Shown here one piece after another: positions 1 through 64,000 of a stretch of 64,000 nucleotides of DNA; position 1 is the stretch's first letter; the number at the start of each line of letters is the position of its first letter. The notes beneath the pieces are model-generated. The model was not told where the DNA came from and did not search any database. It was given only the letters and a program-made list of their open reading frames with translations. This DNA comes from Promicromonospora panici (GTDB taxonomy: Bacteria > Actinomycetota > Actinomycetes > Actinomycetales > Cellulomonadaceae). The stretch covers positions 124,001 to 188,000 of the forward strand of contig NZ_UWYY01000005.1 in NCBI RefSeq assembly GCF_900608595.1. The letters run 5' to 3'. The position numbers were made by a program, and so were the translations under genes.

Positions 1-81
1 ACGCTGGAGCAGATCCGCGCGATGACCGACGAGCTGCTGGAGGCGCACGCGGCGTTGCTGCCGGCCGCGCTGGTGCGCTGA
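1..81 (+). CDS. 3' end of an upstream gene (partial)
   Basis: An open frame runs from the first base to a TGA at 79-81 and gives 26 residues beginning TLEQIRAMTDELLEAH. Its strong third-position GC bias and its position just before a sugar-importer operon suggest it is the C-terminus of a real gene, possibly the first gene of that operon. Too little is visible to name a family. Confidence 0.55.
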   Translation, partial: TLEQIRAMTDELLEAHAALLPAALVR

Positions 82-86
82 GCACA

Positions 87-124
87 CGCGGTGCCCCCGG
101 GCGACGACGCCCGCGGGCACCGCG
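87..124. terminator. Strong intercistronic hairpin
   Basis: CGCGGTGCCC (87-96) pairs perfectly with GGGCACCGCG (115-124). Inside it CGGGCG (98-103) pairs with CGCCCG (108-113) around an ACGA loop, leaving one C-C mismatch. It begins five bases after the upstream stop and ends about 30 bases before the binding-protein start. There is no T-run, so it could be a terminator or an RNA-stabilising stem that raises binding-protein expression; the sequence does not decide. Confidence 0.55.
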
Positions 125-153
125 CCGACCACCCTCAACGAAGAGGAGACGAT

Positions 154-1461
154 ATGCCCACCCATCCGGTGCCCCGGGCGCCCGGCGGACGGCGGCTGTC
201 CCGCCGCACCTTCCTCGCGGTCGCGGGGATCAGCGTGGCGGGCGCCCTCGCCGCCTGCTCCGGCGCCCCGACGGGGACCAAGCACCTGCGCCTGTCCTCG
301 TGGAACATCCCGCTGGACCTGGAGTCCTACCAGGTGATCGCCGACGAGTTCGTGGCGGCCCATCCCGGCACCAGCGTGGCGGTGGAGGTGACGACCGGCC
401 AGTTCCACCAGTGGTTCATCACGCGGCTCGCCGCGGACCTCGCGCCGGACATCATCCGGATCACCCCGCAGCAGATCGGCCGGTACGCGGCCAACGGCAG
501 CCTGGTGGACCTGACGGGCGCGGTACCCGCTGAGTACCAGGACGACTACTCGGAACCGTTCTGGGCGATCGGCGCACGGGAGGACGGCCTGTACGGCGTC
601 TTCCAGCACACCGACAACTTCATCACCTACTACGACCGGCGGGTGGTCCAGCAGATCGGCGTGACGCCGCCGTCGTCGCTGGCGGACGCCTGGCACTGGG
701 ACGAGTTCCTGGAGATCGCCCGCGAGGCCCGGAAGGTGACGGGCGGCTACGGCTTCGGCTACGGCTGGGGCGGCGCGGAGACGGCGTACCGCTGGCTGCC
801 GATCGTCTACCAGAACGGCGGCACCTTCCTCGGGGAGGACGGCGAGACGCCGTCGATGGACAGCGCCGAGGCGGTCGGGGCCCTGGACTTCGGGCGCCGC
901 TGGTACAGCGAGGGACTCGTGTCCCCGGCGAACATGAGCAAGTCGGGCGGCACGCCGGGCCGCGATCTCTTCCTCACCGGGCAGATCGGCCTCCTGCTCG
1001 ACAACCCGGAGTCCATAGCGCCGCTGGACGAGGGCCTGCCCGACGAGTGGGGCACCGCGCCCATGATCCGCAACACCGGCGAGGCGTCCGACCTGGGCGG
1101 CAACGCGCTGGCGGTCACGAAGTCCAGCAAGCATCCGGAGCTCGCGGCCGAGCTGGTCGCGTACATCACCAGCCGGGCCAACGTCGTCGAGTTCTGCAAG
1201 CGGGGCAACTGGCTGCCCGCCCGGTCCTCGCTCGACGCCGCGGACATCGGCTACGAGCGGCACGCCGGCACCATGCAGCAGTTCATCGACCAGGCGACCA
1301 CCATCCCCCTGTCGATGGTGCGTGCGGAGTCGGGCCAGTACTTCAGCTCCCTCAACTCGGTGCTCGCCGACTACCTCGACCTGTGCTTCCTCGGCGAGCT
1401 CTCCCCCGCCGAGTGCGGCACCCAGATGACGGAGGCGATGCGCAGTGTCACCACGCGATGA
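154..1461 (+). CDS. ABC sugar transporter, substrate-binding lipoprotein
   Basis: The 435-residue protein is an extracellular solute-binding protein of the bacterial family 1 (maltose/multiple-sugar, CUT1) type. Residues 17-21 read RRTFL, a twin-arginine motif, and LAAC with Cys35 is a lipobox, so it is probably exported by Tat and lipid-anchored. The ATG at 154 follows an AGAGGAG ribosome site; an in-frame GTG at 91 lies inside the upstream hairpin and is less likely. Two permease genes follow directly, the first overlapping it by 17 bases. The sugar bound cannot be read from sequence. Confidence 0.92.
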   Translation: MPTHPVPRAPGGRRLSRRTFLAVAGISVAGALAACSGAPTGTKHLRLSSWNIPLDLESYQVIADEFVAAHPGTSVAVEVTTGQFHQWFITRLAADLAPDIIRITPQQIGRYAANGSLVDLTGAVPAEYQDDYSEPFWAIGAREDGLYGVFQHTDNFITYYDRRVVQQIGVTPPSSLADAWHWDEFLEIAREARKVTGGYGFGYGWGGAETAYRWLPIVYQNGGTFLGEDGETPSMDSAEAVGALDFGRRWYSEGLVSPANMSKSGGTPGRDLFLTGQIGLLLDNPESIAPLDEGLPDEWGTAPMIRNTGEASDLGGNALAVTKSSKHPELAAELVAYITSRANVVEFCKRGNWLPARSSLDAADIGYERHAGTMQQFIDQATTIPLSMVRAESGQYFSSLNSVLADYLDLCFLGELSPAECGTQMTEAMRSVTTR

Positions 1462-2356
1462 AGTCCTCACGCGCCGGCCCGACGACGGCGCACGCCAGCC
1501 CCGCTGGGCGCCCTACCTGTTCGTCGGGCCGGCGGGCCTGCTCTTCCTCGCCTTCTCCCTGCTCCCCATCGTCATCGCGATCACCTTGTCCTTCCAGGAC
1601 ACGGCGACGCTCGGCGACGGCGAGTGGGTCGGCGCCGCGAACTACGAGACGATGCTCGGCGACCCGCTGCTGCGCACCGCACTGCTCAACACCCTGGTCT
1701 TCACGGTCGGCACCGTGCCGACGGCGATGGCGATCGGGTTGGCCCTCGCGGTCGCGCTGAACCGCCCGCTGCCGGGGCGCGGCCTGCTGCGGGCGCTGTT
1801 CTTCGTCCCGATGATCGCCGCCGGCGTCGTGGTCGGCGTCATCATGTCGTGGATCTTCAACCCGGACTACGGCGTCGCGAACAACGCGCTCGCCGCCCTG
1901 GGACTGTCCGGCCTGCCCTGGCTGACCTCCCCGAACACCGCGATGTTCACGCTGATCGCCGTGGTCGTGTGGACGCGGATCGGGTTCTGCATGGTGATCT
2001 ACCTCGGCGCCCTGCAGTCCATCCCGGCGGAGCTGCGCGAGGCCGCTGCGATCGACGGCGCGAGCGGCTGGCAGCGGCTGAGGCGCCTCACGGTGCCGAT
2101 GCTGGCGCCGACCACGTCGATCCTGCTCATCCTCAACGTCGTGTTCTCGCTCCAGTCGTTCGACGTCATCTACGTGATGACCGGCGGCGGGCCCGGGTTC
2201 TCGACGACGGTCCTGATCCAGTACGTGTTCCGGTCCGCGTTCGCCGACGCGCGCATGGGCTACGCAGCGGCGCTCGGCCTGCTGCTCGTGCTGATCCTGC
2301 TGGTGTTCACGCTGCTGCGGCAGCGCGCCACGAAGCGAGCGGAGGAGCTCCTGTGA
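1445..2356 (+). CDS. ABC sugar transporter permease, MalF-like
   Basis: This 303-residue membrane protein is the first permease of the importer. It has about six hydrophobic segments and the cytoplasmic EAA loop EAAAIDGASGW near residues 199-209, which docks the ATPase. It starts at GTG 1445, nine bases after GGAGG (1431-1435), inside the end of the binding-protein gene. Its own stop overlaps the next GTG start (GTGA), so the three genes are translationally coupled. No ATPase gene is present; CUT1 systems of this kind usually use a shared MsiK. Confidence 0.92.
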   Translation: MSPRDEVLTRRPDDGARQPRWAPYLFVGPAGLLFLAFSLLPIVIAITLSFQDTATLGDGEWVGAANYETMLGDPLLRTALLNTLVFTVGTVPTAMAIGLALAVALNRPLPGRGLLRALFFVPMIAAGVVVGVIMSWIFNPDYGVANNALAALGLSGLPWLTSPNTAMFTLIAVVVWTRIGFCMVIYLGALQSIPAELREAAAIDGASGWQRLRRLTVPMLAPTTSILLILNVVFSLQSFDVIYVMTGGGPGFSTTVLIQYVFRSAFADARMGYAAALGLLLVLILLVFTLLRQRATKRAEELL

Positions 2357-3243
2357 CTGTTCCCAACACCCGAGCCCGGGTCGCCCGGCCCGCGCGCCCC
2401 ACCCCGCCCCTGCGGGAACGGCACGCCCGGCGACGGCGCTGGCTGCTCACCGCCGTCCTGACCGCCGTCGCGATCGTCGTCGTCTTCCCGCTGTACTGGA
2501 TGATCGTCTCCGCGCTCACGCCCGGCGGGCAGTCGCAGAGCAGCGAGTTCTACCTCTGGCCCGACGCACCCACCATCAACAACTTCACCGAGGTGTTCGC
2601 CACGCAGCCCGTGTGGCAGTGGCTCGGCAACTCGGCGTTCGTCGCGTCCGTCGGCACGGCGCTGTCGGTCTGCGTGTCGCTGGGCGCCGGGTACGCCCTG
2701 GCCAAGTACCGGTTCCGCGGCCGCGGCCTGCTGTACGCCGCGTTCCTGGTGACGATCATGATCCCGATCCAGGTCACGCTCGTGCCCGCGTTCCTCGTGA
2801 CGGCGCGGCTCGGGCTGGTGGACTCGCCGTGGGCCGTCATCCTGCCGACCCTGTTCGACGTCGTGGGCATCTTCATCGCCCGCCAGTTCATGCTCGGCGT
2901 GCCCGACGCGCTCATCGAGGCCGCCCGGCTGGACGGCGCCGGCGAGCTGCGGACGTTCTTCCGCGTGGTGCTCCCGACCTGCTGGCCGCTGGTGGGAGTG
3001 CTCGTCATCCTCGGCTTCATGAACCGGTGGAACGACTTCCTGTGGCCGCTCGTGGTGCTGCAGGGCAACGAGAGCCTGACGGTGCCCGTCGGGCTGTCCA
3101 CGCTGACCAACAACCCGGCGTTCAGCTCGCCCTGGGGCGCGGTGATGGCGGTGGCCACGGTCGCCGTCGTGCCGCTGCTCGTGGTGTTTCTCGTCTTCCA
3201 GCGGACGTTCGTCCAGGGGATCGCGAGCACGGGGATCAAGTAG
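2353..3243 (+). CDS. ABC sugar transporter permease, MalG-like
   Basis: The second permease has 296 residues. A basic N-terminal tail is followed by six predicted membrane segments and an EAA loop, EAARLDGAGELR, near residues 189-200. GTG 2353 overlaps the preceding TGA. The C-terminus QGIASTGIK is typical of MalG-type permeases. Its TAG ends one base before the stop codon of the convergent permease gene on the other strand, leaving no room for a terminator between two importer operons. Confidence 0.92.
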   Translation: MTVPNTRARVARPARPTPPLRERHARRRRWLLTAVLTAVAIVVVFPLYWMIVSALTPGGQSQSSEFYLWPDAPTINNFTEVFATQPVWQWLGNSAFVASVGTALSVCVSLGAGYALAKYRFRGRGLLYAAFLVTIMIPIQVTLVPAFLVTARLGLVDSPWAVILPTLFDVVGIFIARQFMLGVPDALIEAARLDGAGELRTFFRVVLPTCWPLVGVLVILGFMNRWNDFLWPLVVLQGNESLTVPVGLSTLTNNPAFSSPWGAVMAVATVAVVPLLVVFLVFQRTFVQGIASTGIK

Positions 3244-3244
3244 G

Positions 3245-4066
3245 TCACTTCATCCCCGAGATCCGCACCCCGGCGACGACGAACCGCTGGAAGAACAGCA
3301 GCAGGACGATCGTCGGCAGGGCCGCGAGCGTGGAGCCTGCCATCAGCAGGCCCCACTCGTTGCCCCGCTCCGACCGGAACGTGCCCAGGAACTGCATGAT
3401 CTGCATGAGGCCCGGGTCCGTGATCGTGAGGATGGGCCAGACGTAGGCGTTCCAGAAGGCGAGGAACGACCCGATGCCCACGACGACGAACACCGAGCCC
3501 GACTGCGGCACGAAGATCTTCGTGAAGATCTGCCATCGCGTGGCGCCGTCGATACGGGCGGCCTCCTCCAGCGCCATCGGCATGCCCAGGTAGAACTGGC
3601 GGATGAAGAACATCTGCACCGACGACGCGACCCCCGGGATGATGAGGACGGCCAGCGTGTCGAGCATGCCAAGCTCGGTGACGACGACGAAAGACGTCAG
3701 CAGGATCGCCATCATCGGCACGAACATCGGCAGGATGCAGTACACCCACCAGAACCGCTTCCAGGCGAAGTCGAGGCGGGCCAGCGCGTACGCGGCCATC
3801 GAGTTCACGACGAGGCTGGCCGCCGTGAAGATGACCGCGCCCAGCAGCGTCACCCCCATGGACCGGGCGAACTGCGGGTCGGCGAGGATGTCGACGTAGT
3901 TCTGGACGTTCCAGATCTCGGGGAAGAACTGGAACGGGCTGGAGAGCACCTCCGTCTTGCCCTTGAAACCCGCGATCGCCATCCAGGCGAGCGGGAACAG
4001 GACGCTCAGCGAGATGAGCACGAGCAGCACCCACTTGACGAGGGCGGTGCGCAGAGATCTGGTCAT
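3245..4066 (-). CDS. ABC sugar transporter permease, MalG-like (second importer)
   Basis: This 273-residue permease is the last gene of the minus-strand importer operon. The ATG at 4066 overlaps the previous stop (ATGA). It carries the EAA loop EEAARIDGATRWQIF and ends GVRISGMK, as MalG proteins do. It probably forms the heterodimeric channel with the neighbouring MalF-like protein. The frame stays open upstream to 4867, but that is an overlap with the neighbouring permease and not part of this protein. Confidence 0.92.
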   Translation of the reverse strand: MTRSLRTALVKWVLLVLISLSVLFPLAWMAIAGFKGKTEVLSSPFQFFPEIWNVQNYVDILADPQFARSMGVTLLGAVIFTAASLVVNSMAAYALARLDFAWKRFWWVYCILPMFVPMMAILLTSFVVVTELGMLDTLAVLIIPGVASSVQMFFIRQFYLGMPMALEEAARIDGATRWQIFTKIFVPQSGSVFVVVGIGSFLAFWNAYVWPILTITDPGLMQIMQFLGTFRSERGNEWGLLMAGSTLAALPTIVLLLFFQRFVVAGVRISGMK

Positions 4067-5010
4067 CCGTCGATCGCTTTCTCGGAGCTGATGAGCCGGA
4101 ACACGAGGGCCGAGATGCCGCCGAGCACGAGGAACAGCAGCAGGGCGGCGGTCAGCGAGAAGCTCACCGAGTACTCGCTCCCGTCCCGGAAGGTGTTGAA
4201 GATGAACAGGTTGGGCGTGGTCGTCGCGTTGACCGGCCCGCCGTTCGTCATGATCAGCGGCAGGTCGAGCATCTGGAGCGCCGCCACCGTGCCCGTGACG
4301 AACAGGTACAGGAGCACGTTCTTCAGCAGCGGGAGGGTGATGTACCACGTGCGCTGGACGAACGACGCGCCGTCGAGCCGGGCCGACTCGTAGTAGCTGT
4401 CCGGGATGTCGAGCAGGCCCGCCAGCATGATCAGCGTCGTCAGGCCCAGGCCCAGCCAGATGCCCGGGACGGCGATGGCCGGCAGCGCGAGCGCCGGGCT
4501 GTTCAGCCACGCGACCGGCCCGGCGTTGAGCAGCCCCAGCAGCCAGTTGGCCAGCCCCTGGTCCTGGTAGATGAAGACGAAGAGCACCGACGCGACCACC
4601 GTGGAGACCACGGCGGGCACGTAGATGGTCGTCTTCAGGAAGCTCGCCATACGCACGCTCAGGGTCTTGATGAAGCTCGCGATCAGCAGCGAGACGAACA
4701 TCCCGGCCGGGACGACCAGCACCGCGTAGTAGAGGCCGACGCCGAGCGACGCCCAGAACCGCTCGTCCTCGAGCACGTACCGGTAGAACTGCAGGCCGAC
4801 GAACTCGGGGGCCTGGTAGAAGCTGATCTCGAACCCGCTGAGGTAGAACGCGTAGACGAGCGGCCACATCACGAAGATCCCGAGCAGGATCACCATGGGC
4901 GCGATCATCAGGTAGGCGGTGAGGTCGTCCCGTGGGCGCGAGCGCTTCACAGCAGGCGCCTCGGCAGCGCCGAGCATGGTGCGCGGCTGCTGGTCCGCGG
5001 TGATGGACAC
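4063..5010 (-). CDS. ABC sugar transporter permease, MalF-like (second importer)
   Basis: The 315-residue protein has an N-terminal cytoplasmic tail, about six membrane segments and an EAA-type loop, ESARLDGASFVQ, followed by a proline-rich turn. The start is taken as GTG 5010 (reading VSITADQQ), which follows AGGGAG. It sits 11 bases downstream of the binding-protein stop. The order binding protein, MalF, MalG is that of a standard CUT1 operon. Confidence 0.9.
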   Translation of the reverse strand: MSITADQQPRTMLGAAEAPAVKRSRPRDDLTAYLMIAPMVILLGIFVMWPLVYAFYLSGFEISFYQAPEFVGLQFYRYVLEDERFWASLGVGLYYAVLVVPAGMFVSLLIASFIKTLSVRMASFLKTTIYVPAVVSTVVASVLFVFIYQDQGLANWLLGLLNAGPVAWLNSPALALPAIAVPGIWLGLGLTTLIMLAGLLDIPDSYYESARLDGASFVQRTWYITLPLLKNVLLYLFVTGTVAALQMLDLPLIMTNGGPVNATTTPNLFIFNTFRDGSEYSVSFSLTAALLLFLVLGGISALVFRLISSEKAIDG

Positions 5011-5021
5011 TGTGCTTCTCC

Positions 5022-6353
5022 CTAGTCCGTCGCCGCGCCCGCGAGCTTCTGCTTGTCGATGACGTCGTTGATCGCGTCGTCCGCGGTCTGCAGCGCTCCG
5101 TCGACGTCGGTGGTGCCCTTCATGGCCGACTCGAGCGCCGTCCCCAAGGCCATCGCGATGTCGTACGGGTACGCGGGCTCGGCCTGGCCGTAGGGCACTA
5201 TCTCGTCGGAGATGACCGCCATGAACGGGTCGGCGGAGGCCTCGGGGTCGTCCGCGAGCACCTCGTCGACCGAGTCGCGGACCGTGTACTTCGAGTAGCC
5301 CGTCTCCTTGAAGAAGCCGGCCATGATCTCCGGGTCGCCCGCCAGCAGGTACTCGATGAACCGGGCCGCCTCCTCGGGTGCCTCGGACTTCGAGTCGAGT
5401 GTGAGCGTCCAGCCGCCGAGGGTCGCCGTCGTCTTCGTCAGGTCGCCGTCGATTGACGGGAACGGGGCCACCATGGTCTTGTCGACGACGTCCGGGAAGT
5501 CGTTCTTGAGCTGGCCGACCACCCACGAGCCACCCTGCATCATCGCCACCTCGCCCTCGCCGTACGGCTGGCCGTCCGCGTAGGCCACCTTGGGCTGCTG
5601 CGGGATGAGGCCCTCCTGGTAGAGCTCCTTGTAGAAGTTCGCGAGGTCCGCGAAGCACGGTTCGGTCGCCCGGCCCGCCGACCAGTCGTCGGCGATCGGC
5701 AGGTACCCACAGGCGTTGAGCTGCAGGCCCCAGCTCGACCAGCTCAGGTCGGCCGCGGTCGACGCGACGGTCATCCCCTTGACGTCGCCCTTCGTCAGGG
5801 CCTTCGACCACTCGAGCAGCTCGTCCCAGGTCTCGGGCGGGCTGTCCGGGTCGAGGCCCGCCTCCTTCGCGAGGTCGGTCCGGTAGTACAGGACCGTGGA
5901 GGGCTCCACGAGCATCGGGTACGCGTAGTGCTGGTCGTCCACGGTGACGAACGGGGCGACGTTCTCCTTGACGTCGTCGAAGGCCTCGGCCGGGAGGAGC
6001 TCGTCCAGCGGGGCGAACTTGCCCTCCGCGACGCCCGGCTTGATGCTGCCGTAGTTCGTCGTGGCGACGTCCGGCTGCTTGCCCGCGGCCTGCGCCGCCT
6101 GCAGCTTCTGCTCCCACGTGTCAGCGGGCACGACCTGGAGGTCGACGGTGATCTCGTCCTGCGAGGCGTTGAACGCCTCAACGTTCTCCTTGAACCAGGC
6201 CTGCTGGTAGTCCTCGAACTTCTGCTGCCAGAACGTGACGTGCACCCGGCCGTCCGCCGCCTGGCTGCCGCCGTTCCCGCACGCGGCGAGGCCGAAGGCC
6301 GTGACGACGGCGGCCGCGACTCCGATGGCGCGGCGTGATCGCTTGCTGAACAT
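5022..6353 (-). CDS. ABC sugar transporter, substrate-binding lipoprotein (second importer)
   Basis: A 443-residue solute-binding protein with a basic N-terminus, a hydrophobic signal and the lipobox GLAAC followed by GNGGS. The ATG at 6353 has a good GAGGAG ribosome site. Family 1 features include the opening strand RVHVTFWQQKF and the internal Trp-rich face (LSWSSWG, GGSWVVGQL) that usually stacks on sugars. The gene begins 68 bases after the stop of the DUF4185 gene on the same strand, so the two are probably co-transcribed, and the importer would then carry the DUF4185 product. Confidence 0.92.
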   Translation of the reverse strand: MFSKRSRRAIGVAAAVVTAFGLAACGNGGSQAADGRVHVTFWQQKFEDYQQAWFKENVEAFNASQDEITVDLQVVPADTWEQKLQAAQAAGKQPDVATTNYGSIKPGVAEGKFAPLDELLPAEAFDDVKENVAPFVTVDDQHYAYPMLVEPSTVLYYRTDLAKEAGLDPDSPPETWDELLEWSKALTKGDVKGMTVASTAADLSWSSWGLQLNACGYLPIADDWSAGRATEPCFADLANFYKELYQEGLIPQQPKVAYADGQPYGEGEVAMMQGGSWVVGQLKNDFPDVVDKTMVAPFPSIDGDLTKTTATLGGWTLTLDSKSEAPEEAARFIEYLLAGDPEIMAGFFKETGYSKYTVRDSVDEVLADDPEASADPFMAVISDEIVPYGQAEPAYPYDIAMALGTALESAMKGTTDVDGALQTADDAINDVIDKQKLAGAATD

Positions 6354-6420
6354 GGGTATCTCCTCGTGGTGTGAACTCGTGAGTGATTCGCTGTGGTCCG
6401 CGTGCGCGGTCGTCGCGCCG

Positions 6421-7590
6421 TCAGTCCCTGGCCAGCTCGGCCCGGTACCAGAACACGTTGTACGGATCCCAGATCGACAGGGCGAAGTAGATGGTCCGCC
6501 CGCCGTCCTCCGTGTAGCGGGGAAGCATGTAGGGCGCGTACGGCCCCGGGACCTCGGTGGCGCCGACGAGCTCGAACGGCTCGCCCCACGGGCCCCAGGG
6601 GGACAGTCCCTCGCGCAGGACGATGCCGCGGCCCTCGGCGAGGTAGGTCATGATCCAGCGGTCGAGGTGGTCGTTCCAGACCACGGAGAGCTCGCCGACG
6701 GTGTCGTCGAGCACGAGGGCCGCGTCCACCGGGTCGGCGGCCCAGCGCGGGGCGGCGTCGGCGCCGCTGCCCGCGCCGCCGTCGGCCAGGCCCGCGAAGT
6801 ACTGCCAGGCCGCGGGATCCTCCACCTGCGCGGCCGGCACCCGGGCGAGCGAGACGCCGCCGAACCGCCCGTGCGTGACGCCCCAGACGTAGAGCCAGTC
6901 CCGGCCGCCGACGGTCACGTGGGCCGGGCTGATCTGCACGAAGCCGGACTCGCCGCCCCATCGGGGCGCGTCCAGCTTCTCCCAGGTCTGCCCCTCGTCG
7001 GTCGACTTCGCGAGGCCCGCATGGTTGACCTCCCACTCGCCCGGCGTCCCCCACTGCCGTACCGACATGTAGTGCAGGTACATCCCGGCATCGGTGGCGA
7101 AGCCGTGGGTGGGGATGACGGTGATCTCGTCGCCGTCGACCTTCTTGGAAGCCAGCAGCTCCTTCGCGACTCCGGCGTCGTCGAGGATCATCCCCTCGAT
7201 CGTGATGCCGTCCGACGGGTCGGCGTCCGTGGTCCAGCCCAGGGTGTTCGAGCGCCAGAGGGAGCCCCCGCCGCCCGTCATGTCGTCGTCGCGCTCGCCG
7301 AAGGTGTCGCCGAACGCGAACCACACCTTGCCGTCGGCCTCGAACATCGAGCCGAGGTCCGTGAAGTTCACCGAGTACTGCGTGGTGTCGCCGGGGCCTT
7401 CGGCGCCGGTGATCTGTCCGACGCGTTCGACGTCGGTGACGTCCGTGAGCACGAATCCCTCGTCGCGGCTGTCGAGGCCGTCGGCGCCGTCCGGCCCGGC
7501 GACGGCAGTGGAGCCGACACCTGCGACCAGCGACAGCGCGCCGACCGCGGGGGCGACGACGAGCGCGGTACGTCCGAGCCTGCGTGCCAT
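6421..7590 (-). CDS. Secreted DUF4185 protein, candidate GH183 endo-D-arabinanase
   Basis: The 389-residue protein starts at ATG 7590 after a perfect AAGGAGG; an in-frame ATG at 7650 would fall inside the promoter. A signal peptide of about 30 residues ends near STAVAG. The mature part shows five-bladed-propeller-like DUF4185 features: DLGSMFEADGKVWFAFGDT, WRSNTLGWTTDADPSDG, LHYMSVRQWGTPGEW and a C-terminal WDPYNVFWYRAEL. Some DUF4185 proteins are endo-D-arabinanases (CAZy GH183) that cut the D-arabinan of mycobacterial cell walls. Whether this one shares that activity is inference. It heads an operon with a sugar importer and has an operator in its promoter. Confidence 0.85.
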   Translation of the reverse strand: MARRLGRTALVVAPAVGALSLVAGVGSTAVAGPDGADGLDSRDEGFVLTDVTDVERVGQITGAEGPGDTTQYSVNFTDLGSMFEADGKVWFAFGDTFGERDDDMTGGGGSLWRSNTLGWTTDADPSDGITIEGMILDDAGVAKELLASKKVDGDEITVIPTHGFATDAGMYLHYMSVRQWGTPGEWEVNHAGLAKSTDEGQTWEKLDAPRWGGESGFVQISPAHVTVGGRDWLYVWGVTHGRFGGVSLARVPAAQVEDPAAWQYFAGLADGGAGSGADAAPRWAADPVDAALVLDDTVGELSVVWNDHLDRWIMTYLAEGRGIVLREGLSPWGPWGEPFELVGATEVPGPYAPYMLPRYTEDGGRTIYFALSIWDPYNVFWYRAELARD

Positions 7591-7621
7591 GAATCCTCCT
7601 TGATCGATGGCGATAGTCCCC

Positions 7622-7650
7622 AGATTGGCAGAAACCGATTTCATCGTCAA
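7622..7650 (-). promoter_or_regulatory. Operator-bearing promoter of the DUF4185 operon
   Basis: Read on the minus strand, TTGACG (7650-7645) and CAATCT (7627-7622) are separated by 17 bases. The spacer contains GAAACCGATTTC (7631-7642), a near-palindrome of LacI-family type. A bound repressor would sit between the -35 and -10 boxes. Confidence 0.65.
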
Positions 7651-7696
7651 GTGCCGTGCTTGGCGGCCGCCTGGGCCTCACCTAGCGACGCCGAAC

Positions 7697-7725
7697 TTGA
7701 AACCGGTTTCTATTCTGGCTACGGT
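7697..7725 (+). promoter_or_regulatory. Operator-bearing promoter of the 331-residue gene
   Basis: TTGAAA (7697-7702) and TACGGT (7720-7725) are 17 bases apart. The perfect palindrome GAAACCGGTTTC (7699-7710) overlaps the -35 box and the spacer. It differs by one base from the site in the divergent promoter 68 bases away, so one LacI-family repressor probably controls both transcripts and could loop between them. Confidence 0.65.
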
Positions 7726-7771
7726 GTGCGCGGGTGACGACGCCCCTCCCGAGCGAGGTCTGGAAGGTCTG

Positions 7772-8767
7772 ATGGCACACACCACCGCCGGCACCGACGG
7801 CTTCTCCGAACCGTGGCTCCGCCCCGGGGGCGCGGCCCTTGCCGAACCACGCTGGGGCTTCGCCGACGGCCTGCAGGTGGGCCTGCACCCGCTGCGCGGC
7901 CCGCGCGGGCTGCTGCGCGTCTACGCCCCCTACCTCGGGCACCCGCGCGACCGGCTGCTCAACTTCATCGCCGTCGAGCCGATCCCTCAGGGGGCGACGG
8001 AGCGCGGCTACTCGGAGCTGGAGAACAGCGCCCTGGACGACGCGCCGGGCAAGCGGTTCTGGAGCGCCGACACCCCGGACGACCCGGCCCCGCGCGACCC
8101 GCGGCGCCCGGCCCGCGGTGTGACCGAGCGGATCGACGGCGTCGAGCACCTGACCGTCTACGTGCACAGCGAGCGCTTCGAGAACGGCGCCGAAGTGGTG
8201 GTGCGGGTCCGTTTCCGGGCCGACCGCCCGCACGAGGTGTCGGTCGCGACGTCGCTCCGGGAGGGCTCGGTCCCGCTGGAGTCGTGCGTGCTCACTGCGA
8301 CGATGGGGAACTTCGCCCGGCTGCGGCGGCTCCACCTGCGCGACCGGGTGGTGACGCCCGCCGAGCTGTGGCCCGGGTTCACCGGTACCGGCTTCGCCGC
8401 CCACGGCGTTTTCAAGCGCGCGGACCTGGTCGAGTCCGGCGGGACGATCAGCGTATGGGCGACGCCGGACGAAGCCGCCCCGCACGAGGCCGAGCACGCC
8501 GAGGGGACGGCCGAGCACTGGCGGTACACCGGCGAGAAGGCGGTACAGGGCTGGCGCGTCCCCGAACCGAGCGACGAGCTCCGGGTCCTGGTCAACGGCC
8601 GCTGGGCCTACTGGGCGAGCGCGGCACCCGTCCCCGGCGGCGTCTCCTACGAGAACTTCGAGGTGGTCGAGCCCTTCCGGGACGGGCAGGAGCTCGTCTA
8701 CTGGGTCGAGCCCTTCCGGTCCGACGACGACGTCGCACCCGCAGCGGCGCGGCATCTGGGGCCCTGA
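7772..8767 (+). CDS. Conserved protein of unknown function, divergent from the DUF4185 operon
   Basis: The 331-residue protein starts at ATG 7772, with a weak GGAAGG upstream. It has no signal peptide or membrane segment, so it is probably cytoplasmic. Recurrent short strands with many aromatics (PRGLLRVYAPYLGH, FENGAEVVVRVRF, VLVNGRWAYWA, VSYENFEVVEPF) suggest an all-beta sandwich protein. I do not recognise a named family. The shared operator-type promoter region makes a role in handling the same sugar, for example an intracellular glycosidase or isomerase, plausible but unproven. Confidence 0.8.
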   Translation: MAHTTAGTDGFSEPWLRPGGAALAEPRWGFADGLQVGLHPLRGPRGLLRVYAPYLGHPRDRLLNFIAVEPIPQGATERGYSELENSALDDAPGKRFWSADTPDDPAPRDPRRPARGVTERIDGVEHLTVYVHSERFENGAEVVVRVRFRADRPHEVSVATSLREGSVPLESCVLTATMGNFARLRRLHLRDRVVTPAELWPGFTGTGFAAHGVFKRADLVESGGTISVWATPDEAAPHEAEHAEGTAEHWRYTGEKAVQGWRVPEPSDELRVLVNGRWAYWASAAPVPGGVSYENFEVVEPFRDGQELVYWVEPFRSDDDVAPAAARHLGP

Positions 8768-8823
8768 GCCCAGCCCTTGACCAGCCCGGACTGCCTGGCG
8801 GCCGCACTCCTAGACTGCTTCCC

Positions 8824-9450
8824 GTGACCCCGCGCAGGCAGCAGATCCTGAGCACGGCAGCCGACCTGTTCGCCGACCGTGGCTTCCACGGCGTCTCCAT
8901 GGGAGACATCGGCGCCGCCGTCGGTGTCTCCGGCCCCGCCCTGTACAAGCACTTCGCGGGCAAGGAGGACATCCTCGGGCAGTGCCTGCTGCACGCCTCC
9001 GACCAGCTCCTCGCGGGCGCCCGGGAGCTGCTGTCCGACGGCGGTGCACGCACCGGCGTCGGACAGCCGGCTCCTGAGGCGGAGGCCGCCGTCGGACAGC
9101 CGGAACCGGACCCCGCCGCGGCCGCGGCGGCCCTGGAGGCGCTGATCGCCCGGCACGCGGACTTCGCGCTCGACAACCCGGCCCTGATCGTCGTGCAGGA
9201 GCGGGAGTGGGGCGCGCTCGGCGCGGACACCCGGGCGCAGGTCCGCAAGCGGCAGCTCGCCTACGTAGACGTATGGTGCGACGCGCTGCGGCCGCTGCGC
9301 CCCGATCTGTCGGCACCGCAGGCGCGGGCCGCGGTGCAGGCGGCGTTCGGCCTGCTGAACTCGACCCCGCACAGCGCGCGCATCGGCCGCGACGCCATGC
9401 GCCGTCTCCTGACGACCATGGCCCGCGCGGCCCTCCTCCCCTCCCCGTGA
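8824..9450 (+). CDS. TetR-family transcriptional regulator
   Basis: Residues 1-50 form a TetR helix-turn-helix (RRQQILSTAADLFADRGF, then the recognition helix VSGPALYKHFAGKEDIL) in a 208-residue protein. A Pro/Glu/Ala-rich insert near residues 75-100 precedes the ligand domain. The start is GTG 8824. It converges on the acyl-CoA dehydrogenase gene with a three-base gap. Regulators of this kind often control neighbouring acyl-CoA genes, but its target cannot be read here. Confidence 0.88.
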   Translation: MTPRRQQILSTAADLFADRGFHGVSMGDIGAAVGVSGPALYKHFAGKEDILGQCLLHASDQLLAGARELLSDGGARTGVGQPAPEAEAAVGQPEPDPAAAAAALEALIARHADFALDNPALIVVQEREWGALGADTRAQVRKRQLAYVDVWCDALRPLRPDLSAPQARAAVQAAFGLLNSTPHSARIGRDAMRRLLTTMARAALLPSP

Positions 9451-9453
9451 CCG

Positions 9454-10632
9454 TTACTCCACAGGGAGACCCAGCCCCCTCGCTATCAGCATGCGCTGGA
9501 GCTCTGACGTGCCCTCGCCTATCTCCAGGACCTTGGCGTCGCGGTAGAAGCGGGCGATCGGGCCGTCCTCCATGACGCCGTACCCGCCGAACACCTGCGC
9601 CGCGATGCGCGTGGCCGTCACGGCGGACTCCGCGGCGTAGAGCTTGGCGACGGACGACGCCCGCCGGAACTCGTCGAGCGGCGCACCCTCGTCCTTCAGC
9701 GCCGCGGCCCGATAGGTGAGCGCGCGGCTCGCCTGGAGCATCACCTCGATGTCGGCGATCTGGAACGCCACGCCCTGTTTGCGGCCGATCGGGCCGCCGA
9801 AGGTGGGGCGCACGCCGGCGTGCTCCACCGTGAGGTCCAGCATCGCCTGGATGCAGCCGGTGGCCAGCGCCGCGACGGCGACCCGGCCCGCGTTGAGGCA
9901 GATCATGAGCTGCTTGAACCCGTCGCCCCGCACGCCCAGCAGGTTGGCCTCGGGGACGCGCACGTCCTCGAAGCGCAGCGGGTGGACGTCACAGGAGCGC
10001 CAGCTCATCTTGTCGTGCAGGGGCTCGACGACGAACCCGGGGGTGTCGGTGGGCACGAGGACGGCACTGAGCTCGGGCCGGCCGTCGGGCAGGGTGCCGG
10101 TGCGGGCCGCGACGGTGCAGACGCTGGTGATCGGTGTTCCGGAGTTGGTGATGAACTGCTTGGCGCCGTTGATGACCCACTGGCCGTCCACGAGCTCCGC
10201 GGTGGTCTCCATGGCGTTGGCGTCACTGCCCGCGCCGGGTTCGGTGAGGCCGAACGCGCTGAGCCGGCGGCCTGCGACGAGGTCGGGCAGCCAGGTGGCC
10301 TTCTGCTCCTCGGTCCCGTAGGTCAGCAGGGTGCCGACGCCGAGGCCGACGCCGGCCGCGAGCGTGATGCCGACGGACTGGTCCACGCGGCCGATCTCCT
10401 CGACGGCGATGCTGAGGCCGGTGAGCCCGAGGTCGGACCCGCCGTACTCCTCCGGGGCGGTCAGGCCGAACAGGCCCAGCTCCCCCATCTGGTGCACCAC
10501 CTCGACGGGCAGGCGACTCTCCCTGTCCCATCGGGCGATGTGGGGCGCGATCTCGCGGTCGGCGAAGTTCCGTACCGCGTCCCGGAGCTTGGTGTGCCCC
10601 GGGTTCTCTGGTGAGGTATGCATGTTAGGCAT
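9454..10632 (-). CDS. Acyl-CoA dehydrogenase
   Basis: A flavin-dependent acyl-CoA dehydrogenase of about 392 residues. It shows the N-terminal helical domain (REIAPHIARWDRESRLP), the FAD/substrate motif AFGLTEPGAGSDA, the middle beta domain (INGAKQFITNSG) and the C-terminal signature QVFGGYGVMEDGPIARFYRDAKVLEIGEGTSE, whose motif resembles isovaleryl- and short-chain enzymes (catalytic Glu not assigned). Starts are possible at 10653, 10650, 10632 and 10623. I prefer 10632 because TAACCT lies seven bases upstream, which fits a leaderless transcript. It is divergent from an enoyl-CoA hydratase, consistent with branched-chain or fatty acid degradation. Confidence 0.92.
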   Translation of the reverse strand: MPNMHTSPENPGHTKLRDAVRNFADREIAPHIARWDRESRLPVEVVHQMGELGLFGLTAPEEYGGSDLGLTGLSIAVEEIGRVDQSVGITLAAGVGLGVGTLLTYGTEEQKATWLPDLVAGRRLSAFGLTEPGAGSDANAMETTAELVDGQWVINGAKQFITNSGTPITSVCTVAARTGTLPDGRPELSAVLVPTDTPGFVVEPLHDKMSWRSCDVHPLRFEDVRVPEANLLGVRGDGFKQLMICLNAGRVAVAALATGCIQAMLDLTVEHAGVRPTFGGPIGRKQGVAFQIADIEVMLQASRALTYRAAALKDEGAPLDEFRRASSVAKLYAAESAVTATRIAAQVFGGYGVMEDGPIARFYRDAKVLEIGEGTSELQRMLIARGLGLPVE

Positions 10633-10640
10633 GTCACAGA

Positions 10641-10658
10641 GGTTAACCATCATTAACC
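10641..10658. promoter_or_regulatory. Inverted repeat in the acyl-CoA divergent promoter
   Basis: GGTTAA (10641-10646) and TTAACC (10653-10658) flank six bases between the divergent dehydrogenase and hydratase genes. It overlaps the alternative dehydrogenase starts and is a good candidate operator for the nearby TetR, although that link is inference. Confidence 0.4.
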
Positions 10659-10692
10659 TCGCTGCGCCAGGCCCCACCCGGAGGAGTTCCCG

Positions 10693-11463
10693 ATGCCGCA
10701 CCAGAGCCAGGTCGCCTACGACGTCGTAGAGCTCGACCTGTCCGACGCTCCGCCCGTCCCGTATGCCCGGATCACCCTCGACAACCCGGGGCGGCGCAAC
10801 GCCCTCTCGTACGCCGTGCTCGACCAGCTCCAGGCGGCTCTGGACCGCGCCGCGGGCGACGACGTCCACGCCGTCGTCCTGGCCGCCAACGGCCCCGCGT
10901 TCTGCTCCGGGGCGGACCTCACGGAGGCCCTGGCCGACGGCATGACCCGGTCCGCGCGACGGCTCGCCGAGGTACTGCGCGCGCTCCTCGCCCTGCCCCG
11001 GCCCGTCGTCGCGCGCGTGCACGGGCCGGTGCGGGCCGGCGGTATCGGGCTGGTGGCCGCGTGCGACGTCGCGATCAGCGCCGACCAGATCACCTACGCC
11101 TTCACGGAGGCCCGCCTCGCGCTCGCGCCCGCCGTCATCTCGCTGGCGGTACTGCCGCGGATGACGCCGCGGGCGGCGTCGCGCACGTTCCTCACGGGCG
11201 CGCCGTTCTCGGCGGCCGACGCCGCGGCCTGGGGCCTGGTGACCCGCACCGTCCCGCTCGACGACATCGACGAGGAGGTCGCGGCGGTGCTGGCCGGGCT
11301 GGCCGCCGGCGACCCGCAGGGGCTGGCCGCCACGAAGGAGCTGCTCAACGCGGACGCCCTGGCCCGCTTCGACGCGCACGTGGAGGACGCCGTCGCGACG
11401 TCGGCCGAGCTGTTCGGCTCGGAGCCCGCCCGCGCGGCGATGGCGAAGGTGCTGAAGCGCTGA
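10693..11463 (+). CDS. Enoyl-CoA hydratase/isomerase (crotonase) family protein
   Basis: The 256-residue crotonase starts at ATG 10693 after GGAGGAG. The oxyanion-hole elements GPAFCSGADL (near residue 70) and GPVRAGGIGLVAACDVAIS (near residue 115) are present, as is FTEARLALAPAVISLAVL, resembling methylglutaconyl-CoA hydratases. It probably hydrates an enoyl-CoA made by the adjacent dehydrogenase, perhaps in leucine breakdown; the exact substrate is not determined. Confidence 0.9.
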   Translation: MPHQSQVAYDVVELDLSDAPPVPYARITLDNPGRRNALSYAVLDQLQAALDRAAGDDVHAVVLAANGPAFCSGADLTEALADGMTRSARRLAEVLRALLALPRPVVARVHGPVRAGGIGLVAACDVAISADQITYAFTEARLALAPAVISLAVLPRMTPRAASRTFLTGAPFSAADAAAWGLVTRTVPLDDIDEEVAAVLAGLAAGDPQGLAATKELLNADALARFDAHVEDAVATSAELFGSEPARAAMAKVLKR

Positions 11464-11497
11464 CGGCGACCGCCCGCCCGGGGTGCTTGGATGGGGT

Positions 11498-12313
11498 GTG
11501 GCCATCCGGATCTCCTCGCGCAACGCACGCTTCCAGCAGCTCCAGACCCTGCTGACCAACCGCAACAAGCGGCACCGGGCCGCCGAGTTCATCGTGCAGG
11601 GCGTGCGGCCCATCACCATGGCGGTCGAGCACGGCTGGGAGATCCACTCCCTCCTGTACGACGCCGAGCGCCACCTCTCGCAGTGGGCCCGGGGCGTGCT
11701 CGCGGCCCACCCGCAGGTGGAGCACGTGAAGATGGCGCCCGACCTGCTGGCGGAGCTCGCCGAGAAGGACGAGGCCGAGCTGCTCGCCGTCGTCGGGATG
11801 CGGCCCGACACCCTGGACCGCATCGAGACGGGCCCGGACTTCCTGGGGGTCGTGTTCGACCGGCCCACGCAGCCGGGCAACATCGGCGCGATCGTGCGCT
11901 CGGCCGACGCGTTCGGGGCCGACGGCGTGATCACCACCGGGCACGCGGCCGACGCCTACGACCCGAAGGCGGTGCGGGCCACCACCGGGTCGTTCTTCGC
12001 GACGCCGGTGGTGCGGGCGCCGTCCTCGGCTGAGGTCATGGCCTGGGTCGGCGAGCGCCGCGCCGCGGGCCTGCCCATCGTCGTCGTCGCGACGGACGAG
12101 CACGGCGACGCCGACGTCTCCGCGTTCGACCTCACCCAGCCGGTCCTGCTGCTGGTCGGCAGCGAGACCGGCGGCCTGACCCGAGCCTGGCTGGACGCCG
12201 CGGACGTGACCCTCAGCATCCCGATGACGGGCTCGGCGAGCTCGCTCAACGCGGCGAACGCGGCGACGGTAGTGCTCTACGAGGCGCGCCGCCAGCGCCT
12301 GGCCAACGGCTAG
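11498..12313 (+). CDS. SpoU/TrmH-family RNA 2'-O-methyltransferase
   Basis: A 271-residue SPOUT methyltransferase. The N-terminal substrate-binding part (ISSRNARFQQLQTLLTNRNKRHRAAEFIVQG) is followed by the knot motifs NIGAIVRSADAFGADGV, LLVGSETGGL and IPMTGSASSLNAANAATVVLYEARRQ. It should methylate a ribose in tRNA or rRNA; the target base is not clear. GTG 11498 fits family N-termini better than GTG 11483. Its TAG shares the palindrome CTAG with the stop of the convergent hydrolase gene. Confidence 0.9.
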   Translation: MAIRISSRNARFQQLQTLLTNRNKRHRAAEFIVQGVRPITMAVEHGWEIHSLLYDAERHLSQWARGVLAAHPQVEHVKMAPDLLAELAEKDEAELLAVVGMRPDTLDRIETGPDFLGVVFDRPTQPGNIGAIVRSADAFGADGVITTGHAADAYDPKAVRATTGSFFATPVVRAPSSAEVMAWVGERRAAGLPIVVVATDEHGDADVSAFDLTQPVLLLVGSETGGLTRAWLDAADVTLSIPMTGSASSLNAANAATVVLYEARRQRLANG

Positions 12314-14382
12314 ACCAGGTCCCGGGCGATCCGTCGCTGCCAGTTCTGCGCGTAGACCCGCGGGTGCCCCTGTTCCTCGTCGAGCTCGTACGCGTCGAGC
12401 TGCGCGTTGATGAGGAACTCGGTCGCCGTGCACGTCAGGACCGTGCGGGTGACCACCTCGACGCGCCAGTCGGCGCCGTTCTCCAGCCGGCGGACGGTCC
12501 GGGTCTCACCGCGTGCGGAGGTGACGTCGTTCCACCGGAAGCTGTACCACTCGCGGGTGTCCCGGTGGATCACCGCGCCGGTGTCCTCGATCCGGAAGGT
12601 GCCCTGGTCGTTGACGATCTCCAGCCGCGAGACGTCGGTGGCGAGGTCTCTCGTGACGCGCCACGAGTGCTCGCCGGTGGCGAGCACCGTCGTCTCCCCC
12701 TCCTCGGCAGCTTCCGGGGCACCGAGGGGCCGCAGGTGCTCGTCCTCGGGACGAGGGCGGCGGACCGGCAGGTACAGGGCGCTGCTGCCGGTGGTGATCG
12801 TCACGGTCGCCGGTTCCGGGGCCGGCCAGATCAGCGGCCAGTACGACGTCGAGATCGACACCCGCAGCCGGTGCCCGGCAGGCAGGGCCTGGCCGATGCC
12901 GTTGAGCTGGACCGTCACCGGGTAGGTGCGGCCGGGCTCGAGCGCCCGCGGGCTCTCGCTGCCCTCGCGGTGCGTCAGGTTCAGCACCCCGTACGTCACG
13001 CGGGTCGCCTCCCCGTCCGGGGCGACGTCGGACAGCCGGACCGCGAGCTGTGCCACCGGACGGTCGGACGAGACCTCGAGCGCGACGCGGGGCAGCCCGA
13101 GGAGCTCCAGGGGCTCGGCGAGCGGCTCCGTCTCGAACACGAGGGCCCCGCCGTCCTCCTCGCGCTGGTCGTACGGCAGGTCCGGCACCGCGGAGTAGGA
13201 CGCCCACTTGCCGGCGAACATCCCGACACTGAGGGGTGAGCGCAGGCGCACCTGGTGCTCGCGGGCCTCGTCGTCCTCGCCGGCCTCCGGCGCGACCTGG
13301 GCGCCACCCACCGGCGCCAGGTGGTGAGGCGTGAACCGGTACTCCCGGTCCTGGACCCCGAGGGCCGGCCAGCTCGGTTCGGCGACCCAGCGGCCGGGCC
13401 GGTCCTCGTAGGAGGCGCTGGGCGGGATGCTGTCCTGCATCCACGCGCGCAGCATCGGCTCGTCCTCCAGCCCGGTGTCGACGCCCTTGAGCCAGTGGTC
13501 CCACCAGCGCACCACCTCCTGGAGGAAGCCGACGGCCGGGCCCGGCACGCCGAGGTGCGGATAGCGGTGCCCCCAGGGGCCGACCAGGCCCTTGCGGGGA
13601 ACGTCGAGGTGCTCCAGGAGCCGGAAGATGGCGTTGGTGTAGCCGTCGGCCCAGCCACCGACGGCCATCACCGGGCACCGCACCCGGGAGTAGTCCTCGC
13701 AGACCGACGCGGGCTTCCAGTAGTCGTCCCGACGCTGGTGCCGCAACCAGGTGTCGAGCCAGAGCCCGCTGCCCTCGAGGCGTTCGCGCCACATCTCGCG
13801 CCACCGGTCGCCGACGACGGCGGGGTCGGGCGGCAGGCTGTTGAACGCGAACATCACCGTCGCCTCCGACAGGTTGTCCGCGAGCAGGCAGCCGCCCATG
13901 TAGTGCATGTTGTCGACATAGAGGTCGTCGGTGGCCGACGCGCTGACGACCGCCTTGAGCGCCGGAGGCGCGACGGCGGCCACCTGGAGGCTGTTGAAGC
14001 CGCCCCAGGAGATGCCCATCATCCCGACGTTGCCGTCGCACCACGGCTGCTCCGCGAGCCAGGCGATAACGTCCTCGGCATCGTGGAGCTCCTGCGTGCG
14101 GTACTCGTCCACCAGCACGCCGTCGGAGTCGCCGCTGCCCCGGAGGTCCACCCGCACGCAGGCGTACCCGTGCCCGGCGATGTACGGGTGGTTGTACGCG
14201 TCCCGGCCACGGGTGGCGTCCCGTTTGCGATACGGGATGTACTCCATGACGGCGGGTACGGGGCGCGTCGCAGCGTCGACCGGAGCCCACATCCGTGCGG
14301 CCACGTGCTGACCGTCGCGCAGAGGGATGAACACGTTCTCGACGGTCTCGACCTCGTGCGGCAGGTCGGTGACTGTCCTCAT
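12310..14382 (-). CDS. CocE/NonD-family alpha/beta hydrolase (X-Pro dipeptidyl-peptidase-like)
   Basis: This 690-residue protein has an N-terminal alpha/beta hydrolase domain with nucleophile elbow GISWGG (near residue 123) and His in GPWGHRYPHLG (near 270), then a C-terminal jelly-roll domain (residues 400-560) as in cocaine esterase and X-Pro dipeptidyl-peptidases. There is an extra C-terminal segment of roughly 130 residues. No signal peptide is seen, so it probably works in the cytoplasm. Its ATG overlaps the stop of the ATP-grasp gene (ATGA), so the pair is translationally coupled. Confidence 0.88.
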   Translation of the reverse strand: MRTVTDLPHEVETVENVFIPLRDGQHVAARMWAPVDAATRPVPAVMEYIPYRKRDATRGRDAYNHPYIAGHGYACVRVDLRGSGDSDGVLVDEYRTQELHDAEDVIAWLAEQPWCDGNVGMMGISWGGFNSLQVAAVAPPALKAVVSASATDDLYVDNMHYMGGCLLADNLSEATVMFAFNSLPPDPAVVGDRWREMWRERLEGSGLWLDTWLRHQRRDDYWKPASVCEDYSRVRCPVMAVGGWADGYTNAIFRLLEHLDVPRKGLVGPWGHRYPHLGVPGPAVGFLQEVVRWWDHWLKGVDTGLEDEPMLRAWMQDSIPPSASYEDRPGRWVAEPSWPALGVQDREYRFTPHHLAPVGGAQVAPEAGEDDEAREHQVRLRSPLSVGMFAGKWASYSAVPDLPYDQREEDGGALVFETEPLAEPLELLGLPRVALEVSSDRPVAQLAVRLSDVAPDGEATRVTYGVLNLTHREGSESPRALEPGRTYPVTVQLNGIGQALPAGHRLRVSISTSYWPLIWPAPEPATVTITTGSSALYLPVRRPRPEDEHLRPLGAPEAAEEGETTVLATGEHSWRVTRDLATDVSRLEIVNDQGTFRIEDTGAVIHRDTREWYSFRWNDVTSARGETRTVRRLENGADWRVEVVTRTVLTCTATEFLINAQLDAYELDEEQGHPRVYAQNWQRRIARDLV

Positions 14383-15698
14383 CCAGGGTCCTCCTCGGGG
14401 ACGGGGTCGAGCTCGAAGGGCAACAGGTCCACCGCCTGGCGGAACCGGTCGACGAGCTGGTCGTGGTCGTCGGCCCCCAGGTAGACGCAGCCCAGCTTGA
14501 ACCGGTAGCTGTCCTGGTTGGGCAGGTCGGAGAGCCGGTCGCCGGGCGCCACCTGGAAGGTGACCTTCGTGTCCGGCAGGGCGCGTTGGAGGGCGGCCAG
14601 CTCCCTCTCGCCGGGGATCCTGCGCACGACCGCGTCGGCGTCGTGGAAGATGTGCCACTGGCCAGCGACGGCGAACCGGCCCTGCCGGTACGGCATCTCC
14701 GGGGGCTCGCCCAGCGCGACGTCGATGGCCAGCTCATGGTTGGACGTCCCGTCGACCTTGAGGAAGAGCTCGGTGTGGGACTGCGAGATGCGCGTGTTCA
14801 CCTCGATGAGTCGCAGGACGTCGGTCTCCCGGTCCCACATGTACTCGACGTTGAAGGCCCCGTCGTCATAGCCGATGTGTCGCAGGAAACGTTCCGCGGT
14901 GTCGACCATCCGCTGCTGCACCTCGGCGGGGACGGTCACGGCGGGGTAGTCCAGGTGGTCGATGCTGTGCCCGGCCCGATCCTTGTGCATGTCGACGATG
15001 CCGTGCACGCTGAACCGGCCCCGCGCGACCACACCCTCGGGGGCGACCTGGACCCCGGTGATGATCTCCTCGGCGAGGCAGGTGTTCCCGTCCGCTCCGC
15101 GGATGGCCTCCGGGAGCTCCACCCGGCTCAGCACCTGGTTGAAGGCGTCGCCGACGTCGGTGATCTCCGACCGGATCTGGTCGAGGGCCGACTCGAACTC
15201 CTCGTCGTCGTGGATCTCGAACCCCAGGTTCGACGAGTGCGCCTTGACCGGCTTCACCCAGAACGGGTAGGACAGGTGCACCTGGTCCCGGGCGTCGTCG
15301 GCGAACGGGTCGAACGCGGCGAACCCGGGGACCACCTCGGGGACCGACTGCCACTGCTCCAGCCGGCTCCAGTACTTGTGCTCGCACTTGAGCATGCTCG
15401 TCACGGACGGAGCGGGGATGCCGTGCTCGTGGGACAGGATGGGCGCCAGGAGCGAGCTCGGAAAGTCCCAGTGGCACACGATCGCGTCGATCGGCCCCGG
15501 GAAGTCGGCGAGCTGGGCGCGCGCCTGGTCGAGCAGCGCATCGAAGTCGTACTCGGTGTCGCGGACGAGCCTCTCGTAGTCGAGCAGCGAGCGGAACGTG
15601 AAGCGCGCCGCGTGCCGCATGCGTCCCAGCTCCTCCCGCTGGAGGTCGGTCATTCCCAGCACGAACACGTTGCACGTCCGGCCGTCGGGTCTGCCCAT
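14379..15698 (-). CDS. ATP-grasp domain protein, probable carboxylate-amine ligase
   Basis: The 439-residue protein has the ATP-grasp order: a Rossmann-like N-terminal part, YPFWVKPVKAHSSNLGFE (ATP-binding Lys), CLAEEIITGVQ (adenine clamp), and FNVEYMWDRETDVLRLIEVNTRIS, with the Glu and Asn that hold Mg-ATP. Such enzymes activate a carboxylate as acyl phosphate and couple it to an amine. The substrate is unknown. ATG 15698 has no clear ribosome site. Coupling to a dipeptidyl-peptidase-like hydrolase suggests the two make or recycle a peptide or amide. Confidence 0.85.
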   Translation of the reverse strand: MGRPDGRTCNVFVLGMTDLQREELGRMRHAARFTFRSLLDYERLVRDTEYDFDALLDQARAQLADFPGPIDAIVCHWDFPSSLLAPILSHEHGIPAPSVTSMLKCEHKYWSRLEQWQSVPEVVPGFAAFDPFADDARDQVHLSYPFWVKPVKAHSSNLGFEIHDDEEFESALDQIRSEITDVGDAFNQVLSRVELPEAIRGADGNTCLAEEIITGVQVAPEGVVARGRFSVHGIVDMHKDRAGHSIDHLDYPAVTVPAEVQQRMVDTAERFLRHIGYDDGAFNVEYMWDRETDVLRLIEVNTRISQSHTELFLKVDGTSNHELAIDVALGEPPEMPYRQGRFAVAGQWHIFHDADAVVRRIPGERELAALQRALPDTKVTFQVAPGDRLSDLPNQDSYRFKLGCVYLGADDHDQLVDRFRQAVDLLPFELDPVPEEDPG

Positions 15699-15778
15699 GC
15701 TTTCGACGTAACCACGAGCCCCGCTCGCCCGCAACGGACGCGTGCCGGCTCGCCGTCCCGGACTTGCCGGCGCCGGGG

Positions 15779-16906
15779 CTACAGCTCGATCGAGTACATG
15801 CGGGAGCCCGACGTCTTGACGTAGCCCAGGCTCGCGTACAGGCCGTGAGCACCGCTCGGGTTGGCCGTGTCGACGTCGAGGGCCGCGTACTGCATGCCCT
15901 CGGCGGCGAACGCCCGCATGCCCTCGGCGAGCGCTGCGAGGGCGACCTTGCGCCCCCGGTACCCGCGACGTGCGCCGAGGATGTCGGTGTACCCGAAGGA
16001 GTATCCGCGCACCGCGAAGTCCTCGGTGTACCGGGCGGCCAGCTCGTAGCCCACCACCAGCGGCTCCCCGGCGCGGAGCGCGGCGGCGGTGTCGGCGTCG
16101 GTGTCCGGCGAGGCCAGGAGCGCGTCGACGTCGGGCGCCTCGTCGATCACGAGGAACGACCACTCGGGCGCGAACCCGGCGCGCTGCGCCCACTGCTCGC
16201 GGGTCTGCGGCTGGCTGCCCCAGTGGTCCCGGAAGGCGTCGTTGTGCGCCAGGCGGGTGGGCTCGTCCAGGTCGGTGGACCACGGCACGAGGCGCAGCGA
16301 CCCGGCCAGCGCCACCTCGGGCACCGGGGCGGCGTCCGGCCCCGTGAGCGGCCGCGCGAGGTCGGAGTAGTAGCGGCGCACGCCGAACCCGGCTCGCTCA
16401 TACAGCCGGTGCTTCGTCGCGGGGGCGTCGTCGTCGGCGAACGTGGCGATCCGGGCAGGCACGTCCTTGCCCGACGCCGCCAGCAGCTGCCGGGCGCGGC
16501 CCGTCTCCCAGGCGAACAGCTCGCGGCCGATGCCTTCGCCGCGGCGGTCCGGGTGCACGCCGCCCCAGCAGAACGCGCGAGCCACGGTCACGTCGCCGGG
16601 CGGGCACTCGACCTGGGCCCAGGCCACGAGGACGCCGTCGTCCTCCGGGCGGGTGGAGAACCCGAGCAGGGAGTCCGCCGCCATGTCGCGCCACTCGCCG
16701 TCGAAGATCTCCTCGATCTCCTCCAGCGTCTCGACGTACGGCTGGGCGTCGGCCGGGGCGATGCGGTTGCGCAGCGCGAGCCACGCGGGCGCGTCCTCGC
16801 GGGTGGCGGCGCGCCAGGTCAGGCCGCCGGCCATGGGCAGGGTCAGGGTCGCCGGCGCGGCGGCGCGCTCGGCGATCGGGGCGAGGGTGGGGGTCTGCGT
16901 GGTCAT
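15779..16906 (-). CDS. Tandem double-GNAT acetyltransferase (copy 1)
   Basis: A 375-residue protein with two GNAT folds. The first contains GGVHPDRRGEGIGRELFAW, a typical acetyl-CoA pyrophosphate loop (R-x-x-G-x-G/A), near residues 115-135. The second contains GARRGYRGRKVALAALAEGM near 320, followed by LDVDTANPSGAHGLYASLGY. The layout recalls mycothiol synthase, but sequence and length do not prove that role. It is eight bases downstream of a close paralogue. Confidence 0.85.
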   Translation of the reverse strand: MTTQTPTLAPIAERAAAPATLTLPMAGGLTWRAATREDAPAWLALRNRIAPADAQPYVETLEEIEEIFDGEWRDMAADSLLGFSTRPEDDGVLVAWAQVECPPGDVTVARAFCWGGVHPDRRGEGIGRELFAWETGRARQLLAASGKDVPARIATFADDDAPATKHRLYERAGFGVRRYYSDLARPLTGPDAAPVPEVALAGSLRLVPWSTDLDEPTRLAHNDAFRDHWGSQPQTREQWAQRAGFAPEWSFLVIDEAPDVDALLASPDTDADTAAALRAGEPLVVGYELAARYTEDFAVRGYSFGYTDILGARRGYRGRKVALAALAEGMRAFAAEGMQYAALDVDTANPSGAHGLYASLGYVKTSGSRMYSIEL

Positions 16907-16914
16907 GGCGGTCC

Positions 16915-18054
16915 CTAGAGTTCGATCGAGTAGACGGTGGAGCCGTCGCTCTTGGTGTAGCCCAGCCGTGCGTACAGGGCGGGCGCCCCCGTCGGGTTGT
17001 CAGCGTCGACGTCGAGCTCGGCGTACTGCATGCCGTCGGCGGCGTAGACGTGCATGGCGTGCGTGAGCAGGGCGGCCGCGATGCGGCGTCCGCGGTACGC
17101 GCGGCGCACGCCCAGCAGGCCCGTGTAGCCCGCCGTGTACCCCTGCGACTCCCAGTCGTGCTCGTACCGCTCGGCCCGGTGCAGCCCGACGACGTATGGC
17201 GTGCCCGGGGCGACCGTCACGTCCCCCGGCTGCTCGGACTCGGATCCCTCGTACTCCACCGACTCGTCGACCACCACGAAGGACCACTCGGGCACGAAGT
17301 GGCTGCGGTGCGCCCGCCACGACTCGGCGGTCCGCGGCTGGCTGCCCCAGTGCTCGCGGAACGCGTCGTTGCGGGCCAGGCGCGCGGCGTCCTCCAGCGC
17401 GTCGGACCAGGGCAGCAGGCGCAGCGGCGGCTCGAGCCCGACGGCGGGCACCGGCGCGCTCAGGTCGCGGACCAGGTTGGCGAAGTAGCGGATCGGCTCG
17501 AACCCGCCGGCGCGCAGCAGTGCGCGGCGCTCGGCGGGGTCCGTGTCATCGGTGTGGACCGAGATCCGCGCGGGCAGGTGGTCGAGCAACGGGTCGCCGG
17601 CCGACGCCGCGAGCGCCTGCCGCGCACGTGCCGTCCCCCACGCGAGGAGCTCGGTGCCGATGCCCTCGCCGCGCCGGCTGGCGTGCACCCCGCCGTGCAC
17701 GGTGACCCGCAGGAGGCTGGCGCCGTCGGTCGGGAACCGCTCGGCCCAGGCGTAGGCCCGCATGGCGCCGTCGGCGTCGAGGCCGACCAGGGTGTCGGCG
17801 GCGGCGTCGAACACGGGGGCGTCGAAGCTCTCCGCGATCTCCTCGGGCGAGGTGAACCAGTCCCGGCCGTCGGCCTGCTCGACCGCGCGCAGGAGCTGCG
17901 CGAGCGCGGGCACGTCCTGCCGGGTCCAGGTCCGCCAGGTCAGGCCGCCCGCGGTGGGGACCGGCAGTGCGCGCGGCGCGGCGGCACGCGCGGCGATCGA
18001 GGGTCGCGAGGACTCGGACACGGCGGAAAGGCGGCCGGACGCGGGCGTGGACAT
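16915..18054 (-). CDS. Tandem double-GNAT acetyltransferase (copy 2)
   Basis: The 379-residue paralogue shares the architecture of the downstream gene: an N-terminal AGGLTWR stretch, a first GNAT loop GGVHASRRGEGIGTELLAWG, a HWGSQPRT segment, a second loop GVRRAYRGRRIAAALLTHAM and the shared end YSIEL. The two genes clearly arose by tandem duplication and then diverged. The substrate is unknown. Confidence 0.85.
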   Translation of the reverse strand: MSTPASGRLSAVSESSRPSIAARAAAPRALPVPTAGGLTWRTWTRQDVPALAQLLRAVEQADGRDWFTSPEEIAESFDAPVFDAAADTLVGLDADGAMRAYAWAERFPTDGASLLRVTVHGGVHASRRGEGIGTELLAWGTARARQALAASAGDPLLDHLPARISVHTDDTDPAERRALLRAGGFEPIRYFANLVRDLSAPVPAVGLEPPLRLLPWSDALEDAARLARNDAFREHWGSQPRTAESWRAHRSHFVPEWSFVVVDESVEYEGSESEQPGDVTVAPGTPYVVGLHRAERYEHDWESQGYTAGYTGLLGVRRAYRGRRIAAALLTHAMHVYAADGMQYAELDVDADNPTGAPALYARLGYTKSDGSTVYSIEL

Positions 18055-18133
18055 ACGGCCAAACTAAGCGACCGCACCTCGCCGGGCACGGGATTTTGCG
18101 GGGCGGTTCTCGACCGGGAGCAAGACTTGCACG

Positions 18134-18186
18134 GCCGGGTAGGTAACACACAGGTAGCACTGCTACGGCTCCGTTACCTACCCGGC
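18134..18186. terminator. Nested inverted repeat after the deaminase gene
   Basis: GCCGGGTAGGTAAC (18134-18147) pairs perfectly with GTTACCTACCCGGC (18173-18186). Inside the loop lies a second perfect hairpin, GTAGCA-C-TGCTAC (18154-18166). It starts five bases after the deaminase stop and lies upstream of the GNAT pair. It lacks a T-run but is the most elaborate stem in the window, probably a terminator or RNA-processing barrier. Confidence 0.65.
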
Positions 18187-18190
18187 TGCG

Positions 18191-19285
18191 TCATCTTTCC
18201 CCCGCCGCCGCGTCCAGCTCCGCCGTGACCCGCGCGCGCAGCGCCGCCTTCTCCGCCGGCGGCAGCCAGCATGCCTCCACCCCGGCCAGCGCCATCGCGC
18301 GCAGCCGCTCGGCGGGCACGGCAAGGTCCTCGGCGAGGATCCGGTACTCGCCGGCCAGCGTGGTGGGGAACATCCCCGGGTCGTCGGACGCCGGGATCAC
18401 GTTCAGCCCGGCGTCCAGCATCGCCGCGATCGACGCCCGTCGCCACGGCCGCCAGGAGCGCCGCGACGTCGTGGAGATGACGGTGAACGGCACCTGCTCG
18501 TCGCGCACCCGCGCCACGACGTCGTCGTCCTGCAGGACGAAGTAGCCGTGGTCGATGCGGTCGCAGCCGAGCACGTCCAGGCAGGTCACGGTGTTGACCG
18601 CGACCGGGGCGTGCTCGGAGGAGTGCGCCGTCCGGCCCAGGCCGGCCTCCCCCGCGAGCCGGTAGGCGGCCGCGAACCGCTCGGGCGGGCCCGCCGTCTC
18701 GAGGTTGTCCAGCCCGATGCCGACGACGTATTCGTGCGGGTGGTCGACGACGGTGCGCACCCGCTCCAGCGCGTCCTCGCCAGAGCCGCTGCGGTCGATG
18801 CCCGCGATGAGCCGGCCGGTCATGCCGAAGTCGCGCTCGGCCATCCGGATGCCCTCGGCGTACGCCTCGACCGAGCCCAGGTATCCCAGTGACGCGAGGT
18901 GCCCGGGTACGGAGTCGAACGACACCTCCAGGTGACGCGTGGCGCTGGTGCGGTGCGCCGCCTCGAACGCCTCGTAGGTGATCCGGGTCAGGTCGTCGGC
19001 GGTGCGCAGCACCTGGGTCACCCAGCGGGAGACCTGGAACAGCGAGTACGAGACCGCGGGCTCGTCGGCGCCGCGCCCCTGCGGCACGGGGATCCGCGTG
19101 TCGCGGTAGAGGTCCGGGTCCGGCGGTTGAGAGTTGACGTCGGCGTAGATCCGTTCGGGCTCGGCGGGCAGCACGAGCCCTTCCCGGCGGGCGAGCTCCG
19201 CGAAGGTGCTTGCCCGGACCGTGCCGATGAGGTGGCAGTGCAGGTCGACCTTCGGCATCCGGTCGATGGTGGTGAGAGTGTTCAT
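18191..19285 (-). CDS. Adenosine-deaminase-superfamily hydrolase
   Basis: A 364-residue metal-dependent deaminase. It has KVDLHCHLIGT (Zn ligands in HxH, residues 15-17), HSSEH (metal His and catalytic Glu of the usual HAGE motif), RIDHGY (usual RIGHG) and PASDDPGMF (metal Asp pair). The usual CPxSN region is replaced by ISTTSRRSW, so the substrate may not be adenosine. It is the last gene of an operon with a polyamine-type ABC importer, so it probably deaminates the imported compound. Confidence 0.88.
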   Translation of the reverse strand: MNTLTTIDRMPKVDLHCHLIGTVRASTFAELARREGLVLPAEPERIYADVNSQPPDPDLYRDTRIPVPQGRGADEPAVSYSLFQVSRWVTQVLRTADDLTRITYEAFEAAHRTSATRHLEVSFDSVPGHLASLGYLGSVEAYAEGIRMAERDFGMTGRLIAGIDRSGSGEDALERVRTVVDHPHEYVVGIGLDNLETAGPPERFAAAYRLAGEAGLGRTAHSSEHAPVAVNTVTCLDVLGCDRIDHGYFVLQDDDVVARVRDEQVPFTVISTTSRRSWRPWRRASIAAMLDAGLNVIPASDDPGMFPTTLAGEYRILAEDLAVPAERLRAMALAGVEACWLPPAEKAALRARVTAELDAAAGER

Positions 19286-19295
19286 GGGGCGCCGG

Positions 19296-20369
19296 TCAGC
19301 CGGCCGTCACCTCTCGGGCGAACCGGTCCACCCAGTCGGCCCGCGTGGGCACGAGCTCGGCCGGGTCGAGGGTCGCGTAGCCCTCGGCCACCGGGTCGGC
19401 GGCGATGTCGCCGACGACGGCCGAGATCGAGTCCGGAACCGTCGCGTCGGGGTTGACGGGCAGGTCGCCCACCAGCTCCGCGGACGCCGTCTGCGCCTCG
19501 GCCGACAGCAGGTAGTCGATGAACTGGTGCGCGCCGTCGGCGTTGGGTGCACCGGCCGGGATCATGGCCCGGTTCGTGGCCATGTAGCGCCCGGTGGCCG
19601 GCGGAGTCCACGCGTACGGCTCGCCCGAGGCGACGAGCTCGGTCGCGAAGCCGCTCAGGGAGTCGGCCGCGACGATCTCGCCCTGCGTCAGCAGGTTCGT
19701 CACCTCGGTGGACGACGAGTAGAACTGCAGGATCCCCGGCGCCCACTCCCCGAGCGTCGTCAGGGCGGTGTCGATGTCGTACGGCCCGTCGCCGTAGGTC
19801 TCCCCCACGCCCGAGATCATGAGCTGCCCCGCCGTCACCGAGATGTCCGGCAGCGCGAGGCTCCCGGCGTGCGCGGCGTCGCCGTACAGGTCCCACTCGG
19901 CGGCCTCGGCGGCGCTGAGCGCCTCGGTCGAGTAGAGCGTGCCGTTGAGCTGGTAGCTGTAGGCCGGCCCGGCGTATCCCTCCTCCAGCGCAAAGTCCGC
20001 GACCTGGTCCAGCGACGGCACCTGGGCGGCGTCGACCTCCTGAAACAGGTCGCTCTCCTGCCCGAGCGCGGCGTAGTAGTCCGAGATGAGCATGACGTCG
20101 ATGCCGGAGTCGCCCGCGGCGACCTCGAGCTGGGAGAGCCGGTCGGCGTTCGAGCCGGTCTCCACCTCGACCTCGATGCCGGTCTCGGCCGTGAACGGGT
20201 CGATCACGGCCTCCTGGAACTCCTCGACCCCGAACGGGAACGTGGAGACGACGATGGTGTCCTCGGCAGTGGCCTCGTCTCCGGCGGAGCAGCCGGCGGC
20301 GAGCAGCGACGTGGTCACGAGGCCGGTGGTGAGCACCGCGGTGCGGCGAGCTCTCAGGGTGCGGTTCAT
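19296..20369 (-). CDS. ABC transporter, PotD/AfuA-type substrate-binding lipoprotein
   Basis: The 357-residue protein has a basic signal peptide and lipobox LLAAGC followed by SAGDE. It belongs to the spermidine/putrescine or ferric-iron (family 1_6/PotD) binding class, with strands TIVVSTFPFGVEEF and SGIDVMLISDYYA. Acidic residues are plentiful. It lies between the ATPase gene (4-base overlap) and the deaminase gene. Confidence 0.88.
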   Translation of the reverse strand: MNRTLRARRTAVLTTGLVTTSLLAAGCSAGDEATAEDTIVVSTFPFGVEEFQEAVIDPFTAETGIEVEVETGSNADRLSQLEVAAGDSGIDVMLISDYYAALGQESDLFQEVDAAQVPSLDQVADFALEEGYAGPAYSYQLNGTLYSTEALSAAEAAEWDLYGDAAHAGSLALPDISVTAGQLMISGVGETYGDGPYDIDTALTTLGEWAPGILQFYSSSTEVTNLLTQGEIVAADSLSGFATELVASGEPYAWTPPATGRYMATNRAMIPAGAPNADGAHQFIDYLLSAEAQTASAELVGDLPVNPDATVPDSISAVVGDIAADPVAEGYATLDPAELVPTRADWVDRFAREVTAG

Positions 20370-21418
20370 GAGATTCCTTCGGTGACGGGGTCGAGTTCGG
20401 GTTCGGATAGCGCGGGCAGGAGGGCCAGCCGCGCCTCCGGCGCGAGCAGGCGGACCCGGTCACCGGCCGACGGCGTCGGCCCGGCGGCGGCGTCAGTGCG
20501 GTGGTCGGCCAGCAGGCGGACGGCGGTGCCGGCCGGGTCGGTGGCGTCGAGCGTCACGAGCAGGTCGACGCCGCGGTAGGCGACGTCGCGCACGGTGGCG
20601 TCCAGGGCGACGGCGCCGTCCGCGGGCGTGTCCAGCGGGACGACGCGCAGGTGCTCCGGGCGGACGGCGGCCTGCCGCCCGTCCGCGAGCGTCAGGAAGT
20701 TCTCGTAGCCGAGGAACTCCGCGACGAACCGGTCGGCCGGTGTGGGGAAGACGTCGCGCGGCGCGCCGGTCTGCACGATCTTCCCGGCGCGCATGAGCAC
20801 CATCTCGTCGGACATCTCCAGGGCCTCGTCCTGGTCGTGCGTGACCAGGACGACCGTCAGCCCGGTCTCCGACTGGATGCGGCGGATCTCCGCGCGCATC
20901 TGCACCCGCAGCCGCGCGTCGAGGTTGGACAACGGCTCGTCCAGGAGCAGCAGCCGCGGTCGGATGGCGACCGCCCGGGCCAGCGCGACGCGCTGCTGCT
21001 GGCCGCCGGAGAGCTGCTTGGGCTTGCGGTCGCCCAGGTGCGCGAGCCCGACGAGCTCGAGCGCCTCTCCGGCCCGGCGACGCCGCTCGGCGCCGGGCAC
21101 GCCCCGCATCTTCGGCCCGTAGGCGACGTTGTCCGCCACGGTCATGTGCGGGAACAGCGCGTAGGACTGGAAGACCATGCCCAGGTTGCGTTTCTCGGGC
21201 GGCGTCCGGGTCGCGTCTTCGCCGTCGATCAGGATCCGGCCCGACGTCGGCGCGCTGTACCCGGCGAGCATGCGCAGGGTCGTCGTCTTGCCGCAGCCGC
21301 TGGGGCCGAGCAGCGTGGTCAGGCGCCCGCGCGGGATCTTCAGGTCGATCGAGTCGACGGCGGTGAAGCCGCCGAACTGCTGGGTCACGCCGACGAGCGC
21401 GGCGGCGGGGGTGGTCAT
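20366..21418 (-). CDS. ABC transporter ATP-binding protein, PotA-like
   Basis: The 350-residue ATPase has Walker A GPSGCGKTT, Q-loop FQSYALFP, signature LSGGQQQR, Walker B LLLLDEPLSNLD and switch His VLVTHDQDEA, followed by a C-terminal TOBE-like domain (AVRPEHLRVV). This is the only transporter ATPase in the window, and it belongs to the local PotABCD-like set. Overlaps of four bases join it to the permease and binding-protein genes. Confidence 0.93.
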   Translation of the reverse strand: MTTPAAALVGVTQQFGGFTAVDSIDLKIPRGRLTTLLGPSGCGKTTTLRMLAGYSAPTSGRILIDGEDATRTPPEKRNLGMVFQSYALFPHMTVADNVAYGPKMRGVPGAERRRRAGEALELVGLAHLGDRKPKQLSGGQQQRVALARAVAIRPRLLLLDEPLSNLDARLRVQMRAEIRRIQSETGLTVVLVTHDQDEALEMSDEMVLMRAGKIVQTGAPRDVFPTPADRFVAEFLGYENFLTLADGRQAAVRPEHLRVVPLDTPADGAVALDATVRDVAYRGVDLLVTLDATDPAGTAVRLLADHRTDAAAGPTPSAGDRVRLLAPEARLALLPALSEPELDPVTEGIS

Positions 21419-22236
21419 CGGTTGATTCCTCCGAAGATCTTGGCGAAGCCGACGGTGCGCTCGGCGACCACGGCGACGACCACCGTCGCAGCCAGCACCA
21501 GCGTGGACGCGGCCGCCACCATGGGGTCGTAGCTCTGCTGGACGTAGTCGAGCATCGCGGGTGGCAGCGTCCGGAAGTCGCGGGTCTGCAGCAGCAGCGA
21601 CAGCGGCACGTTGTTGAACGAGGTGACGAACCCGAGCAGGCCCGCCGAGATGAGGCCGGGCCGCAGCATCGGCAGCGTCACGGTGACGAACGCCCGCAGC
21701 GGCGAGGCGCCCAGGCCGCGGGCGGCCTCCTCCAGAGCGGGGTCCGCCAGCGCGAGAGAGGCGCCCGTGACGCGCACCGCGTAGGGCAGGAGCAGAGCCG
21801 TGTGGCCGAGCAGCAGCGTCGTGAAGTTGTCCAGGCGCAGACCGATCATGAGCTGCTGGTACAGCGCGAGGCCCACCACCAGCTCGGGCACCACGAGCGG
21901 CGACAGGAACAGGCCTTCGAGCAGGTCCTTGCCCGGGAGCCGGCCGCGGTGGATCGCCAGCGTGACCGGCACGCCGAGCAGCAGTGCGAGCCCGGTGGCC
22001 AGCACGGCGAGCTCCAGGCTGGAGACCACCGCCTCCAGGAACGGCGAGTAGGCCACCGCCTCCCCGAACCAGCGCAGGGACAGCCCGTCGGGCGGGAAGC
22101 GCAGCGTGCTACCCGCCGTGAACGCCGTCGCGACGACGAACAGGATGGGCACGATCATCACGACGTAGCCCAGGACGGCGAGCGTGCCGGCGACGGGATG
22201 GCGGAGCTTCGCGGTGCGGCTCAGGACGGCGCTCAT
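21415..22236 (-). CDS. ABC transporter permease, PotC-like
   Basis: This 273-residue permease has six membrane segments and the loop EEAARGLGASPLRAFVTVTLP, the EAA motif in its PotC/AfuB form. Its ATG overlaps the stop of the PotB-like gene, and its stop overlaps the ATPase start. Confidence 0.9.
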   Translation of the reverse strand: MSAVLSRTAKLRHPVAGTLAVLGYVVMIVPILFVVATAFTAGSTLRFPPDGLSLRWFGEAVAYSPFLEAVVSSLELAVLATGLALLLGVPVTLAIHRGRLPGKDLLEGLFLSPLVVPELVVGLALYQQLMIGLRLDNFTTLLLGHTALLLPYAVRVTGASLALADPALEEAARGLGASPLRAFVTVTLPMLRPGLISAGLLGFVTSFNNVPLSLLLQTRDFRTLPPAMLDYVQQSYDPMVAAASTLVLAATVVVAVVAERTVGFAKIFGGINR

Positions 22237-23054
22237 GCGGTGGCCCCCTTGCGCCCGGCCAGCGTCGAGATGCCGGAGACCAGGAAGACCAGCACCGTCA
22301 TGACGATCGCGGTGGCGGAGGCCGCCGCCCAGTCGACGGTGACGCTCGCGTACGAGAACAGCTGCGTGGAGAGCAGACGCTGGCTGGACCCGCCGAGCAG
22401 GTAGGGGGTCGTGTAGGCGGTCACCGACCCCGCGAACACCAGCGTGGCCGCCACCACGATGCCCGGCAGCGAGAGCGGCACCAGGATCGTCCAGAAGGCG
22501 CGGGTGCGGCTGGCGCCCAGCCCGCGGGCCGCCTCGTCCAGCCCGGGATCGACCTGCGCGACGGCGGAGTAGCAGGTGATGACCGCGAGCGGCAGGAAGA
22601 GCTGGACGAGGCCCAGCACGATCGCCAGCTCGGTGTACAGGAGCTGCGGCGCCTCCTCGACGATGCCGAGGCCGGTCAGCACCTGCCCGATCACGCCGTT
22701 CGACCCGAGCACGACCAGCCAGCCGAAGGTGCGCACCACGTTGCTCAGCAGCAGCGGGAAGATCGCCAGCGCGAGCAGCACCCCCGCCCAGCGCGACTGC
22801 GAGCGGGCCAGCAGCGAGGCGATCGGGAACCCGAGCACCACGCACAGCGCGGTGACGATCAGCCCGATGCGCACGGTGCGCCAGATGATCCCCAGGTCGT
22901 AGGGGTCGGTGAGCATCGTGGCCATGCGCTCGAGCACCTGGGCGAAGCCCACGCCGGGCGGCGCGAACAGCATCGCGACCGCCGGCAGCAGGAAGCCGAC
23001 GAGCAGGAATGCCAGCCCCGGCAGGAGCAGGAGGAGGGAGGAGCGTGCTCGCAC
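22233..23054 (-). CDS. ABC transporter permease, PotB-like
   Basis: The 273-residue first gene of the operon starts with GTG 23054. It has six membrane segments and the EAA loop DEAARGLGASRTRAFWTILVP. The order PotB, PotC, PotA, PotD, deaminase is a compact five-gene operon with coupled starts, and it is divergent from a LacI regulator with paired operators between them. Confidence 0.9.
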   Translation of the reverse strand: MRARSSLLLLLPGLAFLLVGFLLPAVAMLFAPPGVGFAQVLERMATMLTDPYDLGIIWRTVRIGLIVTALCVVLGFPIASLLARSQSRWAGVLLALAIFPLLLSNVVRTFGWLVVLGSNGVIGQVLTGLGIVEEAPQLLYTELAIVLGLVQLFLPLAVITCYSAVAQVDPGLDEAARGLGASRTRAFWTILVPLSLPGIVVAATLVFAGSVTAYTTPYLLGGSSQRLLSTQLFSYASVTVDWAAASATAIVMTVLVFLVSGISTLAGRKGATA

Positions 23055-23071
23055 GAGCCGTCTTTCGTTGA

Positions 23072-23085
23072 TGGAACCGGTTGCA
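23072..23085. promoter_or_regulatory. LacI-type operator, site 1
   Basis: TGGAACCGGTTGCA is a near-perfect palindrome, 18 bases upstream of the PotB-like gene. It resembles the site at 23163, and both are likely targets of the divergent LacI-family protein. Confidence 0.6.
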
Positions 23086-23162
23086 GAGGACCCTAAGGCA
23101 TAGGCGGAGGTGCTCCTGCAATCCCTTGGTTAACTTCCTGTTACATCGTGTGTCGCGCGCAG

Positions 23163-23191
23163 CGGAAACGGTTGCAATCAACGTCTACAGT
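23163..23191 (+). promoter_or_regulatory. LacI-type operator, site 2, with regulator promoter
   Basis: CGGAAACGGTTGCA (23163-23176) resembles site 1. A -10-like TACAGT (23186-23191) lies 17 bases after CGGAAA, so the operator overlaps the regulator's own -35 region and should allow autoregulation. The two sites are 91 bases apart. Confidence 0.55.
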
Positions 23192-23215
23192 GTTCCCACC
23201 GACAAAGGAGGAACG

Positions 23216-24157
23216 TTGCCCGATCTGTCCGACGTCGCCGCGGTGGCCGGCGTCTCCAAGGCGACCGCGTCGCGCGCGCTCAACGGGAGCGGCCTGGTCG
23301 CCGCCGAGACCGCCGTGCGGGTCGTGGCGGCGGCCGCCCGGCTCGGGTACGTGCCCAACCGGGCGGCGCGCGAGCTCGCCCGCGGGCGCAGCGGCATCAT
23401 CGCCATCGTCGTCCCCACGCTGGACAACGCGTTCTTCACGCCGATCATCGCCGGGGCCCAGGCGCGGGCCGAGGAGGCCGGCCTGCAGCTCACCGTTGCC
23501 GTGCACGCGCTCGACGCCGCGGGCGCGTTCGACCGGCTCGCCCGCCAGGTCGACGGCTTCCTCGTCGTCGCCCCGCGGGGCAACGACACCCTGGTGGCGA
23601 GCTCCGGCTCGGCCAAGCCCGCGGTCCTGGTGGACCGCGAGATCGACGGCATGACGTCGGTCGTGGCTGACACCGCCAGCGCCTTCGGCACGCTGACCAC
23701 GCGGCTCGCGGCCGAGGGCCATTCGCGGATCGTCTACGTGGGCGGCCCCCCGGGCTCGTGGCAGGACCGGCAGCGTACGGCCGCTGTGCGGGACGCCGCG
23801 CGCCAGGCAGGGAGCGAGCTCACCGTGCTCGGCCCTTGCCCGGCGACCTTCACCGCCGGCGTCGAGGTGACGCCCGCCGTCCTCGAGACGGGGGCGACCG
23901 CCGTCGTCCCGTACGCGACGTCCATCGGCCTGGGCCTGCTGCTCGCGCTCGGCACGCGCGGCGTCGACGTGCCGCGCGACCTCGTGGTGAGCACCGAGCC
24001 GACGGTCATCGAGGCGCTCGGCCTGGAGCACACGCCGGCCATCGACGTCGACGGCGAGGAGCTGGGCCGGACGGCGATGGACCTGCTCACGCGGCAGCTC
24101 GACGGGCAGGACGAGCCGGGGCGCCAGGTGCGGCTGGCGGTGCCGGTGCGGGGCTGA
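23216..24157 (+). CDS. LacI-family transcriptional regulator
   Basis: A 313-residue repressor with the LacI helix-turn-helix at the N-terminus (LSDVAAVAGVSKATASRALNG) and a periplasmic-binding-protein-like ligand domain. TTG 23216 follows AAAGGAGG and gives the usual LacI start. The published-style upstream starts (GTG 23190, ATG 23081) would add an unrelated tail. It is divergent from the PotABCD/deaminase operon and probably represses it until its ligand appears. Confidence 0.88.
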   Translation: MPDLSDVAAVAGVSKATASRALNGSGLVAAETAVRVVAAAARLGYVPNRAARELARGRSGIIAIVVPTLDNAFFTPIIAGAQARAEEAGLQLTVAVHALDAAGAFDRLARQVDGFLVVAPRGNDTLVASSGSAKPAVLVDREIDGMTSVVADTASAFGTLTTRLAAEGHSRIVYVGGPPGSWQDRQRTAAVRDAARQAGSELTVLGPCPATFTAGVEVTPAVLETGATAVVPYATSIGLGLLLALGTRGVDVPRDLVVSTEPTVIEALGLEHTPAIDVDGEELGRTAMDLLTRQLDGQDEPGRQVRLAVPVRG

Positions 24158-24175
24158 CCGTCCTGTCCGGCGGCG

Positions 24176-24988
24176 TCAGCGCAGCGCGATCACGAGCTGC
24201 GTCAGCAGCGGCGCCACGATCAGGGCGGGCAGCAGGTCGCCCACCGGGATCTGCTTGACGTTCAGCAGCCGCAGGGCGATGCCCACCAGCAGCAGGCCGC
24301 CGGTCGCCGTCAGCGCGGAGATGTGCGCGTCCGGCAGCACCGACCCGAGCAGCACGCCGGCCAGCGTCACCAGGCCCTGGACGACAGCGACCGACACCGC
24401 GGACAGCAGCACCCCGACCCCGAACGACGACGCGAACGCCAGCGCCGCGAAGCCGTCGAGGACGGACTTCAGCAGGAGCTGGTCGATGCCGCGGCCGAGC
24501 CCGTCCGACAGCGACCCGAGGATGGCGAGCGGCCCGACGCAGAACAGCAGGGACGCGGTGAGCCATCCCTCGATGAAACGCTCGCGCGCCGCATGGTCCT
24601 GACCCGCCTCGCTCGCGTCGATCAGCCCGCGACGCCGCCCGGCGCGCGCACCGCCGGTGCGCCTGGCCAGCCAGGCCTGGATCGTGCCGGCCAGCCCTTC
24701 CAGCCTCGCCTCGATCCGCAGCAGGGACCCGGCGATGCCGCCGATCAGAAGAGACCCGAGCACGATCAGGACGGGGGCGCCGCTGCCGGTGGCCGCGACG
24801 AAGGCGGCGTCGGTCACCGCCATCGCGGACAGCGCGGCGACCAGCAGGGTGACGAGGCCGAGGATATCGGTCACCACGGCGTGCGTGCGCTGGGGCAGCC
24901 GGTGCCCCACGGCCATCCCGAGGAGCGACCCCACGACGATCAGTGCGACGTTGATGAGGGTGCCCAGTCCGGGGAAGTCGAAACTCAC
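24176..24988 (-). CDS. DUF554 family membrane protein
   Basis: A 270-residue integral membrane protein with about seven hydrophobic segments and a charged cytoplasmic loop near residues 110-140 (RRRGLIDASEAGQDHAARERF). The N-terminal PGLGTLINVALIVVGSLLGMAVG is characteristic of DUF554 (relatives: B. subtilis YdfK). The function is unknown. The start is taken as GTG 24988 with no clear ribosome site. It converges on the LacI gene with an 18-base gap. Confidence 0.85.
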   Translation of the reverse strand: MSFDFPGLGTLINVALIVVGSLLGMAVGHRLPQRTHAVVTDILGLVTLLVAALSAMAVTDAAFVAATGSGAPVLIVLGSLLIGGIAGSLLRIEARLEGLAGTIQAWLARRTGGARAGRRRGLIDASEAGQDHAARERFIEGWLTASLLFCVGPLAILGSLSDGLGRGIDQLLLKSVLDGFAALAFASSFGVGVLLSAVSVAVVQGLVTLAGVLLGSVLPDAHISALTATGGLLLVGIALRLLNVKQIPVGDLLPALIVAPLLTQLVIALR

Positions 24989-25094
24989 GGCCGCGAGCCT
25001 ACTGCGCGCTACGAGGTCCGGTACGCCGACCCACGCCTCCTGGATGCCCGCCCAGGTAACGACGTACGCAGCCGGGAGCGTCAGACCACCGCCG

Positions 25095-25874
25095 TCAGTG
25101 CACGGAGAAGCCGCCGTTGACGAACAGCGAGTGGCCTGTGACATAGCCGGACGCGGCGCTCGCGAGGAAGACGGCGGCGCCCGCGAAGTCCTCGGGTACG
25201 CCGTTGCGGCCCACGGTGGTGCGGGCCGCGAGCGCCGCGACCTTCCCGGCGTCGTCCTGGAGGCGCTGGTTCAGGGGCGTGAGGACGAACCCGGGCACGA
25301 GGGTGTTGGCGGTGACACCGCGGGCGGACCAGGCCTCGGACTGGGAGCGGGCGAGGGACTCGAGCGCGCCCTTGGAGACGCCGTAGGCGCCGCTGTCGAC
25401 GAACGACCGGTGGGCCTGCTGCGAGGAGACGTGGATGAGCCGGCCGAATCCGCGCTCGGCCATGCCCGGCGCCAACCGCTGGCCGAGCAGGAACGGGGCT
25501 TCGAGGTTGACGGTCATCGTGATGTCCCAGATCTCTTCGTCGATCCGGTCCATGTGCGGGCGCAGGTTGATGCCGGCGCTGTTGACGAGGATGTCGGGCT
25601 CCCCAGCGACGGCGACGATGTCGTCGGCTGCGGCGTGGATGTCGTCGCGCGTACCGAGGTCCGCGACCACCGTCTCGATCGTGCAGCCACGCTCCCGCAG
25701 GACGCCGGCGACCTCGTCCAGCCGTTCGGCGCCGCGTGCGAGGAGCACGGTGTGAGCCCCAGCGAGCGCCAGCGCGGTGGCGATTCCCCGTCCGATGCCG
25801 GAGCTGCCGCCGGTCACGACGGCGGTGCGGCCCTCCAGGGAGAACAGGGAGGCCAGGTAGTCGCGTGTTGTCAT
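25095..25874 (-). CDS. Short-chain dehydrogenase/reductase
   Basis: A 259-residue classical SDR with the cofactor motif TGGSSGIGRG, NSAG (usual NNAG), and the catalytic Ser with YGVSK (Tyr, Lys) in VSSQQAHRSFVDSGAYGVSK. The C-terminal HSLFVNGGFS resembles gluconate 5-dehydrogenases and 3-oxoacyl-ACP reductases. ATG 25874 is divergent from metH. Confidence 0.88.
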   Translation of the reverse strand: MTTRDYLASLFSLEGRTAVVTGGSSGIGRGIATALALAGAHTVLLARGAERLDEVAGVLRERGCTIETVVADLGTRDDIHAAADDIVAVAGEPDILVNSAGINLRPHMDRIDEEIWDITMTVNLEAPFLLGQRLAPGMAERGFGRLIHVSSQQAHRSFVDSGAYGVSKGALESLARSQSEAWSARGVTANTLVPGFVLTPLNQRLQDDAGKVAALAARTTVGRNGVPEDFAGAAVFLASAASGYVTGHSLFVNGGFSVH

Positions 25875-25941
25875 GGCGGGGACGATACCGAGCAACGGGC
25901 ACGCGCGGCGCCGTCGTCGGGTGGGGGCTTACGCTGCCGGG

Positions 25942-28900
25942 GTGACAGCTCTTCCCGCCGCCCTGCCCGCCCTCGGCGAACGCTCCGCCGCCCTGCTGGA
26001 GGCCATGCGCACGCGCGTGGTCGTGGCCGACGGCGCCATGGGCACGATGATCCAGGCGGCGAATCCGACCCTGGAGGACTACGAGGGTCTTGAGGGCTGC
26101 AACGAGATCCTCACGGTCTCGCGGCCGGACATCATCGCAGGCGTGCACGACGGGTTCCTCGAGGTGGGCGTGGACGCCATCGAGTCGAACACGTTCGGTG
26201 CGAACTGGTCGAACCTGTCGGACTACGGCATCGACGACCGGATCCGCGAGCTGGCCCGCAAGGGTGCGGCGCTGGCCCGAGAGCGAGCGGACGCGTACTC
26301 GACGCCGGACCGCCCGCGCTGGGTGCTGGGCTCCATGGGCCCAGGCACGAAGCTGCCGTCGCTGGGCCACACCACGTACGCGCACCTCCGGGATACGTTC
26401 GCGGAGCAGGCGGCGGGCCTGATCGAGGGCGGCGCGGACGCGCTCCTGGTCGAGACGAGCCAGGACCTCCTGCAGGCCAAGGCCGCGGTGACGGGCTGCC
26501 GGCAGGCGATGTCCGACGTCGGGCAGCGGGTCGCGATCATCGTGTCGGTGACCGTGGAGACCACGGGGACCATGCTGATGGGCTCGGAGATCGGCGCGGC
26601 GCTGGTGGCGCTGCAGGCGCTGGGCATCGACGCGATCGGCATGAACTGCGCGACCGGCCCGGAGCAGATGAGCGAGCACCTGCGGCACCTGTCGCAGCAT
26701 GCGGAGATCCCCGTGACCTGCATGCCGAACGCGGGCCTGCCGGTGCTGGGGCCGGGCGGCGCCTCCTACCCGCTGACGCCGGAGGAGCTGGCCGCCGCGC
26801 ACACGCAGTTCGCGCGCGAGTTCGGCCTGGGCCTGGTGGGCGGCTGCTGCGGTACCACGCCGGAACACATGCGCCTGGTGGTCGAGGCCGTGGGCGGGGC
26901 GCCGGTCGGGCAGCGCGAGCCGGTGCGGGAGAACGCCGTCGCCTCGCTCTACTCCGCCACGGACCTGCGGCAGGAGACGAGCTTCCTCGCGATCGGCGAG
27001 CGCACCAACGCCAACGGCTCCAAGGCGTTCCGGGAGGCGATGCTGGACAGCCGCTGGGACGACGTCGTCGACATCGCACGGGCCCAGACCCGCGACGGCG
27101 CGCACATGCTGGACGTGTGCGTGGACTACGTGGGCCGCGACGGCGTCGAGGACGTGCGCGCGGTGGTCTCCCGGCTGGCCTCGGCGAGCACGCTGCCGCT
27201 CGTGATCGACTCCACGGAGCCGGCGGTGATCCGCGCGGGCCTGGAGCTGCTGGGCGGCCGCGGGGTTGTGAACTCGGTGAACTTCGAGGACGGCGACGGG
27301 CCGGACTCCCGGTTCGGGCGGATCATGCCGGCGGTCGTGGAGCACGGCGCCGCCGTCGTCGCGCTGACCATCGACGAGGAAGGCCAGGCGCGGACCGCCG
27401 ATGGGAAGGTGGCGATCGCCTCCCGGCTGATCGACACCCTGGTGAACGACTGGGGCATGCGCGTGGACGACATCATCGTCGACGCCCTGACCTTCCCGAT
27501 CGCCACCGGCCAGGAGGAGACGCGGCGCGACGCGATCGAGACCATCGAGGCGATCCGCGAGCTCACCCGCAAGTACCCCGGCGTACACACCACGCTCGGC
27601 GTCTCGAACGTGTCGTTCGGCCTGAACCCGGCGGCGCGCGCCGTGCTGAACTCGGTGTTCCTGCACGAGGCGACCGAGGCGGGCCTGGACTCGGCGATCG
27701 TGCACGCGGCGAAGATCCTCCCGCTGTCCTCGATCCCGGACGAGCAGCGGCAGACGGCGCTCGACCTGGTGTGGGACAAGCGCGAGTGGGACGCCGACGG
27801 CAACCTGACCTACGACCCGCTGTCCAAGCTGCTCGACCTGTTCGAGGGTGTGGATGCGGGGGCGATCCGGGATGCCCGGGCTGCGGAGCTGGCGGGGCTG
27901 CCCGTGGGCGAGCGGCTGGCCCGGCGGATCATCGACGGCGCCCGCAAGGGGCTCGAGCCCGACATCGAGGAGGCGCTGGGCGCCGGCATGAAGGCGCTGG
28001 ACATCGTCAACGACCACCTGCTGGAGGGCATGAAGGTGGTGGGCGAGCTGTTCGGCAAGGGCGAGATGCAGCTGCCGTTCGTGCTGCAGTCGGCGGAGGT
28101 GATGAAGGCCGCTGTCGCGCTGCTGGAGCCGCACATGGAGAAGGTCGAGGGCGACCAGACCAAGGGCACGATCGTGCTGGCGACCGTGCGTGGCGACGTG
28201 CACGACATCGGCAAGAACCTCGTGGACATCATCCTGACGAACAACGGCTACAAGGTGGTGAACATCGGCATCAAGCAGCCGGTGAGCGCCATGATCGACG
28301 CCGCGATCGAGCACGACGCCGACGTCATCGGCATGTCGGGGCTGCTGGTGAAGTCGACGGTGGTGATGAAGGAGAACCTGGAGGAGCTCGCCTCACGCGG
28401 GTACGACAAGCGGTGGCCGGTGCTGCTGGGTGGGGCTGCGCTGACTCGGACTTATGTCGAGGACGACCTGGCCGGGGTCTTTCCCGGGGTGGTGCGGTAC
28501 GCGAAGGACGCCTTCGAGGGGCTGCGGCTGATGGAGCCTCTCGTGCGTGTTGCCCGGGGCGCTTCGCCGGACGACGTCGGACTGCCGGCGCTGAAGAAGC
28601 GGCGGCACGCGGTGGTGACGGTGACGCAGACGGCTGTCGAGGACCTGCCTTCTCGGTCTGACGTGGCGGCCGACAATCCCGTGCCCGACCCGCCGTTCTG
28701 GGGCACGCGGATCGTGAAGGGCGTGCAGCTCTCCGAGTACGCCGCCTTCCTGGACGAGCGGGCGACGTTCATGGGTCAGTGGGGGCTCAAGCCGGGGCGC
28801 TCTTCGGACGGGGCGTCATATGAAGAACTGGTCGAGGCCGAGGGGCGGCCGCGGCTCGCGGGGTGGCTGGACCGGATCCTGACCGACCAGATCATGGACC

Positions 28901-29532
28901 CGACGGTGGTGTACGGGTACTTCCCGGTGTGGTCCGAGGGGGATTCCGTTGTTGTGGCGCACCATGGGGAGCTCGCCGGGATCGGCGCGCCCGACGGCGG
29001 GTCCGGTGGTGCTGTCGGGACCGAACGGCTGCGGTTCAACTTTCCGCGGCAGCGGCGGGACCGGCACCTGTGTCTCGCCGACTTCGTGCGGCCGCGGTCG
29101 TGGGTCGAGGAGACCGGGCGGTTCGACGTGCTGCCGGTGCAGCTCGTGACGGTCGGGGACTCCGTTTCCGCGCATACCGCTCGGCTCTTTGAAGCCAACA
29201 AGTACCGGGAGTACATGGAGCTGCACGGGCTTTCCGTGCAGCTCACCGAGGCGCTTGCCGAGTTCTGGCATGCGCGCGTGCGGGACGAGCTCGGGTTCGC
29301 GTCCGAGGAGCCGGCCGGGGTCGAGGGGATGTTCAAGCTGGAGTACCGCGGGGCGCGGTTCTCGCTGGGGTATCCGGCGTGCCCGCAGATGGAGGACCGG
29401 CACAAGGTGGTGGAGCTGCTGCGGCCGGAGCGGGTCGGGGTGACGCTGTCGGACGAGCTGCAGCTGCATCCGGAGCAGTCGACGGATGCGTTCGTGTTCC
29501 ACCACCCGGAGGCGAAGTACTTCTCTGTGTGA
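25942..29532 (+). CDS. metH: Cobalamin-dependent methionine synthase
   Basis: The 1196-residue enzyme methylates homocysteine using methyl-tetrahydrofolate and cobalamin. All four modules are present: homocysteine-binding with zinc cysteines (GMNC near 236, GGCC near 302), the pterin-binding module (FLAIGERTNANGSKAF, from 348), the B12 module with DxHxxG (752-757, GDVHDIG) and the C-terminal activation domain (RFSLGYPACPQMEDR). GTG 25942 follows a -10-like TACGCT by six bases, so it may be leaderless. No cobalamin riboswitch fits in the 67-base gap. GC content drops slightly near the 3' end. Confidence 0.95.
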   Translation: MTALPAALPALGERSAALLEAMRTRVVVADGAMGTMIQAANPTLEDYEGLEGCNEILTVSRPDIIAGVHDGFLEVGVDAIESNTFGANWSNLSDYGIDDRIRELARKGAALARERADAYSTPDRPRWVLGSMGPGTKLPSLGHTTYAHLRDTFAEQAAGLIEGGADALLVETSQDLLQAKAAVTGCRQAMSDVGQRVAIIVSVTVETTGTMLMGSEIGAALVALQALGIDAIGMNCATGPEQMSEHLRHLSQHAEIPVTCMPNAGLPVLGPGGASYPLTPEELAAAHTQFAREFGLGLVGGCCGTTPEHMRLVVEAVGGAPVGQREPVRENAVASLYSATDLRQETSFLAIGERTNANGSKAFREAMLDSRWDDVVDIARAQTRDGAHMLDVCVDYVGRDGVEDVRAVVSRLASASTLPLVIDSTEPAVIRAGLELLGGRGVVNSVNFEDGDGPDSRFGRIMPAVVEHGAAVVALTIDEEGQARTADGKVAIASRLIDTLVNDWGMRVDDIIVDALTFPIATGQEETRRDAIETIEAIRELTRKYPGVHTTLGVSNVSFGLNPAARAVLNSVFLHEATEAGLDSAIVHAAKILPLSSIPDEQRQTALDLVWDKREWDADGNLTYDPLSKLLDLFEGVDAGAIRDARAAELAGLPVGERLARRIIDGARKGLEPDIEEALGAGMKALDIVNDHLLEGMKVVGELFGKGEMQLPFVLQSAEVMKAAVALLEPHMEKVEGDQTKGTIVLATVRGDVHDIGKNLVDIILTNNGYKVVNIGIKQPVSAMIDAAIEHDADVIGMSGLLVKSTVVMKENLEELASRGYDKRWPVLLGGAALTRTYVEDDLAGVFPGVVRYAKDAFEGLRLMEPLVRVARGASPDDVGLPALKKRRHAVVTVTQTAVEDLPSRSDVAADNPVPDPPFWGTRIVKGVQLSEYAAFLDERATFMGQWGLKPGRSSDGASYEELVEAEGRPRLAGWLDRILTDQIMDPTVVYGYFPVWSEGDSVVVAHHGELAGIGAPDGGSGGAVGTERLRFNFPRQRRDRHLCLADFVRPRSWVEETGRFDVLPVQLVTVGDSVSAHTARLFEANKYREYMELHGLSVQLTEALAEFWHARVRDELGFASEEPAGVEGMFKLEYRGARFSLGYPACPQMEDRHKVVELLRPERVGVTLSDELQLHPEQSTDAFVFHHPEAKYFSV

Positions 29533-29763
29533 CTTCTGGGATGGTGGCCGTCCGACCAGGTCAAGCGCGTTCTCACTGGTCAGAGCCTCGGGCGGATTCC
29601 CGTGACTCCCGTATCCAGACGTCGCTGGACGTTCCTCAGCCTCGGCGGGTCGATCACGTTCCACGACCCCGCTCTATGGAACCGTGGGAGCGTTCTCACA
29701 ATCTTGGTCTTCCTGTCCACGTTTTTGATTGCCACCAGGCGCCGCGCGACCGATGATTAATCG
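29533..29763. other. Intergenic region before the first AraC gene
   Basis: No gene is visible. It contains a weak stem GACCAG/CTGGTC (29554-29581) and two copies of GCGTTCTCAC (29567-29576, 29690-29699). The second lies in TGGGAGCGTTCTCA (29685-29698), which differs from a CebR/CelR-type box at two of 14 positions. Confidence 0.4.
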
Positions 29764-30825
29764 GTGGCTACAGATCCTGTGTCAGGAATCGAGTCTCCAG
29801 AATATGAGAGCAAGCTGGAAGAAATCTTTGCCGAATACCCTATCCCGCTTGCCGAACATCAGCTCTTAAAAACCGCCGATCCCAATATCGCCCGTGAAGA
29901 AGTATCTCGGGCGCTCTTCCCTCACGAACTACACCTCAAAGGTGACACTCGCCGTTTCGAGGCTTCGATCCGCAACGCCAGACTTCGGGCGGTGAGTATC
30001 ACCGTCCTGGCCTATGGGGCCGAAGTCGAACTCGTCGCCGAGCGTGCCGATGCCTCGTTCATCGTCGCCCACTCACTCGTCGGACGAGCGACGTTCAGTA
30101 TCGGCGGTCAGTCGGTCGCCGTTCGGCCCGGTACCGCAGCAGTATCCACGCCCGGCAAGCCTATCCGCATCAGGTGGCAGCCCGGGAGCGTCATGATGGT
30201 GATCACCATCGACCGCACCGCAATGGAAGCAGAGTTTGAAACGTGGGTCGATGCCAAACCGAGCGTCCCCCTGCGTTTCCAGCCCGTCGTCAACGTCTGG
30301 GACATGCCGGCCGCCAGCTGGTGGACTGCTGTCGACAACCTCGTCGAAGACCTTGATTCATCAACACCGATGCTCCGCCACCCCGCCGCGGCTTCCGTAG
30401 CCGAGCGAGGATTGATGGTCGGGCTGCTGCTCGCCATGCCGCACAACTATTCGAGCCAGCTATGGGAGAAGCCATCACCGATCGGCCCTGAATGGCTGCG
30501 CCGCGCAGTCGATCTGATCGAACAGCTTCCGCATCGCACCTGGACGGTGCCCGACCTGGCACGAGCATCGAACACGAGCACCCGGGCTCTGTTTGACGGA
30601 TTTCGCCGGTGGCTGGGGACCACCCCCATGGACTATCAGCGGCAGATCAGGCTGCGACGTGCCTGGATCGAGCTTCGGACCGCCGACCCCAGCGCGGAGA
30701 CCACGGTTACCGCGATCGCGTCCCGGCTCGGGTTCACCAACCTGGGGCGTTTCGCTGCTGAGTATCGCCGGCGCTTCGGCGAGCTGCCATCGGTGACCTT
30801 GCAGCGCGGCCGCGATGGCTACTGA
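29764..30825 (+). CDS. AraC-family regulator (AraC-binding-like domain)
   Basis: The 353-residue protein has an N-terminal cupin-like ligand domain of the AraC_binding_2 type (residues 40-180) and a C-terminal AraC DNA-binding domain with two helix-turn-helices (VPDLARASNTSTRALFDGFR; TAIASRLGFTNLGRFAAEYRRRFG). GTG 29764 has no clear ribosome site. It converges on the ABC/FAD-oxidoreductase operon, with a 137-base gap. Its target is unknown; a role in that operon is plausible. Confidence 0.85.
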   Translation: MATDPVSGIESPEYESKLEEIFAEYPIPLAEHQLLKTADPNIAREEVSRALFPHELHLKGDTRRFEASIRNARLRAVSITVLAYGAEVELVAERADASFIVAHSLVGRATFSIGGQSVAVRPGTAAVSTPGKPIRIRWQPGSVMMVITIDRTAMEAEFETWVDAKPSVPLRFQPVVNVWDMPAASWWTAVDNLVEDLDSSTPMLRHPAAASVAERGLMVGLLLAMPHNYSSQLWEKPSPIGPEWLRRAVDLIEQLPHRTWTVPDLARASNTSTRALFDGFRRWLGTTPMDYQRQIRLRRAWIELRTADPSAETTVTAIASRLGFTNLGRFAAEYRRRFGELPSVTLQRGRDGY

Positions 30826-30962
30826 TCCTGTCTCGCCTTCCTCCGCGCCTCGGTAGTCCCCGCGTGTCGTGCATGGCGGAGATCGATCGGTTGCCTCGAC
30901 TCGTAGGTCGCCCATGGAGCGTGATCCCCAGTATTGGCACCGCCGACGGTCCGCCGCTCTCC

Positions 30963-31814
30963 CTACTTGACGGCTCCGGCGGTGAGGCCGGCGATCACCT
31001 GGCGCTGCAAGATCAGGAAGAGGCAGATCGGTACCAGCATCACCAAGGTCGCGCCGGCCACCGCCCCGGTGACGTTGAATCCGAACTGCGACTTGAAACC
31101 GGCCAGCACAAGCTGAACGTTCCGGTTCTCCTCCGATACCAGCAAGAGGTTGGCGAAGAAGAACTCGTTCCAGATGTTCACGAACGCCACGACCGCGACG
31201 GTCGCCAACGCGGGTCGCGTCAACGGCAGCACGATGCGGAACAGCGTTGTGAAGTATCCCGCGCCGTCGATCATCGCGGCTTCCTCCAGCTCCGGCGGAG
31301 TTGAGACGAGGAAGGCCCGCAGCACGACGAACGTGAACGGGAACTGCAGCGCCGAGTAGAAGATCACCATCCCGAGCCGCGAGTCGAACATCCCCAGCTC
31401 CCGCACCACGAAGAACACCGGAGTCGCCAGACCGACCAGGGGCAACGCGAGCGCCAAGGAGAACAACGCGACCAGTGCGTTGCGCCCGCGAAATGAGAAC
31501 CGCGCCAGCGGGTAAGCCGCTAGGAACGCCGTCCCCAGCGCACCGACCGTTCCAAGCCCTGCGTAAATGAGCGTGTTCAACATGTATTCGTGCAAGTGGA
31601 TCTGGGTAAACGCGTCGATGAATCCTTGGAGTGTGAACGGCGATGGCCAGAACCCATTCCCGGAGAAGATCTGGTTCCCGGTCTTGAAGCTTGACAGCAT
31701 CACCCACACCGTCGGTGCCAGTGCCAGCAGCACGACGATACCCAGGAATCCGTAGATCAGGATGTTTGCCCACACGGATCGACGCGCGATTCTGGTATTT
31801 CCTGTCTCGCTCAT
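30963..31814 (-). CDS. ABC sugar transporter permease, MalG-like (third importer)
   Basis: A 283-residue permease with six membrane segments and EAA loop EEAAMIDGAGYFTT, and a MalG-like tail GLTAGAVK. Its ATG overlaps the MalF stop (ATGA). It is the last gene of the operon that begins with the FAD oxidoreductase gene. Confidence 0.9.
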   Translation of the reverse strand: MSETGNTRIARRSVWANILIYGFLGIVVLLALAPTVWVMLSSFKTGNQIFSGNGFWPSPFTLQGFIDAFTQIHLHEYMLNTLIYAGLGTVGALGTAFLAAYPLARFSFRGRNALVALFSLALALPLVGLATPVFFVVRELGMFDSRLGMVIFYSALQFPFTFVVLRAFLVSTPPELEEAAMIDGAGYFTTLFRIVLPLTRPALATVAVVAFVNIWNEFFFANLLLVSEENRNVQLVLAGFKSQFGFNVTGAVAGATLVMLVPICLFLILQRQVIAGLTAGAVK

Positions 31815-32815
31815 AATGCTCGCTCCCCGATTCGAAATGCCCGCCGGACGGTGATGATCAGCACCAGGCCGATGACGATGATCACCGAGCCGACCGCGTT
31901 GGCGTAACCCCATTCGCCGCTCAGATAGGCCCGGTACGCGTACAGCGCCAGCGTCGCCGTCGCGTCGTCCGGCCCGCCGGCCGTCAGAATGAACACCAGG
32001 TCGAACATGCCGATGTCCACCAGGAGTCGGATGAGGATCGCGGTCCCGATGACGTTGCGCAGCAGCGGCAAGGTGATCCGCGTGAGCTGCTGCCATGTCG
32101 TGGCGCCGTCGACCGAGGCTGCCTCGTACAGCTCGTTCGGGATCGACGCGATCTCGGCCATGACCAGCACGACGACGAACCCGATGATGAACACGAAGGT
32201 CCCCGCCACGGCCCATCGCGCCGTCGCGGTGTCGAAGAGCCAGTCCCTGTCCCCGGGAAGGCCCAGCGCGCCGAGGGCGTTGTTCAGCAATCCCGCCCTC
32301 GGGTTGTAGAACATGGAGAAGATGACGGCGTAGGCCGCGCCGGAGATCACGAACGGCACGAAGACGATCGTCCGCAGAGCTTTCCACCCGCGAGGCCGCA
32401 GCGCGAGCACCATGCCGACGCCGACGCCGAGCGGGACCTGAATGAACACCGAGGCTGCGGCATAGAACAGCGTGTTGACTATCGCCTTGAAGAAGACCGG
32501 GTCCTGGAACATCTGCCGGTAGTTGTCCAACCCCACCCAAGCGAAGTCCAGACCACTCCATCGAGCGAACGCCGTTCCCGTTAGGACGAAGAACGGCACC
32601 AAGAAGAACGTGCCGAACAGGAGCAGCCCAGGTAGCAGTGAGACCACGATCGGCCCGCGCATGCCCCGCGGGATCCTCGTCCCCGAGACAGGCCTGGCAG
32701 ACCGCTTGAGAGATCGCCGCTCCACCTGCCCCCCGACGGGCGCGCGCTCGGCCGAGGCGGCCCGCTCGTTGCCGGAGGCGGAATGCGGCGGCCGGTGCCT
32801 TGTGAGAACGCTCAT
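31811..32815 (-). CDS. ABC sugar transporter permease, MalF-like (third importer)
   Basis: The 334-residue protein has a long basic tail (residues 1-55), six membrane segments and EAA loop YEAASVDGATTWQQL. ATG 32815 is 10 bases downstream of the binding-protein stop; an in-frame start at 32836 would overlap that gene. Confidence 0.9.
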   Translation of the reverse strand: MSVLTRHRPPHSASGNERAASAERAPVGGQVERRSLKRSARPVSGTRIPRGMRGPIVVSLLPGLLLFGTFFLVPFFVLTGTAFARWSGLDFAWVGLDNYRQMFQDPVFFKAIVNTLFYAAASVFIQVPLGVGVGMVLALRPRGWKALRTIVFVPFVISGAAYAVIFSMFYNPRAGLLNNALGALGLPGDRDWLFDTATARWAVAGTFVFIIGFVVVLVMAEIASIPNELYEAASVDGATTWQQLTRITLPLLRNVIGTAILIRLLVDIGMFDLVFILTAGGPDDATATLALYAYRAYLSGEWGYANAVGSVIIVIGLVLIITVRRAFRIGERAL

Positions 32816-32825
32816 CGTCAGCCGC

Positions 32826-34154
32826 CTACTGCGCACTCGACGCGGAGTCGTCGGTCAAGCGCTGCAGGAACTCGTCGGTGTCCATGTCGCCCTTCACGTA
32901 GGCGGGCCACAGGTTCTTCCATGACGTATCGAGTCCAGCCGGTCCGTGCACGCGCGCGTGCGGGTAGCTGTACGTCAGATCGGCGGTCTGCTCGATCAGC
33001 CCAGTCGCGAGCGGTTCCAGGTCTGCGGCTTCGGTCGCCGCAGCATCGACCTGCACTGGCGGGTTGGCGCCCGTCGCCTGTGCCTGCGCGAGCACCTCGT
33101 CCTCAGACGTCATGAACTTGACGAAGGTCTCGACCGCTTCGAGCTTTCGCTCGTCTGTCGTACCGGATACCCATCCCGCACCCGAAACGACGACCGTGCC
33201 CTGGCCGCCATCCGACCAGCCTGGTGCGGGGGCGTAGCCCGTCTTCTCGTACAGGCCCGGAGCCGCCTCGGTCGTGAGGTTGGTCTTGACGAACCACGGT
33301 CCGTTGGGAACCATCGCCGCTTCTTCGGTCAGGTACGGGGCGGCCGCGTTCTGGAAATCGCCGGAGAACGCGTCAGCGTTCACGTAGCCCTCGACGTGCC
33401 AGTCCCGGAGGCGCTCGGTCGCCTGGACCACCGCGGGGTCCTCCCCCCAGTCCTCCAGCTCGACGATCTTCTCGCCGAGAAACTCGTCGCCGCCGGGTTG
33501 GGTCCCGATCAGGTTGGCCCACATCAGCTTCGTCGCCCAGTCGCCGTCCAGTGCGATCGCGATCTTGTCCTGCTGCTTGAGCTCTGCAGCCAGATCCTCG
33601 AGCTCGTCCCAGGTCGCCGGGAACCGGTCGTATCCGGCGGCTTCGAGCAGTGCCGAGTTGTAGTAGATCCCGATCGCGTCGCGCTGCTGCGGGATCGCCC
33701 AGATCTGGCCTTCCGGGCCTGTCAGTGCGTCGAACGCCTGGTCCTGGAAGCTTGCCGCCCAGTCGCCGTCGGCTTCCAGGCTCGACGCGAAGTCGTGGAG
33801 CTTGCCGGTCTCCTGCATCGCCTTGATCTCGCCGGAGTTGAGTTGGAAGAGATCAGGCAGGTCGTCGGCGAGGGCGAGTCGCTGGTAATACTGCAGCCGG
33901 TCATCGCCGGAGCCGGCGTTCGGGTTCTCGATGGTCTCGATCCGAAAGTCGCCAGCGAACTCTTCGTTGAACCGTTGTGCGGCCTCGTAGTTGTACTGCA
34001 GGAACGGATCGGTCGGGCTCTCCTGGCAGGTGGCGCAGGTGACCACCACCTCGCCCGAGTCGGCAGCATCCGGACCGGAGCTGCATCCCGCGACACCTGC
34101 CAGCAAGGCAGCTGCCGAAACGGTTGCCACTGTCGTCCTTCTAGCCTTGTCCAT
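32826..34154 (-). CDS. ABC sugar transporter, substrate-binding lipoprotein (third importer)
   Basis: A 442-residue binding protein with signal peptide and lipobox LAGVAGC followed by SSGPD. ATG 34154 follows AAGGAG at eight bases. It is a family 1 type protein (LADDLPDLFQLNSGE, PATWDELEDLAAEL). An unusual double cysteine lies just inside the mature end (VTCATCQES). The gene begins 76 bases after the FAD oxidoreductase stop. Confidence 0.9.
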   Translation of the reverse strand: MDKARRTTVATVSAAALLAGVAGCSSGPDAADSGEVVVTCATCQESPTDPFLQYNYEAAQRFNEEFAGDFRIETIENPNAGSGDDRLQYYQRLALADDLPDLFQLNSGEIKAMQETGKLHDFASSLEADGDWAASFQDQAFDALTGPEGQIWAIPQQRDAIGIYYNSALLEAAGYDRFPATWDELEDLAAELKQQDKIAIALDGDWATKLMWANLIGTQPGGDEFLGEKIVELEDWGEDPAVVQATERLRDWHVEGYVNADAFSGDFQNAAAPYLTEEAAMVPNGPWFVKTNLTTEAAPGLYEKTGYAPAPGWSDGGQGTVVVSGAGWVSGTTDERKLEAVETFVKFMTSEDEVLAQAQATGANPPVQVDAAATEAADLEPLATGLIEQTADLTYSYPHARVHGPAGLDTSWKNLWPAYVKGDMDTDEFLQRLTDDSASSAQ

Positions 34155-34230
34155 GACATCATCTCCTTTGATGATCTCTTCGTGAATTGAAGGGTTGTCG
34201 TCGTCTTCGACGTCACCAGCTGCTTTCCGT

Positions 34231-35859
34231 TCAGTAGCCGGTGATTCGCGGCCAGTGCCGCTCGATGCCGGCCTCTTCGATTTCCTGTGTGAAATCGGCC
34301 AGCAGTTCCTCATCGGCTCTGACCTGCCGCGGCGATGTTTTGTGTTGCACGCAGAATGCGATCAGGTGGCCGGTGACCTCGCCGATGTTCCATTCCATGA
34401 GCGGCATTCGGTAGGCGCCGTTCGTGATGTGTGTTGTGCCGATGTTCTTCGCGCCCGGAAGCAGGTTCTCGACACGGATCGGCATCAGTGCGCCCAGCGG
34501 TAGCTCGAACGGGCAGCATCCGATGTCGATGTACGGATCTCCCCCGGTGGAGGGGTGCAGGTCGATCCGGTACATCCCCACGCCGACGCTGTCCGGGTAT
34601 GAGACGGCGCCGGCCACGCCCCTCACCGCGAGGGAGAGCTCTTGTTCCACGATGGTGTGTTCGGCTCGGATGCGGCGAGACTCCCTGATGTAGGGCGTCT
34701 TCGCCAAGCCGTCGTCGGTGTCGCCGAGGATGTCGCCGCGCAGGCGCAGCCCCGGCCATCCGGTGCCGCCGTCTGGTCGGGGCGCTTCGGTCTGCAGCCA
34801 GTAGAGGAAGGAGCGGCTCAGTTCCCGTGCGGCACGCGCGTGCGCGTCGGCCTCCGGATGGTCGAAGACCGGCCCACCCCAGTAGTCCATCTGTGGCCAG
34901 TTGACCAGGGTGAGGTCGCTTGGATAGGTGTCCGGCTGGAAGTTCGCCCTGGCCGCGATCCGGCGGAAGGTCCAGAGGTTTCGGTCCATCGAACCCACCC
35001 GCTGGTCCGCGTAGTCGGGTCGGATCACCGTCGGGTCGTCGTCGGGATTCGGCCAGAATTGGTGCTGGATCGGTTTGCGCGTCTTCGGGTGCGGCGCGGT
35101 CAGCGAGAGCTGGCCGTTCGGCCAGTCGACGGGGCGGTCGGCCTTGAACCGGTCGTATGCCTCCGGTTTGTCGATGGTGTGATCTTCTTCGGGCCGGTAG
35201 TCGAGTGCAAAGCACACTGAAACCGGCTGCATGTTGAGCGGGTCGGCGACGTCGGCGGCATGCGGTTCACCGGTCTCGCTTTGGGCCTCGGAGCCTGTCA
35301 CGTACTCGACGCCGGCCAGCGGCAGCAGTTCACCGGTCTCGGTAGCGTCGATGACCCACTGGGCGGAGATCACCGTCGACACGCCGGTTTGACTGCTGCG
35401 CACCGTCACCGCCGTGATGCGGTCGCCTTCGGTCTCGGCGGCGAGAGGTTCGTGCTCCATGAGGATGCGCAGCTGCCCCGAGCCCCGCAGCGGCGCGACC
35501 AGGCTCTCGAGCACGGCCACCGTGACCCGAGGCTCGTGGCAGAGATCGGAGACCTTCGCGCCGCCGGGATTGAACGCGCGCCGTCGCAGCGCAGCGTCGG
35601 TCAGGGGGTAGTGCCGTCGGTAGTACTCGCGCACGGCGTTTCGGTAGTCGCGATATGTCGCAGTGCTGCCGAACTGCTCGATCCAGACGTGTTCGTCCGG
35701 CGGAACCGCTTGAGCGGTCAGCACTCCGCCCAGCCAATCGGTTGGTTCGGTGAGCATCACGCGAATGCCGCGGCGGGCAGCGGTGACGGCGGCCATGACG
35801 CCGCCTACGCCGCCCCCGACTACGAGGAGCTGTGTCTCAGTTTCATGCATAGGAATCAT
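34231..35859 (-). CDS. FAD-dependent oxidoreductase (FAD_oxidored family)
   Basis: The 542-residue protein begins with a dinucleotide-binding motif, VVGGGVGGVMAAVTAARRG, then TEPTDWLGGVLTAQ, which is typical of the PF12831 family. The C-terminal half has PGAKNIGTTHITNGAYRM. There is no signal peptide. Members often lie beside sugar importers or polysaccharide-degrading enzymes, but their reactions are mostly unknown; this one may oxidise the imported sugar or glycoside. Two close starts exist (35859, 35850). It is divergent from an AraC gene. Confidence 0.85.
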   Translation of the reverse strand: MIPMHETETQLLVVGGGVGGVMAAVTAARRGIRVMLTEPTDWLGGVLTAQAVPPDEHVWIEQFGSTATYRDYRNAVREYYRRHYPLTDAALRRRAFNPGGAKVSDLCHEPRVTVAVLESLVAPLRGSGQLRILMEHEPLAAETEGDRITAVTVRSSQTGVSTVISAQWVIDATETGELLPLAGVEYVTGSEAQSETGEPHAADVADPLNMQPVSVCFALDYRPEEDHTIDKPEAYDRFKADRPVDWPNGQLSLTAPHPKTRKPIQHQFWPNPDDDPTVIRPDYADQRVGSMDRNLWTFRRIAARANFQPDTYPSDLTLVNWPQMDYWGGPVFDHPEADAHARAARELSRSFLYWLQTEAPRPDGGTGWPGLRLRGDILGDTDDGLAKTPYIRESRRIRAEHTIVEQELSLAVRGVAGAVSYPDSVGVGMYRIDLHPSTGGDPYIDIGCCPFELPLGALMPIRVENLLPGAKNIGTTHITNGAYRMPLMEWNIGEVTGHLIAFCVQHKTSPRQVRADEELLADFTQEIEEAGIERHWPRITGY

Positions 35860-35885
35860 GACACCAGGATTTGACCACCATTAAC

Positions 35886-36710
35886 ATGACTGCAATACAC
35901 TGGTCTGTGTCTCAGTTTGATGCCAACGCGCGTCGCCTCCGTGTCACAGACGCGACGGCGAGACATTTTGTGCAGCCCGCTGGTTCCAGGATCGGGCCTC
36001 GCCGCCAGCAGGAGATCCAGCTCATGCTGATCCATTCGGGGTCGATGGACCTGTGTCTCGATGACGGTGCCCCTCGTCACGTGTCATCCGGCGAGATCTG
36101 CCTCCTCCTGCCGGGCCACACCGAAGAGATCACGTTCGACGAGCATCTCGACACCAGTGAAACGCTGGTCCGGGGGCGGATGGAGAACGCGACGGCACAG
36201 ATGCGCACGTGGCTTGAGTCGCTCCGGCCCACCAGGACGCTCTCGTCCGCCCTGACCTATCTGGCCCGTGAAGCCGTCACAACGGAACGGACGAGGCTCA
36301 CTGCCGACGGAGCGCTCGTAGACGCGCTCGCGACGGCGCTGCTGTGGCGCTTCATAGCGGAGTTCAGGAATCTTCCCGCCGCGCTGCCGGGATCGATCGA
36401 GGACGCCCGGCTGTTCATCCACAGGCACCTCGAACAGCCGATCACTCTCACCGACATCGCTCGGGCCGCGTCGGTCACCCCGGCTCATCTGGTTCGGATG
36501 TTCCGTGCCCACATGGACACCACGCCGATCCACTACCTGTGGGACCGTCGCATCTCCCTCGGAGTCGAACTGTTGACCTCCACCGGACTTCCGGTCGGTT
36601 CCATCGCCGCCCGCTGTGGGTTCAAGACCAGCTTCCACTTCTCCCGGAAAGTAAAGGAATCGACCGGCCTGGCGCCTACCGAGTTGCGGACTTCCACCTC
36701 ACGAACCTAA
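35886..36710 (+). CDS. AraC-family regulator (cupin type)
   Basis: A 274-residue regulator with an N-terminal cupin-like ligand domain and a C-terminal AraC domain (TLTDIARAASVTPAHLVRMFR; GSIAARCGFKTSFHFSRKVKESTG). It is divergent from the FAD oxidoreductase/importer operon and probably activates it. The start is uncertain: ATG 35886 is used here, but a GTG at 35907 lies five bases after a -10-like TACACT and could be a leaderless start; the upstream TTG at 35871 is part of a -35-like TTGACC. Confidence 0.85.
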   Translation: MTAIHWSVSQFDANARRLRVTDATARHFVQPAGSRIGPRRQQEIQLMLIHSGSMDLCLDDGAPRHVSSGEICLLLPGHTEEITFDEHLDTSETLVRGRMENATAQMRTWLESLRPTRTLSSALTYLAREAVTTERTRLTADGALVDALATALLWRFIAEFRNLPAALPGSIEDARLFIHRHLEQPITLTDIARAASVTPAHLVRMFRAHMDTTPIHYLWDRRISLGVELLTSTGLPVGSIAARCGFKTSFHFSRKVKESTGLAPTELRTSTSRT

Positions 36711-36743
36711 CCAGTTCTCCAGTTCGCTGCCCTGCGGTCTGGG

Positions 36744-36770
36744 CCGTCACAGCGCCACGATCTGTGACGG
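36744..36770. terminator. Bidirectional terminator hairpin
   Basis: CCGTCACAG (36744-36752) pairs perfectly with CTGTGACGG (36762-36770) around a nine-base loop. It sits between two convergent genes and ends one base before the MFS stop codon, so it could stop transcription from both sides. Confidence 0.6.
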
Positions 36771-36771
36771 T

Positions 36772-37983
36772 TCACGCCCGCCCTCGCATCCCCCGCAGAC
36801 CAAGCACGGCGAAACCGACGAGGACGATTCCCACCCCACCTATCGCCACGTGCGGTCCGGAGAGAGTCGTGGCCCACCCTCCGAGCAGCCCGCCCAGCGG
36901 GTAACCAACGCCGTAGGCCGCCATACGGGCCGCCGTGTTCACCCGTGACCTGAGGTGGTCGGGAGTGCTGAGCTGACGCCACACGACCGTCGCCAGCACG
37001 ACCGAGAGATAACCCGCGCCCCAGACCACGGTCAAGGCCAGCGCCACCGGCACCACCGTCGCGAACGCGCATCCGATCGCACCGGCCGCTGCGACCCACA
37101 TGCCCGCGAACGCGACAGACTGCTCACTCTTCTTGCGTGTCGCCGCGGGAACGACCACGGTGGCCACCAAGCCGCCAACGGCCCACGCTGCAAACAGCAT
37201 CCCGGTCGCACCTCCGTCAGCCGGAGCATCGAGCCGCCGCACGGCCCAGGGGACCACTTGGGAGACGAACACTCCCTGGCCAACCGTGGCCGCGACGCCG
37301 AGCACGATGGTCGACCGCACCCTTGAATGCGAAACCAGCCAGCGGGCGCCGTCGAGTATGGCGCGATACATACTCCGTGGCACCTGGGATCCCGAGCTGC
37401 CGCGTGGGAGACGCCCGAGGCAGAAGCAGAGGTATGCCAACACCGAAGCTGACGCGCCGAAGGCCATGGTGGACGAGGCGGGCAAGAAGGCCGACATCGC
37501 GCCGACGAGTCCGGGGCCAACCATCTCTACAACGCTGCTCGTGGCGAAGAGCAGCGCCGTCACTGCGGCGAGGCGCCCCGGAGGCGCCAGCGCGGGCACC
37601 AGCCCGAAGTTGGCCGCATCCGCGAAGACGAACGCCGTACGCGCGACGGCCACTGCGATGACAATGTGCACTGGCGTTAGCCGATCGAATGCCGCCGCGA
37701 CCGGCATCGTACCTATGGCCAGCGCGACGATCAGTTCGCAGGACCGGAGTATGAGCGACCGATCGTTCCGGTCGGCGACCGCACCGGCGACCGGCCCCAG
37801 CACCAGGTACGGAATGCCGTGGACAGCAACCAGCGCCGAGACCCACAGAGCTGAGGAGGTCAGCTGATAGACGGCCATCGGCGTGGCGACCAGGACCACG
37901 GAGGCAGCGACCAGGGACAGAAGCCGTCCCAGCCAATACCACCGCAGTGCCCGGTCGCCCAGCAGCCGTACCCACTCCCACAC
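36772..37983 (-). CDS. MFS transporter (MFS_3, exporter-type)
   Basis: A 403-residue transporter with about 12 membrane segments. The cytoplasmic ADRNDRS loop between segments 2 and 3 and a Gly-rich C-terminal half are those of MFS_3 proteins such as EntS. GTG 37983 lies five bases after the pyruvyl-transferase-like stop, so the pair is one operon. It may export a compound modified by that enzyme; this is inference. Confidence 0.85.
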   Translation of the reverse strand: MWEWVRLLGDRALRWYWLGRLLSLVAASVVLVATPMAVYQLTSSALWVSALVAVHGIPYLVLGPVAGAVADRNDRSLILRSCELIVALAIGTMPVAAAFDRLTPVHIVIAVAVARTAFVFADAANFGLVPALAPPGRLAAVTALLFATSSVVEMVGPGLVGAMSAFLPASSTMAFGASASVLAYLCFCLGRLPRGSSGSQVPRSMYRAILDGARWLVSHSRVRSTIVLGVAATVGQGVFVSQVVPWAVRRLDAPADGGATGMLFAAWAVGGLVATVVVPAATRKKSEQSVAFAGMWVAAAGAIGCAFATVVPVALALTVVWGAGYLSVVLATVVWRQLSTPDHLRSRVNTAARMAAYGVGYPLGGLLGGWATTLSGPHVAIGGVGIVLVGFAVLGLRGMRGRA

Positions 37984-37988
37984 GGAGC

Positions 37989-38999
37989 TCAGAAAGCGGT
38001 CAGCGCCTCAAGCCGAGCTCCCGCGGCTGGATCGATCGCTTCCTTTGGATCGATGAGGCCAAGATTGCGTCCGATCTGGAGCACCCTCTGCGAGAACTCG
38101 ACGTTCGCGTCCCGAGCCTGCTCGAGCGCCTCGGGAGCTGGCTGTGCGTGTTCGACCGCCATGAGCCAGTCAGCCTGGCTCGCGTACGAGATCGGCCACC
38201 TGAACCCGTGGAACCGTGTGGAGTTCGGCTCGACCGCGACCGCGCCGCGGCCCAGCATCATCGCCCAGTACAGGGCGTGATAGGAATTCGACACCACGAC
38301 TTTCGCCGACGCGAGCCGGGTCAAGGTTTCGAAGATGTCCTCGGTGTTGTTCGTGATGTGCTCGAACTCGAGCCCCGAGGCCAGCGGCTGAGTCGTGTCG
38401 ATGCCTCGTTCGTAGTGGTTGAGGACGATGAACTCGTGCTCCGGCTCGCGCTCTCGCAGCACATCGAACGCCGGCAGCATGCAACTGGCGCACGGCACCC
38501 AGGGCATGCCTGCGTCCCAGTCACGAACGCCCACCACGTCGGCCTTGGCCAGCCACTCCGGCCAGATCCTGGTGATGCCATCCTTCAGCACGCGCCTGCG
38601 CCACCCGGTGGTCGGATCGAGATGAACGCCCTGCTGGAAGTTGTGGCCGATACCCCACAGTGCAACAGATGCCGGCCGCTGGCTGAAGATCGACTCCACA
38701 CAGGACTCGAATCTTCCTGGCCCGACCAGGCCGCTCCCGCCGATGATCACGAGTTTTCCCTGAAGGGGTGAATGCTTGCCCAGATCTTCGAGGGAAGCCG
38801 CCTCGTAAAGGCTGATTGTCTGACCGAGACGCTCGACCCACTGGACCGTTCTGCCCACTGCCGACCAGTGGTCACCGACGTTGCGCATGCTGTTGCTCTC
38901 GGACACCGCGATGACGGTTGAGTCCTTAAGGAGTTCCATGAGTTCGGGGATGCTCCTCATCGTGGAGGCCGTTCCGGCGGCCGGAGATGAGAACGCCAT
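37989..38999 (-). CDS. Polysaccharide-pyruvyl-transferase-like protein
   Basis: The 336-residue protein has a GT-B-like layout; the C-terminal part SAKVVVSNSYHALYWAMMLGRGAV is the conserved PF04230 motif with its S-x-H. The N-terminal part (VSESNSMRNVGDHW, LVIIGGSGLVGPGRF) holds a glycine-rich loop. Such enzymes add pyruvate ketals to sugars or are related transferases in cell-wall or natural-product assembly. ATG 38999 follows GAGGG; an in-frame ATG at 39065 would add 22 residues. The substrate is unknown. Confidence 0.8.
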   Translation of the reverse strand: MAFSSPAAGTASTMRSIPELMELLKDSTVIAVSESNSMRNVGDHWSAVGRTVQWVERLGQTISLYEAASLEDLGKHSPLQGKLVIIGGSGLVGPGRFESCVESIFSQRPASVALWGIGHNFQQGVHLDPTTGWRRRVLKDGITRIWPEWLAKADVVGVRDWDAGMPWVPCASCMLPAFDVLREREPEHEFIVLNHYERGIDTTQPLASGLEFEHITNNTEDIFETLTRLASAKVVVSNSYHALYWAMMLGRGAVAVEPNSTRFHGFRWPISYASQADWLMAVEHAQPAPEALEQARDANVEFSQRVLQIGRNLGLIDPKEAIDPAAGARLEALTAF

Positions 39000-39225
39000 T
39001 GTTCCCTCAACATCAAGGCCGCGCGACACTTTCTCGAATTCCTTACTGGCGCGCGTCACATGCATGGCTTTCGCATCCTCTCATTCATGGCGTTTCCGAC
39101 CCCAAACATGTCGGGTTGCCGGGAATCCGGCATGCCTATGATGCTATTCGCCAAATCGTCGCTGGCCTGTACGCTCCGCGCTGATCTTGCGGCCGATAAT
39201 TGCAGCGACCGGCCGCAGACGGAGA

Positions 39226-39255
39226 ATTATAAATTCCAGGTGGCGGCCGTGTTAA
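39226..39255 (-). promoter_or_regulatory. Sigma-70-type promoter of the pyruvyl-transferase/MFS operon
   Basis: Read on the minus strand, TTAACA (39255-39250) and a perfect TATAAT (39231-39226) are 18 bases apart, in an AT-rich patch. A mostly symmetric GGAGAATTATAAATTCC (39221-39237) surrounds the -10. The leader to ATG 38999 would be about 220 bases. Confidence 0.65.
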
Positions 39256-39286
39256 GACTGTGAGAACAAAGCCTCCTCGTCGACAC

Positions 39287-40093
39287 TCAGTCTCCGATGC
39301 GGGACTGCTCGTTGGGCGTGAGCGCCGGCCCCAGTATCGGGACAAGGTCTGCCACGGCCAGCCGCAGGAGCCGGTCGGCGGCGCGCCGTCTGTCGTCAGG
39401 CAGGTCGATGGGCATAGCTGTGGCCAGCGCGAGGTTGTCGGATGTGCGCGGTCCAGAGCGCACGATCACCCCGGAGCATGCGATGTCGCTCCGGCACTGG
39501 CCGAACTCGGTGTAGAGCCCTGTCTCAGCGGCCGTGCGGAGCTCCTCGTCCAGCTCGTCCTCGCTACGAACGGTCTGCCTGGTGAAGGGCCGTAGTCCGG
39601 ACGCCTTCAGGTAGCGGTGGCGATGGTGGGAAGGCATCGCGGCAAGCAGCGCGCGTCCCGCGGCGGTGGCATGGGCCGCCTCAGGTAGGCCCTCTGCGAT
39701 GTCGTCCAGGCGCGGGGCCCCGCCGATCTCGCTATGGGTGATCACAGTCAGCTGCTCATCGCGGAGCGAGGTCAGAAACACCCCACACCGGGAGTCGACT
39801 GCCAGCCGTTGGAGAACCGGCTGGACCCGGTCGAGACGCGCAGTCACGTCGGTGGCGGAGCCGAGGGCGTTCGGGAGGAAGTAGTGGCGGCCGTCCTCGC
39901 CTCGCCAGGCCCACTGGCGGTCGATGATCGTCTTCAGATGGTGGTAGACGGTCTTCACCGGGATGCCCGTGCGACGGGCGAGCTGCTTGGCGGTGAGCCC
40001 CTGCGGGCTGCGGCTGAGGTGCTCGACCAGCCGCAGCGCCCGGTCCGGGCTGCGGAGCCCTGGGGCGGCGTCGGTCGAATCCGAGGCAGACAA
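39287..40093 (-). CDS. IclR-family transcriptional regulator
   Basis: A 268-residue regulator with a winged-helix N-terminus (SPDRALRLVEHLSRSPQGLTAKQLARRTGIPVKTVYHHLKTL-like pattern) and a C-terminal effector domain (GLPEAAHATAAGRALLAAMP, with the R-x-F-T-x-x-T region). TTG 40093 is chosen because GGAG lies eight bases upstream and the length suits the family; it sits in a run of seven T. An in-frame ATG at 40216 would add 41 unusual residues. Confidence 0.82.
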   Translation of the reverse strand: MSASDSTDAAPGLRSPDRALRLVEHLSRSPQGLTAKQLARRTGIPVKTVYHHLKTIIDRQWAWRGEDGRHYFLPNALGSATDVTARLDRVQPVLQRLAVDSRCGVFLTSLRDEQLTVITHSEIGGAPRLDDIAEGLPEAAHATAAGRALLAAMPSHHRHRYLKASGLRPFTRQTVRSEDELDEELRTAAETGLYTEFGQCRSDIACSGVIVRSGPRTSDNLALATAMPIDLPDDRRRAADRLLRLAVADLVPILGPALTPNEQSRIGD

Positions 40094-40415
40094 AAAAATC
40101 GCTCCAGGGAGATAGTTGTGTGTGCATCGGCTTCTCTTGATCGCCGGTGATTCTCTCCGACGCAAGGAACCACCCCATGGTCGTTCGATCCGGCGCGAGA
40201 ACTCAAAGAAGTTCACACCCTTGGTTTTCCGTCATGAGAAACCTTCGCGTGATCATGATTTGTGATTGATCGGGTGACCGTGCAAGCGCCCGTCCAGGCG
40301 ACACCTTCGTCTTGAGCAACCGAGTCTGGCCAGCTTGCCGCTCAGGCGGGCTGAGAATTGCGAGGACGAGGAAAGCCTGCCGATCGGAGGCGTGTCGACC
40401 GGAGCGTGGGTTGCG
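40094..40415. other. Intergenic region upstream of iclR
   Basis: No gene is visible. It contains the inverted repeat GAACT/AGTTC near 40200 and GATCA/TGATC near 40250, possible operators for the IclR protein. Neither is strong. Confidence 0.3.
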
Positions 40416-41097
40416 CTACCCGGTTACGAACTCGAGCCACAGGGGGTAGTGGTCGCTGAGGCGCCAGGACGCCTGGGACCTGGTCAGGTCGCGATCCCAC
40501 ATCCACTCGGCGAAGGCGGTCAGCTCGCCGATCCGGTCGGCCGGCGACTTGCCCCACAGCACGTGCACGGTGGTCAGGATGAACTCGGTCGCCTCGCGCA
40601 CGAAGCCGGCGGCGTACGGCGTGCGGGCGAACTGGTCGACGTCGCTGCTCGCCTCCGCGGGAAGGACGATCTCGGCCCACGAGGCCGGAGGGCTGGACAC
40701 GTTCGGCGTCGTACACGTAGGCCAGACGCTCGCCGTTGCCGGGGCCACCCTCGGTGACGTCGGAGGCGATGACCTTGTAGCGCGGGCCGAGCAGGTTCAG
40801 CAGCGCGAACAGGGCCGTGGTGTTGCGCCGGGTCTCCTGCACTGCGGTCACGTCGAACCGCTGGACCACCTCGGCGATGCAGGCCATGGCGTGCCAGTCA
40901 CGCTTGGGACTGTCGTCCTGGGTCGACTGCCACTTGTGGGTGAGGTCGCCGAACGCGCGCAGGTTCCACGTCCCGATCAACAAGTTCTTGCTCGCCTTGG
41001 CGGGGATCTGGGCCGCAATGGCGGCACGCACCCGGTCGACATCGTCGGTGACCGCACCGGGTATCGGCCCCGGCGGCGGTGCGGTGGTCGAAGTCAT
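40416..41097 (-). pseudogene. Decayed endonuclease/exonuclease/phosphatase family gene
   Basis: From ATG 41097 the frame reads a normal EEP N-terminus (NLLIGTWNLRAFGDL, VTAVQETRR). A one-base insertion in the GGCCC run at 40674-40678 shifts the frame; the C-terminal part continues in another frame (AEIVLPAEA, TTVHVLWGK) to SWRLSDHYPLWLEF. Near 40495 the sequence jumps from AEWM straight to this end, so the GDxN metal-site core is missing. It cannot make an active enzyme. Confidence 0.8.
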
Positions 41098-41560
41098 GAC
41101 GCACCGCCGGCGTCGAGTGTCGAGTGTCGAGTCAATCCTGGGCGGGACGTCACGCCTTCGACCTCGTCAGGTCACCGTCGAGCCTTCGGTTCCAGCTGGT
41201 GGGCGTTGTACCCATGTCAGGCCCCTCCGACGTCCGGGAACTACCGATACCTAGAAGGAGGGCGACAACGAAGTCCGGTTACCGCCAACCAGAACGCTAC
41301 GAGCAGGTAGCATCCCCGCACCGCAGGTCCGCCTAGGCGGACGCGAGCGCGGGCGAGGCCGGGTCCTGGACCTGCACGCGGCGAGCCTGGTCGCGGTCCT
41401 GCGCGCCCAGACCACGCAGCGCGATGACGGGACGAACGTGCCGCTGGACGTGGATGTCTCCGACGTGCTGATCGACCTGCTCCGGCACGAGCAGCGGCAT
41501 TGGATCGGGACGGCCGACCGCGTCGGGCTCCTGCACGGACCGGATGCCAGACTTGCAGGC
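41098..41560 (+). other. Gap with a seven-base triplicate and a fused open frame
   Basis: Near 41115 GTCGAGT occurs three times in a row. From about 41290 an open frame continuous with the SRAP gene reads VLDLHAASLVAVLRAQ and VDVSDVLIDLLRHEQ. It has coding character but no family I recognise. It looks like the tail of another gene, left fused to the SRAP frame. Confidence 0.4.
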
Positions 41561-42271
41561 ATGCGCGGCAGGTACGCCAACGCGCGTGGGGACCAGGAAC
41601 TCGCCGACCGATTCCACATCGCCGAGCTCATCGGCGAGGAGCTCGGTCCGTCGAGGAACGTCGCGCCGACGCATGACGTACGCGCCGTTCTCGAGCGCGA
41701 CGAGGGCGGGCACACCATGCCGCAGCTCCGCACCCTGCGCTGGGGCCTGGTGCCATCCTGGGCCAAGGACCCCAAGATCGGATCCCGGATGATCAACGCC
41801 AGGGTCGAGACAATCACCAAGAAGCCTGCCTTCCGCAAGCCAGCCGGACGACGGCGGCTGATCGTGCCGATGGACGGCTATTACGAGTGGCAGGCGCCTG
41901 AGTCGGGAACAGGACGCAAACAGCCCTTCTACCTGGTCGACCCCAACCGGGAGCCGCTGGCGGCGGCTGGCCTGTACGAGCTGTGGCGGGACCCGACCAA
42001 GAGCGACGACGACCCAGACCGCTGGCTGTGGTCCCTGACGGTCATCACGACAAGAACGACCGACGCCCATGGACATGTTCACGACCGTTCCCCACTGCTG
42101 CTACCCGATCACCTGTGGGATACCTGGCTCGATCCGCAGCTGACCGATGGTGACCAGGTCGATGCGCTGATCGCGTCCGTCCCTGAGCCCCACCTGACAC
42201 CGATCAAGGTCGACCTCGCTGTCGGCAACGTTCGCAACGACAACCCGGACCTCGTCCGCCCGGTCGGCTGA
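41561..42271 (+). CDS. SRAP (HMCES/YedK) family protein without catalytic Cys2
   Basis: The 236-residue protein keeps the SRAP fold: GLVPSWAKD, MINARVET (Asn79), VPMDGYYEW (Glu109) and HDRSPLLL (His174), matching E. coli YedK Asn75, Glu105 and His160. SRAP proteins cross-link abasic sites in single-stranded DNA through Cys2 of MCGRY. Here the start reads MRGRYA: the second codon is CGC where TGC is expected, one transition away. It would bind but not cross-link unless it acts otherwise or is decaying. The longer upstream frame (from GTG 41438) is a fusion with unrelated sequence. Confidence 0.8.
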   Translation: MRGRYANARGDQELADRFHIAELIGEELGPSRNVAPTHDVRAVLERDEGGHTMPQLRTLRWGLVPSWAKDPKIGSRMINARVETITKKPAFRKPAGRRRLIVPMDGYYEWQAPESGTGRKQPFYLVDPNREPLAAAGLYELWRDPTKSDDDPDRWLWSLTVITTRTTDAHGHVHDRSPLLLPDHLWDTWLDPQLTDGDQVDALIASVPEPHLTPIKVDLAVGNVRNDNPDLVRPVG

Positions 42272-42994
42272 CGCGCGCTGCGTGTTGGCATGGGCACGAG
42301 CAGGTGCGTGCGCGGCTCCTGCGCCGGAAGGCCGGCCGCCAGTGTCAGCGGCAGCAGCCCGGACGAGACGCCAACTCGTCCTGGGCATTGGCCCGGTGCG
42401 ATAAGCCCGCATCAGGTCGTAATTCGTGCGCCGAGCCGCTGTCCCTACGATCGGCCACTACGCCGTCGGCTGGCCGGTGAAGTGGGGTGGCGTCACCCTA
42501 CTGACCCTCGGTATCCGGACAGACACCTGTCAACGTCCGATCTTCCGAACGGTCGCTGTTCCGCCGTGCCGTGTGCGAGCTCACTATGGCGGCCACAGCG
42601 GTGCGGCGTCGCTGGTGCTCGCTAGAGCGGCTGCAGACTTTAGCCAGCAGGTTCGTCAGACGGCTCAAGCAGGTCGGCGGGCGCACGCGGACTTGTTGTC
42701 GCAGGGCTGGCAGACCACCTTGGGCTCACCCCGGCGTCCGCCCGGACCGCCAGCGATTGCTTGACGTCACGGCCAGCGGCGCTGCTTGACGACCGCAGCA
42801 CCAGATGGAAGGCGCATCATCTCGACCGGTCACGAACCATCCGGACATGGGATCTGAACAGTCGAATCGTGCTCGACGTGGTCCATGCTCCGGATCAAGT
42901 CCAGAGGCAGTTGCTGCATCCGAGAGTCGCCGAGTGCAGGCATTGACGAGCGGTGTCCTCGCAGTCGACATCTCGGGCAGCACGGGACCAGGCC
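42272..42994. other. Gene-free region after the SRAP gene
   Basis: About 720 bases without a gene I can support. The open frames here overlap one another on both strands and none resembles a known family. No strong hairpin or repeat is seen. Confidence 0.4.
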
Positions 42995-44458
42995 CTAGTA
43001 CGACGTCGTGACGGCGTCCTCCCGGTGCTCGCTCGCGTCCGGCGCGGATGGCCGTCGCGCTCTCAGGAGCGGCGCAGAGACCACGGCACATCCGATCAGA
43101 ATCGCGCCGGCAACAGTCAGGGCGACGGTGTAGCCATGGATGGACGCCGCGTTCGGCGAAATGCTGGAACCGGCCGCGAGGTGGGACGCGGTCGCGGTCG
43201 TCGCGACGGTGTTGAGCAGCGCGATGCCGAGCGCCGCACCGAGCTGCTGGCAGGCGTTGTAGGTCGCCGACGCGGCGCCGACCTCGTGCCCCTGCATACC
43301 CGTGGTGGCCAGGATCGCCGTCGGCGTGATGACGAGCCCGAGGCCGATTCCCGTGAGCACCATGGCCGGGACGAGGTAGAGAGCAAGCACGTTCACCGTC
43401 CCGGCTTCCAGCCCGGTCAGTAGGAACATTCCGGCAGCGGCAATGATCAGGCCGGGAAGAATCAGCCCTGCGCTCGGCACACGGCCGTATAGCCTGCCCG
43501 CGATGAGCATCGAGCCGACCAGCGCCACGACCGCGTTGATGATGAGGGTCATACCGGCCTGAACGGGCGAGTATCCGAGCACGGCCTGGGTGTAGTAGCT
43601 CATGAACAGGTAGAAACCGAACATCGCCAGGAACATGAGGGTGACAGCCGCGAACGCCCCTGCACGGACCCGGTGCGCCAGGACGCGCATCGGCAGGAGC
43701 GGGTTCGGCGTCCTGAGCTCCACGGCCACGAAGACCGCGAGCAGCAGCACGCCACCGACCAGCAGCCCCAGGACGGTGGGTGATGCCCATCCGCGCGGCT
43801 CGGCCTCGGTGAACGCGTAGACGACGGCGGCGAAGCCCGCCGTGCTGAGGACAGCCCCCAGGACGTCGAGTCGGCCCGCGCGGGGCACCGGCGGGACCTT
43901 GGGCACCAGGAGCGTTCCGGACAGGGCGAGCACCGCGATCGGCACGTTGATGTAGAGGCACCACCGCCAGCTCACGTACTCGGTCAGGAGGCCGCCGGCG
44001 ATCAGGCCGACTGCTGATCCTGCCGCGCCGATCGCCGAGAACACACCGAAGGCCCGACCCCGTTCACGGGCCTCGGTGAACGTCGTCGTCAGGAGCGCGA
44101 GCGCGGCTGGCGCGAGTAGCGCCGCGAAAACGCCCTGTAGCGCGCGTGCGCCGAAGAGCATCCCCGGGTTCGCGGCGAGGCCGCCGACTGCGGATGCGAC
44201 GGCGAACCCGAGCAACCCGACCGTGAATGCCTTGCGGTGGCCGAGGATCCCACTGCTACGGCCGCCGATCAACAGGAGGCCGCCGAAGGCCAGAAGGTAA
44301 GCGGTGATCGCCCAATGGCGACTCGCATCACTCATGCCGAGCTCATCCTGCGCCGAAGGCAGGGCGATGTTCACGATCGTCCCGTCCAGGACCACCATCA
44401 GCTGCGCTGCCGCCACTACGGGCAATGTCCATGCCCGTCCTGCACGTGCCTCACTCAT
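42995..44458 (-). CDS. MFS drug exporter, DHA2 (14-TMS) family
   Basis: The 487-residue transporter has about 14 membrane segments, the N-terminal QLMVVLDGTIVNIALPSAQ motif (motif D1 of DHA2) and GRSSGILGHRKAF between segments 2 and 3. ATG 44458 follows GAGGCGGC. It is divergent from a TetR gene with a palindromic operator between them, the classic arrangement of a regulated efflux pump. Confidence 0.9.
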   Translation of the reverse strand: MSEARAGRAWTLPVVAAAQLMVVLDGTIVNIALPSAQDELGMSDASRHWAITAYLLAFGGLLLIGGRSSGILGHRKAFTVGLLGFAVASAVGGLAANPGMLFGARALQGVFAALLAPAALALLTTTFTEARERGRAFGVFSAIGAAGSAVGLIAGGLLTEYVSWRWCLYINVPIAVLALSGTLLVPKVPPVPRAGRLDVLGAVLSTAGFAAVVYAFTEAEPRGWASPTVLGLLVGGVLLLAVFVAVELRTPNPLLPMRVLAHRVRAGAFAAVTLMFLAMFGFYLFMSYYTQAVLGYSPVQAGMTLIINAVVALVGSMLIAGRLYGRVPSAGLILPGLIIAAAGMFLLTGLEAGTVNVLALYLVPAMVLTGIGLGLVITPTAILATTGMQGHEVGAASATYNACQQLGAALGIALLNTVATTATASHLAAGSSISPNAASIHGYTVALTVAGAILIGCAVVSAPLLRARRPSAPDASEHREDAVTTSY

Positions 44459-44505
44459 GCCGCCTCGCTCTCACATCCATCTTCGCGAACAGCGTTCCAT
44501 TGCAT

Positions 44506-44518
44506 CTAACACTGTTAG
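44506..44518. promoter_or_regulatory. Palindromic operator, CTAACACTGTTAG
   Basis: CTAACA and TGTTAG flank a central C in a perfect palindrome, 48 bases upstream of the exporter gene and 77 bases upstream of the TetR gene. It probably binds the TetR protein and controls both. Confidence 0.65.
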
Positions 44519-44594
44519 GGGCATCGAGCAGCGTACTACAGTGAGGCACCGGCGTAGCGTCAGGGGATCAGCGGCGAATCGACGGAAGGGCACT

Positions 44595-45302
44595 GTGAAC
44601 AGCACAAGCGACGCCACGGAGGTGCACAGCGTCTGGCTGCGGCCCAGGCGCGCAGCCAAAGAGGAGCCCCCGCTCTCGCTCGAGCGCATCGTCGAGGCCG
44701 CCGTCGCCGTCCTCGACGAGGACGGCATCGAGAAGCTCTCGATGCGTCGGCTCGCCCAACACCTCGGGGTCGCCGCCCCTTCGCTGTACTGGCACGTCAG
44801 CACCAAGGACGACGTGGTCGACCTCGCCGTCGACGCAATCTTCGGCGAGCTGCTCCCCCGGAACGAGCCGGCCGCCGAATGGCGGGACGAGATCACGGCC
44901 CTGCTCACGGCCTGGCGAACCACGCTGCTGCGCCATCCGTGGGCGGCCGCGGTGACGGCCCGACGCCGACCGAGCCTGGGACCGAACTTCTTGACGCAGA
45001 TGGAGACGCTCCAGGCCACCCTGGTCCGCACCGGGTTCAAGGGCGACGCCCTCCGCGCCGCGACCTGGGCGCTGTACAACCACGTCATGGGATCGGCATC
45101 CGCCGAGACCGCGCTCCACATCAGCGACCAGGAACGCCAACTCGGCCAAGAACGACTCCAGACCGAAGCCGACCGATACCCCACCCTTGCCAGCCAGCGA
45201 TATCTCTACGACGACGACTGGGACGGCAGCTTCAACACCGGCCTGCGCTACCTGCTCGACGGGCTAGAGATCCAGCTGAACGCCGCGACGCCCGCCAGGT
45301 GA
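44595..45302 (+). CDS. TetR-family regulator of the MFS exporter
   Basis: A 235-residue regulator: helix-turn-helix ERIVEAAVAVLDEDGIEKLSMRRLAQHLGVAAPSLYWHVSTKDD-like pattern near residues 28-75 and a TetR_C-type ligand domain. GTG 44595 follows GGAAGGG. It shares the tetracycline-repressor style C-terminal fold, so an amphiphilic drug is a likely inducer. Confidence 0.88.
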   Translation: MNSTSDATEVHSVWLRPRRAAKEEPPLSLERIVEAAVAVLDEDGIEKLSMRRLAQHLGVAAPSLYWHVSTKDDVVDLAVDAIFGELLPRNEPAAEWRDEITALLTAWRTTLLRHPWAAAVTARRRPSLGPNFLTQMETLQATLVRTGFKGDALRAATWALYNHVMGSASAETALHISDQERQLGQERLQTEADRYPTLASQRYLYDDDWDGSFNTGLRYLLDGLEIQLNAATPAR

Positions 45303-46391
45303 CCGCGCGAACCCAGTCGTTTCAGTTGTTGCTTCGAGGCCCCGCTGACGCCGTCCGCGCGGTCGACGACGCCCCCAGGTCCGTCGCCCTCCCGCCCGTC
45401 GAGCAGAAGCCAGAATCGCTCCCGAACGCACGCTCCAGGTCCGTGTCCAGGATCTGTCGCGTCTCCATCCCCAGCTGCATCGCGGCGCCTCTACGCTCGG
45501 CACTGGAAAGCGCGACATCGCTCAAACCCAGATGCGCGGCGCACTGGCGTTGACTCAATCGGCGGGGCGCAACGCCTCCAGCTCTCGCCCCGCCCACTCG
45601 CCCACCGCTGCGACCATCGGCCCCTCCGAAATCAGCCTCCACACCATACCGACGCTCGTGACAGGAGTCGTCGGGCAGCGCCGTCGGACGCACGACTGAG
45701 GCCCGGAGCGCGGCTCCGGCGTCCGGCGAGGCGAACAGCCGCCGTCGTTCCCGACCACGCAGCCTTGCGCGGGCGGGAGCTCACCTGGCCCGGTACCGGC
45801 CGCGGGGACATCATCCGGGCGCAGCGATACACCAGGGTCGCATGCGCGAGCCTGGTCCAGGAGTGGGCCGAAGGTGTAGGAACCAGTGATCCGACCTGTT
45901 CAGACCACGCACGCACCCGACCATCCTGTGACGACGCAGGTCGCTTTCGTGCTCGGCGATTTGCCGGAGCTCTGAGTTTCGACAACTGGCACGAACCTGG
46001 CGAAACGCCACCAAGCCAGAGGGATCACGAAACGGTTACACCACTCCCTGCGCCTTGGACGCCTGACCGACTGCGGGGTACCTTCAGAAGCACAGAACAG
46101 ACTGACCACTCAGTCGGTATCGAGGCAGTGCTGCAACCCGCAGCACGGGTCCGGCGAGTGTCATAACGGATGTTGCCACGCTCCGTAGACCCGAACGGAC
46201 TGAGCAGCAGCAAGCAGCACGCTCACCCAGCGGCATCGGTACCGACCCTGTCGGTCGCATGCCGCCAGGTTCGCGGCCACCGATGACCGACCGCAGGCTC
46301 TACATCGACGCCCGCAGTGCCCACGACGAGGTGGTCGCTTTGCCCGATGCCTGGTGACGCCGCCGGCCACCTCAGCTCAAGGAGGAGCTCT
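45303..46391. other. Gene-poor region with an XRE remnant and a repeat
   Basis: Apart from the frameshifted XRE-like gene (45322-45647) and the first unit of a tandem duplication (from 46190), no gene is supported. Open frames between 45760 and 46170 show no family. Confidence 0.4.
45322..45647 (-). pseudogene. Frameshifted XRE-type regulator remnant
   Basis: One frame gives GPMVAAVGEWAGRELEALR and stops at 45555. A second frame picks up with RLSQRQCAAHLGLSDVALSSAE, the expected helix-turn-helix, then METRQILDTDLERA. The frames switch in the CGCCCCGCC run near 45562-45575. A single unbroken XRE protein is not encoded. Confidence 0.55.
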
Positions 46392-46780
46392 ATGACGACA
46401 CGGATCGGCTCGATGCCTGGCGCGCACGTGCGCAGGTAGCTCGAGCCCCTCGCACCCCATGTGAACTGCTGGGGTCGCGACGTCTCCCGAACGGTCGGGC
46501 GCGACCAGCAGCCCGCTCACCCAGCGGCATCGGCACCGGCCCTGTCGGTCGCATGCTGCCTGGTTCGCGGCCACGTGACCGACCGCAGGCTCCGCATCGA
46601 CCCAAAGTGCCCACTAAGGAGTGGTCGCTGTGGCCCGGTGCGTGGTGACGCACGCCATTTCAGCTCAAGGAGGAGTTCTATGACGACATCGATCGGCCCA
46701 GTGCCTAGCGCGCAGGTGCGCAGGTACTTCGAGTCCCTCGCACCCCAAGTGAACTACTGGGGTCGCGACCTCTCCGCGCT
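46190..46780 (+). repeat. Imperfect tandem duplication of about 296 bases
   Basis: Unit 1 (about 46190-46485) and unit 2 (about 46486-46780) both contain CCCGAACGG, GCTCACCCAGCGGCATCGG, CTGTCGGTCGCATG, GTTCGCGGCCAC, a TCAAGGAGGAG ribosome site and the first codons of the esterase. The offset is 288-296 bases, with small indels. Unit 2 leads into the intact gene. Unit 1 also has the palindrome ACCGAC-CCT-GTCGGT (46241-46255), half-degraded in unit 2 (46535-46549). Confidence 0.85.
46392..46485 (+). pseudogene. Truncated 5' copy of the esterase gene
   Basis: After AAGGAGGAG an ATG opens MTTRIGSMPGAHVRR and then a TAG stops it at 46437-46439, where the intact gene has TAC (Tyr16). Beyond the stop the homology goes on (LEPLAPHVNCWGRDVS) and ends at the duplication joint. 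It can only make a 15-residue peptide. Confidence 0.8.
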
Positions 46781-47753
46781 GCGGAAGCAGGCCCGCGATC
46801 ACGCACTGGCGTTTCGCGGTCCGCTGGAACCCGTGACCTCGGTGGATACGGTCAATGCCGGAGGGGTCTCCTCGAGGCTCTACCGGCCGCGAGGCAACGA
46901 ACAGGACGTCCTGGTCTGGATCCATGGCGGCGGTTGGATGCTCGGCGACCTGGACTGTTGCGAAGGCATCGCCCGAGCGCTCGCGAACCGTGCCGGATGC
47001 GCCGTCCTCACGATCGACTACAGGCTCGCACCCGAGCACCCTTTTCCAGCGGCATTCGACGACACATGGACCGCGATCACTTGGGCCCGACTGCACTTTT
47101 CCCAGGTCGCCGTAGGGGGCGACAGCGCCGGCGGCAATCTCGCGGCAGCGGCCGCCCTCCGAGCGAGGGACACCCAGTTTGATCTGGCGCTGCAGCTATT
47201 GGTGTACCCGGTGCTGGACAGCACCATGGACACCACGATCAAGCGGCGATTCGTGGAATCGTATTCGAACTTCGCGGGGACGGGCGATTACGGCAGAACC
47301 ACGTGGGAGCGGATCAGGTACTTGTGGGACGCTTACGTCCCAGACGACCTGATGCGGCGATCCCCCGTCGTCTCGCCACTGCATGCTGAGGCGTTGCGCG
47401 GCGTCTCTCCGGCGATCGTTATCACCGCCGAACACGACATTCTTCGTGGAGAATCCGTCGAGTATGCCAGGCGGCTGCAAATGGATCAGGTTCCTGTCGA
47501 GATCCACGACTACGTCGGTCAGATCCACGGATTCATCGAGAAGCTGGGCGTCATGACAGACGCGATAGACGCCATAGAAAAGGCTGGCTCGGCACTACGG
47601 CGAGCATTCGCCAACCGAGAATCGGATCGCGCAAGCTTCGCGATCAACACACAGTCGATCGGCTCGCACCAGTCGTCCGACGCGGACTATGACCATCAAT
47701 CGTCCCGTGAAACGGCGTGGCAAGGGCCACCGTCGTCCGAAATTCAGTCGTGA
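46680..47753 (+). CDS. Alpha/beta hydrolase, HSL-family esterase/lipase
   Basis: A 357-residue hydrolase of the hormone-sensitive-lipase family: HGGGW (82-86, oxyanion hole), GDSAGG with nucleophile Ser149, Asp253 in EHDIL and His283 in GQIHGF as a likely triad. No signal peptide is seen. ATG 46680 has AGGAGG nearby. The C-terminal 30 residues are Ser/Asp-rich and unlike the family. It ends 10 bases before a sugar-importer binding-protein gene, so it probably removes acyl groups from the imported sugar. Confidence 0.88.
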   Translation: MTTSIGPVPSAQVRRYFESLAPQVNYWGRDLSALRKQARDHALAFRGPLEPVTSVDTVNAGGVSSRLYRPRGNEQDVLVWIHGGGWMLGDLDCCEGIARALANRAGCAVLTIDYRLAPEHPFPAAFDDTWTAITWARLHFSQVAVGGDSAGGNLAAAAALRARDTQFDLALQLLVYPVLDSTMDTTIKRRFVESYSNFAGTGDYGRTTWERIRYLWDAYVPDDLMRRSPVVSPLHAEALRGVSPAIVITAEHDILRGESVEYARRLQMDQVPVEIHDYVGQIHGFIEKLGVMTDAIDAIEKAGSALRRAFANRESDRASFAINTQSIGSHQSSDADYDHQSSRETAWQGPPSSEIQS

Positions 47754-47763
47754 GGAGCTGACC

Positions 47764-49128
47764 ATGCGTACCAACACTCTGTCCCGGCAACGTAGGCGAC
47801 CGAACTATCGGATCGCATTGCCGGTCATCCTTGCTGCCCTCCTGGCATCGTGTGCTCCCCCCGGCGCACAGGCTCCTCTTTCTGACAGGCCAGCGACCGT
47901 GAGCACGAGCATCGGTGACGCGCCGGTCACCCTCAAGGTACTTGTGTCAACACCTGACGTGCCGCTCTATGAGGAGCTCGGCGAAGCTTTCCATGCGAAG
48001 CATGCCAATGTCACCGTGCAGGTGACCGGCGAGGACTTCAACAACCTCACGACAAACGTACCTCGCCTGATATCGGGCACCGAGGTGCCAGACCTGGTCC
48101 GGCTCGCATCCTTCGGGAACCTGGTCAAGGACCACCTCCTGACCAATCTCGATCCGTACGCCGAGGCGTACGGATGGACCAAGTGGCCACAGTCGCAGTT
48201 CGCATCCACCCGCGTCGCCGATGACGGGCAACAGCGTGGCACCGGGCACTTGTACGGCGCCGGGCCAGGTTTCGGATTGACCGGCGTGTACTACAACAAG
48301 TCGCTCGCGGCTCAGATCGGGATGACCGAGCCGCCAGCCACGCTCGGCGCCTTTGAAAGAAGCCTGGAAGAGGCGAAGAGCGCAGGTCTCCTGCCGATCA
48401 TGGTCAACGGCAAGGACGGAGGACTGGCGTATCCGCTGCAGAACCTCCAGATGAACTATGCAGGCAGTACGCAGGTCGTCCAGGACTGGAACTACAACAA
48501 GCCGGGCGCGACCATCGATACATCCGCACTGGTAGACGCCGCCGCGACGATCCAGCGCTGGGGCGAGGAGGGATATCTGCCGGAGGACGTGAACAGTATC
48601 GATCAGACACAGGCTCCCGCGAGGTTCGCGGCGGGCGAGGGTGTTTTCTTCCCGAGCGGAAACTGGCAGGCACCAGCACTGCAGGAAACAGGCCAGGATG
48701 AGATCGGGTTCTTCCTCTTCCCACCCGAGGAGACGGACGAACCCTTTACCGCGATGACCGCCGCCGGCGTCCTGGCCATTCCCGCCAAGTCCTCGCAGCG
48801 GGATGCGGCGGCTGCATTCCTCGACTTCATCCAGACGGACACCGACGCCCGCCAGAGCACCCTGGATCTTCTCGGCCTCCCACCCGCCGGGCCCTCCGAC
48901 GCACCCATGCCGGACTCCGAGCCGGGATCCCTGGTCGCCAGCACCGTCGAGTCTTTCCAGACGCTGCTCGAGAGCGACGGCCTCGTCGACTTCATGTCGA
49001 ACTCGACTGCGTCGATGCACGCGAACACCCTGATCCCGCAGACGCAACTTCTCGTGGCTGGGAAGACGTCCCCCGCCGAGTTCTCCGCAGCCATCCAGGA
49101 CGGCTACGAGAATGACGCAGAGCAATAG
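47764..49128 (+). CDS. ABC sugar transporter, substrate-binding lipoprotein (fourth importer)
   Basis: The 454-residue protein has a very basic start, a hydrophobic stretch and lipobox ALLASC followed by APPGA. ATG 47764 follows GAGGAG. Family 1 features include the opening TLKVLVSTPDVP and WNYNKPGATIDTS. It is the second gene of a five-gene unit: esterase, binding protein, two permeases, TetR. Confidence 0.9.
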   Translation: MRTNTLSRQRRRPNYRIALPVILAALLASCAPPGAQAPLSDRPATVSTSIGDAPVTLKVLVSTPDVPLYEELGEAFHAKHANVTVQVTGEDFNNLTTNVPRLISGTEVPDLVRLASFGNLVKDHLLTNLDPYAEAYGWTKWPQSQFASTRVADDGQQRGTGHLYGAGPGFGLTGVYYNKSLAAQIGMTEPPATLGAFERSLEEAKSAGLLPIMVNGKDGGLAYPLQNLQMNYAGSTQVVQDWNYNKPGATIDTSALVDAAATIQRWGEEGYLPEDVNSIDQTQAPARFAAGEGVFFPSGNWQAPALQETGQDEIGFFLFPPEETDEPFTAMTAAGVLAIPAKSSQRDAAAAFLDFIQTDTDARQSTLDLLGLPPAGPSDAPMPDSEPGSLVASTVESFQTLLESDGLVDFMSNSTASMHANTLIPQTQLLVAGKTSPAEFSAAIQDGYENDAEQ

Positions 49129-49136
49129 GTGGAACC

Positions 49137-50081
49137 ATGACGATCAAGTCGATCCCAGTGAAGCCGAGTCTCAATTCGGAGGAGTCGCCCCCTCCGCCGC
49201 GTCCTGCTCGGCGACGACGTCCAACACATCGGTGGATTGGTGTGGTGTGGGTAGCGCCTGCGCTGGTCATGTATTCCGTGTTCGTACTTTACCCGCTGGG
49301 CCAGTCCGTGCAGTTCTCATTCTACAAATGGGACGGCATCGGGCCGGCGACACCTGCGGGACTGGACAACTGGAGGGCAATCTTCACGGAACCCGAGCTG
49401 TTCGGATCGGTCATCAACGCGTTCATCCTTATCATCTTCTACACCGTCCTGCCGGTCAGCCTCGGGCTTGTCGCAGCAAGCCTCATCCGGGAGCTCCGGG
49501 TCGGAACATTCAACACCGCAGCACGGGTCGTGTTGTTCATCCCGCAAGTGCTGCCCCCCGTGGCGGCAGGCATCGCATGGACCTGGATGTTCTCCACCGA
49601 AGGGCTCGTCAACCAGGCCCTCGGAGCGGTTGGTCTGGAGTCCCTGACCCGCGCGTGGCTCGGAGACTTCACGTTCGCGTTGCCAGCAGTCGGCGTCATC
49701 GGCTTCTGGCTGTCGCTCGGCTTCTGCACGGTCCTTCTACTGTCCGGTATCGGCAAGATCGAACCGTCGCTCTATGAGGCGGCCCGCCTGGACGGAGCCG
49801 GCCGCATCGGCGAGTTCTTCGCGGTCACGCTTCCAGGGCTCCGTCAAGAGATCGCTGTCTGCGCAACGATCACCACGATAGCGGCACTGGCCAGCTTCGA
49901 CGTGGTCCAGATCGCGACCCAGGGCGGCCCGGGCTATCAGACGATGGTGCCGGGTGTGGAGATCTACCGGCTTACCTTCCTGGAACAGCGGATCGGGCAA
50001 GCCTCAGCCCTCGCTGTATTCCTCGCGGCACTCGTACTCCTCGTCATCTGGCCCATTCAACGAATCGGGAGGCACGAATGA
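49137..50081 (+). CDS. ABC sugar transporter permease, MalF-like (fourth importer)
   Basis: The 314-residue permease has a proline/arginine-rich cytoplasmic tail (residues 15-30), six membrane segments and EAA loop YEAARLDGAGRIGEF. It starts eight bases after the binding-protein stop and overlaps the next gene by four bases. Confidence 0.9.
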   Translation: MTIKSIPVKPSLNSEESPPPPRPARRRRPTHRWIGVVWVAPALVMYSVFVLYPLGQSVQFSFYKWDGIGPATPAGLDNWRAIFTEPELFGSVINAFILIIFYTVLPVSLGLVAASLIRELRVGTFNTAARVVLFIPQVLPPVAAGIAWTWMFSTEGLVNQALGAVGLESLTRAWLGDFTFALPAVGVIGFWLSLGFCTVLLLSGIGKIEPSLYEAARLDGAGRIGEFFAVTLPGLRQEIAVCATITTIAALASFDVVQIATQGGPGYQTMVPGVEIYRLTFLEQRIGQASALAVFLAALVLLVIWPIQRIGRHE

Positions 50082-50908
50082 GCGCCAGCTCGTCAACTGT
50101 GCACCAACGCATCTCCCGCGCCGTCATCCTCATGGCGCTCATGCTCTTCGCGATCGTGCCTCTGCTCAGCATGCTGACCGCGGCGCTCGCACCCCAGAAC
50201 AGCACGCCGCCCGGGCTCGCCTGGCCCGAGGATCCGCAATGGCACAATTTCGTCGACGCATGGACCGCCGCGAACTTTCTGGCGCTCTTCCAGTCGAGCG
50301 TCCTTATCGTGCTGGGCGTCGTTCCTGCTGCGGTCGCCATGGCCACCGCGGCCGGATACGGACTCGCGCAGCTCAACGTGCCTGGCGGCAAGTTCGTCAA
50401 CGCCATCTTGCTTGTCGGACTGACTCTGCCGTTCGAGGCGCTTATCACGCCTCTCTACTACAACATTCGCGACATGGGGCTGCTCGGCACTCGTTGGGCC
50501 GTCATCCTGCCTCTCATCGGGCTGCTCATGCCCTTCGGAGTGTTCTGGATGCGAGCGAGCTTTCTCACGGTAGAGACAGCCCTGACAGAGGCCGCCAAGA
50601 TCGACGGCGCCAACCCGTGGCAGATCTTCCGCCGGATCCAGCTGCCGCTCGCAGTGCCGGCCGTGTCGGCGCTCACGATCTTGTTCTTTCTGGCGACCTG
50701 GAATCAGTACCTGCTGCCGCTTGTGCTCATCGACGATCCAACGATGCGTACTGTCGCCGGCGGCCTGGGTGCCTTCCAAGGTGAGCATGGTACCAACATT
50801 GCATTGTTGTGCGCCGGTTCATTGCTCATCATTGCCCCTTCCCTGATCGTATTTCTCTTCTTTCAGCGCCACTTTGTCAGAGCCCTTCTCCAAGGAGCTG
50901 TCAAGTAA
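50078..50908 (+). CDS. ABC sugar transporter permease, MalG-like (fourth importer)
   Basis: A 276-residue permease with six membrane segments, EAA loop TEAAKIDGANPWQIF and MalG-type end RALLQGAVK. ATG 50078 overlaps the preceding stop. No ATPase gene follows. Confidence 0.9.
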   Translation: MSASSSTVHQRISRAVILMALMLFAIVPLLSMLTAALAPQNSTPPGLAWPEDPQWHNFVDAWTAANFLALFQSSVLIVLGVVPAAVAMATAAGYGLAQLNVPGGKFVNAILLVGLTLPFEALITPLYYNIRDMGLLGTRWAVILPLIGLLMPFGVFWMRASFLTVETALTEAAKIDGANPWQIFRRIQLPLAVPAVSALTILFFLATWNQYLLPLVLIDDPTMRTVAGGLGAFQGEHGTNIALLCAGSLLIIAPSLIVFLFFQRHFVRALLQGAVK

Positions 50909-50926
50909 GCACGTTAGGATAAGAGT

Positions 50927-51568
50927 ATGAGACGACGAGACGACCACCAGGTGGCAAAAGGGCCCGAGGGCGTCAAGAAATCGGTATCAGCAAAGGGCGA
51001 GGCGCGGAGGCAGCTGATCGTCGAGGCCGCTACTCGGCTTGTGGCCCGCAACGGATCCCGCGGCACCAATCTTGCGGAGATCGCCGCCGAGGCCGGGGTC
51101 TCACAGAGCGGCCTTCTCTATCACTACCCGAGCAAGGAGGAACTGCTCAATGCGGTGCTGGATCAACGCGACGAGGCCGAGGACGCGATTCTGTGGCAAG
51201 ACACCGACTCAGGTCTCGGCATACTCGACACTATCGCGTACAACGTCACCCGCTGGGCCAGCCATTCGCACGCGGTAGGCATGCATACCGTGCTGGTTGT
51301 CGAGAACCTTGGCGACGACGGCGTTCTCCACCCTCGGCTGGCCCGCCGATACCACCTGACTGCTGACCGGATCAGTTCGGTCCTTACGGCTGCCCAAGAT
51401 CGTGGCGAGATCCGTGGAGACGTCGATACGCGGCTCAAGGCCATCGAGATCATCGCCTTCATCAACGGCCTGGAGACCGCCTGGCTACTTGACCCCGAGA
51501 TCCAGATAGCCATGACCGCGAAGGCCTGGGCAGCCCAGCAGCGGCGCGCGATGGCGACGTCGCCGTGA
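50927..51568 (+). CDS. TetR-family regulator of the fourth importer operon
   Basis: The 213-residue protein has a basic tail and a TetR helix-turn-helix (NLAEIAAEAGVSQSGLLYHYPSKEELL). It starts 18 bases after the MalG gene behind AGGA and is surely co-transcribed, so it probably regulates this operon. TetR control of a sugar importer is less common than LacI. Its stop directly abuts that of the convergent fragment. Confidence 0.88.
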   Translation: MRRRDDHQVAKGPEGVKKSVSAKGEARRQLIVEAATRLVARNGSRGTNLAEIAAEAGVSQSGLLYHYPSKEELLNAVLDQRDEAEDAILWQDTDSGLGILDTIAYNVTRWASHSHAVGMHTVLVVENLGDDGVLHPRLARRYHLTADRISSVLTAAQDRGEIRGDVDTRLKAIEIIAFINGLETAWLLDPEIQIAMTAKAWAAQQRRAMATSP

Positions 51569-52186
51569 CTAGTCCTTCTCCCTCCCGTGGACGGCGAGGT
51601 CCCGGATTCTGCGCTGAGGAGAGGAGAGCACTTCCCGCGCTGTACGGCCGAGGTCTCGGCACAGCCGGTCAACTGTTCTCGTGGTGAATGCCGGGGAATG
51701 TGCCCACAGATCGCCGGAAACGTAGCCGTCGTGCGAATGGCGGAGCTGAAAGCCGAGACTCACAGCCCCGCTGAATGCCGACATCATCCTCGGCCGGAGC
51801 GTGTTCGTGGGCAGTGTCCGGGGCTCCATCCTGATGTGGCTGCCATCCGGTGCCGTGACCGTCGCGGCCTTGGTGGGGGCATGCGGCATGTAATTGATCG
51901 ACAGGTCGAACAACGAGCCGTTCCCATGGGGCGCCGAGGGCAGTTCGTGGCGCAGCACCCCGACCGGAAGGCGGTGCAGGTGCGCCTGTCTGGTCGCCTC
52001 ATGAACGCGGGCCGCGAGCTCGCCGAACGATGGGTTCCCCTGCAGATCGACCCGGACGGGCACGTGGTCGCTCAAGAGACCGATCGTATGTGTCAGCTCG
52101 GGCGCATCCCGGTTGGCAGTGACGCTGCCGATCATCACGCCGTCGCCGAGGTAGGGCGTGAGCGACGCCACGACCAGAGCACGCAT
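51569..52186 (-). pseudogene. NRPS condensation-domain fragment
   Basis: The 205-residue frame matches only the C-terminal half of a condensation domain: VTANRDAPELTHTIGLLSDHVPVRVDLQGNPSFGEL-like order (residues 20-60), then FDLSINYMP and a normal domain end. The N-terminal half with the catalytic HHxxxDG motif is missing; upstream the frame runs on without a recognisable start. No adenylation or carrier domain is near. It is a remnant of a peptide-synthetase gene. Confidence 0.75.
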
Positions 52187-52218
52187 GGCAGGATGGACTT
52201 CGGCTCGTCGAACTAGCG

Positions 52219-53013
52219 ATGCTCGGCGTCTGGCGTCTCCTTGCCGACACCGGACCTGACCGTTGGATCACCACCGTCGACCGCGCCATCGACGAGTACA
52301 CCGCCCGCCACGCCTACCAGACCAACCGGGCAGCTTCGATCGCCCGGGCAGCGGACACGGGAACCGAACTCATCGATCCGACCGAAGTCTTCGGACCCGA
52401 CTCCCCCGGCCATAGACTCGATAGCTCCGCCGACATCGAGGCCGCGCGAAGCAGGGGCGTGCTGGTCGCCGCCGTCAACGGCGACGGCGACCTGGAGTAC
52501 TACACCACTGCCCTGCCCTCGCACCCCGGTCCCGGCCCTCAGAGCCGAGAGGCCCCCACTGGAACGCCGCCCCAACTGACTGCCACGCGTGCCCGCGAAC
52601 AGGCCGCGATCATCATGGCCTCCGCCCCGCCCCGGCTCGACGAGGCCGCCGCCGACATCGTCGATGCGTACGTCGACAGCGCCGACGCCGAGTCGCGGCA
52701 CCTGGCCCGCCGCTGGCTGCTCGCCCTCCACATCGGACCTGCCGCAGATCTCCCCGCACAAGCCTGGTGGCAGCGGGTTCGCGGTGGCCGGTGGGCGCTC
52801 AGGGTCCACGCCGCCCATGCCCTCGCGCTCGCCCGCAGTGAGCTCGCCGTCAGGGCTCACGATGCTTGGGACGACGACGATCGATCCTGGCTGCGCCGCT
52901 TGATCGACCAGGCCGGCTACATCCCCACCGCTTGGGAACGTGACCGTCTTCGCGACACGACCGATCTCGGGCAGTTCGCCGCTGCGGGTGCGCCGGGCGG
53001 CATCGGCCGCTGA
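52219..53013 (+). CDS. Hypothetical protein
   Basis: A 264-residue frame starting at ATG 52219, with Asp/Ala-rich helices and a WERDRL region near the end. Codon use fits coding DNA. No motif identifies a family. The gene may be 5'-truncated, because the frame is open upstream. It lies beside the condensation-domain fragment and converges on an XRE gene with a five-base gap. Confidence 0.5.
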   Translation: MLGVWRLLADTGPDRWITTVDRAIDEYTARHAYQTNRAASIARAADTGTELIDPTEVFGPDSPGHRLDSSADIEAARSRGVLVAAVNGDGDLEYYTTALPSHPGPGPQSREAPTGTPPQLTATRAREQAAIIMASAPPRLDEAAADIVDAYVDSADAESRHLARRWLLALHIGPAADLPAQAWWQRVRGGRWALRVHAAHALALARSELAVRAHDAWDDDDRSWLRRLIDQAGYIPTAWERDRLRDTTDLGQFAAAGAPGGIGR

Positions 53014-53018
53014 GATGT

Positions 53019-53318
53019 CTACTTGCGGTTCAGAGCGCGCCGGCGCGCCCGGCTGACGCGTGCGGCCTGCTCGAGCCGATCAGCCGGCGTGTCCAGTACG
53101 AGGGCCAATCTCTCGCGGGAGTGAGGACCCGGGATGCGCTCATCGCGTTCCCAGCGGGAAACCTGGATCCGATCGGCGCTGTCCAAGCCCACCCTGACCA
53201 GCCGAGCGGCCAGCATGTCCTGACTCCATCCACGCCGCCGACGGGCGATGCGGATCAGCATGCCGATCCCCTCTGGACCGGGATGTTCGAGGATGCCTTG
53301 GTGCGAATCGATAGACAT
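53019..53318 (-). CDS. XRE-family helix-turn-helix protein
   Basis: A 99-residue regulator with an HTH_3-type motif (IRIARRRRGWSQDMLAARL, then SADRIQVSRWERDERIP and ERLALVLDTPADRL). ATG 53318; a second in-frame Met at residue 20 would give a minimal domain. A perfect CebR-type box is centred about 38 bases upstream of the start and may control this gene. Confidence 0.72.
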   Translation of the reverse strand: MSIDSHQGILEHPGPEGIGMLIRIARRRRGWSQDMLAARLVRVGLDSADRIQVSRWERDERIPGPHSRERLALVLDTPADRLEQAARVSRARRRALNRK

Positions 53319-53731
53319 GCCGTAACCACCCAGAGCAATTACAGAACGGTGGGAGCGCTCCCAGAGCTACAAGGAGCGCGAATATGCAGAACTGACCACA
53401 GGCCGAATGTCTTGCGTTGATGGCGGCCGCCGGGCGGCACTGCCAGTCCTGAGCATGCTGGGCACGAGCCTGTAGCGAGATCCCTGTAGCGAGATCGCGA
53501 CCAGTCCATGGTCGGTCGGCGGGCGCAAGAACTCAAACGACGGCGTCCTACCTAGCCCTCGGCGACCACGAGACCGTCGACGAGAGTATGACCGTCCTGA
53601 GGAGGCACTCGTGGGCGCCTGGAGACCGGATCCACGTCTCACAGTCTCCCGGGGCGAAGGCGCCAGATGCGAGTGGAACGGCACCACCACAAAGTGATCT
53701 TGCCGGTCATTCTTCAGAACGGAGAAACGCC
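53319..53731. other. Intergenic region with an operator
   Basis: About 410 bases without a supported gene. Apart from the CebR-type box at 53350-53363, a direct repeat of CCTGTAGCGAGATC occurs near 53469-53496. It holds the promoters of the XRE and DUF4383 genes. Confidence 0.4.
53350..53363. promoter_or_regulatory. Perfect CebR/CelR-type operator
   Basis: TGGGAGCGCTCCCA is a 14-base perfect palindrome identical to the published CebR (Streptomyces) and CelR (Thermobifida) cellobiose-responsive box. It lies 32 bases upstream of the XRE start codon, next to a -10-like TGTAAT on that strand. No cellulase or cebEFG gene is near. Confidence 0.8.
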
Positions 53732-54178
53732 ATGACACAGTCCACCTCCGCCACGCACACCCGGGCGCCCCACCAATGGCTCGCCCTGACGATCGGCGTG
53801 GTCTACCTCCTGGTCGGAATCGCAGGATTCTTCGTCACCGGGTTCACCGGGTTCGCCGAGCACGACCACGACCAGACGCTGCTCGGATTCGCTGTCAACC
53901 CGCTGCACAACATCGTGCATCTCCTGATCGGGCTCCTCGGTGTGACCATGTGGTCCACGCCAGACCGGGCCCGGACGTTCGGCTGGCTGCTGGTCATCGG
54001 GTACGGCGCGGCGTTCGTCTACGGCTTGATCGCGGTGAACAACCCCGACATCAATTTCCTCAACATCAACGCGGCGGACAACTGGCTGCACATCTTGAGC
54101 GTCGTGGCCGGCCTGGCCATCGCGCTGTGGCCCCGTCGCCAGGCCGGCACCACTTCTCCCGGACCGCGGACGCCCTGA
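53732..54178 (+). CDS. DUF4383 membrane protein
   Basis: A 148-residue protein with four membrane segments. HNIVHLLIGLLG after GFAVNPL is the DUF4383 signature, and a short cytoplasmic tail follows. ATG 53732 follows CGGAG. The function is unknown; relatives are common in actinobacteria. Confidence 0.85.
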   Translation: MTQSTSATHTRAPHQWLALTIGVVYLLVGIAGFFVTGFTGFAEHDHDQTLLGFAVNPLHNIVHLLIGLLGVTMWSTPDRARTFGWLLVIGYGAAFVYGLIAVNNPDINFLNINAADNWLHILSVVAGLAIALWPRRQAGTTSPGPRTP

Positions 54179-54223
54179 TCCGCACTCTGGGTGCGGGCGA
54201 CCGGCACGCGCCCTACTGTCGTA

Positions 54224-54260
54224 GTGCGGCGGCGTGATCTTGACCATCACGCCGCCGCAC
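54224..54260. terminator. Bidirectional terminator hairpin
   Basis: GTGCGGCGGCGTGAT (54224-54238) pairs perfectly over 15 bases with ATCACGCCGCCGCAC (54246-54260) around a seven-base loop. It lies between the convergent DUF4383 and cydB genes and would stop transcription from both. Confidence 0.75.
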
Positions 54261-54309
54261 CACTCGTCCCGGCAACATGCGCAGGCGCAGACGGCCTGCG
54301 ACCCGCACG

Positions 54310-55311
54310 CTAGTCATGGGTCCACTGCTCGGTCTGGGTCAGCCGGAACAGGTACACCAGGGGCGGGATCACGATGATCCCGGCGAGCGCCGCGACCAGC
54401 AGGAGCGCCCGCAGGGTGGCGGGGGCTCCCGCTGCATCGGTGATGGTCATCTGGTCGACGAGCAGCCACGGGTACTGGGCGGCGCCCCAGCCGACGACGA
54501 CCGAGGCGACTGCTATGACGGCGCTGACGCGCGCGGCGCCCGCCCGATGCCGGAAGAGCAGCACCAGGGCCACGATCCCACCGAGGATCGACGTGACGAT
54601 CAACGGCGCTGCCCGCCCGGTCAGGCCTTGCGCCAGCGTCGGTGCGTCCCGGGTGATGGGCAGGAGCGAGCCGAGCACCAAGGCACCCGTGACCGTCCCG
54701 ACGAGCAGGGTGCGGCGACGCAGCTGGGCGGCGAGCGCTTCGTGACCCGCCCGGCTCGCGTCGGCGGTGAGGAACGTGCCGGCCAGGAACGTGCAGCAGG
54801 CGACCGTGATCGCACCGGTCAGGAGCGAGGTCGGGTTCAGCCAGGACGACCAGCGGTCGCCCTGGCCGTCCGCCGGCACCCGGCCCGAGGCGATCGCGCC
54901 GGCGACGGTGCCGAGGAAGAACGGCGCGATGAGCGACGAGCCGGCGAACAGGGCGCCGTAGAGCCGAGCCTGCGAGAGCGTCGGGGAGTACTTGCGGAAG
55001 GCGAAGCCGGCGCCGCGCAGCACGATGCCGAGCAGCGCGAACAGCAAGGGCAGTATCAGGGTGGACATCGCGGCGGCGAAGGCGGTCGGGAAGCCGGTCC
55101 ACCAGGTCACGAGGACGTAGATCAGCCAGACGTGGTTGGCCTCCCACACCGGGCCGATGCTGTGGTCGATCTCCGTGCGCAGCTCTGCGCCGCGGGCAGC
55201 GCCTCCCGCAGTGATGTCGTAGAGGCCGGAGCCGAAGTCCGCGCCGCCGAACACCGCGTAGGCCACCAGGCCTACGAACATGGCCATGGCCACCGCGAGC
55301 TCGACGGTCAC
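54310..55311 (-). CDS. cydB: Cytochrome bd ubiquinol oxidase subunit II
   Basis: The 333-residue membrane protein begins with GTG 55311, overlapping the cydA stop. VAYAVFGGADFGSGLYD and IGPVWEANHVWLIY are CydB signatures, and about nine membrane segments follow. With CydA it forms the high-affinity terminal quinol oxidase. cydDC is not in the window. Confidence 0.93.
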   Translation of the reverse strand: MTVELAVAMAMFVGLVAYAVFGGADFGSGLYDITAGGAARGAELRTEIDHSIGPVWEANHVWLIYVLVTWWTGFPTAFAAAMSTLILPLLFALLGIVLRGAGFAFRKYSPTLSQARLYGALFAGSSLIAPFFLGTVAGAIASGRVPADGQGDRWSSWLNPTSLLTGAITVACCTFLAGTFLTADASRAGHEALAAQLRRRTLLVGTVTGALVLGSLLPITRDAPTLAQGLTGRAAPLIVTSILGGIVALVLLFRHRAGAARVSAVIAVASVVVGWGAAQYPWLLVDQMTITDAAGAPATLRALLLVAALAGIIVIPPLVYLFRLTQTEQWTHD

Positions 55312-56711
55312 GGCGTGTCCCGTCCGGAGCTCTCGTCGTGGAGCCTGGCCTGCGGCCCGTACGGGCTCGGCAGATCCTGCTGGCCCTGCCGCCAGCGGCG
55401 GGCCATCGACCGCAGCACGAGCACTGCGCCGACGGTCAGGCCGGTGTAGACCACCACGGTGGTGGCCAGCAGCCACCACAGGGCCGGGTAGTCCCCGGCT
55501 GCCTCGGAGGTGCGCATGACGTCGTAGACCACCCACGGCTGGCGCCCCACCTCGGTCGCGATCCAGCCCGCCTCGACGGCGATCACGGCCAGCGGCCCCG
55601 ACACCGCGCAGAACCTCAGGAACCACGTGTGATGGAGCAGGTCCCGCCCGCGCCACCAGCGAAGTGCCCAGAAGACGACGACGACCAGGGCGAGCAGCGT
55701 GCCGATCCCGATCATCGTCTGGAACGCCCAGTGAGTGATGTTGACCGGCGGCTGGTCCCGCAGCGGGATGGTGTCCAGCCCGCGGACCGGTGCAGTCAGG
55801 GAGTTCTGCGCGATGAGCGACCCGAGCACCGGGATGTCGAGCGCCCAGCGCACCTCGCCGTCGACCAGCACGCCACCGATCCGCAGCGGTGACGGGCTCT
55901 CCGTGGTCGTGGCGAGCTCGAACGCGGCGAGCTTGGCGGGCTGCCGGTCGCCGAGGCCGCCGCCGAGCAGATGTCCGACCACCGGCTGGAGCACTGCCGC
56001 GACGCTGGCGAAGCTGAAGGGCACGAGGAAGCCGAGCCGGTGGTGCCCGTCGCGTCGCCCGCGCAGCATGCCGACGGCGTAGACGCCCGCGATGCTGAAG
56101 CCGACGAGCATGTAGGCCGCGAGCCACATGTGGGCGAACTGCAGCCCGGCGATGGGATTGAACATCGCCGCCCAGGGGTCGACGTCGGTGACCTGGCCGT
56201 CGACGATACGGAAGCCGGCGGGGGTGTTCATCCACGCGTTCACGGAGATGACGCAGAACGTGCCGACCACGCCGGCGACCGCCATGGGGACCACCATGAG
56301 CAGGTGACGACGCGGCGGCATGCGCCCCCAGCCGTAGAGGTAGATGCCCAGGAAGATCGCCTCGACGAAGAATGACAACCCCTCGAGGGCGAACGGCAGG
56401 CCGAGCACGTCGCCGAAGGTGCCCATCAGGCCGGGCCACAGCAAACCCATCTCGAAGCTCAGCACCGTGCCCGACACCGCGCCGATCGCGAACAGGACGG
56501 CCGAGACCTTGGCCCACCGCTCCGCGAGGACGAGCGCGGTCGCGTCGTCGCGCACCACACCCCGCCAGTGGGCCACGAAGATCATCGCCGGGAAGGCCAC
56601 ACCGAACGACGCCAGGATGATGTGCCACCCCAGCGTGAACGCCATCTGCTGGCGCGCAGGGAGCAGGCCCGCCGGGTCGCCGGCCGCCACCAGGGACAGG
56701 GCGTCGTGCAC
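55308..56711 (-). CDS. cydA: Cytochrome bd ubiquinol oxidase subunit I
   Basis: The 467-residue subunit carries the haem ligands: QMAFTLGWHIILASFGV (His for haem b595), EGLSFFVEAIFLGIYLYGW (paired Glu), FAHMWLAAYMLVGF and GRQPWVVYDVMRTSEA (quinol site). The Q-loop is short, as in many actinobacterial CydA. The start is GTG 56711 or 56717; both give a short N-terminus before the first membrane segment. Confidence 0.92.
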   Translation of the reverse strand: MHDALSLVAAGDPAGLLPARQQMAFTLGWHIILASFGVAFPAMIFVAHWRGVVRDDATALVLAERWAKVSAVLFAIGAVSGTVLSFEMGLLWPGLMGTFGDVLGLPFALEGLSFFVEAIFLGIYLYGWGRMPPRRHLLMVVPMAVAGVVGTFCVISVNAWMNTPAGFRIVDGQVTDVDPWAAMFNPIAGLQFAHMWLAAYMLVGFSIAGVYAVGMLRGRRDGHHRLGFLVPFSFASVAAVLQPVVGHLLGGGLGDRQPAKLAAFELATTTESPSPLRIGGVLVDGEVRWALDIPVLGSLIAQNSLTAPVRGLDTIPLRDQPPVNITHWAFQTMIGIGTLLALVVVVFWALRWWRGRDLLHHTWFLRFCAVSGPLAVIAVEAGWIATEVGRQPWVVYDVMRTSEAAGDYPALWWLLATTVVVYTGLTVGAVLVLRSMARRWRQGQQDLPSPYGPQARLHDESSGRDTP

Positions 56712-56787
56712 TAGCACCTGGTGAGCCCCCGGTCGTGCGCCGACAGCGGGCCGTAGCCGTCGCCCTGCCGGTGGGAACTTCTCCTGG

Positions 56788-57492
56788 TCACACTGCACCT
56801 CCCACATCTCCACGGGGATGCCCGCTGCGAGCAGCCCGGTACGCGGGTGCCCGCAGGGCGGCCGTCCAGGGGTAGGTGCCCAGAGCGCCCGGCACGTTCT
56901 GGACCGGATCGAGTCGTGGCGCGTCCGTCATGGTGGTCGCACCGCAGCGGAGTGTGCCGAGCCGGTGCCACCTCCCACCCGGGTGCGCGGACAGCAGCCT
57001 GAGCTCTGCGCCGACGAGAGCAGAGGGTCCGGTGCCGGTGCCGCTGCGGGCGCGTGGCGAGGGCTCGGTGGGAGCCGCGGCGAGCAGGACGGGGCGGCCG
57101 TCGGTGTCGCGGAACGGCATGAGCGTGCCGAACCCACCTGCGAGCGGGCGGAGGCGCGGTGCCAGCAGGAAGCGGGTGGCCCGGCCCAGGCCGGTCGCCG
57201 ACAGCAGCAGGTCCTGCGAGCGGTCGCCTGCCGTCCAGTGCACCGCTAGGCCGAAGACGTCGGGCAGCGAAGTAGGCAGACCCGCGGCACGCGAGACACG
57301 CACGACCACCGGGTGGACCACGGGTGCGCCGAGCGCGGCGCCGCCCGGCGCGTCATGGGACTCGAGACGCAGTGTCCCGGCAAGCACGACACCGGTCGGG
57401 TGAAGCGGCCGGGGCCGCCACCTGCGCGCGACGGCAACCAAGGCGCCGAGCGCGAGGCCCACCACCCGCGCCATGCGGACCCCGGACCTCAT
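56788..57492 (-). CDS. Catalase-related hypothetical protein
   Basis: The 234-residue protein begins MRSGVRMARVVG and contains LHPTGVVLAGTLRLE, VVRVSRAAGLPTSLPDVFGLAV and LDPVQNVPGAL. This pattern resembles actinobacterial catalase-fold proteins but lacks a clear haem-binding Tyr motif. ATG 57492 overlaps the upstream stop. It lies between the cytochrome bd genes and a redox enzyme cluster, so a peroxide-related role is plausible. Confidence 0.72.
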   Translation of the reverse strand: MRSGVRMARVVGLALGALVAVARRWRPRPLHPTGVVLAGTLRLESHDAPGGAALGAPVVHPVVVRVSRAAGLPTSLPDVFGLAVHWTAGDRSQDLLLSATGLGRATRFLLAPRLRPLAGGFGTLMPFRDTDGRPVLLAAAPTEPSPRARSGTGTGPSALVGAELRLLSAHPGGRWHRLGTLRCGATTMTDAPRLDPVQNVPGALGTYPWTAALRAPAYRAARSGHPRGDVGGAV

Positions 57493-58055
57493 GTCCGTGC
57501 CCGCCGCACCATGGCCCGGACGCGCCGGTAGACGACGACGCCCGCAAGCACCCACGGGCCCACGACGATGACGGGGTCGAGAATCTGGTGGCGCACGTCG
57601 ACCCGTCCTGCCCGGGACCGGACCGGGTGGTACGACGGCTCGGCGAGCACGCCGGTCTCCGTCAGCGGGTTGTCCGGGCGGCGGGTGAAGAGGGACGCGA
57701 GGTGGCTCTCGACGGCGTCCACCCGGTCGGCCGCGATGAGCAGTAGCCAGTGCGCTGCGCGCGCCTCGCTGAACCGCTCGTACGCGTACCTCCGGACAAC
57801 ACCCGACAGACCTTTGAGCGGTACCGACGTGCCGAAGACCGGCGTCAGTCGTGCGTGCTCGATCGAGCGCTCCCTGGGCTGGTGCTCCTCCTGCTGCTCC
57901 GGCAGGTCCCAGTGCGCGCCGGTCTTCAGCCCGCGCACCTCGCGCGGGGAGGAGGGCCGGTCGGCAGGGTCGAGGTCTGCACCCCAGCCGGGTATGCGGG
58001 CGCGCAGCTGTTCCGGTGTCTCGGGCAGGGGCGGTTTGTCGGCGGTGTACGGCAC
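57489..58055 (-). CDS. Hypothetical protein with a C-terminal membrane anchor
   Basis: The 188-residue protein has a Pro-rich, charged N-terminal half and one hydrophobic stretch near residues 162-177 (PVIVVGPWVLAGVVVY), ending RRVRAMVRRART, so it is probably inner-membrane anchored with most of it in the cytoplasm. ATG 58055 precedes the catalase-like gene by coupled overlap. No family is recognised. Confidence 0.7.
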   Translation of the reverse strand: MPYTADKPPLPETPEQLRARIPGWGADLDPADRPSSPREVRGLKTGAHWDLPEQQEEHQPRERSIEHARLTPVFGTSVPLKGLSGVVRRYAYERFSEARAAHWLLLIAADRVDAVESHLASLFTRRPDNPLTETGVLAEPSYHPVRSRAGRVDVRHQILDPVIVVGPWVLAGVVVYRRVRAMVRRART

Positions 58056-58067
58056 GGTGGCCTCCTC

Positions 58068-59216
58068 TCAGGCTGCGCCGGGCACGACGAGCGGCTTGAT
58101 GCACCCGTCGAGCTTGGCGGAGAAGATGTGGTACCCCTCGGCGATGTGCTCCAGGGGGATCCGGTGGGTCACGATGTCACTCGGTGTGAGGTAGCCGTTG
58201 CGCATGTGCTCGAACAGCCGAGGCCACTGCCGTTTCACGGGCGCCTGGTTCATGCGCAGGGTGAGGCCCTTGTTCATGGCGTCGCCGAACTTCACCGCGC
58301 TGAAGATCGGCCCGTACGCGCCCATCACCGAGACCGTGCCGCCCTTGCGCACGGAATCGATCGCCCAGTTCAGCGCGACCGGCGATCCGCCTTGCAGCTT
58401 GAGCTTCGCGCTCGTCACATGCTGCAGCAGGTGCCCGTCCGCCTCTGCGCCGACAGCGTCGATCACCCGGTCGGCGCCGAGCCATCCGGTGGTGCGCTTC
58501 ATCTCCACGACGATGTCCTTGTGCTGCGTGAAGTTCACCGTCTCGGCATAGGCGAACGAGCGGGCCATTTCCAGCCGGTCCTCGATGTGGTCGACGACGA
58601 TGACCCTGCCGGCGCCCATCAGCCAGGCCGACCGGGCGGCGAACAGCCCGACCGGGCCGGCGCCGAACACGACGACGACGTCGCCCTCGGCGATGTCGGC
58701 GAGCTGGGCACCGAAGTAGCCGGTGGCCAGCGCGTCCGTGCACAGGACCGCATCCTCCTCGTCCATCCAGTCGGGCACGATCGTGGGGCCGACGTCGGCG
58801 AAGGGAACCCGGACGTACTCGGCCTGTGCCCCGTCGTAGCCGCCGGTGGTGTGCGAGTAGCCGTAGATGCCGCCCACCGCCGTGGCGTTCGGGTTCACGT
58901 TGTGGCAGTTGGAGTACAGGCCTCGCGCGCAGAAGTAGCACGTCCCGCAGTAGATGTTGAAGGGCACCATCACGCGGTCCCCGACGGAGAGGTTGCGCAC
59001 CGACGGTCCGACCTCATGCACCACGCCGACGAACTCGTGCCCGAACGTCGACCCCACCCGGGTGTCCGGCATGAGGCCGTGGTAGAGGTGCAGGTCCGAC
59101 CCGCAGATCGCCGCCGTCGTAACCCGCACGATCGCGTCGTTCGGGTGCTCGATCAGCGGCAGGTCTTTCTCCTCGACGCGGATCTTGTACGGTCCGCGAT
59201 ACACCATCGCTCTCAT
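58068..59216 (-). CDS. Zinc-dependent alcohol/formaldehyde dehydrogenase
   Basis: A 382-residue medium-chain dehydrogenase. Catalytic-zinc residues lie in ICGSDLHLYHG and GHEFVG; the structural-zinc lobe CGTCYFCARGLYSNC is intact. FGAGPVGLFAA is the NAD-binding motif. The long AVGGIYGYSHTTGGYDGAQAEYV insert resembles glutathione-independent formaldehyde dehydrogenases. ATG 59216 overlaps the DUF2231 stop. Confidence 0.88.
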   Translation of the reverse strand: MRAMVYRGPYKIRVEEKDLPLIEHPNDAIVRVTTAAICGSDLHLYHGLMPDTRVGSTFGHEFVGVVHEVGPSVRNLSVGDRVMVPFNIYCGTCYFCARGLYSNCHNVNPNATAVGGIYGYSHTTGGYDGAQAEYVRVPFADVGPTIVPDWMDEEDAVLCTDALATGYFGAQLADIAEGDVVVVFGAGPVGLFAARSAWLMGAGRVIVVDHIEDRLEMARSFAYAETVNFTQHKDIVVEMKRTTGWLGADRVIDAVGAEADGHLLQHVTSAKLKLQGGSPVALNWAIDSVRKGGTVSVMGAYGPIFSAVKFGDAMNKGLTLRMNQAPVKRQWPRLFEHMRNGYLTPSDIVTHRIPLEHIAEGYHIFSAKLDGCIKPLVVPGAA

Positions 59217-59713
59217 TGCGGCCCCCGCGGTACCGAGATCCCGGTCGTGAGGCGTGCCGGCGCGTCCAGTCCGGCGTCGTCGTCGACCCCGACGCCCAGC
59301 CTGCCGACCAGCTCGCCGCCCAGCCACCCGGTGCCTGCCGCGATGACCAGCGCGACCAGGGCCAGCACGAAGGACGTAGGGCGAGGCATGTAGTCCGGGC
59401 TCCCGGCACGGAGCAGCGAGCTCCCGGTGAACAGCAGGAGCATGACGAGGTTTCCGCTACCGTGCAGGAGCGCGACCCGCTTGGCCCGTGTGCCGCGCGG
59501 TATCGCGAGATAGTCGATCAGGCCGAAGGCCGACGCGACCAAGCCTGTCACGACCGCCACAACGATCATCAGGTACGACGCGTACGCCAGGCGACCGTCA
59601 TGGGTCACGAGACCGATCGTGTCGAACGCGACCGCCGTCGCGAGCAACCCGAGGGGTAGGACGACCAGCTGCTGGTGCATCGCATGCCCCGCAGCCTTTG
59701 CTCTGCTCTCCAT
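59213..59713 (-). CDS. DUF2231-type membrane protein
   Basis: A 166-residue protein with four membrane segments and the N-terminal HAMHQQLVVLPLGLLATAVAFD, typical of DUF2231 (predicted haem- or quinone-associated membrane proteins). ATG 59713 follows GAAGAGG. Its C-terminus overlaps the dehydrogenase start. Confidence 0.75.
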   Translation of the reverse strand: MESRAKAAGHAMHQQLVVLPLGLLATAVAFDTIGLVTHDGRLAYASYLMIVVAVVTGLVASAFGLIDYLAIPRGTRAKRVALLHGSGNLVMLLLFTGSSLLRAGSPDYMPRPTSFVLALVALVIAAGTGWLGGELVGRLGVGVDDDAGLDAPARLTTGISVPRGPQ

Positions 59714-59793
59714 CTGTGACCTCTTCCTCTGAGCTCTCCGGCAGGGATGCCCCCGGAGCGTCATGTCCGCCGTGTCAAGGACCACCGGACGGG

Positions 59794-60543
59794 TCAGTGC
59801 GCACCCACCGCACGCGCCCGCTCGACCGCGGCTGCCACCCCACCGGACCATGGCTCGCCGTGACCGGGCAGCAGCACCGTCGAACCGGAATCGCAAGGGA
59901 CCAGCCGTTCCAGCGAAGCCAGTGCCTGCGCGCTGTCGGCCGTCGCGGCCCCGGCGATGATCTGCGGTCCCCGCCGCCCTGTGTACGGGTCGAGGGTGAC
60001 CAACGCGTCCCCGGTGATCAGCACGTCCCGTTCAGCCAGGTGGAGCGCGCAGTGGCCGAAGGTATGGCCAGGCGTGAAGACCACCTGCGGCCTGCCCGGC
60101 ACGAGAAGCTCAACGCCCGGCCGCAGCGGTCGCAGTCCTTCGACACCGCGCACACTCAGCGCCCCAGCGGCCGTCATCGAAGCAAGGCCCCGCAGCGAGC
60201 GGGGGTACCGCAGGGGGTAGATCGCCCGGGCGTTCTCGTGCGCGTACCGGTACGGGTCGGCCGCGATCGTGAAGTCCTCCTCGTGGAGCCAGATCGGCAC
60301 CCCTAGTCGCGACCGCACCATGGCGGCCGAGCCGGTGTGGTCGAAGTGGGCGTGCGTCAGCACCGCCGCGGCAACGTCCGACGGCCTGTGCCCGAGCCGG
60401 CGCAAGGCCTCGCCCAGCACCCGCCAGGTGGCCGGCAGACCCGTGTCCACCACGAGCAGCCGCCCCTCCTGCTCCACGACGTAGACGTTGACGTAGGCAT
60501 GCTCGAGACGATGCACGCCGTCGGCGACCTCGCGCAGCATCAT
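59794..60543 (-). CDS. Metallo-beta-lactamase-fold hydrolase
   Basis: The 249-residue protein has the MBL metal motif THAHFDHTG (HxHxDH), then TPGHTFGHCALHL, GDALVTLD and a C-terminal LLPGHGEPW. Such proteins hydrolyse thioesters, lactones or phosphodiesters, or reduce O2 when fused to flavin domains; the substrate is not evident. ATG 60543 follows GAAGGGAAG. Confidence 0.87.
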   Translation of the reverse strand: MMLREVADGVHRLEHAYVNVYVVEQEGRLLVVDTGLPATWRVLGEALRRLGHRPSDVAAAVLTHAHFDHTGSAAMVRSRLGVPIWLHEEDFTIAADPYRYAHENARAIYPLRYPRSLRGLASMTAAGALSVRGVEGLRPLRPGVELLVPGRPQVVFTPGHTFGHCALHLAERDVLITGDALVTLDPYTGRRGPQIIAGAATADSAQALASLERLVPCDSGSTVLLPGHGEPWSGGVAAAVERARAVGAH

Positions 60544-60657
60544 GCGTCTTCCCTTCGGACGGCAGGCCGATCAGGGCCTCTCGCGGAACTCCGGCGGGAG
60601 CGGCCATCCGACAGTGTTCGCCGGTCGCACGGCCGCTCACCTGTCGCTCCTGACGCG

Positions 60658-61539
60658 TTACTCCTTGTGGAGTGCGTCCTGGGCGACGCCCATGGCCTTT
60701 TCCACCGGTTCGGGCATGCCGGTGGTGCCGTGGAAGCGCACGTCGGGCTTGGTGGGCGGTGGTGCGGGCACGCCGGCGGGCGGCTCGGCCAGATACTCGA
60801 ACTCGCCCTTCCCGTCCGGCGTCGGCCCGCTCGCCCAGCTGCCCTCGCTCGCGGCCTGGCCGTCGGAGAAGTTGATGTACTGGTAGGAGGCCTCGCGGTG
60901 CTCCTTGCTGAGAGGGAACGTGCTCGGCACCGGCAAGTCCTCGATGCCCTCCTCGCGCAGCTCCTGGGCCGCGGCGATCCACTGGTTCTGGTGCATCGTG
61001 TCGCGCGCCAGGAGGAACGCGAGCAGGTCGCGCACGCCTGCGTCGTCGGTCATGTGATAGAGCCGGGAAACCTGGAGCCGGCCCTGCATCTCGGCGTTCG
61101 CGTTGGCGGTGAAGTCGGCCAGCATGTTGCCGCTGGCTGTGACGTAGCCGGCGGTCCAGGGATTGCCGTTGGAGTCCACGGGGCGCGCGCCGGCACCCGC
61201 GACGATCGCGTGCTGCGGGTCGGTGCCGCCGATGATCGCCGCGACCGTCGGGTCGTTCTGCATGGCTCCCTCCGTGACACCGAGCGGTGCCTTCTCGAGC
61301 AGCTGGGCGATCATCGTCGCGAGCATCTCGACGTGGCCCATCTCCTCGGCGCCGATGCCGTAGAGCAGGTCGCGGTACTTGCCTGGCATATGGGCGTTCC
61401 AGGATTGGAAGCCGTACTGCATGGCCACGGTGATCTCGCCGTACTGGCCGCCGAGCACCTCTTGCAGCTTGTGGGCGTAGACCGCGTCCGGCTTGTCCGG
61501 TGTGGCTTTGTGCTGCAGTTCCTGACGATGGAAGAACAT
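60658..61539 (-). CDS. Manganese catalase
   Basis: A 293-residue non-haem catalase. Mn ligands fall in GGQYGEITVAMQYGFQSWN, GAEEMGHVEMLATMI and LARDTMHQNQWIAA. The C-terminal third (PPAGVPAPPPTKPDV) is the family's proline-rich tail. It breaks down hydrogen peroxide in the cytoplasm and needs no haem, which suits the neighbouring oxidase cluster. Confidence 0.92.
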   Translation of the reverse strand: MFFHRQELQHKATPDKPDAVYAHKLQEVLGGQYGEITVAMQYGFQSWNAHMPGKYRDLLYGIGAEEMGHVEMLATMIAQLLEKAPLGVTEGAMQNDPTVAAIIGGTDPQHAIVAGAGARPVDSNGNPWTAGYVTASGNMLADFTANANAEMQGRLQVSRLYHMTDDAGVRDLLAFLLARDTMHQNQWIAAAQELREEGIEDLPVPSTFPLSKEHREASYQYINFSDGQAASEGSWASGPTPDGKGEFEYLAEPPAGVPAPPPTKPDVRFHGTTGMPEPVEKAMGVAQDALHKE

Positions 61540-62167
61540 GGGCCTGCTCCCTCGAAGTCGTCGTGCTCATGGAGTGCTGCGTTTGTCCCGCTACCCTTGC
61601 GAACGGCTCCTCCACTGTCATAACCGGTCCGATCACTCGCACGTCGAGATCAGGCGCGTGGTAGCGGCGGGACGAACGGCTGAGCTGTAGCCACATGACC
61701 GCCCACGAGACGTGCCCAACAACGGGCCTCGTGCTCGCGCATTGACGCTGGTTCGTGCCCGATCGCATGTGCTCGCAGCCGTCTGCTGCCCGGACGTCGA
61801 CAGGGATGGCCGTGTCGGTGAGGCACCGGCGCCGCTCAGCCCACCGCTCCTCGTCGGACATCAAGATCGTGGGCTCTCGAGCCTCGGGGTAGCTAACCGT
61901 CAGATGAGGCGCGAGCCGTCGCCGCGTCGCCCAGCGCAGGAAGTCGCCGGTCGCCGTCCGCTGATCATGCGTCACCCCGTCGAGCCAGAGGTCGAGAGTG
62001 GTCTGGTCCAAGGCCTCAAGGGAACCCTGGCCATCGCGAGAGCCAACTGAGCCGTGCCGTCCTCAGACGCGTTGAGACGCGGCGTGCGAGCCGCCCGGTC
62101 CCGTGCCACGGTGCGAGAGGAGGACAGTGGTCCAGCACCGACCACGCTCACCGGACAGGAGACGACG
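61540..62167. other. Gene-poor region with an integrase remnant
   Basis: About 630 bases with no intact gene. It includes the integrase fragment (61777-62050). The rest gives no motif. Confidence 0.45.
61777..62050 (-). pseudogene. Tyrosine-recombinase/integrase N-terminal fragment
   Basis: The frame reads LDQTTLDLWLDGVTHDQRT, then GDFLRWATRRRLAPHL and SDEERWAERRRCLTDTAIPVDVRAA, the typical linker of actinobacterial XerC-like site-specific integrases (the usual form is RDFLRWAR). After this the sequence stops resembling one; the catalytic R-H-R-Y part is missing. It probably marks a former insertion. Confidence 0.65.
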
Positions 62168-62362
62168 ATGACCGACCAGCCGGGATACGACCCTGCCGAG
62201 GACTCCGACGCCGACCCGGACCAGCTCAACCCGCGCACCGGCGCGGCAGCGGGCGTGGGCGACGCCCCTGCCCCGCAGACCGTCGGTGACGAGCCCGATG
62301 CGGACGCCGACCCGGACTCCCTGAACCCGAGGACGGGCGACCACGCCCATCCCGAGGACTGA
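62168..62362 (+). CDS. Small acidic repeat protein
   Basis: A 64-residue protein, very acidic and Pro-rich. The unit DADPDxLNPRTG occurs twice (near residues 14-25 and 46-57). ATG 62168 follows AGGAG. There is no signal peptide or membrane segment. The function is unknown; the periodicity suggests a disordered or metal-binding protein. Confidence 0.7.
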   Translation: MTDQPGYDPAEDSDADPDQLNPRTGAAAGVGDAPAPQTVGDEPDADADPDSLNPRTGDHAHPED

Positions 62363-62672
62363 GGTGGCGATGCGTTCCTCCTGGTTGACGGCTGACCCCG
62401 ATGACGAGCACGGACACGTTGCCCCCGACACTTGCGGCCGAGTACAAGCCCTCCTCAAGGGCGGGGCCGGCATCAGCCAAGCTTGCGTCGGACCGCACGC
62501 CTTGCCACGGAGCGGTCAGAGACTGGCTCACGAACCAGTCGCTCTGCGCGTTCGAGATGCGGCTCGCCAGACACGGTCGCTCCCATAGACGCACCAACGG
62601 GTGATCTCTGGTGCGAACCAGGTCAGGCGGGTGCTCTGCACGGTGCCCAGAGATGAGATCGCGCTGCTCGAG
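62363..62672. other. Gene-free gap
   Basis: About 310 bases. I see no gene, promoter or strong hairpin. Confidence 0.45.
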
Positions 62673-63398
62673 TCAGACGTCGGAGGGTCCCGTCGGCAGA
62701 AGTGAGGCGTTCTGGCGCTCCAGCGCCTTCACCGCGCCTGCGCGCCAGCTCTCGGCGAGGGACTGCGAGAAGGGGTCGGGGAAGATGTCTTCCTCTCCTC
62801 GCTCCAGTGCCTCGAAGATTGCTCGGGCTACCACCCGTGGAGACTCCTTGGGGATCTCGAGGTCGCGCACCATGTCGGTGTCCACGGGTCCGGGCAGCAC
62901 GGCATGAACGTCTACGCCCTGACTTGCGAGGGTGGCACGCAGGGACTGCGTCAGGGAGAACGCGGCGGCCTTCGAGATCGAGTAGGCCGGGGTCATGGGC
63001 AACGCCGCCAGTGCAGCCAGGGACAGCACGTTGACGATCGCTCCCCGCGACTCGACGAGCCGAGGCAGGAACGTCTGAGTGATGGCATAGGGGCCGAAGA
63101 GGTTGACCTCGAGATGTCGCTGCAAGGCGGCTCGATCGGCCAGGTCTTCGTAGCCGTACAGGCCCGCACTGTTGATGAGGACGTCGAGCGAAGCAACGGC
63201 CCCGGCAGCGCTTCGGATCTGCTCGGCGTCGGTGATGTCGAGCCTCAGCGCCGTTACCCGGCTGTCGAGGAAGTCGGTGGGCTGCCGTACACCGGCGTAC
63301 ACCGTTCGGGCTCCCCGGTCGAGGGCCTCCTCGACCAGCGCTCGTCCGATTCCTCGATTCGCACCTGTGATGAGAACTGTCTTGTCCGCGACACTCAC
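62673..63398 (-). CDS. Short-chain dehydrogenase/reductase
   Basis: A 241-residue SDR with TGANRGIGRA, a NSAG motif and catalytic YSISK. PGPVDTDMV follows the active site. GTG 63398 follows AGGAGG. It is divergent from an ECF sigma factor gene. Confidence 0.88.
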   Translation of the reverse strand: MSVADKTVLITGANRGIGRALVEEALDRGARTVYAGVRQPTDFLDSRVTALRLDITDAEQIRSAAGAVASLDVLINSAGLYGYEDLADRAALQRHLEVNLFGPYAITQTFLPRLVESRGAIVNVLSLAALAALPMTPAYSISKAAAFSLTQSLRATLASQGVDVHAVLPGPVDTDMVRDLEIPKESPRVVARAIFEALERGEEDIFPDPFSQSLAESWRAGAVKALERQNASLLPTGPSDV

Positions 63399-63458
63399 TG
63401 CGTCCTCCTACCCGCTTGCGTTTGGCTGTCAACGGGGTAGACAACGGGGAATCGGGAG

Positions 63459-63487
63459 ACTGGGCGCGTGTGGTGCGCCCAGTTTTT
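63459..63487 (+). terminator. Intrinsic terminator with T-run
   Basis: ACTGGGCGC (63459-63467) pairs with GCGCCCAGT (63475-63483) around a seven-base loop, followed by TTTT. It reads in the plus direction between a divergent SDR and a sigma factor gene, so no known gene ends here; it may be a leader attenuator or end a small RNA. Confidence 0.65.
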
Positions 63488-63560
63488 GGTCTGGCCGGTG
63501 TCACAACAACGACAGCGAAACTTTCAGACAGCGGACGAGGCCCGTAGGGAGTGGTAATCC

Positions 63561-64000
63561 GTGACCGCAACTGACCTGCTCGCCAGGGCGCGGGCCGGCG
63601 ACGGCGACGCCTTCCGGGAACTCACCAATCCCCACCGACGGGAGCTGGAAGTGCATTGCTATCGGATGCTCGGATCCGTCCAGGACGCCGAGGATGTCCT
63701 TCAGGAGATCCTGCTCGCTGCCTGGCAGGGCCTGAACAGGTTTGAGGGCAGAGCGTCAGTTCGCACGTGGCTGTATCGGATAGCCACCAACCGGTGCCTC
63801 AATGCGCTTCGCTCAGCCGGTCGGCGGCCGATCAAGGAGTGGGACATGACCGAGATCGAACCACCCGAGCCGACGCGGCTCGGTGAGGTCACCTGGCTCG
63901 AGCCCTTTCCGGACGCCCGGCTCGGAGATGCGGTCAGCTCAATGCCTGGCCCGGAGGCACACTACGAACGCACCGAAGCCATCTCGTTGGCCTTCGTGAC
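63561..64000 (+). CDS. ECF sigma factor, SigG/SigJ-like (partial)
   Basis: The frame from GTG 63561 runs off the window. It shows region 2 of an ECF sigma factor (GDAFRELTNPHRRELEVHCYRML, then DAEDVLQEILLAAWQGL and ASVRTWLYRIATNRCLNALR), then WLEPFPDARL, which is typical of SigG-type factors that carry a C-terminal SnoaL-like domain. Region 4 is beyond the end. GGGAG lies 10 bases upstream. Confidence 0.88.
   Translation, partial: MTATDLLARARAGDGDAFRELTNPHRRELEVHCYRMLGSVQDAEDVLQEILLAAWQGLNRFEGRASVRTWLYRIATNRCLNALRSAGRRPIKEWDMTEIEPPEPTRLGEVTWLEPFPDARLGDAVSSMPGPEAHYERTEAISLAFV

What the first reader, a model, noticed from the sequence alone, without database searches (positions are those of the whole stretch)
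6353..8767. DUF4185 enzyme, sugar importer and unknown protein under shared operators: possible D-arabinan scavenging locus
A secreted DUF4185 protein (the family that founded GH183 endo-D-arabinanases) heads the operon of a CUT1 importer. Facing it is a 331-residue protein of no recognised family. Both promoters carry nearly identical LacI-type sites, GAAACCGATTTC and GAAACCGGTTTC, exactly within a 17-base spacer or at the -35. This looks like a complete cut, import and process module for D-arabinose oligomers, perhaps from mycobacterial cell walls. The substrate is inference.
Basis: partly seen in the sequence, partly recalled or inferred. Interest (0 to 1): 0.7.

Follow-up and report, generated by a model that had tools for sequence, protein, structure and literature searches.

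The report
D-arabinan scavenging locus with unknown enzyme
This actinobacterium carries a gene set that very probably cuts, imports and digests the unusual sugar polymer of mycobacterial cell walls, and beside it sits a conserved, never-described protein that keeps turning up in such gene sets and has no known function.

Summary
The DUF4185 protein (6421-7590, minus) is a GH183 endo-D-arabinanase by sequence, predicted fold and active site: closest solved structure EndoMA1 (E 3e-51, Z 41), all three catalytic acids kept. The window misses part of the system. [quoted passage not shown] TGAAAYCGRTTTCA recurs 62 times in 28 related loci, against 0-2 expected, at the same promoters. So this is a LacI regulon of the D-arabinan utilisation type published for Microbacterium arabinogalactanolyticum (2023). 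It is not complete: the genome has no GH116 beta-D-arabinofuranosidase and no orthologue of the locus kinase. The new part is the 331-residue neighbour. It has no Pfam, NCBIfam or PDB sequence relative, yet 25 other actinobacteria have it, 20 of them inside D-arabinan loci, often directly behind the isomerase gene; more distant relatives occur in other phyla. Its predicted fold (pLDDT 94) is a galactose-mutarotase-like supersandwich without the mutarotase histidines. I read it as an uncharacterised intracellular enzyme of D-arabinan breakdown, more likely a glycosidase than a mutarotase.

The parts
6421..7590 (-). GH183 (DUF4185) secreted endo-D-arabinanase, 389 aa; active-site residues D78, D95, E300, R242, W180, P183, Y351
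   Evidence: PF13810 297 bits; PDB 8hhv/8ic1 E 3e-51; active-site alignment; predicted fold Z 41 to EndoMA1
5022..6353 (-). CUT1 solute-binding lipoprotein of the importer
   Evidence: PF01547/PF13416; 81% identical to the Antribacter D-arabinan locus SBP, 39% to the Microbacterium one
4063..4998 (-). CUT1 permease A
   Evidence: PF00528; syntenic with D-arabinan loci
3245..4066 (-). CUT1 permease B
   Evidence: PF00528; syntenic with D-arabinan loci
7772..8767 (+). 331-aa cytoplasmic protein of an undescribed family (P0003), predicted galactose-mutarotase-like supersandwich
   Evidence: no Pfam/NCBIfam/PDB sequence relative; 52 loci with relatives; AlphaFold2 pLDDT 94; fold comparison
7631..7642 (-). 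LacI-type operator in front of the GH183 gene
   Evidence: exact match; conserved motif TGAAAYCGRTTTCA in the same place in relatives
7699..7710 (+). LacI-type operator in front of the 331-aa gene
   Evidence: exact palindrome; conserved motif

Best explanation
This is the right half of a LacI-controlled D-arabinan utilisation locus. The secreted GH183 enzyme cuts D-arabinan (mycobacterial-type arabinogalactan or lipoarabinomannan) into oligomers, and the CUT1 lipoprotein and permeases import them. GH172 (just upstream of the window) removes alpha-D-arabinofuranose units in the cytoplasm, and the isomerase (also upstream) converts D-arabinose to D-ribulose. The LacI repressor encoded between isomerase and GH172 holds all four promoters shut until an arabinan-derived sugar appears. 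The 331-aa protein is an intracellular enzyme of the same pathway; I think it most likely hydrolyses a linkage or decoration in the imported oligomers (about 0.45), less likely it is a D-arabinose mutarotase (about 0.25). Shown here: family memberships, active-site residues, shared operators, synteny. Inferred: actual substrate, inducer, direction of regulation, and everything about the function of the 331-aa protein beyond its company. The confidence given is for the locus, not for the 331-aa protein.
For: GH183: Pfam; nearest solved proteins are the endo-D-arabinanase EndoMA1 and its D51N mutant; D33/D51/E243/R198/W138/P141/Y293 of EndoMA1 (roles from PMC10509167) are all conserved; the predicted fold matches 8ic1/8hhv at Z 41, then M. 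tuberculosis endo-D-arabinofuranase AraH2 at Z 23. Regulon: LacI, GH172 (PF11175, 298 bits) and a fucose-isomerase-like protein at C5:117736-121724, 2-6 kb upstream of the window, with operators at C5:119421 (29 bp before the isomerase) and 120567 (LacI/GH172) as well as the two in the window. Footprint: 62 operators in 28 loci against 0-2 in shuffles, in front of GH183, the 331-aa gene, SBP, GH172/LacI and the kinase/GH116/isomerase operon, and none in the five loci where the 331-aa gene lies outside such a locus. Synteny: Antribacter, Leifsonia and many Microbacterium loci have the same set, one of them (L015) with an EndoMA1-like gene, matching the published locus induced by D-arabinose and mycobacterial wall extract. 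331-aa family: 20 of 25 other actinobacterial copies lie by these genes, 10 directly behind the isomerase gene with gaps of -4 to 62 nt; all 25 genomes hold GH172 against 36 of 395 in the class.
Against: No experiment. The window's GH183 is closest to the MIAR_33320 type (49%), which was not obtained soluble and has no measured activity; L292 of EndoMA1 is P350 here. The genome has no GH116 and only 29-30% identical FGGY kinases, so beta-linked ends and D-ribulose phosphorylation are unaccounted for. A complete-looking locus without the 331-aa gene exists (L074), so that gene is not essential everywhere.
Confidence: 0.85

Rival explanations
1. The 331-aa protein is a mutarotase that speeds anomer exchange of released D-arabinose for the isomerase, as YihR-type mutarotases do in sulfoquinovose operons.
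For: Galactose-mutarotase-like supersandwich fold; mutarotases such as 3ty1, 3mwx, 4bze and 2cir at Z 11.6-13.1 and YeaD as best Foldseek hit; placed directly behind the isomerase, once with a 4-nt overlap; an operon precedent is known (PMC5902678).
Against: Known hexose mutarotases keep two His and one Glu (PMC5902678); here no His is invariant across the family, only H211 within the actinobacterial copies and in 67% of the rest. Profile comparison with aldose epimerases finds nothing (probability 0.1). Many supersandwich domains of glycosidases and lyases score as high or higher.
Confidence: 0.25
2. The 331-aa protein is a non-catalytic sugar-binding or scaffold protein.
For: All-beta fold, no known catalytic family.
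Against: 26 polar or aromatic positions are at least 95% conserved across phyla, among them eight Asp/Glu, which is more typical of an enzyme; cytoplasmic in actinobacteria.
Confidence: 0.15
3. The GH183 enzyme serves remodelling of the bacterium's own wall or a phage-like lysis role rather than feeding.
For: DUF4185 proteins occur in mycobacteria and in phage lysis cassettes (PMC10115798).
Against: Clustered and sharing operators with an importer, GH172, isomerase and LacI; close relatives are in Promicromonosporaceae and Microbacteriaceae, which from general knowledge have no arabinogalactan wall; no other DUF4185 in the genome; the 331-aa marker gene is in 1 of 13 species of the genus, as expected of an accessory trait.
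Confidence: 0.05
4. The locus targets another furanoside (for example alpha-D-fructofuranosides or pilin D-arabinan) rather than mycobacterial-type walls.
For: GH172 also includes alpha-D-fructofuranosidases, and some DUF4185 enzymes cut Pseudomonas aeruginosa pilin oligosaccharides (PMC10115798, PMC10509167).
Against: GH183, GH172 and the isomerase together match the locus induced by D-arabinose and mycobacterial extract; GH172 here is 81% identical to that of the Microbacterium locus.
Confidence: 0.08

Closest known systems
D-arabinan utilisation locus of Microbacterium arabinogalactanolyticum (MIAR_33170-33320; PMC10509167)
   Same: GH183 next to a CUT1 importer, GH172 and isomerase; same gene neighbourhoods; a close relative of it also carries LacI and the 331-aa gene beside the fourth GH183
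   Different: Here one GH183 instead of four, no GH116, no locus-type kinase; an AraC-GH4-CUT1 block lies between GH172 and the D-arabinan importer
EndoMA1 (GH183, PDB 8hhv/8ic1)
   Same: Same family, all catalytic residues, same five-bladed propeller
   Different: 37-39% identity, no C-terminal binding module, L292 replaced by Pro
Dysgonomonas gadei PUL42 (PMC10115798)
   Same: GH183, GH172 and a fucose-type isomerase for D-arabinan
   Different: Gram-negative locus; no CUT1 importer or LacI regulon described in what I read; whether it holds a relative of the 331-aa protein was not checked
Galactose-mutarotase-like proteins (GalM, YeaD, sulfoquinovose mutarotase)
   Same: Overall supersandwich fold of the 331-aa protein; operon company of an isomerase
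   Different: No sequence or profile similarity; catalytic His pair not conserved

Membership tests
GH183 / DUF4185 endo-D-arabinanase | DUF4185 profile over its cut-off | tested here: met
   297 bits against cut-off 39.5
GH183 / DUF4185 endo-D-arabinanase | Two catalytic Asp plus essential Glu (D33, D51, E243 in EndoMA1) | tested here: met
   D78, D95, E300
GH183 / DUF4185 endo-D-arabinanase | Five-bladed propeller of the EndoMA1 type | tested here: met
   Z 41, rmsd 2.1-2.3 over 317 residues
GH183 / DUF4185 endo-D-arabinanase | Endo-cleavage of D-arabinan | not testable with these tools
   needs an enzyme assay
Actinobacterial D-arabinan utilisation locus | GH183, sugar importer and GH172 together | tested here: met
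Actinobacterial D-arabinan utilisation locus | GH116 exo-beta-D-arabinofuranosidase | tested here: not met
   no PF04685 match in the whole genome; 25 of 25 other actinobacterial carriers of the 331-aa gene have one
Actinobacterial D-arabinan utilisation locus | D-arabinose isomerase and kinase | tested here: inconclusive
   isomerase present (68-75% identical to those of other loci); kinase only as 29-30% paralogues elsewhere
LacI regulon | LacI gene with shared palindromic operators at the member promoters | tested here: met
Aldose 1-epimerase (mutarotase), for the 331-aa protein | Aldose_epim profile | tested here: not met
   no Pfam match for any of 49 members; hhalign probability 0.1
Aldose 1-epimerase (mutarotase), for the 331-aa protein | Conserved His pair and Glu | tested here: not met
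   no family-wide invariant His; H211 84% overall
Aldose 1-epimerase (mutarotase), for the 331-aa protein | Supersandwich fold | tested here: met
   shared with many glycosidase and lyase domains

The most novel reading that the evidence does not exclude
The 331-aa protein founds a new glycoside hydrolase family with a stand-alone supersandwich fold, acting inside the cell on D-arabinan oligomers (in this genome possibly covering for the missing GH116 beta-D-arabinofuranosidase), with apparently secreted relatives in Verrucomicrobia, Planctomycetes and Acidobacteria.
Probability: 0.35. Interest if true: 0.75.

Novelty: new variant of a known kind. Interest (0 to 1): 0.52.

Why it matters
D-arabinan-cutting enzymes are tools for dissecting the walls of mycobacteria. 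The finding supplies a defined LacI regulon that marks such loci, a natural locus without the beta-D-arabinofuranosidase, and a conserved protein family missing from Pfam and NCBIfam whose company makes its function directly testable on D-arabino-oligosaccharides.

Tried and rejected
The weak relative of the 331-aa protein in G316 overlaps pyrimidine-operon genes in a different frame and was dropped as chance. Operator-like sites on C6, C19, C25 and C31 are not next to D-arabinan genes that I could recognise, and the one at window 50977 lies at the start of a TetR-type gene: taken as chance or as other LacI sites. Phages and plasmids hold no relative of the 331-aa protein. Neighbour genes of the relatives outside actinobacteria are mixed, with GH172 or GH116 nearby in only 4 of 27 loci, so the link to D-arabinan is an actinobacterial result. 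A profile search of PDB with the family finds nothing credible. The idea that the 331-aa protein replaces GH116 in general was rejected: 25 of 25 other actinobacterial carriers have both. No structure coordinates could be inspected, so pocket geometry was not tested.
Full report
OBSERVATION. All stated features exist at the stated places. The gene at 6421-7590 (-) encodes a 389-aa protein with a signal sequence and a full DUF4185 domain. Behind it are the solute-binding lipoprotein and two permeases of a CUT1 importer. The divergent gene 7772-8767 (+) encodes 331 aa without a signal sequence and without any known family. Both operators are exact.

GH183. By sequence the nearest solved proteins are EndoMA1 of Microbacterium arabinogalactanolyticum (8hhv) and its D51N mutant (8ic1), E 3e-51 and 1e-50. 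The paper (PMC10509167) names D33 as nucleophile, D51 as acid/base, E243 as essential, and W138, P141, R198, L292 and Y293 as substrate contacts. All are kept here (D78, D95, E300, W180, P183, R242, Y351) except L292, which is P350. The predicted fold (mean pLDDT 82) matches EndoMA1 at Z 41 and M. tuberculosis AraH2 at Z 23; other propellers follow at 20-23. The protein is 49% identical to the fourth GH183 of a Microbacterium locus, the type that stayed uncharacterised in the paper, and 83% to that of Antribacter gilvus, a member of the Promicromonosporaceae.

THE LOCUS IS LARGER THAN THE WINDOW. The window is C5:124001-188000 of a 6.58 Mb genome. A search for the operator found two more sites just upstream, at C5:119421 and 120567. 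Reading that stretch gave a fucose-isomerase-like protein (L013 13736-15391, -), a LacI regulator (15489-16541, -), a GH172 protein (16471-17724, +; PF11175 298 bits), then an AraC regulator and a GH4 glycosidase that leads into the first CUT1 importer of the window (154-3243). The second importer (3245-6353) belongs to GH183. So the D-arabinan genes are split by an AraC-GH4-CUT1 block. The isomerase matches its Pfam models only weakly (below their cut-offs) but is 68-75% identical to the gene at the same place in the other D-arabinan loci.

REGULON. TGAAAYCGRTTTCA with at most 2 mismatches occurs 62 times in 28 related loci, against 0-2 in five Markov shuffles. The sites sit at the GH183/331-aa divergent promoter, before the SBP, between LacI and GH172, and before the kinase, GH116 or isomerase genes. 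Five loci in which the 331-aa gene is not among D-arabinan genes have none, which acts as a negative control. That LacI is the binder and a repressor is inference from its position and family.

COMPARISON WITH THE KNOWN SYSTEM. The published locus of M. arabinogalactanolyticum holds four GH183, a CUT1 importer, GH172, GH116, isomerase and kinase, and its genes are induced by D-arabinose and mycobacterial wall extract (PMC10509167). A close relative, Microbacterium sp. K24 (L015/L037), shows the same set with the 331-aa relative beside the last GH183. In the window's genome there is no GH116 at all and the FGGY kinases are only 29-30% identical to the locus kinase. The locus is therefore not complete as published ones are. 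Within the genus, 1 of 13 species has the 331-aa gene, as expected of a sporadic, probably acquired trait.

THE 331-AA FAMILY. A pattern search found 52 loci: 25 actinobacterial genomes other than the window's, at about 55-79% identity, and more distant ones (33-48%) in Verrucomicrobia, Planctomycetes, Acidobacteria, Armatimonadetes, Bacteroidota and others. Twenty of the 25 actinobacterial copies lie next to D-arabinan genes. In ten of them the gene directly follows the isomerase gene with gaps of -4 to 62 nt, and in Micromonospora it follows GH116. All 25 genomes hold GH172 and GH116, and all have a DUF4185 match, 24 of them over the cut-off; GH172 is in 36 of 395 genomes of the class. One full locus lacks the gene (L074). 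Several distant relatives begin with apparent signal peptides (by eye). None of 49 members has a credible Pfam or NCBIfam match.

FOLD AND LIKELY ACTION. AlphaFold2 on 49 sequences gives pLDDT 94. Comparison with PDB places it among galactose-mutarotase-like supersandwiches: domains of a blood-group galactosaminidase, alpha-mannosidases and alpha-galactosidases, a GH174 fucanase, polysaccharide lyases and mutarotases, all at Z about 12-15 (the word supersandwich is my reading of that list). Low Foldseek TM-scores (0.2-0.4) show that it is not close to any of them. Mutarotases keep two His and a Glu (PMC5902678); this family has no invariant His and no profile link to aldose epimerases. Twenty-six polar or aromatic positions are at least 95% conserved in both halves of the family, including E69, E82, E84, D89, E134, E155, E234 and E294. 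I therefore rank a glycosidase of a new family first (about 0.45), a mutarotase second (about 0.25), with other enzymes or a binding protein sharing the rest.

VERDICT. A well-supported D-arabinan scavenging locus of a known kind, in a reduced form, with one undescribed conserved protein that is the real point of interest.

Noticed in passing
window 154-3243 (+) with L013 17749-20000: A separate AraC-GH4-CUT1 operon, probably for an alpha-glycoside, is inserted between GH172 and the D-arabinan importer; the two CUT1 operons end tail to tail at 3243/3245.
   Followed up: partly
G000 whole genome: No GH116 and no orthologue of the D-arabinan locus kinase, although every other actinobacterial carrier of the 331-aa gene that was checked has GH116.
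   Followed up: yes
window 8824-9450 (+): TetR regulator resembling the SACE_7040 family (211 bits, below cut-off 250), next to an acyl-CoA dehydrogenase-like ORF and an enoyl-CoA hydratase-like ORF (the last two by eye).
   Followed up: no
L024 14116-16002 and L031 15263-17122: In two Microlunatus genomes the 331-aa relative lies outside the D-arabinan locus, 3-5 kb from an ORF that looks by eye like GH127.
   Followed up: no
L063: A Cytophagaceae contig has three GH172 genes, an FGGY kinase, the 331-aa relative and GH116 in one stretch: a possible Bacteroidota version of the system.
   Followed up: partly
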